DNA of 64,000 nt from contig OZ037767.1 of NCBI GenBank assembly GCA_964035545.1, forward strand, positions 1-64,000, in the 5' to 3' direction. Made by a program: the position numbers and the translations under genes. The notes beneath the pieces were generated by a model that was given only the letters and a program-made list of their open reading frames with translations, was not told the DNA's origin and searched no databases. This document shows, in pieces, positions 1-64,000 of the stretch (the stretch's first letter is position 1; every line of letters begins with the position of its first letter). The stretch is from Bugula neritina (taxonomy: Eukaryota; Bryozoa; Gymnolaemata; Cheilostomatida; Bugulidae).

Positions 1-3000
1 CCCCAAACCCCAAACCCCAAACCCCAAACCCCAACCCCAAACCCCAAACCCCAACCCCAAACCCCAAACCCCAAACCCCAAACCCCAAACCCCAAACCCC
101 AACCCCCAAACCCCAAACCCCAAACCCCAAACCCCAAACCCCACCCAAACCCCAAACCCCAAACCCCAAACCCCAAACCCCAAACCCAAACCCCAACCCC
201 AAACCCCAAACCCCAAACCCCAAACCCCAAACCCCAAACCCCAAACCCCAAACCCCAAACCCCAAACCCCAAACCCCAAACCCCAAACCCCAAACCCCAA
301 ACCCCAAACCCCAAACCCCAAACCCCAAACCCCAAACCCCAAACCCCAAACCCCAAACCCCAAACCCCAAACCCCAAACCCCAAACCCCAAACCCCAAAC
401 CCCAAACCCCAAACCCAAACCCCAAACCCCAAACCCCAAACCCCAAACCCCAAACCCCAAACCCCAAACCCCAAACCCCAAACCCCAAACCCCAAACCCC
501 AAACCCCAAACCCCAAACCCCAAACCCCAAACCCCAAACCCCAAACCCCAAACCCCAAACCCCAAACCCCAAACCCCAAACCCCAAACCCCAAACCCCAA
601 ACCCCAAACCCCAAACCCCAAACCCCAAACCCCAAACCCCAAACCCCAAACCCCAAACCCCAAACCCCAAACCCCAAACCCCAAACCCCAAACCCCAAAC
701 CCCAAACCCCAAACCCCAAACCCCAAACCCCAAACCCCAAACCCCAAACCCCAAACCCCAAACCCCAAACCCCAAACCCCAAACCCCAAACCCCAAACCC
801 CAAACCCCAAACCCCAAACCCCAAACCCCAAACCCCAAACCCCAAACCCCAAACCCCAAACCCCAAACCCAAACCCCAAACCCCAAACCCCAAACCCCAA
901 ACCCCAAACCCCAAACCCCAAACCCCAAACCCCAAACCCCAAACCCCAAACCCCAAACCCCAAACCCCAAACCCCAAACCCCAAACCCCAAACCCCAAAC
1001 CCCAAACCCCAAACCCCAAACCCCAAACCCCAAACCCCAAACCCCAAACCCCAAACCCCAAACCCCAAACCCCAAACCCCAAACCCCAAACCCCAAACCC
1101 CAAACCCCAAACCCCAAACCCCAAACCCCAAACCCCAAACCCCAAACCCCAAACCCCAAACCCCAAACCCCAAACCCCAACCCCAAACCCCAAACCCCAA
1201 ACCCCAAACCCCAAACCCCAAACCCCAAACCCCAAACCCCAAACCCCAAACCCCAAACCCCAAACCCCAAACCCCAAACCCCAAACCCCAAACCCCAAAC
1301 CCCAAACCCCAAACCCCAAACCCCAAACCCCAAACCCCAAACCCCAAACCCCAAACCCCAAACCCCAAACCCCAAACCCCAAACCCCAAACCCCAAACCC
1401 CAAACCCCAAACCCCAAACCCCAAACCCCAAACCCCAAACCCCAAACCCCAAACCCCAAACCCCAAACCCCAAACCCCAAACCCCAAACCCCAAACCCCA
1501 AACCCCAAACCCCAAACCCAAACCCCAAACCCCAAACCCCAAACCCCAAACCCCAAACCCCAAACCCCAAACCCCAAACCCCAAACCCCAAACCCCAAAC
1601 CCCAAACCCCAAACCCCAAACCCCAAACCCCAAACCCCAAACCCCAAACCCCAAACCCCAAACCCCAAACCCCAAACCCCAAACCCCAAACCCCAAACCC
1701 CAAACCCCAAACCCCAAACCCCAAACCCCAAACCCCAAACCCCAAACCCCAAACCCCAAACCCCAAACCCCAAACCCCAAACCCCAAACCCCAAACCCCA
1801 AACCCCAAACCCCAAACCCCAAACCCCAAACCCCAAACCCCAAACCCCAAACCCCAAACCCCAAACCCCAAACCCCAAACCCCAAACCCCAAACCCCAAA
1901 CCCCAAACCCCAAACCCCAAACCCCAAACCCCAAACCCCAAACCCCAAACCCCAAACCCCAAACCCCAAACCCCAAACCCCAAACCCCAAACCCCAAACC
2001 CCAAACCCCAAACCCCAAACCCCAAACCCCAAACCCCAAACCCCAAACCCCAAACCCCAAACCCCAAACCCCAAACCCCAAACCCCAAACCCCAAACCCC
2101 AAACCCCAAACCCCAAACCCCAAACCCCAAACCCCAAACCCCAAACCCCAAACCCCAAACCCCAAACCCCAAACCCCAAACCCCAAACCCCAAACCCCAA
2201 ACCCCAAACCCCAAACCCCAAACCCCAAACCCCAAACCCCAAACCCCAAACCCCAAACCCCAAACCCCAAACCCCAAACCCCAAACCCCAAACCCCAAAC
2301 CCCAAACCCCAAACCCCAAACCCCAAACCCCAAACCCCAAACCCCAAACCCCAAACCCCAAACCCCAAACCCCAAACCCCAAACCCCAAACCCCAAACCC
2401 CAAACCCCAAACCCCAAACCCCAAACCCCAAACCCCAAACCCCAAACCCCAAACCCCAAACCCCAAACCCCAAACCCCAAACCCCAAACCCCAAACCCCA
2501 AACCCCAAACCCCAAACCCCAAACCCCAAACCCCAAACCCCAAACCCCAAACCCCAAACCCCAAACCCCAAACCCCAAACCCCAAACCCCAAACCCCAAA
2601 CCCCAAACCCCAAACCCCAAACCCCAAACCCCAAACCCCAAACCCCAAACCCCAAACCCCAAACCCCAAACCCCAAACCCCAAACCCCAAACCCCAAACC
2701 CCAAACCCCAAACCCCAAACCCCAAACCCCAAACCCCAAACCCCAAACCCCAAACCCCAAACCCCAAACCCCAAACCCCAAACCCCAAACCCCAAACCCC
2801 AAACCCCAAACCCCAAACCCCAAACCCCAAACCCCAAACCCCAAACCCCAAACCCCAAACCCCAAACCCCAAACCCCAAACCCCAAACCCCAAACCCCAA
2901 ACCCCAAACCCCAAACCCCAAACCCCAAACCCAAACCCCAAACCCCAAACCCCAAACCCCAAACCCCAAACCCCAAACCCCAAACCCCAAACCCCAAACC

Positions 3001-6000
3001 CCAAACCCCAAACCCCAAACCCCAAACCCCAAACCCCAAACCCCAAACCCCAAACCCCAAACCCCAAACCCCAAACCCCAAACCCCAAACCCCAAACCCC
3101 AAACCCCAAACCCCAAACCCCAAACCCCAAACCCCAAACCCCAAACCCCAAACCCCAAACCCCAAACCCCAAACCCCAAACCCCAAACCCCAAACCCCAA
3201 ACCCCAAACCCCAAACCCCAAACCCCAAACCCCAAACCCCAAACCCCAAACCCCAAACCCCAAACCCCAAACCCCAAACCCCAAACCCCAAACCCCAAAC
3301 CCCAAACCCCAAACCCCAAACCCCAAACCCCAAACCCCAAACCCCAAACCCCAAACCCCAAACCCCAAACCCCAAACCCCAAACCCCAAACCCCAAACCC
3401 CAAACCCCAAACCCCAAACCCCAAACCCCAAACCCCAAACCCCAAACCCCAAACCCCAAACCCCAAACCCCAAACCCCAAACCCCAAACCCCAAACCCCA
3501 AACCCCAAACCCCAAACCCCAAACCCCAAACCCCAAACCCCAAACCCCAAACCCCAAACCCCAAACCCCAAACCCCAAACCCCAAACCCCAAACCCCAAA
3601 CCCCAAACCCCAAACCCCAAACCCCAAACCCCAAACCCCAAACCCCAAACCCCAAACCCCAAACCCCAAACCCCAAACCCCAAACCCCAAACCCCAAACC
3701 CCAAACCCCAAACCCCAAACCCCAAACCCCAAACCCCAAACCCCAAACCCCAAACCCCAAACCCCAAACCCCAAACCCCAAACCCCAAACCCCAAACCCC
3801 AAACCCCAAACCCCAAACCCCAAACCCCAAACCCCAAACCCCAAACCCCAAACCCCAAACCCCAAACCCCAAACCCCAAACCCCAAACCCCAAACCCCAA
3901 ACCCCAAACCCCAAACCCCAAACCCCAAACCCCAAACCCCAAACCCCAAACCCCAAACCCCAAACCCCAAACCCCAAACCCCAAACCCCAAACCCCAAAC
4001 CCCAAACCCCAAACCCCAAACCCCAAACCCCAAACCCCAAACCCCAAACCCCAAACCCCAAACCCCAAACCCCAAACCCCAAACCCCAAACCCCAAACCC
4101 CAAACCCCAAACCCCAAACCCCAAACCCCAAACCCCAAACCCCAAACCCCAAACCCCAAACCCCAAACCCCAAACCCCAAACCCCAAACCCCAAACCCCA
4201 AACCCCAAACCCCAAACCCCAAACCCCAAACCCCAAACCCCAAACCCCAAACCCCAAACCCCAAACCCCAAACCCCAAACCCCAAACCCCAAACCCCAAA
4301 CCCCAAACCCCAAACCCCAAACCCCAAACCCCAAACCCCAAACCCCAAACCCCAAACCCCAAACCCCAAACCCCAAACCCCAAACCCCAAACCCCAAACC
4401 CCAAACCCCAAACCCCAAACCCCAAACCCCAAACCCCAAACCCCAAACCCCAAACCCCAAACCCCAAACCCCAAACCCCAAACCCCAAACCCCAAACCCC
4501 AAACCCCAAACCCCAAACCCCAAACCCCAAACCCCAAACCCCAAACCCCAAACCCCAAACCCCAAACCCCAAACCCCAAACCCCAAACCCCAAACCCCAA
4601 ACCCCAAACCCCAAACCCCAAACCCCAAACCCCAAACCCCAAACCCCAAACCCCAAACCCCAAACCCCAAACCCCAAACCCCAAACCCCAAACCCCAAAC
4701 CCCAAACCCCAAACCCCAAACCCCAAACCCCAAACCCCAAACCCCAAACCCCAAACCCCAAACCCCAAACCCCAAACCCCAAACCCCAAACCCCAAACCC
4801 CAAACCCCAAACCCCAAACCCCAAACCCCAAACCCCAAACCCCAAACCCCAAACCCCAAACCCCAAACCCCAAACCCCAAACCCCAAACCCCAAACCCCA
4901 AACCCCAAACCCCAAACCCCAAACCCCAAACCCCAAACCCCAAACCCCAAACCCCAAACCCCAAACCCCAAACCCCAAACCCCAAACCCCAAACCCCAAA
5001 CCCCAAACCCCAAACCCCAAACCCCAAACCCCAAACCCCAAACCCCAAACCCCAAACCCCAAACCCCAAACCCCAAACCCCAAACCCCAAACCCCAAACC
5101 CCAAACCCCAAACCCCAAACCCCAAACCCCAAACCCCAAACCCCAAACCCCAAACCCCAAACCCCAAACCCCAAACCCCAAACCCCAAACCCCAAACCCC
5201 AAACCCCAAACCCCAAACCCCAAACCCCAAACCCCAAACCCCAAACCCCAAACCCCAAACCCCAAACCCCAAACCCCAAACCCCAAACCCCAAACCCCAA
5301 ACCCCAAACCCCAAACCCCAAACCCCAAACCCCAAACCCCAAACCCCAAACCCCAAACCCCAAACCCCAAACCCCAAACCCCAAACCCCAAACCCCAAAC
5401 CCCAAACCCCAAACCCCAAACCCCAAACCCCAAACCCCAAACCCCAAACCCCAAACCCCAAACCCCAAACCCCAAACCCCAAACCCCAAACCCCAAACCC
5501 CAAACCCCAAACCCCAAACCCCAAACCCCAAACCCCAAACCCCAAACCCCAAACCCCAAACCCCAAACCCCAAACCCCAAACCCCAAACCCCAAACCCCA
5601 AACCCCAAACCCCAAACCCCAAACCCCAAACCCCAAACCCCAAACCCCAAACCCCAAACCCCAAACCCCAAACCCCAAACCCCAAACCCCAAACCCCAAA
5701 CCCCAAACCCCAAACCCCAAACCCCAAACCCCAAACCCCAAACCCCAAACCCCAAACCCCAAACCCCAAACCCCAAACCCCAAACCCCAAACCCCAAACC
5801 CCAAACCCCAAACCCCAAACCCCAAACCCCAAACCCCAAACCCCAAACCCCAAACCCCAAACCCCAAACCCCAAACCCCAAACCCCAAACCCCAAACCCC
5901 AAACCCCAAACCCCAAACCCCAAACCCCAAACCCCAAACCCCAAACCCCAAACCCCAAACCCCAAACCCCAAACCCCAAACCCCAAACCCCAAACCCCAA

Positions 6001-8206
6001 ACCCCAAACCCCAAACCCCAAACCCCAAACCCCAAACCCCAAACCCCAAACCCCAAACCCCAAACCCCAAACCCCAAACCCCAAACCCCAAACCCCAAAC
6101 CCCAAACCCCAAACCCCAAACCCCAAACCCCAAACCCCAAACCCCAAACCCCAAACCCCAAACCCCAAACCCCAAACCCCAAACCCCAAACCCCAAACCC
6201 CAAACCCCAAACCCCAAACCCCAAACCCCAAACCCCAAACCCCAAACCCCAAACCCCAAACCCCAAACCCCAAACCCCAAACCCCAAACCCCAAACCCCA
6301 AACCCCAAACCCCAAACCCCAAACCCCAAACCCCAAACCCCAAACCCCAAACCCCAAACCCCAAACCCCAAACCCCAAACCCCAAACCCCAAACCCCAAA
6401 CCCCAAACCCCAAACCCCAAACCCCAAACCCCAAACCCCAAACCCCAAACCCCAAACCCCAAACCCCAAACCCCAAACCCCAAACCCCAAACCCCAAACC
6501 CCAAACCCCAAACCCCAAACCCCAAACCCCAAACCCCAAACCCCAAACCCCAAACCCCAAACCCCAAACCCCAAACCCCAAACCCCAAACCCCAAACCCC
6601 AAACCCCAAACCCCAAACCCCAAACCCCAAACCCCAAACCCCAAACCCCAAACCCCAAACCCCAAACCCCAAACCCCAAACCCCAAACCCCAAACCCCAA
6701 ACCCCAAACCCCAAACCCCAAACCCCAAACCCCAAACCCCAAACCCCAAACCCCAAACCCCAAACCCCAAACCCCAAACCCCAAACCCCAAACCCCAAAC
6801 CCCAAACCCCAAACCCCAAACCCCAAACCCCAAACCCCAAACCCCAAACCCCAAACCCCAAACCCCAAACCCCAAACCCCAAACCCCAAACCCCAAACCC
6901 CAAACCCCAAACCCCAAACCCCAAACCCCAAACCCCAAACCCCAAACCCCAAACCCCAAACCCCAAACCCCAAACCCCAAACCCCAAACCCCAAACCCCA
7001 AACCCCAAACCCCAAACCCCAAACCCCAAACCCCAAACCCCAAACCCCAAACCCCAAACCCCAAACCCCAAACCCCAAACCCCAAACCCCAAACCCCAAA
7101 CCCCAAACCCCAAACCCCAAACCCCAAACCCCAAACCCCAAACCCCAAACCCCAAACCCCAAACCCCAAACCCCAAACCCCAAACCCCAAACCCCAAACC
7201 CCAAACCCCAAACCCCAAACCCCAAACCCCAAACCCCAAACCCCAAACCCCAAACCCCAAACCCCAAACCCCAAACCCCAAACCCCAAACCCCAAACCCC
7301 AAACCCCAAACCCCAAACCCCAAACCCCAAACCCCAAACCCCAAACCCCAAACCCCAAACCCCAAACCCCAAACCCCAAACCCCAAACCCCAAACCCCAA
7401 ACCCCAAACCCCAAACCCCAAACCCCAAACCCCAAACCCCAAACCCCAAACCCCAAACCCCAAACCCCAAACCCCAAACCCCAAACCCCAAACCCCAAAC
7501 CCCAAACCCCAAACCCCAAACCCCAAACCCCAAACCCCAAACCCCAAACCCCAAACCCCAAACCCCAAACCCCAAACCCCAAACCCCAAACCCCAAACCC
7601 CAAACCCCAAACCCCAAACCCCAAACCCCAAACCCCAAACCCCAAACCCCAAACCCCAAACCCCAAACCCCAAACCCCAAACCCCAAACCCCAAACCCCA
7701 AACCCCAAACCCCAAACCCCAAACCCCAAACCCCAAACCCCAAACCCCAAACCCCAAACCCCAAACCCCAAACCCCAAACCCCAAACCCCAAACCCCAAA
7801 CCCCAAACCCCAAACCCCAAACCCCAAACCCCAAACCCCAAACCCCAAACCCCAAACCCCAAACCCCAAACCCCAAACCCCAAACCCCAAACCCCAAACC
7901 CCAAACCCCAAACCCCAAACCCCAAACCCCAAACCCCAAACCCCAAACCCCAAACCCCAAACCCCAAACCCCAAACCCCAAACCCCAAACCCCAAACCCC
8001 AAACCCCAAACCCCAAACCCCAAACCCCAAACCCCAAACCCCAAACCCCAAACCCCAAACCCCAAACCCCAAACCCCAAACCCCAAACCCCAAACCCCAA
8101 ACCCCAAACCCCAAACCCCAAACCCCAAACCCCAAACCCCAAACCCCAAACCCCAAACCCCAAACCCCAAACCCCAAACCCCAAACCCCAAACCCCAAAC
8201 CCCAAA
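1..8206. repeat. Telomeric array, 7-mer CCCCAAA (G-strand TTTGGGG)
   Basis: The sequence is an essentially uninterrupted run of CCCCAAA, about 1,170 units. The C-rich strand starts at the left edge, so the complementary G-rich strand runs 5' to 3' toward that edge, as at a true chromosome end. Units one base short or long (CCCAAA, CCCCAA, CCCCCAA) occur in the first 230 bases and sparsely near 414, 868, 1179, 1517 and 2931. From about 2,940 to 8,206 I see no irregular unit. Known telomere repeats include TTAGGG in most animals, TTGGGG in Tetrahymena and TTTTGGGG in hypotrich ciliates; this one differs from all of them. A non-telomeric satellite is possible but the terminal position and orientation argue against it. 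Confidence 0.9.
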
Positions 8207-8437
8207 CCCCGGACCCCAAACCCCGGACCCCGGACCCCGGACCCCGGACCCCGGACCCCGGACCCCGGACCCCGGACCCCGAACCCCGAACCCCGGACCC
8301 CGGACCCCGGACCCCGGACCCCGGACCCCGGACCCCGGACCCCGGACCCCGGACCCCAGACCCCAGACCCCGGACCCCGGACCCCGGACCCCGGACCCCG
8401 GACCCCAGACCCCAGACCCCAGACCCCAGACCCCAAA
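8207..8437. repeat. Proximal telomere-variant repeats
   Basis: The 7-base period continues without a phase break, but the last three bases vary: mostly CCCCGGA, two CCCCGAA, and blocks of CCCCAGA, with one CCCCAAA at 8214 and one at 8431. On the G strand these read TCCGGGG, TTCGGGG and TCTGGGG. All changes fall in the AAA part; the CCCC core is kept. This resembles the degenerate proximal zone of human telomeres and marks the telomere/subtelomere boundary at about 8437. Confidence 0.88.
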
Positions 8438-11391
8438 CGCCAAGTCTCACAATTTTAGAACCTCACAAACCACTATTTTTCATGATCATACAATTAGCAA
8501 GGCGACCAAACTTACTCAACTATCATTTGCCCATGACATTGGAACTTAAAGATTAAGTTAGTGGAACTATACTCTAATGTTGGCCTCTTTTGGCTAGTTT
8601 TCTGACTTTTTGCTATACACTGAGCTCATTCAGCAACTTTATGCTTATATATGGACAGTGTGCCAAACTCGTGATCAGATACATAATGCTGCATTCGTTT
8701 GGTCTGTAGTTTATTTAGCATACTTCATTGAAGTTAGCATACCAACCACATAACCTTCCATTGGTGGTTTTATACACAACTTTACATCTCTATCATTTCT
8801 TACAGTCACTCTTCAGCATGTTAGAGTTATCCTCATTTTAAATTGAATGAAACTTGTAATATTTAAAAGTATATTGGCCTCATGATTTATATAATTTTTC
8901 ATGCTTTTTATGGCTATGGTTTTCAAACCTAATGCTTCACCTATTCTCTCCCGTTTCTTATCAATGAATCATCTTAATATTATACACCTAATCTATAGCT
9001 CGCACCCTCTTCAGTCTGTTGTCATTTTCAATACTTGTTCAACCAATGGACAGCCGCTATTCACAGCTCATGGATTATAAGTCCGTGCACGGCTAGTCAT
9101 GCGTCACGATACATGACGTAACAAGCACGTGTTCAATCGTGGTCCTAACTGGATTGCCATTCATCATTCATTCGTCTGAACCGACATTGATGTCTTCTGC
9201 AAGTTCTGTCTAGGGAATCCTTAACGCTGTCGCGGTAATTTGTTTGTATTAACTGCTAGTTCAATTAAATTTCAAGCCGCGGCTCCTTGGATTTAATTTT
9301 AATCGTTTTCATTTTATGTTAAACTTCATCATTAAGATTATGTTAGTAATAGTAACACTAAGGCTAATGACTTGGGTAATGCCATTCGACTATAGAGTAA
9401 TAGTAGCTCACTTGACTATTGTTAGTAGTTTTAGTAGCTTATTAGTATTACCATTACTAACACAAATACTTGCACTTGACAGTTGTAGTGAGAGTAATAT
9501 TAATAGTTATAGTATTAGTTGTCATTTTTGTTTTTATTATCAGAATAAATATCAATATGATATTGATAACCACAGGTAACAAAAGTCGATGATGATTATC
9601 ATTATAATGTCAACTATTAGTATTATTATAATAATTACAATCATAACTGCAATGCCTATTAATGATTATGATAATAATTTAAATTTAAATTATTATATTG
9701 ATTATTATTCTCGTTTTTATTCTCTTCCGGGCTCCCGTTTTATTTTATTTTCCCACAACTCAAACCTCTGGCTCTACTGGTAACTTATAAGCATGACTAT
9801 GACCATTAGTGATTTAGTCATAATTGTAATGAAATGTTATTTCAAGTTGGGTGTCTTTATTTGTAATTCTTTCGTCTAGTTTTAGTACTTGTTCTAGTCT
9901 CTTGGAAATTGGGTTTTATGCATATTGATATTCATTATTATAATCACTACTATTCTACTTTGTTACCATCAGTATATGACTACGAAAATTTATATTCATT
10001 CAAATTGATGTTATGAATAGAGTAAAAATTTCACTCCATTAGTTGTGTTTGTTTTTATACTAATGACAAATAGGTAATAGTAATATAAAAATATAATCTG
10101 TTTTGTATTTTCATACTCGAGTTTATGTAATATTAGAATGGTAATTTGTTCCTATTTTTCATTCATTTAAGTTAGTCAGTGTGAACTCATTTTCAGTTCA
10201 AAATAAATTAATTTTAGTTTTGACAATTTTTTCCCTCATTCCCTATTAAGTATTTTCATACTGTTTAAACACCATGATCATGCTCAGATTTGGCCAAAGT
10301 TGATTTTTTTAAATCACTACTCAATATTTCGAGGCAATCACTTTCACCATTACGACCTGCTTCTTGTAATCTACTGTATTTGGATGAATAGCGTTTACAA
10401 AGTCAATAATGATCCTAATTATAACACTTCATCTGCTGTATTCAGATTAGTAACACATGCAGGCAGTAAAATGCTTTTATGACTGCTGTTTTCACTTCAC
10501 TCTGCTTCACTTTTGCCATTTCTATTTGTTCACGTTTTCTCAGATTTGTGTAAAAGCTGTTGTTTGTTTCTTCTCAGTATTTTTATGTTAGTTCTCTCCA
10601 GTTTTTCAGTTCAAACCCCAAACCCCATTTTACATATTATCTAATATTGTAAAACATACCAAATTTTCCATCTGTTTAAATTTCTGGTTCACATTTTGAA
10701 TATTCTAGTCATTTGTAGAGGAAACTTGCAGTCTTTTCTAAATATCATCTACATACCTGTATAGTTACATATCTATTCTATTGTGTGTTTTTAATAATCA
10801 ATAATGTTATAATTTTATTATCGGCTAACTCTGCTAATGGGAATTTGTGCAGCTTGCTGCTTGCTCCTAATGTAGTTGTCTTCTCTTGTTTTCTCGAAGT
10901 TCCATTACGAAGTTGTCTTCTTTTGTTTTCCTGAACTCTCCTAATGTAGTTGTCTTCTCTCAGTTTCTTTAAATATGGTATTCAAAGGCTCACACTTGCA
11001 AATTGTCTGCTCTGTCAGTAAGAATAGTTTGATCAGTTTATTGTGACTCCGCAGCCTCCAGACTAGGGAAGTATTTTGTTCTCACTTGGTAACTATGTTT
11101 AGCTTGCTGGTCACAATCAGGTATATTTGCTAGCTTTATTATTTATTAGGTTATGGCTCTTTCAACAAATCATATTTCAACTTAATTAAGCATGATGACA
11201 CTCTTCTACTTATTTAAGTAATGATTAATCTTCAAGATTAAATGTGATAGTTTTGTATTTTTCCATTTCTCATTTTTTTGCTTTTTCTACTGCTGTTGTA
11301 ATAAATGAGCTGTATTTAGAATTTTATGTTTATTTCATTGTTTTTCATCATATGCAACACCACATTTTTATAAACTACTTTATTCTTACAG
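8438..11391. other. AT-rich subtelomeric DNA, no convincing gene
   Basis: The stretch is AT-rich, with short chance reading frames only. Between 9,340 and 9,800 it has a marked AGTAAT/ATTAGT-like three-base texture. A motif ending GTTGTCTTCTCT recurs at about 10,876, 10,910 and 10,947 and again in the repeat units further in. From about 11,130 the sequence is homologous to 21,430-22,260. Confidence 0.6.
10612..10627. repeat. Short interstitial telomere-like motif
   Basis: Two units of the terminal 7-mer (AAACCCCAAACCCC) stand alone about 2.2 kb inside the telomere boundary, in the same orientation as the telomere. It is short enough to be chance in principle, but the surrounding DNA is poor in C runs. 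Confidence 0.6.
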
Positions 11392-11508
11392 TAACTGGTG
11401 TGATGGTCACATGGTCAGCTACTAGACAACCAACCAATTGGGTATAAAGGTGGACAAAGTCATTCTAGATTATTCTTGGCATGTGTCAGCTGTAAGAGCT
11501 ATATGGAG
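11392..11508 (+). pseudogene. Conserved exon-like segment f, copy 1
   Basis: A 117-base segment lies between a 3' splice-like ttcttacag and a 5' splice-like gtaata. Its second copy is at 21671-21787, also 117 bases with the same flanking signals. In both, one frame (after two leading bases) reads a short peptide beginning T-G/A-V-M-V-T-W-S and containing R-Q-P-T-N-W-V, followed by a stop at the same place. The rest of the segment after the stop is also well conserved. It may be a terminal coding exon, an untranslated exon, or a relic of one. The family is not recognised. Confidence 0.35.
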
Positions 11509-12001
11509 GTAATACTTATGAAGTATAACATGTCTTCTTGATGAAGCTATTTATCTAAAGAATTGTTCACAAATTTTCATTTAATCACAATTCAACAAGT
11601 AAACAGTTTCAAACTTTTCATCAAGTTGTATTTTCAAGAATTACCAATTATAGTTGAACTCAAGTTAAACTGATATAGTATTTTACTTCTCTGTAAGTTG
11701 TTTCACAAGACTCATTACGTTACTAGATTTCCTACTTATATCATACATCTGTATTATATGCATGAGTAGAGAAGTTTGATGTTGGTTTAATCATTTATCC
11801 AGTTAGAAACTTTAGATATAACATATACTCCTATACAGTATTAACATAGTGTTGAGTGTTTTCTGAATGCTTGGAATCTACTTATTAATTTGTCAGTTTG
11901 GAGGAAAAAATTTTACAGGTTATGTTTCTGTTGCCATAAATCAAGCTTCTTTTTTTCTATTGTATTTTGAACAAGTTTATTTACTACTTTTTGTGTTACA
12001 G

Positions 12002-12060
12002 GATGTGTAGGGAACAGCAACCTGTACTCTTTTTCTCCCTGTGTTATTCTTCCCATCTCG
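12002..12060 (+). pseudogene. Exon-like segment a, copy 1 (frame-shifted)
   Basis: The segment is bounded by ttgtgttacag and gtaagc splice signals, as is its copy at 16,373. Relative to that copy it is one base shorter after the ATG, so the frame changes: here it reads M-C-R-E-Q-Q-P-V-L-F-F instead of the signal-peptide-like reading of copy 2. It is probably a decayed first coding exon. Confidence 0.3.
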
Positions 12061-13838
12061 GTAAGCTTCATCTGTATCTGTTCTTGGTATGTATTATTGT
12101 AAATCTTTGTTTTCTAGTTCTAGTTTTCTATTGTAAATCTTTGTTTTCTAGTTCTTTAATCACTCTCTGTTGTTATATCATAGCTTCTACTTCTCTTACT
12201 ATGATTTAACAATATTCAAGTTTGATGTATTTTTAATATCTGTTTAAATTATTGAGAACTACAAGTGTTTAGAAATATGAGATTGCTTTAAGTAAAAAAT
12301 TACCTAATCCTGAATATCATGCTATTTAAAATTATTCTAGTTTAGTGTTATCTTATCAGGCACATATTATAGTAAACTTAATGCTATACATGCAGATTGT
12401 CTAGTAATTCATGACTGTGACCTGCCACAACTCATTTCAAACAACTATATAGTTGAATGTTTACCCACAACCAGTAGTCAGAGTTGGGACTAAGCAAGTG
12501 CATGCACAGCCCTGTCCTCTTTCTTTAGGTCCCTAACTTCATGCTAATATCTAGTTGCATTCAATAGCAGAAATTAGTGATTTAATGGTGAATGGTTGGA
12601 AGGATGATGAAGCTCCATAAAAATTTCAAAAGTCAAATTCCAAGTTGCAACACTCATTTTCATTATTCACCTGAATAGCTTCTAGAATAAGCAGTTTCTT
12701 GAGCTCACCTGCATGTTCAATTTCTTTATGTCTTTTTGGGTCATTAAATTGTGTTTGTTTTCTTGATGGTTAATTTGGCATAGTGAATTCTTTTCCTGTT
12801 TTTTTGCCCTAAACATGATTGCATGATAATGCTGCTTAAAGAAGACAAATTGTTAAAAGTATTTGATTGCTACATCTTTGTTTTCCCTTCATTAGGCTAT
12901 ATGTTGTGAAACATGAGGTCCTGTTGGAATCTTAGGCACTAAAATTAGTATTGCTCTTTTTGCTGCATACAGATTGCACTGAATTGCTAACACCATTGGA
13001 AGTGAGTCATGAGATGTAGCGCATGCCCCAATAATCACGTGATCAGTTACAGACGACTGAGCAATGATTGGTTACGGATGACTGAGCACGTCTGCTGTAC
13101 TGTCATTATAGTAAGTTGCTCTTCATAGTGAATGGTCGTGCAACTGAAATTGTTTGGTCATCTTACCAAGGTAAACCTTTGTTTAGCATGTCATTTAATA
13201 ACTTTTTATCAACGTTATCTTTTAGTTTACTGATTGTTGATCTGTATTTATTCATAGGCTTGGATTTCACATTGATTATTTTATTTAATTGATAGGCTGC
13301 TACCCATTTCTAGTCAATTTGATACTGCAGTCATTTGAGTAAATGCAACTGCAAGGCTTATAATTATAGTTATAATAAATTTCAATTTAGCTTTGCTTCA
13401 AATTGGCTTGGCTTTGGCGTAACTTCTACCCTGTTCTACTCTGGTCTGTTGAACTGAACTACAAAATCAATACTAAGAATAATAATATAATTGAAATCTA
13501 ATATTTTAATTTCTTTTTCTCGCTATAATAACGTTCAACTTATGCTGAATGATATATTTTGTTTGACTTTATTTCAGTTACATACTCATCATGGTCATAA
13601 TCATGGTTCGAAATTGAAAAGTTTAAGTGGAATAAATTCAGTTTAAAATGCTGTAACTATAAAAAACAAGTTATATTTCTTGTTCAAAGAAGTTTCTTTC
13701 CTGGTTCTGTAGACTATGTTGATTTTATCATGATACAATTTTCAATACTCTAGATTTTAGGACCCATGAGATGTCTCATATATATCTGTCATCATTTATT
13801 CAACAATTTTAATTTATCAAATGTGTTTTGTTTTTTAG

Positions 13839-13949
13839 AATCACTCCGAGCAGCTCAGATATTCACACATTAGAGAACATATGGTTTTCACCAGGAAGAT
13901 AGGACCTAGCCAACTGTGGTCAGTTCTGAGAGCCCCATCTTGGTTATAA
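13839..13949 (+). CDS. Conserved terminal exon d, copy 1 (unknown family)
   Basis: This is a 111-base open segment after a good 3' splice signal (ttttttag) that ends in TAA. It encodes 36 residues: N-H-S-E-Q-L-R-Y-S, then HIREHMVFTRKIGP, then SQLWSVLRAPSWL. The same length, frame and stop are kept in the copies at 17693 and 20064, with only a few amino-acid changes, while flanking DNA shows many indels. That pattern suggests coding constraint. Upstream candidate exons are the His-rich segment at 13,578 (reading L-H-T-H-H-G-H-N-H-G-S-K) and the QLKLFG segment at about 13,140-13,172. I do not recognise the family and have not linked all exons in phase. Confidence 0.4.
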   Translation, partial: NHSEQLRYSHIREHMVFTRKIGPSQLWSVLRAPSWL

Positions 13950-16372
13950 TTAGGTATTTATTATTTACGATAATTTTCTCTGTTTTCAATTTTACCAATT
14001 TTAAATGATGTTAGGCAAATCATTATTTTGTACTTCTTGTATTCTAATGTCCATAATTCATGTTTATCTATTTCTGTTTGAAGTAATTAAAATGTTATCT
14101 TTTATTCATAATTTTAGTCTTGTTAACTCCAAGTCCTGTGGAATTGTTGAAGTTAATCACTTGTACTCTTTAGACTAGAATCTCAGCTCGATCTGCAAAC
14201 ATTTACTATTAGCAAATTGAAATGAAATGTTTTATATATCATGGTATTTTAGAAAATTTTTTGTCTGTTTTGTAGTTGTGTTTAACCACATGCAGATAGA
14301 AGTCACCTTGCCATCAAGACCCGTTTTATATCCATATGCCGACATGTAGAAGTTGTCTTCTCTGTGTTTGATTCATCGAAACTTTTCATCCGTTCAGGTG
14401 TGTGTTTAAATGAATTGCTTATTGCAACAATACTAACTCTTCCTTTCATTAAGTTAAAGTTGTCTAACCTTCACTACCAACCCTTGGAATTAGTAAAACT
14501 TTCAGTGCTAGGCAGTTAGGTGAACTCAGTTGACCTATATCTGCTCCTATTAGCTATTAAATCCCCTGTTGATTAACACTGCCGTAACACATGGCTGCTT
14601 TTCTGTCGTTTTATTTTGTTTTAAAAGTTGTAGCTGTTAATTTCATTCAAAAATTGCCAAACATGTTTCTAATAAAAGTTAAAACAGCCTATTGTAAAAG
14701 CTCTTGTCAGCCTCAGCCCTGAGATGATCGATATGAGAGTGGCGATTTTAGGGGGTTGTCCACCATTATGCTACTTATTGGTAGGAGGTGTGCCTCATAT
14801 TATTATATAATTACAGTGGATTGTTGCGTGATAATTTCACTGAGTTTTTGGTCCTCTTTTGCATGTTTTCCCTAAAGATTTATGATAAAAATTATAATGA
14901 ATTCAACAATTTTTATTCCATTATCAACAGAAACTTGATTTAATTACAGTTTCACTGATGGACACGTTTTATTCTGTGCAGCTTTCTGGCACTGAACATG
15001 GTTTTAATTCATGAGCTTAATTTATAGTGTTTTATATGTTTTAACTCAATAAACAAGTTTAAGAACTTTTAAAAAAATCCAAAAACAAAAAAAAATATTT
15101 AAAGCACTCAATGAATTATTTAATGATTGTTTTTTATGGCTTAAAAGGTGTGAACTTAGTATTAGATAAAACTTTTTAAAATAGTTCAAATAATAATAAT
15201 TTTTAAGAATTTAATTCAAATAAATTTCCTCATCCTAAGAATCATGCTATTTAAAATTAAATTGAATAACTTTGGACTTTCTATTGTCAATATATTAAGC
15301 TACACATGCATAATTATTAGTGAGTGAGTTTTAAACTTGTTTTTAATTTTATATGCATAAAGAATGTGTTTAAAAACTATAGCAATAAATAAAATTAAAA
15401 ATGTACACATAAAATAGAAATATTAATGAAATAAAAAAAGTGACAAAATTTTCCCTTTTTAACTTATATAAACTCGCAGCGCAGAATTCTGCATAGTGAT
15501 GTCCCCATGATCCCCTAAAGTCGCCACTCTCATATAGATCACCTTTGCCTCACCCTAGCTTTGTATAAAGATATCATTTACATATCTTTGCAACTTTTTT
15601 TGCTTTAGATATGTCTGAAACCTTCCTGGCTCAAACCCAGTGTTGGTTTGTTTCTTTTACAGGTTACTGATTGCTGCTTCATAATATTCCTTCTGGATGG
15701 TTTGGTATTAGTTGGAGTTGTTTGATCTTTGCTTGACCTGAACTATTTTCAGACTGAGGTGAACTGCATACTACTCTATCTGCAGTGTGAGGTTAGCCGG
15801 TTATTACTTTCGCGTGTCCAAGTTTTCAGTTTCAGTCATGCAGCTGGATGTTGCATTTTTGAATTATTAGCAAATTAGGGCTAACTGTGGCATGTACAGC
15901 GTAATTTTGTCAAAGTCTCTCATAGTATGCATTATACAATATACTTATTTTCTATATTCTCTAAAACTGGTGTTTCATGCTTCAACTAAATTTTATCGAT
16001 TTAAAGCTACTTTTATTGTGAATTTCTGTCTTGATTCTTTGAATTGTTGGTTTGCGACGTAGGTTTTAGAGCTGTAAATTTATACTGTTTCACAAGACTC
16101 AATACATTACTAGATTTCCTATTTATATCACACATCTGTATTATATATGAGTAGAAAATTTTGATGTTGGTTCAATCATTTAACCAGTTAGAAACTTTAG
16201 ATATAATATATACTTCTACAGTGTTAGCATAGTGTTGAGTGTTTTCTGAATGCTTGGAATTTACTAGTAAATTTGTCAATTTGATAGAAAAAATTCTACA
16301 GGTGATGTTTCTATTGCTTCCTTTTTTCTAGTGTATTTTGAACAAGTTTATTTACTATTTTTTGTGTTACAG

Positions 16373-16432
16373 AATGGGCAGAGGAACAGCAACCTGTACT
16401 CTTTTTCTCTCTGTGTTATTCTTCCCATCCCT
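16373..16432 (+). CDS. Exon-like segment a, copy 2: possible signal-peptide exon
   Basis: The segment lies between ttgtgttacag and gtaagc. After one leading base an ATG opens the peptide MGRGTATCTLFLSVLFFPSL, which runs to the splice site. A short polar start followed by a hydrophobic core is what a signal peptide or signal anchor looks like. If segments a, c and d belong to one gene, its product would be a small secreted or membrane protein. Copy 1 has lost this frame by a one-base indel. Phase to the next exon has not been verified. Confidence 0.3.
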
Positions 16433-17692
16433 GTAAGCCTCATCTTTATCTGTCCGTGGTATGTTTTATTTTAAATCTTTATTTTCTAAAGTTAATTTAT
16501 CTCAAATTCCTGCTATTTAAAATCGATGTCCATAAAAGTTATTTCATCAGGCATACAGTGACAGTACACACATATTATAGTAAACTTAATGCTATACAGA
16601 ATGTCTAGTAATTTATGACCATGACCTCCCCAACACATTTCAAACAAGTAGTTGAATTTTTACCCGCAACCAGTAGTCAGTGTTGGGAGTAAGCAAGAGT
16701 TAGGACTAAGCAAGTTCATGCACAGCCCTGTCCTTTTTCTTTAGGTCCCTAACCTCATGCTAATATCTAGTTGCATACGATAAGAGAAATTAGTGATTTA
16801 ATGGTGAATGGTTAGAAGGATGATAAAGCTCCATAAAAATTCCAAAAGTCAAATCACAAGTTGCAACATTTATTTTCATCATTTATCTGAATTATAGCTT
16901 CTCGAACAAGCAGTTTTTCTAGCTCACCTGTTCAATTTCTGCCAATTTCTGCACTATCATTACTAAGTTGCCCTTCAAACTGACTGGTCCAGCAACTGAA
17001 ACTGTTTGGTCATCTTACCAAAGTAATCCTTTATTTACCACGTCATTTAATAATTTTGTACCGTCTTTAGTAAACTGTTTGTTAATCTGTATTCATTCGT
17101 AGGCTTAGAATTCAAATTGAATATTTTATTCAATTTATAAGCTGCCACTCGTTTTTTGTCAATTTGATTCTGCAGTCATTTGAGTAAATACAACTGCAAG
17201 GCATATAATGAATTGCAATTTAGCTTTGCTTCAAATTAGCTTAATTTCAACACAACTTCTACCCTGTTCTTCTCTGGTCTGTTGAACTGAACTACAAAAT
17301 CAATACTGTGAATAATAGTATACTTGAAATCAAATGTTTTTATTTTTTTCACTACAGCCTTACCAGTATAATAAAGTTTAACTGTTGCCCAATGGTTTAA
17401 TTCGTTTGACTTTATTTCAGTTACATACTCATCATGGTCATAATCATGGATCGAAATTCAAAAGTTAAAGTGGAATATTCAGTTTAGGCTGCTTCAACTA
17501 AAACAAGTTATGTTTCTGATTCAAAGAAGTTTCTCTCCTGGTTCTGTAGACTATGCTGATTTTATCATAATGAAAATTTATCACCATGTAAATCTCCAAT
17601 ACTCTAGATTTTACAGTCTGTAAGTTTTCCCATACATGTCTTGTTATCATTTATTCAACAATTTTAATTCCTCGAATGTGTTCATTTTTTAG

Positions 17693-17803
17693 AATGTCTC
17701 CAAGCAGCTCAGATATTCACACATTAGAGAACATATGGTCTTCACCAGGAAGATAGGACCTAGCCAACTGTGGTCAGTTCTGAGAGCCCCATCTTGGTTA
17801 TAA
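17693..17803 (+). CDS. Conserved terminal exon d, copy 2
   Basis: This is the 111-base partner of 13839-13949, after tttttttag-type acceptor sequence and ending in TAA. The reading starts N-V-S-K-Q-L-R-Y-S and is otherwise identical in the core KIGPSQLWSVLRAPSWL. The His-rich upstream segment begins at 17,421, but there its frame meets a stop soon after H-G-S-K-F-K-S, so this copy may not be fully functional. Confidence 0.38.
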   Translation, partial: NVSKQLRYSHIREHMVFTRKIGPSQLWSVLRAPSWL

Positions 17804-18960
17804 TTAGGTATTTATTATTTATGATAATTAGCTCTGTGTTTTTGATTTTACCAATTTAACAGGATATTAGGAATTAATTATCTTGTACTTTCTGTATTCT
17901 TTTTTATAACTGATGTCCATAATTTATGTTTATTTATTTCATCTTTAATAGTGAAAAAGTTATGTTTTATTTATTATTTTAGTCTTGTTAACTCGACATG
18001 TTGTGACTAGTATCCCAGCTCTGCAAACATTTACTGTTAGCTAATTAAAATGAAATGTTTTATATATTAAGGTAGTTTAGAATATTTCTTGTCTGTTTTG
18101 TAGTTGTGTTTAACCACATGCAGATAGAAGCTATACCTTGATATCAAGACCAGTTTTATATCCATGAGATGCTCACAAGCCAACACGTAGAAGTTGTCTT
18201 CTCTCTGTGTTTCATTCATCAAAACTTTTCATCAGTTCAGGTTTGCGTCTAAATGAATTGCTTACTGCAACAATATTTACTCTTCCTTTCATTAAGTTTG
18301 TGTTGTCTAACCTTCACTACCAACACTTGGAATTAGTAAAACTTCCAGTGCTAGGCAGTTAGGTGAACTCAGTTGACCTATATCTGCTCCTATTAGCTAT
18401 GAAATCCACTGTTGATTAACACTGCCGTAACACATGGCTGCTTTTCTCTCATGTTATTTTGTTTTAAAAGTTATAGCTGTTTATTTTATTTAAAAATTGT
18501 CAAACATGTTTCTAATAAAAGTTAAAACAGCCTATTGTAAAAGCTCTTGTCAACCTCACCCCAGAGATGATCGATATGAGAGCGGCGATTGTATAGGGCG
18601 TTGTCAACCATTATGCTACTTATTGGTAGGAGGTGTGGCTCATATTACTATATGTTTACAGAGGGTAGTTGCGGATGATTTCACCCAGTTTTTGGCCCTT
18701 TGTTACATGTTTTCCCTAAAGATTTATAATAAAAATTATAAATGAATTGTTTAATTGAACAAATTTTATTTGATTATCAACATAAACTTGATTTAATTAC
18801 AGTTTCAATGATGAACACTTTTTATTCTGTGCATCTCGCTGGCACTGAACATGGTTGTAATTCATGAGCTTAATTTATAGTGTTTTATATGTTTTAGCTC
18901 AATGAACAAGTTTAAGAACTTTTAAAAAATTTCCAAAAGCAAAAACAAATATTTAAAGCC

Positions 18961-19779
18961 CTCAATGGAGTAAATGCAGCTGCAAGGCTTATATAATGAA
19001 TTTCAATTTAGCTTGGCTTTAAATTGGCTTGATTTCAACATAACTTCTACCCTGTTCTTCTCTGGTTTGTTGAATCTATACTAAGAATAACAATCTTAGT
19101 ATAATACTACAAATAGTGAGCTATACATTTTAGCACCCTAGCTGTTACTGCTTTTAGTTTGATGTAAGGTTTTCTAGCTAATAGTTGATGCAGTGAGTCA
19201 GTGCTCATTTCTTTAGTTTATTGAAAATTTATCCTTTGGGATAATTTCTTGTCTAAGCATAATATTGGTGCTGCTGTACCACTAATTATATAATATGCCA
19301 AGCCATTTTTGCTGGTATCATATTTTATTTTTATTTCAGTGTTTACAGTTTTTTTTCCATTTTCATTCTATAAATTTTTCCTTTTACAATAGACCTGTCT
19401 TTAGCTTGATTCTATCTGCTTGCCTTAATTTATTGTTATCCACACTGAAGGGATGGTTAATTTATATATTAATATAATGCCATTTTAATATTTACGGTAT
19501 TTTGTTGTGATATATGATCATTAGACATAATTTTTGTGATTCTATATCAAGCCCTCTGCAGGAGTATTAAACTTCGCACAAATATTTACATGCACTAACA
19601 TTTTACAATGACCTTTCTGTAATAGTGCGGCTGTTGCTTTGCTCACCACGTGTACAAGCTTATGATTTTAATTCATTGATTTGCTACTCTGTACTGTATG
19701 GCTCATAATTGAAATCAAATTTTCTTTTCAAAATAGCCATAACTGTGCAATAAATTCTAACTCCTACCCAATAATTCAA
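18961..19779. other. Spacer between subtelomeric copies 2 and 3
   Basis: AT-rich DNA. The first 80 bases (18,966-19,045) repeat part of the unit (compare 13,337-13,440 and 17,177-17,285). The remainder shows no gene, array or splice-bounded segment that I can support. Confidence 0.5.
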
Positions 19780-21125
19780 TTTGTTTGACTTTATTTCAGT
19801 TACATACTCATATTATAGTCATAATCATTCCTTGAAATTAAAAGCTAGAATATTTTCAGTTTACGTTGTTTCAACTGAAAAAGTTTCTGATTCAAAGAAG
19901 TTTCTTTCCTGGTTCTGTAGACTAAGTTGATTTTATCATAATGAAAATTTATCACCATGTAAATCTCTAATACTCTAGATTTTACAGTCTATAATTTGTC
20001 TCATACATGTCTGTCATCATTTATTCAACAACTTCAATTTCTCAAATGTGTTTTGTTTTTTAGAATGTCTCCGAGCAGCTGAGATATTCACACATTAGAG
20101 AACATTTGGTCTACACCAGGAAGATAGGACCTAGCCAGCTGTGGTCAGTTCTGAGAGCCCCATTTTGGTTATAATTAAGTATTTATTATTTACAATAATT
20201 TTCTCTGTGGTTTCAATTTTACTAGTTTTACACGATGTATTGGAAGAATTATCTTGTGCTTCTTGTATTCTTCTTGATAACTGATGTCCATAATTCATGT
20301 ATATCTATTTCTGTTTGAAGTGGTAGTAAAAATGTTATGGTTTATTTATTATTTTAGTCTTGTTAATTCCAAGTCTTGTGAATTTGTTCAAGTTAATCAC
20401 TTGTAGTCAGTAGACTAGTATCTCAGCTCTGCAAACATTTACTGTATTAGCAAATTAAAATAAAATGTTTTATATATTAAGGTAGTTTAGAATATTTATT
20501 GTCTGTTTTGTAGTTGTGTTTAACCACATGCAGATAAAAGTTCCCTTGCTATCAAGACTGGTTTTAAATCCATGAGATGCCATGTAGAAGTTGTCTTCTC
20601 TCTGTGTTTGATTCAACGAAACTTTTCAACGATTCAGGTTTGTGTCTAAATGAATTGTTTATTGTAACAATATTTGCTCTTTCCCTGTGTTATGTGCTAT
20701 TAGGTTTTAGCATTCATAAAGCTACTACCAGGGGATAGCTACTCTCATAAATGATTTCGGATAAGCATAACAAGCGTTACTACTCAAACACTGAAGCATG
20801 TGCTTTTGATAAAAGTTGCAATAATATAATTGTGTAAGGTGTAGAATATATAACTTTGTAAAGTTGTGCACATTGAACTGTACTATAGAGTGATGATTAA
20901 AATGAAACTGTACTGTTCGGCACATAAAATACTGATACTATATGTCCTGTTAGCTATGAAGTCCACTGTTGATTAATTCTACCGTAACGCTTGGCTGTTT
21001 TTCTGTCGTTATATTTAGCTTTAAAAGTTTTAGCTGTTTATTTCATTCAAGAATTGCCATATGCATTTCTAATGAAAGTTAAAACAGCCTATTGTAATAG
21101 CTCTTGCCAACCTTACCCCAGCTCC
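19780..21125. repeat. Subtelomeric unit, copy 3 (partial)
   Basis: This corresponds to about 13,560-14,700 of copy 1. The His-rich segment (19,801) is degraded here, whereas the terminal exon-like segment d (20,064) is intact. Between 20,690 and 20,935 there is about 240 bases not present in the other copies. It is followed at 21,430-21,790 and 22,080-22,260 by sequence matching the DNA upstream of copy 1. Confidence 0.8.
20064..20174 (+). CDS. Conserved terminal exon d, copy 3
   Basis: Third 111-base copy, after ttttttag and ending in TAA. It differs from copy 1 at a handful of residues (H to V, M to L, F to Y, S to F), all compatible with purifying selection, while the neighbouring His-rich segment has decayed. 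This contrast makes segment d the best candidate for a functional element in the subtelomeric unit. Confidence 0.38.
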   Translation, partial: NVSEQLRYSHIREHLVYTRKIGPSQLWSVLRAPFWL

Positions 21126-21524
21126 ATACAAAACTTGACTGAAGAGATGAAAAAAATCAGCACATGATTGGGATTTTATTTTAGGATTTTACTTTCATGT
21201 TAATACAATGATTGCATTCATTGAAAACCATCAATAAGTAATTCATTTGATTTTGGAGCTTGTAAATACTACCAAACCTCATTCCATCTAAATGAGCACT
21301 CTTCAATCATATTTGTTGTTCTGTCAATTTAATGCTGAATGTGTGAAAACCTCTTATTAAAAAATATAAGTTTACATAGTGCTATGCTTGCTTGTGGTAA
21401 GAAAACGAAGTCAGGCTTTCATTTTTGATTTTTGGTTATGGCTCTTTCAACAAATCATTTTTTTAAATTAATCAAGTATGACACTCTTCTGTACACCTAT
21501 ATACATCAATAAAAAATGTGAATT

Positions 21525-21538
21525 CCCCCCCCCCCCCC
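21525..21538. repeat. Poly-C tract, 14 bases
   Basis: Fourteen consecutive C residues interrupt AT-rich DNA inside the segment homologous to 11,130-11,300, which has no such tract. Confidence 0.9.
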
Positions 21539-21670
21539 TGTTGTTCTCCATTTTTACTTTTGTTGCTTTCTTCAATAATGTTTTATAAAATAAGTTATAT
21601 TTAGTATTTTATTTCATTGTTTTTCATGATATGCAACACCACATAATTATAGACTGCTTTCTTCTTGCAG

Positions 21671-21787
21671 TAACTGCTGTGATGGTCACATGGTCATCTA
21701 CTAGACAACCAACCAATTGGGTATAAAGTTGGACAAAGTCATTCTAGATTATTCTTCACATGTGTCAGCTGGATGAGCTATATGGAG
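21671..21787 (+). pseudogene. Conserved exon-like segment f, copy 2
   Basis: Partner of 11392-11508, the same 117-base length, between cttcttgcag and gtaatt. The short frame starts T-A-V-M-V-T-W-S-S-T-R-Q-P-T-N-W-V and stops at the same codon as copy 1. Confidence 0.35.
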
Positions 21788-22079
21788 GTAATTCCTGTTG
21801 TTTTCAAAATATAGAGATATTTATTGTAGCAGTCTAAAAGAAAGTAGCGATGTAAAAGCCTTTACATCATAAGTTGTAAGCGTAGTTGCAAGACGCAAGC
21901 TTAAAGATAGATGAAAATACTGGGTTGTTATACCAGTCAAAGAAGTCAGCTATTGTTTAGTAGCTGTAATGAGTGTCGGAAAATTGTAATATAGCTTGCA
22001 TAGCTGTAATAATACATGAAAAAGCTATAATGCATTAGGGAAAAGCTTTCCCAACTTATGTAAAGTCCCAACAATTCCT

Positions 22080-22620
22080 ATTAAGTATAACATGAATCCT
22101 TGATTAAACTACTTCTAGAATTAATCGGAAATTTTTAATTAATCACAATTTTACCAGTAAACAGTTTCAAACTTTTCATCGAGTTATATTTTCAAGAATT
22201 ACAAATAAAATTTTACTAAAGTTGAACTGATATACAATTTTGCTTCTCTATAAGTTGGTATGGCCTGGATGTTTTATGCGGTTTATCTTAACCTGATTAT
22301 ACATACCCTCGGTGGTTGATGTCTACTTTTATACCCTAATTATATTATTTTACCCCAATCAGCTGAATATTCCAATTTTAAATTACTAGCGAATGGGTTT
22401 TATCAGTAGCAGCCAAATTCTGCCAAAGTCTCACATTTAAACTATATGCCTCTGGTACTATGCATTATATACAATGTTCTTATTCTCTATAGTCTCTAAA
22501 ACTGGTTATTGATGCTTCAACTAAATTTTGTTGTTTTTAAAGTCACTTTTATTGTGGATGTTTGTCTTGATAGTTGTTAGTGTGCCATGCAGGATTTAGA
22601 GCTGTAAATACTGCTTCACT
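22080..22620. repeat. Further subtelomeric duplicated blocks
   Basis: 22,080-22,260 matches 11,519-11,700. 22,381-22,620 matches 15,864-16,080 (shared pieces include TCTCTAAAACTGG and GATTTAGAGCTGTAAAT-like sequence). Together with the larger copies this shows the region from 11 to 22.6 kb is a mosaic of old segmental duplications. Confidence 0.75.
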
Positions 22621-22954
22621 TTTCATATAATGTATATTGTTGTATCCTATATTATCATGATGCCAGTTATAAAAATTTTTCGCAGTTTGTCAAAAGGGGG
22701 AAATTAATAGTAAATATTCATGAAAGGGGGAGTATTAGGGAAAGGTTGGTAACTCCTGCGTTATATATTTCTACTGCACTATAAGGGAGAAAATATGTTG
22801 TTCACATTATCTATTCTGCATAACCTGTTCGCTGTTGACATTTGGGCATACGTGCTTTTACAGGTACACTGTAAGGCATAATAATTGTTTGGGCATTACA
22901 TGAGCATGGAAAGCTTTTGTTGAATCATTACAGCTTTAATTGTATTAACATAGC

Positions 22955-23012
22955 TATGTTAGCTACATTAGGCTATGTTAGCTACATTATGCTATGTTAG
23001 CTACATTATGTT
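22955..23012. repeat. 19-bp unit, three copies
   Basis: TATGTTAGCTACATTA repeats three times with a 19-base period just upstream of the proteasome-like pseudogene. Confidence 0.85.
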
Positions 23013-23114
23013 TTCCTCTGTTGTGTTATTTACTTGTGTGCAGCTATTTTGGCTATTTCAGAAAAAAGCTATTTTCTAGACTGATATAAACCCTGCACTT
23101 TCAGCTCTCTCTTC

Positions 23115-24145
23115 ATTCAGTCTTTGGAAACGCACATCTCTCTTCAAGCAACAGGAATTATCTTGAGAGTTGGTTGTTTAAGAAATGCTCATCTTTCATC
23201 TAAAGGTTTTACAGCACCAAAAGGTTACAGTACTGGCACGACTATATGTGGGATAATATATAAGGTAAGTTTCATTTTTCATTTTTTGATGCACATAATT
23301 TAGTTGTTGAAAAATAGTTAATAAATTCAGTTTGAGACAAAGTTGTTTGTGGATTAGGTGTTATTTATGTTCAACAATTGTTATGGCCATAATAAAAATA
23401 GGAAATGTTAGTTGCGAAGTATTGAGTTTACACAACTTATATTTCTTAATTGTGTTCTAGGATGGAGTTATCCTGGGCATGGATACCAGGGCTACAGAAG
23501 ATACTGTTGATAAGCTGTCTTTAGTCTCTACTTCTTCGAGTGGACCCTACAGGCCCCAAACTCTCCACCATATGCCCTCATGGATCCTCTGACGTCGCAC
23601 GTTGCAGCATCGTGGGTTCCTGCTCCCTGATTGCTATGGCTGTCTTTGAGAACTGATAGAAACTGAACATGTAGGTACCCGAAATTTGATATGTAGCATG
23701 TAGAAATCATTCTAGTAACTTTGTTTTGCTGTTCACTTCTCTTTGTTATATTTCTTGTTCTCCAGTTTACTGTCCTCTCTAAAGTCTTGAAACTTTTGTA
23801 GTTTGAGCCAGGGAAGAAGCTGCTGTCGGAATATTTCATAACCTCTGCTGCGTTACACAAAGAATTACATCAGTAAAAACAAACCCAACAGGAGAGGTTA
23901 GTGCAGTGAATACCAACCTTTTCCATTCTGTTCCCCTTTCTTAATGCACTTCTCTGTTCCCTTTACATGTCTAGGCAATTTTTTTTTCCTTTTTTATATT
24001 ATATATATGTATGAACATTAGGACTAGGACCAAGTCTAAGACTGATTTTTTTCTTTGCAGTTGAGAAGACAGGTTCCAAAAAAGGAACACATCACTGTCA
24101 AAGCCACCAGATTCTATTGTTGCACTTGTTATCAAGTCAAATAAA
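23115..24145 (+). pseudogene. PSMB7: Decayed proteasome beta-2 (PSMB7/PSMB10-type) gene
   Basis: Intact family members are the trypsin-like catalytic beta-2 subunit of the 20S proteasome. Exon 1 ends at 23264 before gtaagt and encodes G-C-L-R-N-A-H, then GFTAPKGYSTGTTICGIIYK. The first Thr of the TT pair would be the catalytic Thr1. Exon 2 starts at 23461 after attgtgttctag and reads DGVILGMDTRATEDTV, including the conserved Asp of DTRATE. The next recognisable piece (23540-23656) is in another frame: V-D-P-T-G-P-K-L-S-T, CPHGSSD, then SCSLIAMAVFEN and a stop. About 75 residues that normally lie between, including the Lys33 region, are missing. Weaker remnants are near 23,818 (E-E-A-A-V-G-I-F-H-N-L) and 24,061 (L-R-R-Q-V-P-K-K), followed by AATAAA at about 24,139. 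It is an old non-functional duplicate; the functional gene must be elsewhere. Confidence 0.75.
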
Positions 24146-24406
24146 ATACATTTAAAATAAATCAGATATATTCTTGTAAATAACTTGAAACTAAACAAAA
24201 TGTTTATATGGGTAAATGAATGTAGTAACAATATCTGCAAGCTTAAATTCATTTGATAAAATGCATACAATTATAGTGTTCATGCAATTTGTCCTCATGG
24301 CACTAACAGCTAAAAATTGTATGCAAGAGAAGGCATGTCAAATTATATACGGAGTCATGGTACAAGGCACCTGCTGTAGCAACTTGCAGCTAGAGTCAAG
24401 GGCTCC

Positions 24407-25068
24407 TCATATTTGTGCTTCGCTCAAGCGAATCTGATTGGTTGACAAATGAAAAGCATCTGCTGAGATGACAGTGGAAGTGATGAGGCATGCTTGTGAG
24501 CAGCATGCAAGGAATAGTGAGGAATAAGAACTGGGGAGAGCTTCTACAATCAGAATAATATATTAAATTGTGACAAGTATATTCCAAACCAGCATTACTA
24601 ACTTTATACACTGCCATACCTTTGAACTAATAGCAGAGTAAAGTTAAATTTATAGACCGTTAAAACCTCAGCTTATATAATACAGAAATTTATCTGCACT
24701 TTCTGAAAGTCAAATTGAAAAAATTAGGTAGCAAAGTTATAGTATATAGACATAATCACATGTATATAAATTAGCAATCATTTACAGTAACTGCAGCATA
24801 CTTTACCTTCTAGCCTTGCAACCTCTGCTCTTTGATGTGGAAAATTACTGCTCTGATTAAGTTCTCTCAAAGCTCGCAGACCAGCCTTTCCAGCAACTGT
24901 AGCGGCAACCATGACAGTTGGTGGGCGTGCCTGCAACAGTAGTATAAAATTTTCATTGTCAAGACTGATGACCATAAGTAGAGTCTGATGCTCATTTGAC
25001 ACTGAATAAACAACTAGGCCTGAGAGGCTGGATTTATCTTTTATTTCAAGGTGACCAACCTTTACCAA
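24407..25068 (-). CDS. C-terminal two exons of an unrecognised gene
   Basis: Exon at 25068-24807 (262 bases) follows ggtttcacag and ends GAAG before gtaaag. Exon at 24543-24407 (137 bases) follows ctgattgtag and ends in TGA. The phases agree (one base carried over), giving a continuous frame of 132 codons. Readable pieces include VKVGHLEIKDKSSLSGLVVY, LLMVISLDNENFILLLQ, RPPTVMVAATVAGKAGLRAL and the C-terminus A-F-H-L-S-T-N-Q-I-R-L-S-E-A-Q-I. It has a hydrophobic stretch near MVISLDNENFILLLQ but no clear membrane segment. I do not recognise the family. Upstream exons probably lie on the same strand, possibly the zinc-finger-like ones at 25.5-27.2 kb, but I could not connect them in phase. Confidence 0.55.
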
Positions 25069-25460
25069 CTGTGAAACCTATTAAACAATGTCAACTATAT
25101 AACACATGACCAACTGAGAGTAATACAAAACATAAATACAAGAAATATCATTATTCAGTGAAGCTACAACACTATAAACTATCAAAAGAACAAAATTTGA
25201 ATATAGATTGATATAATATAACACAAAATAGCTACCTTGTAGGTCTATGCCTAATAGAATACTGATTTGTCATCTGCTTGCTGTAAATAGCTTAAAATAA
25301 AGGCTATTCTCTAATTTATTGGCTTAATAGCTAACAGTAACCAGCTATAAAGCTGAGTCATTCTAGCTTTGCAATTGAATTAGTAATAAAAACTAGTGGT
25401 GAAACCGCCTATTGTCTAGTTCAAGAAAAAAAATTATAAGTAGGTGTAGTATTGTCTCAC

Positions 25461-25538
25461 CACTGCTAGCAGGCGTGAAGGAGCAGAGATAACAGCTGTA
25501 GTTCTCTCCTGTATGTAGCGTCTGATGATTCAGCAGCT
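25461..25538 (-). CDS. C2H2 zinc-finger-like exon
   Basis: A 78-base segment follows atccaaatcag and ends before gtgaga. One frame reads L-L-N-H-Q-T-L-H-T-G-E-N-Y-S-C-Y-L-C-S-F: the L-x2-H-x3-H-TGE-x-Y-x-C-x2-C arrangement of a finger end, linker and next finger start. The linker match is strong, but the exon cannot be joined in phase to the exon at 25068. It is either part of a gene with a missed exon between, or a relic. Confidence 0.4.
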
Positions 25539-25698
25539 CTGATTTGGATGCAGCAGCCAATAAACCCTAAGAGCACCTGGCCCGCCTCTCACCTGCCAGG
25601 TAGATGTAGTATCATGTGAATAAGCTTTACTGAGCACAACACGTTATTCAGTTGAGTCTCAAAGAAAGAGTGAACAACAGTATGTATATAAAGCATTA

Positions 25699-26003
25699 GC
25701 TTTTCATCTGAAAGCTTTACATAGCTTTTCATCTGAAAGCTTTACATAGCTTTTCATCTGAAAGCTTTACATAGCTTTCCATCTGAAAGCTTTACATAGC
25801 TTTTCATCTGAAAGCTTTACATAGCTTTTCATCTGAAAGCTTTACATAGCTTTTCATCTGAAAGCTTTACATAGCTTTCCATCTGAAAGCTTTACATAGC
25901 TTTTCATCTGAAAGCTTTACATAGCTTTTCATCTGAAAGCTTTACATAGCTTTTCATCTGAAAGCTTTACATAGCTTTTCATCTGAAAGCTTTACATAGC
26001 TTT
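25699..26003. repeat. 25-bp tandem array, about 12 copies
   Basis: The unit contains TTTTCATCTGAAAGCTTTAC, which holds the near-palindrome AAAGCTTT. Copies differ at one position (TTTTC or TTTCC). It lies between two zinc-finger-like segments, so probably in an intron. Confidence 0.93.
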
Positions 26004-26403
26004 TTCTCTTAAAGCCTGTATAACAACAAAGCTATAATACTACAGTAGACTGAGATAGTGTTACAATCTGGGGGTGACAGAACGGGGTACCCGCTGAGGA
26101 GTATGTGACCACAGGCCATATAATAAACTGGAGCAGAATTGTAGCTTAGGTTTTATAGAAGTTAGGGCTTAACTGGTACACTGAAAACAATTCTATACAA
26201 GAAAATAAACATGTTTGTAACGCCTAAAATATTTAAAATTTATTATTTCTAATAAAATTTGCTCCAAAAAGCTTATTAATATCTTCTTTTTTTAAATGCT
26301 AACATTCAGTAATAAAATGAGAAGTCATAGCCAGGATAAAACATTCTGTGAATAGGAAAACAGACACACCCAATAACCAGTGTTACCGGATAAAGTCATT
26401 CTG

Positions 26404-26520
26404 AGGTAACGCACCTGTAAGCTGCCTCATGTGCACCTCCAGGTGCTGGAGAGTTGCTGCAGATTTCACACGAGTACTTCCTTTCTACAGGCGCAGTGTG
26501 ACGGCGTTCATGTTTCTTCA
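26404..26520 (-). pseudogene. C2H2 zinc-finger-like remnant, frame-disrupted
   Basis: On the minus strand, E-L-K-K-H-E-R-R-H-T-A-P followed by K-Y-S-C-E-I-C reads as a finger end and the next finger start. The expected finger helix, L-Q-H-L-E-V-H-M-R-Q-L-T, is present but in a different frame and too close. About eight bases appear to be missing, and the last His is Leu. A donor gtgcgt follows at the end. It may be a decayed finger or a mis-read splice. Confidence 0.35.
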
Positions 26521-26934
26521 GTTCACTACCATGCAGTTACGTAGCAGTTCCCTGTTAACAGAGTACGCAATAACTACTACAGAGTATACAGTACTAGCTA
26601 CATATACTACAGTTTTGAGTCACAAAAGGGACTCATCTAACAATGTGTCACCTTTAGTAGATATCTTGTGCATTACCTGTAGGATAGTTCAATCCATAAA
26701 GCTTGAACATTCATCTGTAACAGCTTTCATACTCTCAGCCCTGAAATAACATGAAAGTAAAATATAAAACATGGTAGCTGATTGGGTTCAAAAAAATTAC
26801 AAATGTGAAAAAAATCGATATAAAATATTTATAAACGCCACGAGTAACCCTAAATACTTCAACATGGAGAATGTTTGAGTTTGTCAACTAATATTTACTT
26901 AGTGAGTAGTAATGGGTAATAGTTACCATTTACT

Positions 26935-27052
26935 GCAGGCGAGAGGTCCGTGGCAGGCGAGAGGTCCGTGGCAGGCGAGAGGTCCGTGGCAGGCGAGAGG
27001 TCTGTGGCAGGCGAGAGGTCTGTGGCAGGCGAGAGGTCTGTGGCAGGCGAGA
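26935..27052. repeat. 18-bp tandem array, about 7 copies
   Basis: The unit is GGCAGGCGAGAGGTCYGT, unusually GC-rich for the area. Because 18 is divisible by three, all frames through it are open on both strands; these reading frames are by-products. Confidence 0.95.
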
Positions 27053-27099
27053 GATCTGAGGCAGAGGTATAATGAAAGAAGATCAGCTGCTGTTGCTGG

Positions 27100-27180
27100 A
27101 TGAACACTCAAGTGTCTGAGAAGCTTCACCATGACTGCACCTGACTTCAAACAAGCACAATAAGATCTACAGCTATTATA
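27100..27180 (-). pseudogene. Weak zinc-finger-like segment
   Basis: The minus-strand reading Y-C-A-C-L-K-S-G-A-V-M-V-K-L-L-R-H-L-S-V-H has Cys and His spacing like C2H2 (x12 between the second Cys and first His, x3 between His), but one residue too few between the cysteines. It is reported because it is collinear with the two segments above. Confidence 0.2.
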
Positions 27181-27310
27181 CTTCTTTCTACATAGCAACA
27201 ATATAGCTAAAATTCAGCTCAATTACAAAAGAAAAAGCTTTAAAAAGCAAAGCAGCTAATCTGCATGCAGTTGAATGCTTAACCTATTTAAAGTATACCC
27301 TTCCCCTGCT

Positions 27311-27392
27311 GTGAGTGTACTCTCTATAGTTTATCATAACAGAGAGTGGGGTGAGTGTACTCTCTATAGTTTATCATAACAGAGAGTGGGGT
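27311..27392. repeat. 41-bp direct repeat, two copies
   Basis: Two identical adjacent copies, each containing GTGAGTGTACTCTCTATAG and ACAGAGAGTGGGG. Within each copy, ACTCTCT and AGAGAGT can pair. Confidence 0.93.
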
Positions 27393-29950
27393 GAGGGGGC
27401 AGACAACTCATATACTGTATGTCAGCCTGTAACAAGGTTGGAAACAGTTTAACCGAAATATAAGTTCCTATCTCTTATAATTTATTACTATTTTATAGAG
27501 TTTCATATGCCACCCATTTGTAGATAAAATATAGTGTTTCTCTAAAGCCTGCAGTTAGTAATATATAAGGCACATTGACTGTTTAGGTTAGACAGATAAA
27601 ATTACTGCAGAAACATTGAAGTTTAGGAATCATACCTTTGACAAATACAGCATTTACTATTCATACACTAATATACGTCACATGCATACAAGAACTCAGA
27701 AACATATAATTTTAAATTACTATGAAGGTATACAATAGAATTAATACATAAGGCATCTTAAATTAGTTATTTGTTGTATGACTTCAAGGAAAAGCTGACT
27801 ATTGCTTTGTCAATCATAAAGTAGTGGATATAATGGATACAGAAGTCTTTAGAGATTCCAACAAGTTAAATACGCTAAAGTGGCTCATTAAACCAGAATG
27901 CTAATTCAATTGAAATAAGAATTTAAGAGTAAACAGCTCAACTTTACAAAAGTTAAATCACAGTCAATTCATAAAACACAATTACATCACAACAGTTGTG
28001 TAAGTTTACCTAAAGTGAAGACATGGACAGTTGACAAACTAATGGTCAACAGGTCATTTTAAAGCATATATATGCAAATTTAAAACGAGAAGACAACTGC
28101 ATTTTTTTTCAGAAAAACAACATGAATTAATTTTTTGTCATTTCAACAAACAATTTATGTAAAAATTACATTTTTAAATATGTAGAAAAAGGCAGTCTGA
28201 TACAAGGCAGCCTGATACAATAAGCATGCTAACGTCATTTAGTCCAATCAAGTTGACAACTCTTAATAGATATTTGCTTGTCATATGTCTTCTAGGCCAA
28301 TTGCTAGTACAGTTTAGAGACTTCAAAGATTAAAATCGTATGATTACTGGTAAATTGTAAAGTTAAAAAATTCTATAACGGCTTAGTTTTTATAATTTAA
28401 TATATGAAGGACTATGTTCAATGAAAGATTCATAATTGAAATATAAATCTTTTTCAAATACTTGCATATAATCTTGAACAAAATGAAGAAAAACTTGAAA
28501 ACTATATAACTATAAAATGTATTTTGTTAATGCTTCATTATTTTTAAACACAATCAGATATATCTGCAGCCAGAACTTTATAAGTTAGGGGAAAATGACA
28601 ATGCGTTGTGTATTAAACTAAAGCCATTGTTAGCATATCAAATAAAATCCGTATTGGAATGTTTTTTGCTCACCACTTTTGGAAGTTTGGCACCAGTAGA
28701 AGTTGCACCTTCCCAATTTTCTTTAGTCAAGCTATATATTTTCTGTTACTTTATCATTTATTTCAAACACAGTGCAGCTATTTCACAGCAAAGCCAAATT
28801 TCCCAATGCTACAAGACGCAACAAGGTAAGTCGAACTCCTTAATTTGTCAAAAGACAATCTGCATATAAAAATATTATTACAATATATAGACAACCAGAT
28901 ACTGGTGTGTCTTTAAATATTATATCAAAGCAGCTAAATAAAATATGTCAAAGTTCAAACAATTGGAAAAACTAAGTGAATTGATATACGAAGTTTTCCA
29001 ACTCAAGTTATCTAAACTATTACCACCAACTCAATTTAGAAAATGCTACTAAAGATGACCATAATGCCTAGGAAGCTTAGAGTCTATTTCTAGATTTTAG
29101 AGTAAAATTTTAAGTGACTTCTACTTAGTATATTTTCTACCCTGGTGGTACTGTAAGGGTTTTGTGTAAGGAGTTATGTTACCATTGTATATATCGAAAG
29201 GACAACTCTCCTGCTCATATTGCGTTACCCTAATGACAGCGTCCCTCATCAACTCGGCCTGACAATATCTACTTTACTACTCTACCAGCGTACGCTGTAA
29301 ACAACTAATTAGAGCTAATAGCTATCGCGCTTGGATGGCCGCCAGTTGAGCAGTAGAATAGCTTAAGATAGGTTGCGTAAACTGTCTGCAATGATGTAGC
29401 GTGTTTTTATTATTGCGTATAGTTTTACTCTTGTATCTTGTGAATTAAATAAGCTTTATAATCTACTTTAACTTGGTAGTGTTGCATTACTTTAAATACC
29501 CAGCAATTACTAATTAGTGAATGCATAAATTCACAACAGTATTTTAGTTATGGAGTGTTTAACTTACTAATACTATTACGCCGTAATAGTAATAAAATTA
29601 CATTTACAGTATGAGTGTACTTAGATTATAAAGAATATAGTTGCACAAGTTTATTATTTCCCAGAAGAACCTCCACAGCTAGAGTAGTGTAGACTTGACA
29701 TCAAAATCACTCAAAACATAATGTTGATTTAGTTTTAAAACCTATGGCTATGCGATGCCTATGGTTATTGATTAATCATTTATTTTTAATTTAATTAGTA
29801 ATTAATCACTAGAAGTAAATTAGCATTTTTTCACTGTACAGTCACAGTGTACTAGTTTAACCCCTGGTTAAAGCTACATGAGTAGCTACCCTTGACACCT
29901 AGTTAGTTCAAACAAATGAGATATTAGCAAAATTAATTTAATCAAATGGC
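27393..29950. other. AT-rich DNA without a supported gene
   Basis: I see only short chance frames. A GTTGTCTTCTC motif shared with the subtelomeric units lies on the minus strand near 28,095. The 29,250-29,350 part is less AT-rich and has more CpG, as a promoter or unmethylated island might, but no clear core signal is visible. Confidence 0.45.
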
Positions 29951-29959
29951 AAGTTGATT

Positions 29960-30110
29960 AAAGGATTACCTTTTCATCGCGACCAAACAGTTTGACTTGC
30001 AACCAGCAACAGGCCAGGTTGAAGAACAACCAAGTAATGACAATGCTGAATGCAGCAGACAGTGCTCAGCCGTCCGTAACTGATCACGTGACTTATGCCG
30101 CTTGCTTATT
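29960..30110 (-). promoter_or_regulatory. Promoter or first-exon segment shared, inverted, with subtelomeric unit
   Basis: The reverse complement matches copy 1 at about 13,035-13,180: TCACGTGATCAGTTAC, then GACxGCTGAGCAC, GTCTGCTG, GTCATTA, AACTGTTTGGTC, ending AAAG or CAAG before gtaa. The CACGTGATC contains an E-box. On the minus strand here a frame reads I-V-I-T-W-L-F-F-N-L-A-C-C-W-L, a membrane-like stretch, then Q-V-K-L-F-G-R-D-E-K up to a gtaatc donor. No ATG precedes it in frame. It may be a 5' untranslated first exon with its promoter, copied to the subtelomere in inverted orientation. Confidence 0.4.
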
Positions 30111-30129
30111 GAAAAAAGTTATTCTATGA

Positions 30130-30275
30130 GCAGCTCCAATTCGGGGGTGATTGAGTGTAATAGTTGACAATCTCGAGTTTGAACTTGGGGGTTTAAAAGT
30201 TTCGATTCAAACCAATATTCTGTAAACGCGAGAATTCTAAACTATCTACACTTGGTCACCCCCAATTTGGAGCTG
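30130..30275. repeat. Long imperfect inverted repeat (arms about 50 bp)
   Basis: The left arm (30130-30180) starts CAGCTCCAATTCGGGGGTGA. The right arm (30221-30275), read on the minus strand, starts CAGCTCCAAATTGGGGGTGA. Pairing continues through AGTGTA, ATAGTT, TCTCG and AGTTT with small mismatches. The loop is about 40 bases. It could be a miniature transposon or a hairpin-forming regulatory RNA. Confidence 0.75.
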
Positions 30276-31089
30276 TTTATGAAGCAATTTAATAATCCTA
30301 TTATTATTATTACTGCTACCACGGTAACATTATGTCTATGAATTACAGAGCAACGAATTGCTCAAGGTTTCGATTTCAATTCAAATAGCTTTGCTTTATC
30401 AATGCTTTTTGCTTTACTTCAGTATAATATTATTATGTTTTTATCAAAACAATAGCGATTAATCCGTGGTCGCACCGGGTCGTACCGTGGTCGTACAGGC
30501 CTACCATACCAGTAATAAAATATTGTCAACCGAGCTTAATTTCGGAGTCATTCCCTCGTTTATATTTTTTTGCGACGCCATTAAAACCTTTTATTTATTG
30601 GTTCCCTCTTGAATGTCTTGAGGACTCGCCTGAGGCAGAGTATAAACTTTGAAATCACTTGATTCAGTAGTTTGAGGGTCTTGTGTTTAAAGTTGGAAAT
30701 TTGAACAATATGTGTACAAACACTAAGTTCAGTGACTCCAAAATTTTTTCTGCATTTATAAATGTCTCATATGTTTCGTTTTACATGCTCAAGGTATGCC
30801 TTGTCGATAAAATAATAATTATTAATATTAATATTATCATTATGATTATGATTACAAGTACAACTTTTAGCAATACTAGTACTAGTAGTAACCTCTGATG
30901 ATGGATGCATATTTATACTGCTCACTGCCACAGTACCATGATTATATGTATTTTTAATTTAAAAACAATTACCGAATAATAACAATTTAATGAAAGTTAA
31001 ATTTGATAATCAAATTCAAGGAGTTGTTTACGTTTATGAAGATTTGTTGCATTCACACGATTCAACCAGAGAACTTTTAATAGTTGCAT
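30276..31089. other. AT-rich spacer before the LINE
   Basis: No gene is visible. A three-base-textured stretch (ATTATTAATATTA, then AGTACTAGTAGTAAC-like) lies at about 30,805-30,900. GGTCGCACC/GGTCGTACC-type repeats lie near 30,470-30,500. Confidence 0.5.
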
Positions 31090-31588
31090 AGGAGGTTTCG
31101 GAGTAAGACTAAGACTAAGAGTAACACAAGCGGAGCCAAAGAAGAGCATAAACACGGAGTTCACAGCCTGCTGGTTTGAGATTTTTGTGGTCCAGAGATT
31201 GTACTGGGTTACAGGGATCTTTTCCCGTCTGCGAATTTTTGATCCCTGCGGTTGTTTCTGGCTGTGAGTAGTTGGAGGTGTTGAGGGAGTGGGCTCACTT
31301 GATAGGCTATATTATTGTAATCATATTAACCAACTCAACAGTTTACTAAGTGATTGACTAACTCTGTCTGTCTTTGACTAGTAACACTATTTATTTATTT
31401 ATTTACTTATTAATTCATTTAATTGATCATTTCTTGTCTGTCTTTGTCTAGTAACACTATTTATCTATTTATCTATTTATTTACTTCCTACTCCTTAAAG
31501 TTACTATTTACTAAAAATTCTCTCTGAAAAAAAAAAATAATAAAATTTAACGCTGTCTTTGGTCATTTTTGAAAATAAAAAACAAAGA

Positions 31589-32530
31589 ATGACGAAAACC
31601 AAAAGGTCAGAATCAACCTCAAGTACTAGCTCATCAACAGCTAAATGTACCCAGAGGCAGAGTGCTATACTTAATTATACTCCGGGACCTACCGTGTCTC
31701 AGGCGATGTGTGAAAAATGTACTAAAAAAATAGATGATGAAGATGAAGGCACCCTGTCAATTGAGTGTGAAACTTGTCTCAATTGGTTTCATTTAGACTG
31801 TACTGATCTTATGAAGCAAGACCTAAACACCATTACGAAAAAGGGTATTCATTGGTTTTGTGACCAATGTGAAGCTGTGGCATACCCAAATTTTATAACC
31901 AGACTTAAAGCCATTGAATCCCACATTGAAAAAAGTTACGATCAAGTAATGGGTTCATTTAATAATCGCATGACTGCTGTGGAATCTCAACTAACTAGCT
32001 TATTTGAGAATCATATTTCTAAAAGTGAGAAAACATTTGCTTCGGTGGTTGCAAAACTGGAAGATTCCACTACAACAATAAATAAGCAACTAAAGAACCA
32101 AGAAGTTCAAATTAAATCTATCAAAACAGAAATTTCTAGTGAAAGCAGAGCTAAAAATATCATAGTTTTTGGAATTTCCGAGGAACACGACACTACTTTA
32201 GATGAATCCATAGGTAAACTCTCAGAAGTTTTAGATTCATGTAGTCTCAGATTTCACGCATCAAGAGATAATGCCACAAGATTAGGACCAAAAAAAGTTG
32301 ACAAGATTAGACCCATGAGACTAACACTAGCTTCAGAAGTTCAAAAATGGGAATTTCTAAAACGCATCAACGCTCAGAAAATAGAAGGAGTCTTTGCTCG
32401 TCTTGACTTGAATAAAGAGGAACAAGAAAAGGATTTTCAACTGAGAAGCGAGCTGAGGGAATTGAGGCAGAAAAATCCAGAAAACAAGTACAAGATAACA
32501 AACGGGAAGATAATAAAAGTAAGACAGTAA
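31589..32530 (+). CDS. LINE ORF1: PHD-finger and RRM-like RNA-binding protein
   Basis: The frame has 313 residues from the first ATG. ORF1 proteins of CR1/L2-type elements coat element RNA. After a Ser/Thr-rich, basic N-terminus, residues about 41-93 carry a PHD-like Zn finger: C-E-K-C, then I-E-C-E-T-C-L-N-W-F-H-L-D-C, then W-F-C-D-Q-C. A charged region about 100-180 follows (S-Q-L-T-S-L-F-E-N, then K-L-E-D-S-T-T-T-I-N-K-Q-L-K) that may form a coiled coil. Residues about 185-270 start AKNIIVFGISEE, typical of the RRM-like domain of ORF1p. The C-terminus is Lys/Arg-rich. A TTG 30 bases upstream is in frame but is less likely as a start. Confidence 0.88.
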   Translation: MTKTKRSESTSSTSSSTAKCTQRQSAILNYTPGPTVSQAMCEKCTKKIDDEDEGTLSIECETCLNWFHLDCTDLMKQDLNTITKKGIHWFCDQCEAVAYPNFITRLKAIESHIEKSYDQVMGSFNNRMTAVESQLTSLFENHISKSEKTFASVVAKLEDSTTTINKQLKNQEVQIKSIKTEISSESRAKNIIVFGISEEHDTTLDESIGKLSEVLDSCSLRFHASRDNATRLGPKKVDKIRPMRLTLASEVQKWEFLKRINAQKIEGVFARLDLNKEEQEKDFQLRSELRELRQKNPENKYKITNGKIIKVRQ

Positions 32531-32547
32531 CACATGATAATCGGAGA

Positions 32548-35283
32548 ATATTAACAGTAAATGCGAGATCAATAAGGGGGAAAATATTGGAGATTCAAAC
32601 CCTCTCCGTTGAATACGATATCATTTGTATTACTGAAACACACTTAGATAATGCATTTTTGAATTCTCAATTGTTTTCTCCCAAAGACAAAGTAGTATAT
32701 AGAAAAGATCGTGATTCGCACGGAGGTGGTGTATTGATTGCCATAAATGTAGAAATTCCCCATAAGCTAATCAGGTGTGAAACAGAAGCAGAAGCAATCA
32801 CAGTATGTTTTAGACTGGATAGCAAGGAATATTGCAATCTTACTTGCTATTATAGACCCCCTTCTTCACGTGACATGAACTCATTCTTTGAGTACATGAA
32901 AAATATTCACACTAAATACCCAACAAATAGAAAACTCATGACCGGTGATTTTAACCTTCCAGGAATCAATTGGGAAGATACTGGCCTTTCAACTTGTTGG
33001 AGGACATACTATACTGACTTTTGTAATTTTCTAAATGATAATAATTTGGAACAACTTGTTCATAAATCTACGCACATAGCAGGCAATATATTAGATCTCA
33101 TCTGTACTGACTTGTCATATAAAGTTCAAAGCACAAATGTAATAACACCGGGTATTAGCGACCATTTCATGATAGAAACGGTCTTGACTGGTAAAGTAGA
33201 ACAGAAAAAGAAACCATCTATCCCCCCAATCAAGCTATTTCACAAAATCGAACTCGGCGGGTTTACAACTGGTCTAGATGAGTTGCTTCATACTATTAAA
33301 AACAAAGTGATGTTGAAATATGATATTAATGTTATATGGAATACATTTAAGACTGAATTACATAGACTTGTTGATTCATATGTCCCAACTAAACAACGTA
33401 AGCCTAGAAATCTACATGAGCCTCTCTGGTTTAATGATGAAGCCAGACGGGCATGTAAGAAACAGCGAAAGTTTTACAACCGCTTTCAAACGTCTGGTGA
33501 TGCTGATCACTTGGCTAAATATAAAGAATTACGTCGCCATAATAAAAAATTATTCAAAAAACTAAAAGCATCTTTTCTGGTGAATCGTCTATACCAACCT
33601 CTTTCCAGTGGCTACACAAAACCGTTTTACAAATATGTTAAAGATCTAAAAGGGAATGGTAATGAGATTACTTCCATAGAAAACAACGATGGTATCTTGA
33701 CGTATGATAAAACTAAGATATCTAACACTCTGAATGGTTTCTTCTACAGTGTATTTACCACTCCATCACCTCTACCAGAATTACCATCAGTCACTGAGAA
33801 AGATAATATAGTGGTAACTAAAGAAGGAGTTGTGAACCTGCTGAGACAACTTGTACAAGGTAAAGCTCCTGGAGTAGATGGATTCACAAAGAACTATCTC
33901 ACAGTAGACTTAGATCGAACAGCAGAAATACTGGTGTGCATTTTCAATCATTCACTCAATACAGGAATAGTGCCAGATGACTGGAAGACTGCAAATGTAA
34001 CACCTGTGTTTAAACAGGGTAACCGCACTCTAGCTTCCAACTATCGTCCAGTATCACTAACGTGCATTTGCTGTAAAATTCTTGAACATGTAGTTCTGCA
34101 TCATTTAAACACACAATTGGAAAATTTGATACATGAAAACCAACATGGTTTTCGCCGCAACTTTTCATGTGTTACTCAGCTTGCTACTGTCAACCACGAT
34201 ATATTAAGGCATATAGATAAAGGACATTTTGTAGATGCAGTTGTGCTAGATTTTTCTAAAGCCTTTGATGTAATTGACCATCATATTCTTGTAAAGAAAT
34301 TGATATTGTTAAAAATAAATCCCTGCATTATTCGATGGGTTTCATCATTCTTAACTGGACGCTCACAACGAGTGGTCATTGACGGGGTATCTTCGGACTT
34401 AGCACCAGTGACTTCCGGGGTTCCACAAGGAAGTGTGCTGGGTCCAACATTATTCGTTTTGTTTATTAATGACATTGTAAACTGCGTTACACATAGTACA
34501 ATCAGGCTTTTTGCTGATGACACTCTTGTTTATCTACCCATTACTGATCCAAATGATCATCATAAACTACAGGGAGATCTTTCTAGACTTTATAGGTGGG
34601 CAAAAGAAAACAATATGAAGTTCAACTCAAAGAAAAGTAATGTCATCACTTTTGGTAAGAAAACAGAAAATATGGGAAATGTCTTCACTTATAAATTAGG
34701 AGAAGATCCCCTGAATAGAGTTGGAGTTGTAAAATACCTTGGAATATTGCTATCAGCAGATTTGAAATGGAATAAGCATGTCGAAAATATCATATCAAAG
34801 GCATACAGAGTACTAGGTTTAATCAAGCTCACACTAGGAAATGCCCCAGAAAATGTTAAAATTCTAGCGTATAAAACTCTTTGTAGACCTCTCCTAGAAT
34901 ATGCTGCTGAAGTATGGGACCCATGCAATAAACATCTAATAACAAAATTAGAAGTTACCCAAAATAGGGCTGTACGGTTCATTAAAAATTTAAAGGGTAG
35001 AGAAGTATCGGTAACAGATGCCAAAATTGACCTAGGACTAGAAACATTAAGAAAGCGCAGACAGTCACAGAGAATTTCTTTGTTGTGTCGTATTGCTGCA
35101 AATAATGATTTATTTCCAACCTTAAATAACACACTTAAATCTATGAAATCCTCAACCCATAACATGAATACCCGTATTAACACTTTCAATGCTATAGCCT
35201 GCGATTCGAGCCTGTACCTGCAGGGTTTCCTGTTGCGCACTGTCCGGGAGCTCCGTACGGGGGAGATAGTAGCGGATTTCTGA
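32548..35283 (+). CDS. LINE ORF2: endonuclease and reverse transcriptase
   Basis: ORF2 nicks the target and copies element RNA. The endonuclease starts I-L-T-V-N-A-R-S-I, followed by DIICITETHLD, SHGGGVLIAI, CYYRPPSS, GDFNLPG and ISDH, which are the AP-endonuclease metal and catalytic motifs. The reverse transcriptase has NYRPVSLT, HGFRRNFSC, VVLDFSKAFDVIDH, SGVPQGSVLGP, the catalytic FADDT (about 34,510), and VVKYLGILLSADLKW. No RNase H domain is evident. There is no ATG in frame before the endonuclease: the frame is open from 32416, overlaps ORF1 by about 115 bases in the -1 frame, and the given start marks the first conserved residue. Expression therefore needs reinitiation, a non-ATG start or frameshifting. 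Confidence 0.9.
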   Translation: MLTVNARSIRGKILEIQTLSVEYDIICITETHLDNAFLNSQLFSPKDKVVYRKDRDSHGGGVLIAINVEIPHKLIRCETEAEAITVCFRLDSKEYCNLTCYYRPPSSRDMNSFFEYMKNIHTKYPTNRKLMTGDFNLPGINWEDTGLSTCWRTYYTDFCNFLNDNNLEQLVHKSTHIAGNILDLICTDLSYKVQSTNVITPGISDHFMIETVLTGKVEQKKKPSIPPIKLFHKIELGGFTTGLDELLHTIKNKVMLKYDINVIWNTFKTELHRLVDSYVPTKQRKPRNLHEPLWFNDEARRACKKQRKFYNRFQTSGDADHLAKYKELRRHNKKLFKKLKASFLVNRLYQPLSSGYTKPFYKYVKDLKGNGNEITSIENNDGILTYDKTKISNTLNGFFYSVFTTPSPLPELPSVTEKDNIVVTKEGVVNLLRQLVQGKAPGVDGFTKNYLTVDLDRTAEILVCIFNHSLNTGIVPDDWKTANVTPVFKQGNRTLASNYRPVSLTCICCKILEHVVLHHLNTQLENLIHENQHGFRRNFSCVTQLATVNHDILRHIDKGHFVDAVVLDFSKAFDVIDHHILVKKLILLKINPCIIRWVSSFLTGRSQRVVIDGVSSDLAPVTSGVPQGSVLGPTLFVLFINDIVNCVTHSTIRLFADDTLVYLPITDPNDHHKLQGDLSRLYRWAKENNMKFNSKKSNVITFGKKTENMGNVFTYKLGEDPLNRVGVVKYLGILLSADLKWNKHVENIISKAYRVLGLIKLTLGNAPENVKILAYKTLCRPLLEYAAEVWDPCNKHLITKLEVTQNRAVRFIKNLKGREVSVTDAKIDLGLETLRKRRQSQRISLLCRIAANNDLFPTLNNTLKSMKSSTHNMNTRINTFNAIACDSSLYLQGFLLRTVRELRTGEIVADF

Positions 35284-35366
35284 GCCTGGATAGATCCGAG
35301 GGTCCCACAATTACTCTCTTCGAGAGGTCTTGGGACTTAACCCAATCAAGATCAAGATCAAGAACC

Positions 35367-36468
35367 ATAGGTATAGTGAAAGTGATAGTGAGACTGATAG
35401 TGATAGTCATAGATGATAGGTAACGACTAACAGTAACCGTAACTTGTAGTTGTAGACTTGTACTTGTAGTTCAGTTGTCTTTTGCTTTACTAGCTCTAAG
35501 TAAAGTCGAAATTTAATTTTAAACGAGAAACCATTGTTATTTGTATTTCTACCCAACATGAACATCTTTAATCTTAACATAACATTCGAATGATATCTTT
35601 TTGGTTACGATACTTTCCCAAGTACTACTATTTAAATTAAAATTATAGACTGGTGGTTGTTTTTTAAATTTTAATTTGTCTACAAAAATTAAACTATAAC
35701 CATTTTCATTGTGAAGACCTCAACAATCAACAACGTCACTTCACAACCGTGTTGATCTTTCTTGAATACTTTTAGTTTTTATAATCATTGCTAACAGACT
35801 AACAGCATAATTTTTAACATCAGTGATAAACTTGTAGTTGTGTGGTAACTAGTAATTAACACCTGCCTCTTTCACATGTCTCCTAAATTTTATAATTAAT
35901 ATTATATTTACTAGCTAAAATCTTAGTTACTTGTTAGGCTAGAATTACTGTTTTATATTTGTAATTGATATAACTCGGGCGAAATTTCATTCAAGCAATG
36001 GATTGTGATTGTGTTCAAGGTAACTCATAATCCAAATGAGTTGGAGACGAATCATGGCTTGCATCTGTTTGAATATGTTTGAATAAGTATTACTGGTAGT
36101 GTATGAATGAATATACTCATGCATCGAGTTATAGCATACGAGGTTTGGTCACTTTGACTTTAATTATAGTTATATAGTTTAGAATATTATGAAGTACAAA
36201 TAATTTCTGTATTATCTGCTATCACTTCAATCTATGACAATCAACTTTGTAGTCTGCTAATATTTCTGCGGTCATTTATTTGTTTATTTAGTGTTTGATT
36301 ATATTTTTAATCTAATAAAGCAAATATCTACACTTATCAGGCCCTCTAATTAAATTATAGAGTTGCTATGCAGAGTGTGCTGGTAGCACTAGAAATATGT
36401 TAGACTACTTTGATACGGTTTGTGAGTGAGAAGGGGGAATGCTGCCTTGACTTGAGTAGACTGCTGCT
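35367..36468. other. Spacer between LINE and CNBD2-like gene
   Basis: AT-rich. 35,372-35,470 is a GATAGTGA/AGTAAC/TTGTAG-textured stretch directly abutting the LINE tail. I see no gene or clear promoter signal in the rest. Confidence 0.5.
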
Positions 36469-36552
36469 GTATGTGAAGGACTAGACTGTCACTGTATGTG
36501 AAGGACTAGACTGTCACTCTATGTAAAGGACTAGACTGTCACTGTATGTAAA
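36469..36552. repeat. 25-bp array, about 3.4 copies, just before the CNBD2-like start
   Basis: GACTAGACTGTCACTGTATG repeats with a 25-base period and ends about 22 bases before the proposed ATG, so it probably lies in the 5' UTR or promoter. Confidence 0.9.
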
Positions 36553-36574
36553 GGGGTCATTAGACTGTGTGCTG

Positions 36575-39500
36575 ATGATTCCAGTTAAACCTATCGCGGC
36601 TCGTCAGCATGGTCAGGCCAGGAGCTACTCCTCGCCCTCCATCAACCTTGGCTCCTCCCTCTCCAGGGTGTCTGTCGGCAGGAAGTTAGCAAGGAGTGTA
36701 GCGCCCAAACCCCCCACCGTCACCGTGGCTACAGTGAGTCGCCGAATAATAACCGCCAGGAGAATCTCTGATCTGTTTCTAAGTTTACCCAAAATAGCGG
36801 AGAGTAGAAGGTCCACGCTGCGTACCAAGAAGGAGAGCTTACAAGGAACACAGTCTAGACAAGGAGCTCAGACTAGACGGTCTGTGACGTTGAGTAGAGA
36901 TGATCTGAGGAGGAGAAGGTTACAACTGCAGGAGAATTCTTTCAAGAAGAGAGTTTCTCATAGAAGTAGTAGCCAGGTATTTATAACATAACATATTATA
37001 TAATAATATATAATATAATATACTATACTACATGTACTATTACGTATATTATCTGCTTGTATTATACGTTTATATTTTACGTTTATATTATATGTTTATA
37101 TTATATGTTTGTGTTATACGTTTGTGTTTTATGTTTATATTTTACGTTTATGTTATATGTTTGTGTTATATGTTTATTATGATTGTGTTTGTCTAGACAT
37201 CCAAGAGATTTCATAAAATCGCCAACACTGTGCGGCTCATTGTAAGAATTAACTTCTCACTAAAAGCGTATCTCTTGGAGGATTCCAACCCCAACTGGTC
37301 CCTCCAGGAGATGACTCTAAGTCTGAAGGAGTACTTTGACAGAATTCTCAGCTGTAGACCGAGAGACCGGTGGAAGACTCACAGCTACAACGGGAGGTTG
37401 GCCACCGTCCTCACTGTTCCTCCTAAGTTGAGAAGTGCTGAACACTTGCGCACTGTAAGTAAATACAACTGTTACTGCGTGGTAACAACTAAATTACTCT
37501 AATATTTACATAATCTAGATAAAAGTGTTACTGCGTGGTAACAACTGCATTGCTCTAATATCTACATAATCTAGATAAGAGTGTTACTGCGTGGTAACAA
37601 CTGCATTGCTCTAATATTTACATAATCTAGATAAAAGCGTTACTGCGTGGTCACACTGCATTTGAAGAATACCCAGATCATGTGCAAGAGCAACTGTGCC
37701 AGTCAGTGGTTTATCAAAGGTAAGTACATGCAATGTAAGTACACACAGTGTAAGTACATGCAATGTAAGTACACACAGTGTAAGTACAACACATACATGT
37801 ATATATGTAATGTAAATATGTGTGCAGGTACGAGGCCCGTAGAGTAGTCACACGGTTCGGACACATTGCCACCACATTCTACTTGATCCTCTCCGGGACA
37901 GTCCTGGTCAACATCCCAGAAACTGATGAAAATAATGAGCAGCTTTTTATGAAAACAGTGAATGAGCTTGGACCAGGGGAAGCTTTCGGGGTACATATAG
38001 TACTTCACTGTGTACTTTACTGAGTAAACTATGATATATAGTATATAGTATATACCTGTACAGGTAACTTTCACCTTCTTCTACTGAGTAAACTATGCTA
38101 TATAGTATATAGTATATACCTGTACAGGTAACTTTTACCTTCTTCTACTGAGTAAACTATGCTATATAGTATATACCTGAACAGGTAACTTGTACTTTCT
38201 TCTACTGAGTAAACTATGCTATATAGTATATAGTATATACCTGTACAGGTAACTTTTACCTTCTTCTACTGAGTAAACTATGCTATATAGTATATACCTG
38301 TACAGGTAACTTTTACCTTCTTCTAATCTGATGTCACAGCTCTGTCCAGACTTATCATATTATACGTTACTTGGGCTTATACGTTACATGGGCTTATACG
38401 TTACATGGGCTTATACGTTACATGGGCTTATACGTTACATGGGCTTATACGTTACCTGGGCTTATACGTTACATGGGCTTATACGTTACATGGGCTTATA
38501 CGTTACATGGGCTTATACGGTATATGGGCTTATGGGCTTATACGTTACATGGGCTTATGCGTTACATGGGCTTATACGTTACCTGGGCTTATACGGTATA
38601 TGTTACGTTTTACAGGAGATTGGCCTGATAACTGGAGAGAGGCGAAGTGCAACAATAATTTGCAAGACAGACATTGAAGTGCTGGTTATCGACAAAGAAG
38701 TATGTCTAAAAATCATGGTGTCAGCTGGTATCAGCTTGTCATACTATTACTTGTGTCAGCTGGTATCAGCTTGTCATACTATTACTTGTGTCAGCTGGTA
38801 TCAGCTTGTCATACTATTACTTGTGTCAGCTGGTATCAGCTTGTCATACTATTACTTGTGTCAACTGGTATCAGCTTGTCATACTATTACTTGTGTCAGC
38901 TAGTATCAGCTTGTCATACTATTACTTGTGTCAGCTGGTGTCAGCTTGTCATACTATTACTTGTGTCAGCTGGTGTCAGCTTGTCATACTATTACTTGTG
39001 TCAGCTGGTATCAGCTTGTCATACTATTACTTGTGTCAGCTGGTATCAGCTTGTCATACTATTACTTGTGTCAGCTGGTGTCAGCTTGTCATACTATTAC
39101 TTGTGTCAGCTGGTGTCAGCTTGTCATACTATTACTTGTGTCAGCTGGTATCAGCTTGTCATACTATTACTTGTGTCAGCTGGTATCAGCTTGTCATACT
39201 ATTACTTGTGTCAGCTGGTGTCAGCTTGTCATACTATTACATTGTTATATTATTGAAAATATTTCACGATTTTAAAGGCATTTGATGTGATAATAAAATG
39301 GCCGCTAGAGACGCAGCTGAATCACCACGTCGATTATATCAGGAGTCTGGAACTATTCCGCCACTTCCCTTGCAACGTTTTTGTCAACAATTCCAACAAC
39401 TTCTTCTATCAGTACTTCCAACCCAACGTGCTCATCCTGTCCAACTCCGTGGAAAGCAGCTTCCTAGTGGTTGTGCTGTCTGGGAAATGCTTAGCTGTCT

Positions 39501-42500
39501 CTTCATATGCCCCACAAAACAAACTCGTGAAGTATAAAGACCAGCAGTTGACAAAGCAATTGAAACGAAGCTTTCCTCTCTACTCAGATCGTTTGGAGAG
39601 GGAAGAGAAAACCATGACGCAACGTTAGTATGTCTTTTGTAGTGAGATATAGTATATGTTATATATTACATTATGATATGATATATATTATATTATGATA
39701 TGATATATATGACATTATGATATACATTACATTATTATATGATATATATTACATTATGAGATAATATTTGGTGCAGGTGATATTAGAGATATTGCCAACA
39801 CAGCTGCTTTAGAATTCAGCATTAAATCTAAACCTGGAGGTACCACAGGCTTTTCACTGCAAGAGTTCAATCAACAAGTTCTAGATGTGAGCAGATATGA
39901 TATCGTAGTGTTGATATGATATAGTGTTGATATGATGTAGTGTTGATATGATATAGTAGTGTTGATATGATATAGTGTTGATGTGATATAGTGTTGATAT
40001 GATATAGTAGTGTTGATATGATATAGTAGTGTTGATGTGATATAGTGTTGATATGATATCGTAGTGTTGATATGATATAGTGTTGATATGATATAGTGTT
40101 GATATGATATCGTGTTGATATGATATAGTGTTGATATGATATGATGACATTTAAGGGTCAAACGGGAGGAAAGAAACGCAGAGGAAGGAGAAGAAGTTCT
40201 CTGACAGAATTTTATGATGTGAAGGAGACGGAGCAGAAGTTGTCCTCTCAGGTTTATATATTTGTATCTGTATATAGTATATCTGTATATAGTATATATC
40301 TGTATATAGTATATATGTATACAGTATATCTGTATATAGTATATATCTGTATACAGTATATCTGTATACAGTATATATGTATATAGTATATATCTGTATA
40401 CAGTATATCTGTATACAGTATATCTGTATACAGTATGTATCTGTATATAGTATATCTGTATATAGTATATGTATATAGTATACCTGTATATAGTATATTT
40501 GTATATAATATATATATATATATTTATTTATTTATAGAGTATATATAGAGTATATAGGTAGTATATATGTTTAAAGTATATAGCTATTATATTCAGTAGT
40601 ATATATGTTTAGAGTATATAGGTAGTATGTAGGTATTATATATGGTAGTATATATGTTTAAAGTATATAGGTGAGTATATAGGTATTATATATGGTAGTA
40701 TATATGTTTAGATGCACCCTGAATTCTGGTCTCACACATTGAGCTCTTCCACAACCAAAACTTCTCTGCCTCAACTTTCTGAAAACCCAAGCAAAGAACT
40801 TCGAGCTCGCAGAAGGTCAAGGTTTCACAAAGACCCGCCCCTTTTAAAAAGAAGAGCTAGTCAAGGTCGAATAACCAACTGTACTACACTATACTATACT
40901 AGCACTATGTATATAATCTACTATACTACACTAACACTCTGTATATAATCTACTATACTACACTAACACTCTGTATATAATCTACTATACTACACTAACA
41001 CTCTGTATATAATCTACTATACTACACTAACACTCTGTATATAATCTACTGTACTATACTAACACTCTGTATATAATCTACTATACTAACACTCTGTATA
41101 TAATCTACTATACTATACTAACACTCTGTATATAATCTACTATACTATACTAACACTCTGTATATAATCTACTATACTATACTAACACTCTGTATATAAT
41201 CTACTATACTAACACTCTGTATATAATCTACTATACTATACTAACACTCTGTATATAATCTACTATACTATACTAACACTCTGCATATAATCTACTATAC
41301 TATACTAACACTCTGTATATACTATACTATACTAACACTCTGTATATAATCTACTATACTACACTAACACTCTGTATATAATCTACTATACTATACTAAC
41401 ACTCTGTATATAATCTACTATACTATACTAACACTCTGTATATAATCTACTATACTATACTAACACTCTGTATATAATCTACTATACTACACTAACACTC
41501 TGTATATACTATACTAACACTCTGTATATAATCTACTATACTACACTAACACTCTGTATATAATCTACTATACTATACTAACACTCTGTATATAATCTAC
41601 TATACTACACTAACACTCTGTATATAATCTACTATACTACACTAACACTCTGTATATACTATACTAACACTCTGCATATAATCTACTATACTACACTAAC
41701 ACTCTGTATATAATCTACTATACTATACTAACACTCTGTATATAATCTACTATACTATACTAACACTCTGTATATAATCTACTATACTACACTAACACTC
41801 TGCATATAATCTACTATACTATACTATCACTCTGTATATAATCTACTGTGTCTTGCAGGAGAACTTGTTGAAGGAACTGTGAGGACGTGGAGAAGAGTAG
41901 CTGCTCTCGTGGGAGCTCAGAAGGTAGTATACTCTACCTGTACACTCTGTATACTCTGTATAATACTCTGTATACTTTACTCTGTATAATACTCTGTATA
42001 CTCTCTACTCTGTATACTCTCTACTCTGTATACTCTGTATACTTTACTCTGTATACTCTACTCTGTATACTCTACTCTGTATACTCTCTACTCTGTATAC
42101 TCTACTCTGTGTACTCTGTATAATACTCTGTATAATACTCTGTATACTCTGTGTACTCTGTGTACTCTACTCTGTATACTCTGTGTACTCTGTATAATAC
42201 TCTGTATAATACTCTGTATAATACTCTGTATACTCTGTATACTCTGTATACTCTGTATACTCTGTATACTCTACTCTGTATACTCTACTCTGTATACTCT
42301 ACTCTGTATACTCTACTCTGTATACTCTACTCTGTATACTCACCACTTTGTATACTCTACTCTATGCAGGCAAATGAACGGAAAGATATGACATCACTTC
42401 CTGCCACTTTCACTAAATATGCTCAGCTTGCAGAGTTCAGTGAAGGCAAAGTATTCGTAAGTTCATTTAAAACTGTCACTAGAGTGTATAGTCACTAGAG

Positions 42501-43518
42501 TGTATAGTCACTAGAGTGTATAGTTACCAGAGTGTATAGTTACTAGAGTGTATAGTTACTAGAGTGTATAGTCACTAGAGTGTATAGTCACTAGAGTGTA
42601 TAGTTACCAGAGTGTATAGTTACTAGAGTGTATAATTACTAGAGTGTATAGTCACTAGAGTGTATAGTCACTAGAGTGTATAGTTACTAGTCAATGTAGT
42701 TACTAGCCAATGTAGTTACTAGTCAATGTTGACAGGGTCTGGAAACGCTGCTGCAGAAGGACAGTTCGTCTGCCATAAGTCTGGTCAGCTCCGGCTGTGA
42801 GTGTCTTTTCATATCCAAGCAGGTCTTTCTGGAACATGCCAGCGCTAAGGTGTTGAGGGTAGTAAGTGACTTGGTGAGTGACTCACGTACATCTCATACA
42901 CTTACAGTAACTGATTAGTTTACTTACTCTTACATCTCATACACTTACAGTAACTGAAGAGTTTACTTACTCTTACATCTCGTACACTTACAGTAGCTTA
43001 CTACCTGAAGAGTTTACTTACTCTTACATCTCATACACTTACAGTAACTAACTAACTGAAGAGTTTACTTACTCCTACATCTCATACACTTACAGTAACT
43101 GACTAACTGAAGAGTTTACTTACTCTTACATCTCATACACTTACAGTAACTTACTAACTGAAGAGTTTACTTACTCTTACATCTCATACACTTACAGTAA
43201 CTAACTAACTGAAGAGTTTACTTACTCTTACATCTCGTACACTTACAGTAACTAACTAACTGAAGAGTTTACTTACTCTTACATCTCGTACACTTACAGT
43301 AACTTACTATCTGAAGAGTTTACTTACTCTTACATCTCATACACTTACAGTAACTTACTAACTGAAGACTTTACTTACTCTTACATCTCATACACTTACA
43401 GATCGTAACCTACCCATCTAAAGAATTTATCGGCGCATACATCAAAAGACAGAAGAAATGGAAAGAATATAAAAGCAAGTTAATTCAAGACCATTCTAAG
43501 TTCACAATCCAAAAGTGA
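36575..43518 (+). CDS. CNBD2: Cyclic nucleotide-binding domain protein, CNBD2-like
   Basis: Thirteen exons: 36575-36976, 37197-37454, 37631-37719, 37828-37990, 38616-38699, 39278-39623, 39777-39886, 40156-40251, 40712-40865, 41859-41923, 42370-42456, 42736-42873 and 43402-43518. All phases agree, giving about 702 residues (human CNBD2 is shorter). Residues 1-134 are basic and Ser/Arg-rich. The first CNB domain spans about 240-345: V-V-T-R-F-G-H-I-A, FYLILSGTV, then the phosphate-binding cassette FGEIGLITGERRSATI with its Arg. A second, degenerate CNB domain is split: exon 6 has FLVVVLSGKC, and exons 11-12 have F-S-E-G-K-V-F-G-L-E-T-L-L and S-A-I-S-L-V-S without the phosphate-contacting Arg, so it probably does not bind ligand. 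The first site may bind cAMP or cGMP. Intron 9's donor (gtcgaa) is weak. Nearly every intron is a tandem array. Confidence 0.82.
37030..37190. repeat. Array in CNBD2-like intron 1
   Basis: Irregular units of about 14-17 bases built on GTTTATATTATATGTTT and GTTTGTGTTATACG. They fill most of the 220-base intron. Confidence 0.85.
37463..37649 (+). repeat. 56-bp array in intron 2 that copies the 3' splice site and exon 3 start
   Basis: Units start at 37463 (partial), 37519 and 37575. The fourth start, 37631, is the true start of exon 3. Each carries ATAATCTAG followed by ATAARAGYGTTACTGCGTGG, that is, the 3' splice signal and the first 20 or so exon bases. The intron therefore holds two or three decoy acceptors at 56-base spacing. 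Confidence 0.92.
37720..37790 (+). repeat. Array in intron 3 that repeats the 5' splice site
   Basis: The intron begins gtaagtacatgcaat, and gtaagtac recurs four more times at about 15-base steps (alternating ATGCAAT and ACACAGT). Each is a strong donor match. Confidence 0.9.
38028..38328. repeat. Array of about 60-70 bp units in intron 4 (first part)
   Basis: Units contain ACTGAGTAAACTATGCTATA and TACCTGTACAGGTAAC. The latter combines an acceptor-like ACAG with a donor-like GTAAC. About 4-5 copies, varying in the number of TATAGTA repeats. Confidence 0.9.
38356..38605. repeat. 17-bp array in intron 4 (second part)
   Basis: CTTATACGTTACATGGG repeats about 14 times up to the acceptor of exon 5. 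A few units read TACCTGGG or TATATGGG. Confidence 0.95.
38719..39241. repeat. 35-bp array filling intron 5, about 15 copies
   Basis: The unit contains TGTGTCAGCTGGTATCAGCT and TTGTCATACTATTACT. The main variants are GGTATC or GGTGTC. With a 35-base period the reading frame cycles, yet no stop arises in three frames, which produces long spurious frames here. Confidence 0.95.
39650..39770. repeat. AT-rich array in intron 6
   Basis: Irregular units of TATGATATGATATATATTA, about 22-26 bases, occupying the 153-base intron. Confidence 0.85.
39895..40143. repeat. GTTGATATGATATAGT array in intron 7
   Basis: Units of 16 to 19 bases (with or without an extra AGT, and GATGTGATATAGT variants), about 15 copies. 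They fill the intron up to the acceptor. Confidence 0.93.
40255..40700. repeat. CTGTATATAGTATAT array in intron 8
   Basis: The first part (to about 40,500) has 15-bp-class units of CTGTATATAGTATAT. A (TA)n stretch follows, then units of about 40-45 bases with GTATATATGTTTAAAGTATA up to the acceptor. Confidence 0.9.
40885..41845. repeat. 32-bp array filling intron 9, about 30 copies
   Basis: The unit contains ACTCTGTATATAATCTACTA then TACTATACTAAC. Some units lack five bases, and ACACTAAC alternates with ATACTAAC. It occupies nearly the whole 993-base intron. Confidence 0.95.
41930..42362. repeat. TACTCTGTA array in intron 10
   Basis: Variable units of 10-16 bases built from TACTCTGTATACTCTACTCTG. 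It shares its core with the intron 9 array, so the two may be related by spread. Confidence 0.93.
42474..42720. repeat. 16-bp array in intron 11
   Basis: CACTAGAGTGTATAGT, alternating CACTAG, TACTAG and TACCAG, about 13 copies, then a TAGTTACTAGTCAATG variant before the acceptor. Confidence 0.95.
42885..43401 (+). repeat. 51-bp array in intron 12 that repeats the 3' splice site
   Basis: About ten units; each contains ACTCTTACATCTCATACACT followed by TACAG. The last unit's CACTTACAG is the acceptor used for exon 13, so each unit carries the same acceptor. Confidence 0.94.
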
Positions 43519-43565
43519 CTCTGTCAAGTAAAGGCTAGAAAACTGAATGATTCAGCTTCATAAGC

Positions 43566-44207
43566 CCCTCATGTGTGATATTTATCTCTCATGTGTGATG
43601 TTTACCTCCCATGTGTGATGTTTACCTCTCACGTGTGATGTTTACCTCTCACGTGTGATGTTTACCTCTCACGTGTGATGTTTACCTCTCATGTGTCATG
43701 TTTACCTCTCATGTGTCATGTTTACCTCTCACGTGTCATGTTTACCTCTCACGTGTCATGTTTACCTCTCATGTGTCATGTTTACCTCTCATGTGTCATG
43801 TTTACCTCTCACGTGTGATGTTTACCTCTCACGTGTGATGTTTACCTCTCACGTGTGATGTTTACCTCTCATGTGTCATGTTTACCTCTCACGTGTCATG
43901 TTTACTTCTCATGTGTCATGTTTACCTCTCATGTGTCATGTTTACCTCTCACGTGTGATGTTTACCTCTCATGTGTGATGTTTACCTCTCATGTGTGATG
44001 TTTACCTCTCATGTGTCATGTTTACCTCTCACATGTCATGTTTACCTCTCATGTGTCATGTTTACCTCTCATGTGTCATGGTTACCTCTCATGTGTCATG
44101 TTTACTTCTCATGTGTCATGGTTACCTCTCATGTGTGATGTTTACTTCTCATGTGTCATGGTTACCTCTCATGTGTCATGTTTACCTCTTATGTGTCATG
44201 GTTACCT
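43566..44207. repeat. 20-bp array after the CNBD2-like stop, about 32 copies
   Basis: ATGTTTACCTCTCATGTGTC repeats with variants ACGTGTG and ATGTGTG. It begins about 50 bases after the stop codon and ends just before AATAAA, so it probably forms most of the 3' UTR. It carries many short frames that are artefacts. Confidence 0.95.
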
Positions 44208-44213
44208 AATATT

Positions 44214-44219
44214 AATAAA
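44214..44219 (+). terminator. Candidate poly-A signal of the CNBD2-like gene
   Basis: AATAAA immediately follows the 3' array. It is the first canonical signal downstream of the stop at 43518. Confidence 0.45.
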
Positions 44220-44745
44220 CCTTTTTAAAAATAGATTCCTGTTTTCATATTTGATGCAAACACATTTACTCCAAAAATCTTAATATAGCTTTTCATTCCT
44301 ATTAGCTCCAACCACATTGATAAAAGCTTCACAACTTTTCCAAAATATTTACCCAGCAGACCCTTCATATCCACAGCCTTTATTAGGACTTGTGTAAACA
44401 TAATGGCTGATGATGGTTGAAACAATGTTGAATATTTTGTCATAGAATAGTGGTGAGTTAACAAAAAGCAGCTATTGCATTGATATAGCAACTAAGACAT
44501 GATTATTATGCCTACATTTTTTGGTGTTATAAAAACAACAGCTGTTATCCCCACATGGCATTCACTGAGGAATTTATCCTTAGAATAGGGAGGCAACTTC
44601 AACATTACTCATGTGTATTTAAAAAGAAAAAGGCAAAGTCTCGCAATAGAAGGTTGATTATTTGATGTTTATACAAAAGAAAAATAAAATATAAAATCAA
44701 TTACATACACAAAATTAAAACTCTTGCGAAAATTTACAGAAATGA
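44220..44745. other. No supported gene
   Basis: AT-rich. An 88-codon minus-strand frame exists (44225-44491), but it lacks splice context and family features. Confidence 0.4.
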
Positions 44746-44933
44746 TCAATAATACAGCCTGTCATTCCATTGTAGCAGAGAAGGCCTAAGGCCACTATGA
44801 ATACGATGGAACAAATAGTGCATGGTTTCCTTAGAATGAAGAATTCCAGTAAGTACAGGGTCAATAGCCAAGAGTGATGGAGATGTAAGGCTGGGTTGAG
44901 GGGTTTTGGTATAACTAGTATGGGTAGCATCCA
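44746..44933 (-). CDS. Possible terminal exon of an unrecognised gene
   Basis: After tactgtctacag, two leading bases and then 61 open codons end in TGA. Readable pieces are DATHTSYTKTPQPSLTSPSL, LAIDPVLTGILHSKETMHYL and F-H-R-I-H-S-G-L-R-P-S-L-L-Q-W. The Ser/Thr/Pro-rich start and helical end look like protein rather than chance translation of AT-rich DNA. No upstream exon is identified. Confidence 0.35.
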
Positions 44934-44939
44934 CTGTAG

Positions 44940-46753
44940 ACAGTACATTGTATATAACTCTGTATTAGTCAGGGTCTACTCTTCAACAAACTACAATAAT
45001 AAGCATAATTCATGGTAAATAAGAAATTATAGCCTTCCAAGTGTTAATAAATATAACCACTCTAAAATTAACATAATACGCCAAATTAAAGCATGATATG
45101 TTTATGTTTAATATAAATACTATGGTGCTAAGTACACCAACATTTTAGCTTGTCATAAAGTTAGTGGCTCAGACTGATAATGAATTTTTATTTACTAGAA
45201 TGAGTTATTTATGTTGACCTAATCAGATTGACAATAACAAATACGCTAGCTATAGTCACCAGGCTCATAGGACTAGACATGCCCTACCAATTTGCAGTTA
45301 ATTATGCAGTCAGTACAGTTAGTCACTAGCATAGTTTAATGTTATTTACTTACTGCGTCTGAGCATAAAATTGATACTAATGGTAGAAATATGTGTTAAA
45401 TAAGTGTAGAGTGTAGGCATTTGATATCAAAAAGCATCAGCAGTGTAATGTAAATCGGTAATGATAATCGGTCACACTACCAAAAACTTTTAGCCAGTAT
45501 AATCAACTCTAAAACTATGGCCGTTAAGGTTAGTATTTTAAATTACAAAGATAATCGTATAATAATTGACAACAGAGTTTATTTAGTTTAGTTATTTATT
45601 TTAGTTGTAATTTTTTCGAATGATAGAATTAGAACAGCTATTAAACATTCATATTCAAATTTACATATAAAGATAATATTTGGATGACGAAGAGAGACTT
45701 TATAATAATTGATGAACACAATTATAATAATTAATGACTTAACAGTGAATGGGTGAAAACTTAATAGTCAATAGCAAATTCACAAAATTTTATATTTAGT
45801 CTTACAGTTGATTAATTATGCTATCAGCATGAGTATCACCATCCATACGTCTAACACACTCATTACAGCAAGTAATCTACTATTAACTTTGCCTACTCAA
45901 TTCAGTAAATCTAATTTTAGTGAATATATTTAATTTTATTTAAAATATACTTATAGGTACTGGTAGTATTACTATTACTATTACTATTACTATTAGTATT
46001 AGTAATGGTATAACTACAAGTACAAGTATTGCGGTTACACCAGCATTACTAACATTTTTATTTTTTAGTTTGCAAGTTTCAAGTTAAAGTTTATCAGTTA
46101 AAGTCATATAACCACCACTACAAGTTGTTCTAAATTCACTTTTTAGAATCTAAATTTATCAATGAGTACAAATTTTATTAAGCAAGATCAGTACAGGCAT
46201 AAGTATCAACAACAACAACTACTACTACTAATAGTAATACAACTTACAAGTACAATTAATGAACAATATTTATTATATCAATATGAATATAAACATGACT
46301 CATCATTTAATAATGATAAGATAATAATAATATGATCATGAAAAGTTAACGACCAAGGCGAGATTAACACTGAAGTAACTCAAACTGGCAAGAACTGCTA
46401 CTCACTTACAGTTACTGTAACTGTAAGTCAAAGTACAAGCCTAACATCAGATTCTGATTGAAATTTTAATTTAATTTCAAAGATGAACTTGAAGTTGAAC
46501 GAGTCGCAAAATGCTATGACTATGAGTATAAATATATTCAATTTAATATTCATATTCATATTGAGTTATTCATATTAATATTCATATTGATATTCATATT
46601 GATACCAAATGATAAAAATATATTATATGTAAATCTTACCAAAGATTAAACTGCTATTAGTATATTTTTATTGCTCAGCACGTTAATACAAGTGATAACA
46701 CGAATAAGCTTTAAAATCACAAATCTTCATTTTCCACACCTTTCTCTTTTCAG
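44940..46753. other. AT-rich DNA, no complete gene
   Basis: A possible first exon on the + strand, ATGGCCGTTAAG before gttagt, is at 45,518-45,529, but its phase does not fit the exon at 46,754. Strong three-base texture occurs at 45,955-46,020 (ATTACTATTACTATTAC) and 46,200-46,330. 46,540-46,605 repeats TTCATATTGATATTCATATT. Confidence 0.4.
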
Positions 46754-46860
46754 GTTTAGATTATGATAATGAATTAGACAAAAATCTTAATTTGAGTAAG
46801 GAATCTTTGACGGAAGTCGCCCAACATGTAGGCTGCTTGGATCGCTCTTATATAGACTAG
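46754..46860 (+). CDS. Terminal exon of an unrecognised small gene
   Basis: A strong acceptor (cctttctcttttcag) precedes two bases and 34 open codons ending in TAG: L-D-Y-D-N-E-L-D-K-N-L-N-L-S-K-E, then SLTEVAQHVGCLDRSYID. The piece is acidic and predicted helical. AATAAA follows at 47092. Earlier exons should lie between 44.2 and 46.7 kb, but none is convincing. Confidence 0.5.
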
Positions 46861-47091
46861 GGTGTGCACTGTGCAACGTAGCTTTGAACTGCGGTTCGAC
46901 TCATTAGAGTTATCTTATCCACCTACGTTGTATCGATTAGCTATTAGATTGGGGACATGAAATTTGAAAGGGAATAATATCATTATTTTTATTTCTGATC
47001 TTTAAGATTTGAAATATATGCTATTATCAAGCCTGGATGCTCAAGTAACTTTAGGAGTTACAAGTAATGCATATATTACTTACTGAATTTC

Positions 47092-47097
47092 AATAAA
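47092..47097 (+). terminator. Candidate poly-A signal, + strand gene ending at 46860
   Basis: AATAAA 230 bases after the stop. Confidence 0.4.
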
Positions 47098-47128
47098 TCA
47101 AGACAATTTGTGCAGAGAGTATATGCCA

Positions 47129-47134
47129 TTTATT
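47129..47134 (-). terminator. Candidate poly-A signal of the pentraxin/PAN gene
   Basis: AATAAA on the minus strand, about 210 bases after the stop at 47344. Its closeness to the + strand signal at 47092 implies two convergent genes with nearly touching or overlapping 3' ends. Confidence 0.4.
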
Positions 47135-47185
47135 TCAATTTTTACTTCTCATAAGAGGTTAAAGTATAATACACTTTATATATAT

Positions 47186-47239
47186 GCACACACACACGCG
47201 CGCGCGCAGGCGCGCGCAGGCGCGCGCACACGCATACGC

Positions 47240-47322
<83 letters not shown>
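47186..47322. repeat. (CA)n/(CG)n microsatellite with (TA)n end
   Basis: Alternating purine-pyrimidine tract: CACACACG, three CGCGCG blocks with AGG interruptions, about 60 bases of pure CA, then TATATA. Such sequence can adopt Z-DNA. Confidence 0.95.
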
Positions 47323-47343
47323 AACGAACTGAGCAGTAATCTA

Positions 47344-51989
<4,646 letters not shown>

Positions 51990-52630
51990 CTCTCACTGTC
52001 AGTCTGTCACGGCCAGCCTCTCACTGTCAGTCTGTCACGTCCAGCCAGCATTGAGTATATTATGTATTCTTGGCAGATGTTTACTTTAACATTACCCTTG
52101 CATTTACTTACACCATATTGTATTGATTATAAGCTTCATCTCAACTTTCAATGTATTTGAGTCACAAGGGGGTCAATTCTCTCAGCTTCCTGAGTTTTCA
52201 ACAGCCTACTTATACCGGAAAGAAAGATAAATGCCAAGTCATAACTTTAAACACAAACTTCCACATGAGCAACAGTCCCCTAGTAACAGATTATCATCAT
52301 TCAACTGCTTTCGTAAAACCATGGTGGCTTTTAGAATATAGTTAAAATACATTTTATTGATTATTATAACATGTCATGTAATTGGAGAGACAGTTCGGTT
52401 ATAAAGCACTTATAAAGCAATACATTTACTCATAACCGGATAAATATGAATACAGTGAAGTATAAACACAATGTTAGAAGAGTACATAACTCCAAATGTC
52501 TATCAGTAACAAGAAATATAGAAGGAAAGGGTCACTAGCTATAACCTCATTTAGAAAACCATGAAATTATATTTAACAGAGTGACAGACGGACAGACAGA
52601 CAGACGGACAGCCTGCAAGGAGTCTGTCAC
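51990..52630. other. Intergenic spacer
   Basis: It holds a roughly 25-bp direct duplication with CTCTCACTGTCAGTCTGTCA at 51,990 and 52,018, just upstream of the pentraxin-gene ATG, and GACAGACGGACAGACAGAC near 52,582. A minus-strand AATAAA at 52353-52358 may serve the prohormone-like gene. Confidence 0.5.
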
Positions 52631-52802
52631 TTAACGAACTCTGCCTAATAAAGCTCTGAGTCTCTTTATTCTTGACTCGCGGTTGATCCGGTCTCTTAGA
52701 GAAGAGTCAAACAACTCCAAACTTGACTCTGGAAATCCATACTCAGAACTCCTTTCTCTGAAACCATAATATATAATATATATATATTATATATATATAT
52801 AT

Positions 52803-52833
<31 letters not shown>

Positions 52834-53438
52834 CTATATATACTATATATACTATATATATATATATATAGTATATATATGGTATATATATGGTATATGT
52901 AGTATATAGTACACTTATATGATATATATATTATATATGTTATATAACGTATATATATATTATATATGTTATATAACGTATATATATATTATATATGTTA
53001 TATAACGTATATATATATTATTTATGTTATATAACGTATATATATATTATATATGTTATATAACGTATATATATATTATATATGTTATATAACGTATATA
53101 TATATTATATATGTTATATAACGTATATATATGTTATATATGTTATATAACGTAGTATCTCCACACCTTTTACCCAGAATCGGGAAGAACTGCTGGTAAT
53201 CAATATCTTCTGATTCCACTAAATCAGCCGGCTTGTCTTTTAAAATATCTAAAATATACAGAGTAGAGGTGAAGGTCACAGAGTAGAGATGAAGGTCACA
53301 CAGTAGAGGTGAAGGTCACAGAGTGGAGATGAAGGAATAAGAGTGATGGAAGTATAACTTACCAGAGAGAGGAGATCCCCGACATGCTAGAATGACACAG
53401 GCAAGAGTAATGAAAAGAAGTATATTAGCAGCAGCCAT
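52631..53438 (-). CDS. Small secreted prohormone-like precursor, 91 residues
   Basis: Three exons: 53438-53363, 53248-53174 and 52755-52631, phases 1 and 1. The protein starts MAAANILLFITLACVILAC, a clear signal peptide, followed by RGSPLSDILKDKP, an acidic middle (D-L-V-E-S-E-D-I-D-Y) and Q-Q-F-F-P-I-L-E-R-S-S-E-Y-G-F-P. The C-terminus is R-E-S-R-I-K-R-L-R-A-L-L-G-R-V-R. The Lys-Arg followed by LRALL and Gly-Arg is the arrangement of a dibasic cleavage site and an amidation signal, so an LRALL-amide peptide is conceivable. There are no cysteines after the signal peptide. The exon 3 acceptor must be the second AG of AGAG to keep the frame open. Product identity is inferred from architecture only. 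Confidence 0.6.
52765..53154. repeat. AT-rich arrays in intron 2 of the prohormone-like gene
   Basis: 52,765-52,900 is (TA)n-rich with TATATACTA units. 52,922-53,154 is a 29-bp array, about 8 copies, containing TATATGTTATATAACGTATA, in which GTTATATAAC is a perfect palindrome. Confidence 0.93.
53262..53340. repeat. 19-bp array in intron 1 of the prohormone-like gene
   Basis: AGAGTAGAGRTGAAGGTCAC repeats about four times within a 114-base intron. Confidence 0.88.
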
Positions 53439-54159
53439 CTCTGCACACACAAAGCATTAGCTTAATGCAATACTCCAACACAGAATGATAAGTGACATAA
53501 TGTGTTATTCCCACAAATTATATAGCAGTTAAAGAGTAACATGATACGGACTACGTAATTGGCTGCTCAAACAGATTTGGGCGGATGATGTAAGCTTAAT
53601 GGTAAAAGAGAAGTCTCTAATCAGAAACCTAATTACATTCTATATCAATGCTGTGCGGCATAAACTTTGTTTAGTAAATATAATTTAGCCAACACTAAAT
53701 TGTTTAATGTAAAAAATAATTACATAAAGTAATTGTAGAAACTTCAACTGAGTTGAAATACAATAATGAATATAAATAAACTGGCTACGAGCACACACCT
53801 ACAATGTCGTATATCAAATTATATAAACCCATTGACGTATTTGTAAATATTATAACATTACCTTTGTGTAGATAATATAACGTTTGTGTAGATATATGTG
53901 TTTATTAAGAGATATACATTACTATATTATAACTTATGTGCGTATATATATATACGTATTTATCAAGTTGTATATATTCCAAATATATTGTTGTATATTA
54001 TTATATTATATCATAACTATAGATATCACAAGATCATTGAAAGGATTTCATCAAAAAATAAAAAATATGACACAACAAAGAAATTGGCGAGAGAAAAGAA
54101 AATAAGAAATTTTTCTGGTTGTCCACATGTAAAAACACATTACGCAAACAATAATCGTA
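53439..54159. other. Spacer between prohormone-like gene and BROX
   Basis: AT-rich, presumably holding the promoter of the gene at 53438 and the BROX 3' end. A minus-strand AATAAA is at 53901-53906, about 510 bases after the BROX stop. No gene seen. Confidence 0.45.
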
Positions 54160-54318
54160 GTGTGACCAGGTAGTAGTGTGACCAGGTAGTAGTGTGACCA
54201 GGTAGTAGTGTGACCAGGTAGTAGTGTGACCAGGTAGTAGTGTGACCAGGTATCTGTGTGACCAGGTATCTGTGTGACCAGGTAGTAGTGTGACCAGGTA
54301 TCCGTGTGACCAGGTATT
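54160..54318. repeat. 13-bp array downstream of BROX, about 11 copies
   Basis: GTGTGACCAGGTA, followed by GTA, TCT or TCC variants (13-15 bases). It lies about 100 bases after the BROX stop, so probably in its 3' UTR. Confidence 0.93.
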
Positions 54319-54413
54319 AGAAATATTGGTAATACAGCCACAAATGCTGCTGCCGTTGTGTTTGTCAGCCAAGTAAATGGGTGGATAGAAGCAGCAGGGG
54401 CAGGGGGACAAGC

Positions 54414-57400
54414 TTACGACACAACACAGCCACTCCTGTTGTTGGGGTCTTTCTGAGAAGATGGAATGGACTCCTCCTTAACAGCAGGCAAATCCCCTTC
54501 CGCTTTCTTAGCTGCATCAGAGTTCTTAGGCTATATAAAGTACATATATATATTGTATAGAGTAGACTGTGGTCTCATAACATATATATATTGTATAGAG
54601 TAGACTGTGGTCTCATAACATATATATATATTGTATAGAGTAGACTGTGGTCTCATAACATATATATATATATTGTATAGAGTAGACTGTGGTCTCATAA
54701 CATATATATATTGTATAGAGTAGACTGTGGTCTCATAACATATATATATTGTATAGAGTAGACTGTGGTCTCATAACATATATATATTGTATAGAGTAGA
54801 CTGTGGTCTCATAACATATATATATTGTATAGAGTAGACTGTGGTCTCATAACATATATATATTGTATAGAGTAGACTGTGGTCTCATAACATATATATA
54901 TTGTATAGAGTAGACTGTGGTCTCATAACATATATATATTGTATAGAGTAGACTGTGGTCTCATAACATATATATATTGTATAGAGTAGACTGTGGTCTC
55001 ATAACATATATATATTGTATAGAGTAGACTGTGGTCTCATAACATATATATATTGTATAGAGTAGACTGTGGTCTCATAACATATATATATTGTATAGAG
55101 TAGACTGTGGTCTCATAACATATATATATTGTATAGAGTAGACTGAGGTCCACACTTACAGCTTCCTTTCCAGCCGCCACATTGGCTGCGATGTTGAAGG
55201 CTTTGTATGCCTCAGGAGTCCACAGAGGGTGGGCAGAGGGCAGTGTAAACTCCTCGGCTGTCACCATCCCGTATGATGCCTTCAAATCCAGGTCTGGGAG
55301 GGCTTCTGGTACTTTCTGGTGGTAACTAAATAATGTATAACACTATACCGTATAACTATACCGTATAACTATACACTGCATAACACGATACTGTATAACT
55401 ATACTGTATTACTATACACTGTATTACTATACTATGTATTACTATACTGTGTATTACTATATACTGTGTATTACTGTACAGTGTATTACTATACTGTGTA
55501 TTACTATATACTGTGAATTACTATACTGTGTATTACTATACTGTGTATTACTATACTGTGTATACTATACTGTGTATTACTATATACTGTGAATTACTAT
55601 ACTGTGTATTACTATATACTGTGTATTACTATACTGTGTATTACTATACTGTGTATTACTATATACTGTGTATAACTATATACTGTGTATTACAATATAC
55701 TGTGTATTACTATACTGTGTATACTATACTGTGTATTACTATATTGTGTATACTATACTGTGCTCCCTCCAAGACACTCTTTACTTACATAAAGCCATTC
55801 TCTCGCTGACACTTGTCTAGGGTTGTCTTCACCACCCGCCCTATCTTCCTAAAGAAGAGCTGAGTCTCGGGTTTAGCTGTGGTTCCCGGCCCTTTGGAAG
55901 CCGCGTACTCCGTTCCAGCTGCGCCAGCTTTGTCAAAGTCTATCATACATTGTATTGTTATATTGTATTACGATAATATATTATTACTATGTATTATTAC
56001 ATTGTATTATTACTATAATATGTTATATTGTTACATTATATTATGAATACTCACAAGTCACGCTTTCTTTCAGACATCTTATGGCTTCTCCACATTTATC
56101 TTGAGCCAGGAGGTGTTCCCCGTAGTACGAGTAGGCCTGTGATTGGTAGAAACTAGAAATACTCACTGCTGATTGGTAGAAACTAGAAATATTCACTGCT
56201 GATTGGTAGAAACTAGTAATACTCACTGCTGATTGGTAGAAACTAGAAATACTCACTGCTGATTGGTAGAAACTAGTAATACTCACTGCTGATTGGTAGA
56301 AACTAGTAATACTCACTGCTGATTGGTAGAAACTAGTAATACTCACTGCTGATTGGTAGAAACTAGTAATACTCACTGCTAATTGGTAGAAACTAGTAAT
56401 ACTCACTGCTGATTGGTAGAAACTAGTAATACTCACTGCTGATTGGTAGAAACTAGTAATACTCACTGCTGATTGGTAGAAACTAGTAATACTCACTGCT
56501 GATTGGTAGAAACTAGAAATACTCACTGCTGATTGGTAGAAACTAGTAATACTCACTGCTGATTGGTAGAAACTAGTAATACTCACTGCTGATTGGTAGA
56601 AACTAGTAATACTCACTGCTGATTGGTAGAAACTAGTAATACTCACTGCTAATTGGTAGAAACTAGTAATACTCACTGCTGATTGGTAGAAACTAGTAAT
56701 ACTCACTGCTGATTGGTAGAAACTAGAAATACTCACTGCTGATTGGTAGAAACTAGTAATACTCACTGCTGATTGGTAGAAACTAGAAATACTCACTGCT
56801 GATTGGTAGAAACTAGTAATACTCACTGCTGATTGGTAGAAACTGCTCTTCAGTAACAAATACTTCATCCATTTACCTGCTTCTTTGGGTTCCAGTGACT
56901 TGAGATTTTCTTCTGCAAAAGTAAGTGAAGATAGGTTAATGAGTTGCACATAATATAATATAATATAATATAATATAATATAATATAACATAACATAACA
57001 TAATGAATATAACATAACATAATATAACATAACATAATATAACATAACATAACATAATGAATATAACATAACATAATATAACATAATAAATATAACATAA
57101 TATAACATAATAATATATATATGTATGCTGATGATATAAAAATGAGACAAACCTGAGAGTTTAAACAGTTTAGAAGTCTCGTAACACAACCCAGCTATAA
57201 GACTCGGAGAGTGTTTCAGTTCGATTGCCCTAGCAATTGTCACTTCCTGAGCCTCTGCCTGTGATTGGTTGAAATATGCCTCAAGAACTCTTGCATCGAG
57301 ATCCGTGCCTGCTTCTGCGGGCTCTAGGAGGCGCGTGACTTGTTCCTGGTACGATATACACCTGCACTATCATATCAGGTGCTCAGTCTAATGAGTCTAT

Positions 57401-60143
57401 TCTATGTCACACACCGTCAGAGTACAAGTCACACGGTATCAGAGTACATGTCACACACTGTCAGAGCACATGTCACACACTGTCGGAGTACAAGTCACAC
57501 ACTGTCAGAGCACATGTCACACACTGTCAGAGCACATGTCACAGAACATGTCACACAGTGTCAGAGTACATGTCACACGGTGTCACAGCACATGTCATAC
57601 AGTGTCAGAGTATATGTCACACGGTGTCACAGCACATGCCACACAGTGTCAGAGTACATGTCACACACCGTCAGGGTACATGTCACAGATAGAATACCTT
57701 AACATAGCTGAAAACACCTGCAGCTTTCTTTAGACTTGTGTGTATCTCCTTGGCCTCCTCCATGCTAGGGCTAGACATTCAGAAAATATATGTATGTATT
57801 ATATTATATAGTTTGTATATATTATATTATATAGTTTATATATATTATATTATATAGTTTGTATATATTATATTATATAGTTTATATATATTATAATATA
57901 TAGTTTGTATATATTATATTATATAGTTTGTATATATTATATTATATAGTTTATATATATTATATTATATAGTTTATATATATTATATTATATAGTTTAT
58001 ATATATTATATTATATAGTTTATATATATTATATTATATAGTTTATATATATTATATTATATAGTTTATATATATTATATTATATAGTTTATATATATTA
58101 TATTATATAGTTTGTATATATTATATTATATAGTTTATATATATTATATTATATAGTTTATATATATTATATTATATAGTTTATATATATTATATTATAT
58201 AGTTTATATATATTATATTATATAGTTTATATATATTATATTATATAGTTTATATATATTATATTATATAGTTTGTATATATTATATTATATAGTTTGTA
58301 TATATTATATTATATAGTTTGTATATATTATATTATATAGTTTGTATATATTATATTATATAGTTTGTATATATTATATTATATAGTTTGTATATATTAT
58401 ATTATATAGTTTGTATATATTATATTATATAGTTTGTATATATTATATTATATAGTTTGTATATATTATATTATATAGTTTGTATATATTATATTATATA
58501 GTTTGTATATATTATATTATATAGTTTATATATATTATATTATATAGTTTGTATATATCATATTATATAGTTTGTATATATTATATTATATAGTTTGTAT
58601 ATATTATATTATATAGTTTATATATATTATATTATATAGTTTGTATATATCATATTATATAGTTTGTATGTATTATATTATATAGTTTGTATATATTATA
58701 TTATATAGTTTGTACAAATGAGTTGCCACTTACTCGTCAATAGATGCAATCTTAGAGGCGTGCTTTGTGTACCATAAGCCAATATTAAGGCACATGTTCA
58801 GCAACTCAAACACTGTATCATATTGCTCCCTGCGTAACAGAATGTACTGTAACAGTATATAACATGTACTGTGACAGTATTAACATGTACTGTCACAGTA
58901 TATAACATGTACTGTCACAGTATATAACATGTACTGTCACAGTATATAACATGTACTGTCACAGGATAGCCTATGCTCCAAGCACCTGTAGACAACAAGC
59001 ACTGAAAGCACTTTCTAGACTGAGAACCTACTGAGGAGTTTGTCCTTTGAGAGTGTGGGTCCACCTAAAGCGCAGTCCATGACGCACCTTGCTGGAGTTA
59101 GCACCACCACTCTCACCACTTTCTAGACTGTGAATGAATCCATGCAGCAGACTAAAATACTTTTCTTGGTTATTCTGAATAGATTCCAGATCTCTGCCAG
59201 GATCAGTGATGGCATTCAGTAAGTCTGTCCTCGCTTGTCGGGCCTCCCTGTTCCATTCATAGAAAATGTGAGATACAACTTATCTGACTGCAGATACAAC
59301 TAATCTGACTGCAGATACAACTAATCTGACTGCAGATACAACTAATTTAACTGCAGATATAACTAATCTAACTGCAGATATAACTAATCTGACTGCAGAT
59401 ATAACTAATCTGACTGCAGATACAACTAATCTGACTGCAGATATAACTAATCTGACTGCAGATATAACTAATCTGACTGCAGATATAACTTATCTGACTG
59501 CAGATACAACTTATCTAACTAATCTGATTTTAAGCTGATGTCTTTCAAATTCTCCAAGCTACATTTGTCACGAAGAAAATTTTGAATCCACCCACTCAAC
59601 TTGTGTAGTTAAGTTGCCCTTTGAGTTTAGCTTTAAGACGGGTGTACAGTGGAATATCGAATCAAATGGGTCAGCAACAATAAACGATCACAAGGAACAT
59701 GGTGATATTAATTGCTAATTACTATTAGTATTACTATTAGTCATTCGAGTTAATCCCAGTTCCACTAAGTGACTGTGAGTCACTGCAACAGTAAAACAGA
59801 TACAATTACTGAATTAGTATTACAATGAGCAATCACTATCACTGTGAAAGAGTAACACTAACACCGAGTAACAGTAACACTAACAGTAATTCAAATTGTA
59901 AATCAAAATGAAAATCAAAATGTTCATGTTGTGACTATTCACTAATCAGAGTGAAGCATTGTCGTTGTGATCATATGTATCATATTGATATTACATCATA
60001 AATAAAGTTAATCATTATTAAACTGTACATGCATATACATACAGACATAGTTTTTGTGGCTCTCCAGTTTGTGCTGCACTTTTAAAATCAAAGTTTTGTA
60101 CAGCTGTTGCTTTGAGCGGATTTCTATGAAACCAATGGGCCAT
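54414..60143 (-). CDS. BROX: BROX, Bro1-domain protein with C-terminal CAAX box
   Basis: Ten exons: 60143-60043, 59247-59032, 58829-58734, 57770-57698, 57345-57153, 56912-56827, 56136-56055, 55939-55789, 55325-55160 and 54530-54414. All phases agree, giving 426 residues against 411 in human BROX. The start [14 protein letters not shown] matches the family. Further matches are [79 protein letters not shown] and [14 protein letters not shown]. The protein ends GCVVS, a farnesylation-type CAAX. BROX binds ESCRT-III (CHMP) proteins through its Bro1 domain and acts at membranes, notably in nuclear-envelope repair; the lipid anchor supports this. Exons 6 and 7 are separated by an intron made only of 30-bp repeats derived from the exon end. 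Confidence 0.92.
54545..55150. repeat. 36-bp array filling BROX intron 9, about 17 copies
   Basis: The unit contains TATTGTATAGAGTAGACTGT then GGTCTCATAACATATATA. Length varies only in the TA run. Confidence 0.96.
55335..55765. repeat. ACTATACTGTGTATT array in BROX intron 8
   Basis: Units of 15 and 17 bases (with or without an extra TA), with a few GTGAATT and GTGTATA variants, about 25 copies. Confidence 0.94.
56137..56826 (-). repeat. 30-bp array that constitutes BROX intron 6, exactly 23 units
   Basis: The intron is 690 bases, 23 units of 30. On the minus strand each unit is gtgagtattact followed by agtttctaccaatcagca. The second part is a copy of the last 18 bases of exon 6, and the first is the 5' splice site. 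The last unit ends caatcacag, giving the acceptor for exon 7. The array is open in the exon frame throughout, so retention would add about 230 residues with repeats of [10 protein letters not shown]. Joining across it gives F-Y-Q-S-A-A-Y-S-Y-Y-G-E, which matches the uninterrupted BROX family sequence, so it is an intron. Confidence 0.93.
56945..57118. repeat. ATAACATA/ATAATATA array in BROX intron 5
   Basis: Pentamer-based repeat of TATAA, AACAT and ATAAC with two longer TAATGAATATAACAT units. Confidence 0.92.
57405..57685. repeat. 20-bp array in BROX intron 4
   Basis: GTCAGAGTACATGTCACACA with variants AGCACATG and ACACGGTG, about 13 copies. Confidence 0.93.
57790..58712. repeat. 23-bp AT array filling BROX intron 3, about 40 copies
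   Basis: ATTATATAGTTTGTATATAT, alternating GTTTGTA and GTTTATA. Copies of each variant occur in runs, with GTTTATA in the left half and GTTTGTA from about 58,270 to 58,520, as expected of recent local expansions. Confidence 0.96.
58840..58965. repeat. 22-bp array in BROX intron 2
   Basis: GTACTGTCACAGTATATAACAT, about six copies. ACTGTCACAGT is nearly palindromic. Confidence 0.94.
59270..59520. repeat. 21-bp array in BROX intron 1
   Basis: CTGCAGATACAACTAATCTGA, about 12 copies, at the 3' end of the intron, abutting exon 2. Confidence 0.95.
59521..60042. other. Remainder of BROX intron 1
   Basis: 59,715-59,890 has the three-base texture seen elsewhere (ATTAGTATTACTATTAG, AACAGTAACACTAACAG). 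Nothing else is supported. Confidence 0.55.
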
Positions 60144-62445
60144 TGCGGAAATGTCAAGTGATTGTTAACGAGTCCAGTTTAAACACTTTACAATTAGACT
60201 TGCTCTATTAGACCAAAATAAAGTCGGTACAGCTCGGATCTTTTCGTATACAGTAAGTTGTGACGCAACTACACAAATAACCCAATTGGTGTATCCCGTA
60301 TCACAGTATAATATTATTATTAAAAATAAAGATATCGTAGCGTAGATGTTGTTTACATGACCTGAAGACAATGAGGAAAATAAACCTGTTTACTACACAT
60401 AGCGCAACGTGATTCGAGAGTGCGGGAGAAATCAACAACGCAGACGAACACGCGCAGGTCAGTGAACGCAAGAGCTTGCATTAAATCTAACTATGCCCCT
60501 CAAGCTGCAGCAGTAATGATGAAAGAGTAACGTTCGTTAGAGCAAACAGCCTAACTTTATTCTTTCTTTGCTGGAATAACCAAATACTATTACTATTAGG
60601 TCAGGTGAGTATAGTACTACTGTTAGTGTTGTGCCTACAGTACTGAGTACTAAGTTGCTCTTGGCTTTGAGTTTCAGTTTGAGTTTGGTTACAAATTTAA
60701 AATAATACTAATAGTGATAGTAATACCCACTCACACTGTTATTAATTATTAATGTTTAATGGTATTGGTTATTCATTATGATTATAACTATCAGTTGACA
60801 TAATAATAATAATCGTTTTAAGATTAAGACAAAATGGCATAAGGCTTCATGATAATCATAATGTCTTATGCTTATACTTATAGTTATACTTAGACTAATA
60901 CTAATAGAGTAATACTAATAGTAATGGTAATACTAATACTAATAGTAATAGTATTCGTTCAACGTATACAGCCGTTGTCCTTACACGCATTCGTATTGAT
61001 ATTGATATTGTTGATGTTATCAAGTTTAGGTGTAATCTATGGCTATTGCTACCGTTAGTGTTAGTCCAATATGAATAGTAATAAGTTCACTAATAACTAT
61101 AAGTTTTACAGTTAAACTTAATGCTATACTTATTAAATTGATAATTCATTTATTTATATTATCATTGTCATTGTGCACCTTTATTTATTTTTACTATTTT
61201 ATTTGCAATTACGTTTCTGCAATCGGACATCAATTCTAAATATCCGATGTCTAATCCAAATTATGATATTTAATATGACTATAGTAAAGTAAATAGAATT
61301 GCGAAATTTACATTTGAAATTGATGTTGATGTTAGCCACTTAGTTTTACTATTGATCATGATGGTTAGAAACTTACAAATTATATTTGCTTTTAAAGTCA
61401 TTCCTTTAAACTTTATAATTATTAATGGTTAACTCGATACAAAAAAATTAACTTCTAGGTCATGTTAAATTACTGGTGATGTTTAGAAGTTTGTTTATTT
61501 TTAAACCAAATATATATATATAATATATTAATATTACAAATAAACATTGACTATAAGATTAGTGCTAGTGAGTAAAACAAATTCAGTTAGCATGCCTTGT
61601 ACTCATTATCATAACACTATAATAATTGTTACTATTAAATATTGGCAATTACCACCACCACTCTACGTGTGCTTTTACCTTGTTACTTACATAATTATTC
61701 ATATACTAAAACAGTTTGAAGCATGAATGCAAGTTTTGTTGAGTATAATATTTATAGTGGCCTACAAATATATGTAAATATTCCAAATGGAATAGTCATG
61801 ACATGTTTTCTTGCTGTTTCATTGAAAATAAGTGGCAAGTTTGACCTGAGACAGTCAACTGGTATAGGACAATAAAAGGTAATATAACACTGGTGTTATC
61901 ACCAGATTTAGTACAGCATTCTATAAGGCATTCTATAAGGCATTCTATGACATACCCTTCATACAAATAGGCCTTTTCACCAGCTGCTTTCTGTGGTAAT
62001 ATTGTGGCTTTGCTAACACAATCAAAGTTGAGTTAAGCCCAATTAGTTTGTTTCCCAGTTTGTTAAGGCATAGCTTAGGCAACAGCTGTTATCATTTCTT
62101 AATGAAGGACTGGTATCACGAGCCCGTCTTGCTGAGTAATTGTCTGTGGTTACATGGGCAGTGGTGTTGATTACTCGCACTTGTCTACTAACCCATCAAG
62201 TAGACAGGGGGTTCACCTAGCTAAAGGCCAACTTCCAACTGCTTTTCCTTAGATATATTTTCTGAAAAACCCACCATGACGCTGGAATAGCCAAGGTTTA
62301 GTTACTTGTGTCTAAAAAAGAGGAGTCTTTTTATTTTTATGATGGTGCAACTGTTTGTGATTTCCCCTTTCTATCCACCCCTGATAATTTGCTTAACCAG
62401 CTGTGACCACAGAGCCACCACAGAGCTGATGCGTAGAGGAGACAA
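60144..62445. other. BROX upstream region and AT-rich spacer
   Basis: 60,385-60,480 is CpG-bearing (GCGCAACGTG, GAACACGCGCAG) amid AT-rich DNA and ends in a + strand donor-like CGCAG before gtcagt, as a first noncoding exon of a divergent transcript might. 60,590-61,100 carries dense ATAGTAATA and GTTAGTGTTAG texture. No coding frame is convincing to 62,445. Confidence 0.4.
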
Positions 62446-63971
62446 AATGGCTGCAGGACACACTAAGAGCCCATTGTTTGTTCCGTAGTCCTTTTAGTCT
62501 CTGTTTATTATACTCTATACTATATGATACTCTACTCTATACCTTATAATACTCTATACTATATAATACTCTATACTATATAATACTCCATACTGTATAA
62601 TACTCTATACTGTATAATACTCTATACTGTATAATACTCTATACTATATAATACTCTATACTATATAATACTCTATACTATATAATACTCTATACTGTAT
62701 AATACTCTATACTATATATACTATATACTTTATAATACTCTATACTATATAATACTCTATACTATATAATACTCTATACTGTATAATACTCTATACTGTA
62801 TAATACTCTATACTGTATAATACTCTATACTATATAATACTCTATACTATATAATACTCTATACTATATAATACTCTATACTATATAATACTCCATACTG
62901 TATAATACTCTATACTGTATAATACTCTATACTATATAATACTCTATACTATATAATACTCTATACTATATAATACTCTATACTATATAATACTCTATAC
63001 TGTATAATACTCTATACTGTATAATACTCTATACTATATAATACTCTATACTATATAATACTCTATACTATATAATACTCTATACTATATAATACTCTAT
63101 ACTGTATAATACTCTATACTGTATAATACTCTATACTGTATAATACTCTATACTGTATAATACTCTATACTGTATAATACTCTATACTGTATAATACTCT
63201 ATACTATATAATACTCTATACTATATAATACTCTATACCTTATAATACTCTATACCTTATAATACTCTATACTATATAATACTCTATACTATATAATACT
63301 CTATACTATATAATACTTTATACTGTATAATACTCTACACTATATAATACTCTATACTATATAATACTCTATACCTTATAATACTCTATACTATATAATA
63401 CTCTATACTGTATAATACTCTATACTATATAATACTCTATACTATATAATACTCTATACTATATAGTACTCTATACTATATAATACTCTATACTATATAA
63501 TACTCTATACTATATAATACTCTATACCATATAATACTCTATACTATATAATACTTTATACTATATAATACTCTATACCTTATAATACTCTATACCTTAT
63601 AATACTCTATACTATATAATACTCTATACTATATAATACTCTATACCTTATAATACTCTATACTATATAATACTCTATACCATATAATACTCTATACCTT
63701 ATAATACTCGTCTCTATTATTCTTGTGGTTTCTTTGTTCTGGTAGTGTATAACTTTGTGGTAAGCTGAGGCCTCTCTTGCAAATTGTTATTGGCAATGAG
63801 GTAGACCACAGTTTCTATAGCCCTTGTTCCTCCCAACAATACAGTAGAGTATGCTGTCACATATACCTAACCCACCCCCCACTCTATGACTGTCTTATAA
63901 AACAACCCCTTAGCTCAGTACATTCAGTATTCAGGACTTTCCACATCAACAAATGTTTCCAAAGAATTTAA
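62446..63971 (+). CDS. Tentative two-exon gene at the right edge
   Basis: ATG in a strong context (acaaaATGG) opens M-A-A-G-H-T-K-S-P-L-F-V and is cut by a donor-like gtagtc at about 62,485. After the 17-bp array and an acceptor-like caacaatacag, a phase-compatible frame runs from 63,845 to a TAA at 63,969-63,971: RVCCHIYLTHPPLYDCLIKQ and so on. No family is recognised. The minus strand of 63,873-63,716 is also open (V-Y-V-T-A-Y-S-T-V-L-L-G-G), which weakens the call. Confidence 0.22.
62505..63705. repeat. 17-bp array, about 70 copies
   Basis: CTATACTATATAATACT with TACTGTATAA and TACCTTATAA variants. Same style as the intronic arrays, so it may mark an intron of a gene at the right edge. 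Confidence 0.96.
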
Positions 63972-64000
63972 TGTCCAGCCTGCTTTATAATTGCAGATTT

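What the first reader, a model, noticed from the sequence alone, without database searches (positions are those of the whole stretch)
1..8206. Chromosome end with a TTTGGGG telomere repeat in an apparently animal genome
Seen: an 8.2 kb terminal run of one 7-mer, strand orientation correct for a telomere. Known: most animals use TTAGGG, arthropods TTAGG, nematodes TTAGGC; TTGGGG and TTTTGGGG belong to ciliates. A TTTGGGG repeat beside CNBD2-like, BROX and pentraxin genes would imply a changed telomerase RNA template and altered end-binding proteins.
Basis: partly seen in the sequence, partly recalled or inferred. Interest (0 to 1): 0.9.

Follow-up and report, generated by a model that had tools for sequence, protein, structure and literature searches.

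The report
TTTGGGG telomeres in a bryozoan
The chromosome ends of a marine moss animal (Bugula neritina) are capped by a seven-letter repeat, TTTGGGG, in place of the TTAGGG of most animals, which points to a changed template in its telomere-building enzyme.

Summary
Window 1-8206 is a nearly pure (CCCCAAA)n array, continued by variant units to 8443, at base 1 of chromosome 3 of the Bugula neritina assembly tzBugNeri2.1 (all nine chromosome lengths agree with the published note, three of them to the base). Of 18 chromosome ends, 13 carry TTTGGGG, always pointing outward; the C9 end carries only AAATTTT, next to a subtelomere about 98% like this window's; four show no array in the stretches read. 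(TTAGGG)4 has no match in 215.8 Mb. A ciliate is present in the assembly (small contigs with TTGGGG ends and a TERT gene using TAA/TAG as glutamine), but the TTTGGGG array here runs without a gap into animal DNA and lacks the outer TTGGGG cap of Tetrahymena germline telomeres. Best reading: a genuine, telomerase-made animal telomere with a changed RNA template. The mechanism is inferred: neither host TERT nor telomerase RNA was found, the searches were insensitive, and the Rfam search never ran. TTTGGGG is in print for Tetrahymena germline telomeres and a dinoflagellate; my searches showed no animal. New variant of a known kind.

The parts
1..8206 (-). Telomere array, (TTTGGGG)n on the minus strand running towards base 1, the chromosome end
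   Evidence: first sequence of contig C3
8207..8443 (-). Inner edge of the array made of variant units (TCCGGGG, TCTGGGG, TTCGGGG on the minus strand)
   Evidence: the start of C4 has its own variant block, 59 CCCCGAA units
8475..11931 (.). Subtelomere shared, mirrored, with the last 3.4 kb before the terminal array of C9
   Evidence: 97.8% over 2,640 and 98.5% over 802 aligned bases

Best explanation
TTTGGGG is the telomere repeat of the bryozoan Bugula neritina, and window 1-8443 is the telomere of the left end of chromosome 3. It is most likely made, as in other animals, by telomerase copying a template in its RNA subunit, here a permutation of CCCCAAA repeated about 1.2 to 1.5 times; against the TTAGGG template this is one substitution and one added C per repeat. 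Shown: terminal position, orientation, recurrence at most chromosome ends, absence of (TTAGGG)4, gap-free continuity with animal DNA. Inferred: synthesis by telomerase, the template change, and that a short template (8 nt in the apple snail) makes such a change easier because few template positions are duplicated.
For: 13 of 18 chromosome ends carry the repeat and none has it in the wrong orientation. 6,370 of 6,687 forward (CCCCAAA)4 matches lie in the first 10 kb of C2-C7. (TTAGGG)4: 0 matches. No N in the window, and animal-type genes and a LINE on the same contig. The flanking subtelomere recurs at the end of C9. Several arrays are perfect over kilobases, as expected of continual renewal.
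Against: No host TERT: PF12009, PF21399 and a marsupial TERT gave only the ciliate gene above cut-off or at a low E-value. TRF gave no match and POT1 only E 0.017, below cut-off. The template pattern gave 111 matches against 151 for the reversed control, so no sign of a template. Four ends show no array and one shows only AAATTTT. Of the 6,539 reverse matches only part were placed.
Confidence: 0.9

Rival explanations
1. The arrays belong to a ciliate living with the colony, for example its germline telomeres, which in Tetrahymena contain TTTGGGG, and were joined to bryozoan scaffolds by mistake.
For: A ciliate is in the assembly: 7 of 11 sampled small contigs begin with CCCCAA repeats, and C287 has a TERT gene open over 745 codons with 31 TAA/TAG codons, related to Tetrahymena. 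Tetrahymena germline telomeres are GGGGTTT inside a GGGGTT cap (PMC13368176, passages).
Against: The window is gap-free from the array to animal genes. The flank recurs at another bryozoan chromosome end. The arrays have no outer TTGGGG cap; CCCCAA units are 0 to 18 per kb. (CCCCAA)5 has one match on C1-C9 among 7,820 (list in contig order). Thirteen misjoins, all in the right orientation, are not plausible.
Confidence: 0.02
2. The ends carry TTTGGGG but are not maintained by telomerase; recombination between ends (an ALT-like process) spreads the repeat, the enzyme being lost.
For: No host TERT found in four searches. Subtelomeric sequence is shared between C3 and C9 ends.
Against: Kilobases of perfect 7-mers in several arrays fit renewal by telomerase. 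The searches read exon by exon, the first look scored few candidates, and no lophotrochozoan TERT was available as query, so absence is not shown. Dyskerin, a partner of H/ACA-type telomerase RNA, was found on C7, but it has other duties.
Confidence: 0.04
3. The array is an ordinary satellite that happens to lie at scaffold ends, and the true telomere is another sequence farther out.
For: Five of 18 ends show no TTTGGGG in the stretches read, and AAATTTT lies outside TTTGGGG at both C2 ends.
Against: Orientation is outward at all 13 ends. The AAATTTT at C2 arises from TTTGGGG by a graded change, which looks like a sequencing artefact. In the 100 matches listed (all on C1) the only internal site is 35 bases long.
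Confidence: 0.03

Closest known systems
Animal TTAGGG telomere
   Same: Short G-rich repeat, G strand running to the chromosome end, kilobases long
   Different: The repeat here is TTTGGGG; (TTAGGG)4 is absent
Tetrahymena germline (micronuclear) telomere, G4T3 plus G4T2 (PMC13368176, passages)
   Same: The same 7-mer, GGGGTTT, in a homogeneous inner stretch
   Different: There it is capped by GGGGTT and belongs to a ciliate; here no cap was seen and the host is an animal
Amoebophrya A120 telomeres, TTTAGGG/TTTGGGG (PMC7789003, passages)
   Same: TTTGGGG units at scaffold ends
   Different: A dinoflagellate; given there together with TTTAGGG, at three scaffolds
Bdelloid rotifer TGTGGG repeat (PMC7943196, passages)
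   Same: A spiralian animal whose telomere repeat departs from TTAGGG
   Different: Six bases, other sequence
Changed repeats in Hymenoptera (PMC11814493, section 6)
   Same: Telomere repeats changed within an animal group, found in genome assemblies
   Different: Insects; compound or longer units such as AACCCAGACCC

Membership tests
Telomerase-type telomere repeat | Repeat at chromosome ends, G strand 5' to 3' towards the end | tested here: met
   13 of 18 ends, none reversed
Telomerase-type telomere repeat | Same repeat on non-homologous chromosomes, homogeneous units | tested here: met
   Present on C1-C8; arrays with perfect kilobases
Telomerase-type telomere repeat | TERT encoded by the host | tested here: inconclusive
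   Only the ciliate TERT was found; search insensitive to split exons
Telomerase-type telomere repeat | Telomerase RNA with a matching template | tested here: inconclusive
   111 pattern matches against 151 in the reversed control; RF00024 did not complete
Telomerase-type telomere repeat | Sensitive to Bal31, terminal by FISH | not testable with these tools
   needs the bench
Canonical animal TTAGGG telomere | TTAGGG arrays at the ends | tested here: not met
   (TTAGGG)4 has 0 matches
Tetrahymena-type germline telomere | Inner GGGGTTT followed by an outer GGGGTT cap | tested here: not met
   No outer cap in six arrays read kilobase by kilobase
Ciliate macronuclear mini-chromosome telomere | Short TTGGGG ends on small contigs with TAA/TAG read as glutamine | tested here: not met
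   Not met by the window; met by sampled small contigs such as C14, C15, C18 and C20

The most novel reading that the evidence does not exclude
Bugula's telomere machinery has been remade as a whole: the RNA template moved to the repeat known from Tetrahymena germline telomeres, and host TERT and TRF have diverged beyond profile search, or part of the enzyme came from ciliate associates like the one in this sample. My failure to find host TERT or TRF does not exclude this; nothing here supports it directly.
Probability: 0.04. Interest if true: 0.95.

Novelty: new variant of a known kind. Interest (0 to 1): 0.6.

Why it matters
Telomere repeats tend to stay fixed across large groups because the RNA template and the end-binding proteins must change together (general knowledge). 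A bryozoan with a four-G repeat gives a natural case in which to ask how that joint change happens; the animal telomerase RNA survey whose passages I saw mentions no bryozoan. It also gives curators of bryozoan assemblies a motif to search for, and a warning that this assembly holds ciliate contigs with a similar repeat. By inference, TTTGGGG could form four-tetrad G-quadruplexes, where TTAGGG forms three.

Tried and rejected
Species guesses Clavelina lepadiformis and Ascidia mentula (nine chromosomes each) were rejected because their chromosome lengths differ. Four weak PF12009 matches on C4, C1, C2 and C1 (E 0.45 to 5.9) and two weak PF21399 matches on C8 and C3 (E 0.028 and 4.9) showed no TERT-like frames when I read their translations, and were dropped. 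PF00115 (mitochondrial marker) did not complete and was dropped once the lengths identified the assembly. The template pattern could not tell a telomerase RNA from chance. Protein searches: one search gave 14 hits and one search gave 9, those with names all protists; one search gave 305, and the 120 listed appear to be mammals; so no invertebrate TERT was available as a query. Rfam at gathering thresholds found nothing in the window. That AAATTTT is a second real telomere repeat was considered; the graded change at C2 makes an artefact likelier, but no reads were examined.

Full report
What is there. The first 8,206 bases of the window are (CCCCAAA)n, followed to 8443 by variant units; 1,163 of 1,209 units are canonical, 13 of the 46 deviants start at or before 2930 and 33 lie in 8207-8443. 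On the other strand this is (TTTGGGG)n running to the chromosome end. The window is bases 1-64000 of contig C3 in an assembly of 215,847,546 bases and 295 contigs and holds no N.

Which organism. The nine large contigs have lengths 35,640,107; 33,575,671; 32,418,041; 24,795,343; 17,720,077; 16,049,455; 15,813,509; 13,348,985 and 10,879,868. The genome note of Bugula neritina tzBugNeri2.1 (PMC11480708; passages, section 5) gives longest scaffold 35,640,107, N50 24,795,343 and N90 10,879,868, which are C1, C4 and C9 to the base, and a table in which all nine agree at two decimals. B. neritina is a cheilostome bryozoan.

Distribution. I read the first 10 kb of C1-C9 (12 kb for C1, C8, C9) and the last 1.5 kb (4 kb for C2, 5 kb for C9). 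CCCCAAA arrays stand at the start of C2 (behind about 0.7 kb of AT-rich sequence), C3, C4, C5, C6 and C7; TTTGGGG arrays stand at the end of C1, C2, C3, C5, C6, C7 and C8. None is reversed. That is 13 of 18 ends. The starts of C1, C8 and C9 and the end of C4 show no array in the stretches read; the end of C9 has only AAATTTT. The six starts hold 6,370 of the 6,687 forward (CCCCAAA)4 matches. The 6,539 reverse matches were only partly placed, since one search lists 100 places, all on C1: two belong to a 35-base internal run at 2.77 Mb and 98 to the array at the end. (TTAGGG)4 has no match.

The subtelomere. Window 8475-11105 and 11131-11931 are 97.8% and 98.5% identical, mirrored, to sequence next to the terminal array of C9. 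So the flank belongs to bryozoan chromosomes and recurs at another end. Weaker similarities link window 8630-8720 to the start of C6 and 26746-27180 to the end of C4. Of 69 frames of at least 80 aa listed I scanned 10 with Pfam: a LINE (RVT_1, endonuclease), a PHD finger, a Pentaxin and a PAN domain pass their cut-offs; BRO1 and cyclic-nucleotide-binding matches do not.

The ciliate. The 286 small contigs total 15.6 Mb (lengths). Of 11 sampled (C10-C20), 7 begin with CCCCAA repeats; C16 does not, but has a 2,393-aa frame under the ciliate code against 108 under the standard code; C12, C13 and C17 look bacterial. (CCCCAA)5 has 7,820 matches; the list, in contig order and cut at 100, shows one on C1-C9 (C6:7578) before the small contigs. 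C287 carries a telomerase gene open over 745 codons, 31 of them TAA or TAG, nearest among named proteins to Tetrahymena (40%) and Pseudocohnilembus (38%). The first 180 bases of C287 show no CCCCAA repeat. So a ciliate is in the sample. Because Tetrahymena germline telomeres carry GGGGTTT inside a GGGGTT cap (PMC13368176, passages), I asked whether the arrays could be such telomeres. The six start arrays have no such cap: CCCCAA units number 0 to 18 per kb. The window's array is also joined without a gap to animal DNA. I reject that reading.

How it works. By established knowledge, a homogeneous terminal repeat shared by non-homologous ends is the product of telomerase, and its RNA template would be a CCCCAAA permutation. 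In the protostomes of PMC8480181 (passages: molluscs, annelids, a brachiopod, a phoronid; bryozoa occurs nowhere in that text) the RNA has a box H/ACA domain, and the apple snail template is 8 nt. With so short a template few positions are duplicated, so a change of repeat needs few simultaneous mutations; this is inference. I could not find the host enzyme. PF12009 (E up to 10), PF21399 and a marsupial TERT gave one convincing match in all, the ciliate gene. TRF gave none, and the tool notes that this does not show absence; POT1 gave one weak match, E 0.017. Dyskerin, as a positive control of the method, was found on C7 at E 7.7e-28, but it is far better conserved than TERT. A template pattern gave 111 matches against 151 for the reversed control. 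RF00024 was asked seven times and never answered.

Odd outermost sequence. (AAAATTT)4 has 52 matches in the genome: 12 at the C2 start, 32 at the C2 end and 8 at the C9 end, all in telomere orientation. At both C2 ends TTTGGGG grades outward into AAATTTT over about 0.5 to 2 kb; in the graded zone the substitutions are mainly T to A and G to T, with some G to A. Where the change is complete my alignment re-registers, so its counts there do not show the mapping. At C9 AAATTTT begins close to the junction. The C3 end drifts towards poly-G. A graded, base-by-base change is not what a template switch would give; drift of the base caller on long DNA with two kinds of base per strand is likelier. No reads were examined.

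Literature. The searches were: TTTGGGG with telomer (19 papers, 19 listed); bryozoa with telomer (45, 40 listed); bugula with telomer (17, 17 listed); CCCCAAA, AAACCCC, GGGGTTT, telomer, T3G4, any two (96, 40 listed); tidk, telomeric repeats, Cheilostomatida, any two (95, 15 listed); spiralian telomere terms, any two (696, 20 listed). In what was listed I saw no report of this repeat in an animal. The library holds open-licence papers only. TTTGGGG is reported for Amoebophrya (PMC7789003, passages). TeloBase (PMC10767889, passages) does not have the string TTTGGGG in its main text. The tidk paper (PMC11814493, section 6) covers 500 species, found repeats in 421, and has 45 unusual ones; its main text names no bryozoan. 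From recall only, the tidk clade table includes Cheilostomatida with a motif I do not remember, so the repeat may already stand in that data file.

Verdict. A real chromosome end with a TTTGGGG telomere in an animal: a new variant of a known kind. The enzyme behind it remains to be found.

Noticed in passing
G000 small contigs, for example L018, L022, L024, L038: The deposited B. neritina assembly contains contigs of an oligohymenophorean-like ciliate: TTGGGG ends, long frames only with TAA/TAG as glutamine, and its own TERT on C287.
   Followed up: partly
L010:1-700, L030:500-1500, L037, L043:3440-3500: AAATTTT arrays occur in the whole genome only at both ends of C2 and the end of C9 (52 of 52 matches of (AAAATTT)4), grading out of TTTGGGG at C2; probably a base-calling artefact of long two-base DNA.
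   Followed up: partly
L031:750-1450: The end of C3 drifts from TTTGGGG towards poly-G (T to G and T loss), a second kind of end decay.
   Followed up: no
L020, L021, L025 (C12, C13, C17): Three of 11 sampled small contigs look bacterial: GC 43-50% and, in C12 and C17, frames of over 1,000 aa under the standard code.
   Followed up: no
window 37045-63709: Dense run of different minisatellites with units of 12 to 60 bases; one at 48.2-49.9 kb is about 70% like the minisatellite that fills the start of C1.
   Followed up: no
L018, L019, L022, L023 (C10, C11, C14, C15): The ciliate contigs listed also carry internal TTGGGG blocks, all listed ones on the minus strand, as if alternative chromosome ends were assembled in line.
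   Followed up: no
window 26746-27180: Similar (79-84%) to the last 1.5 kb of C4, whose end lacks a telomere array, so that end may be close to its telomere.
   Followed up: no
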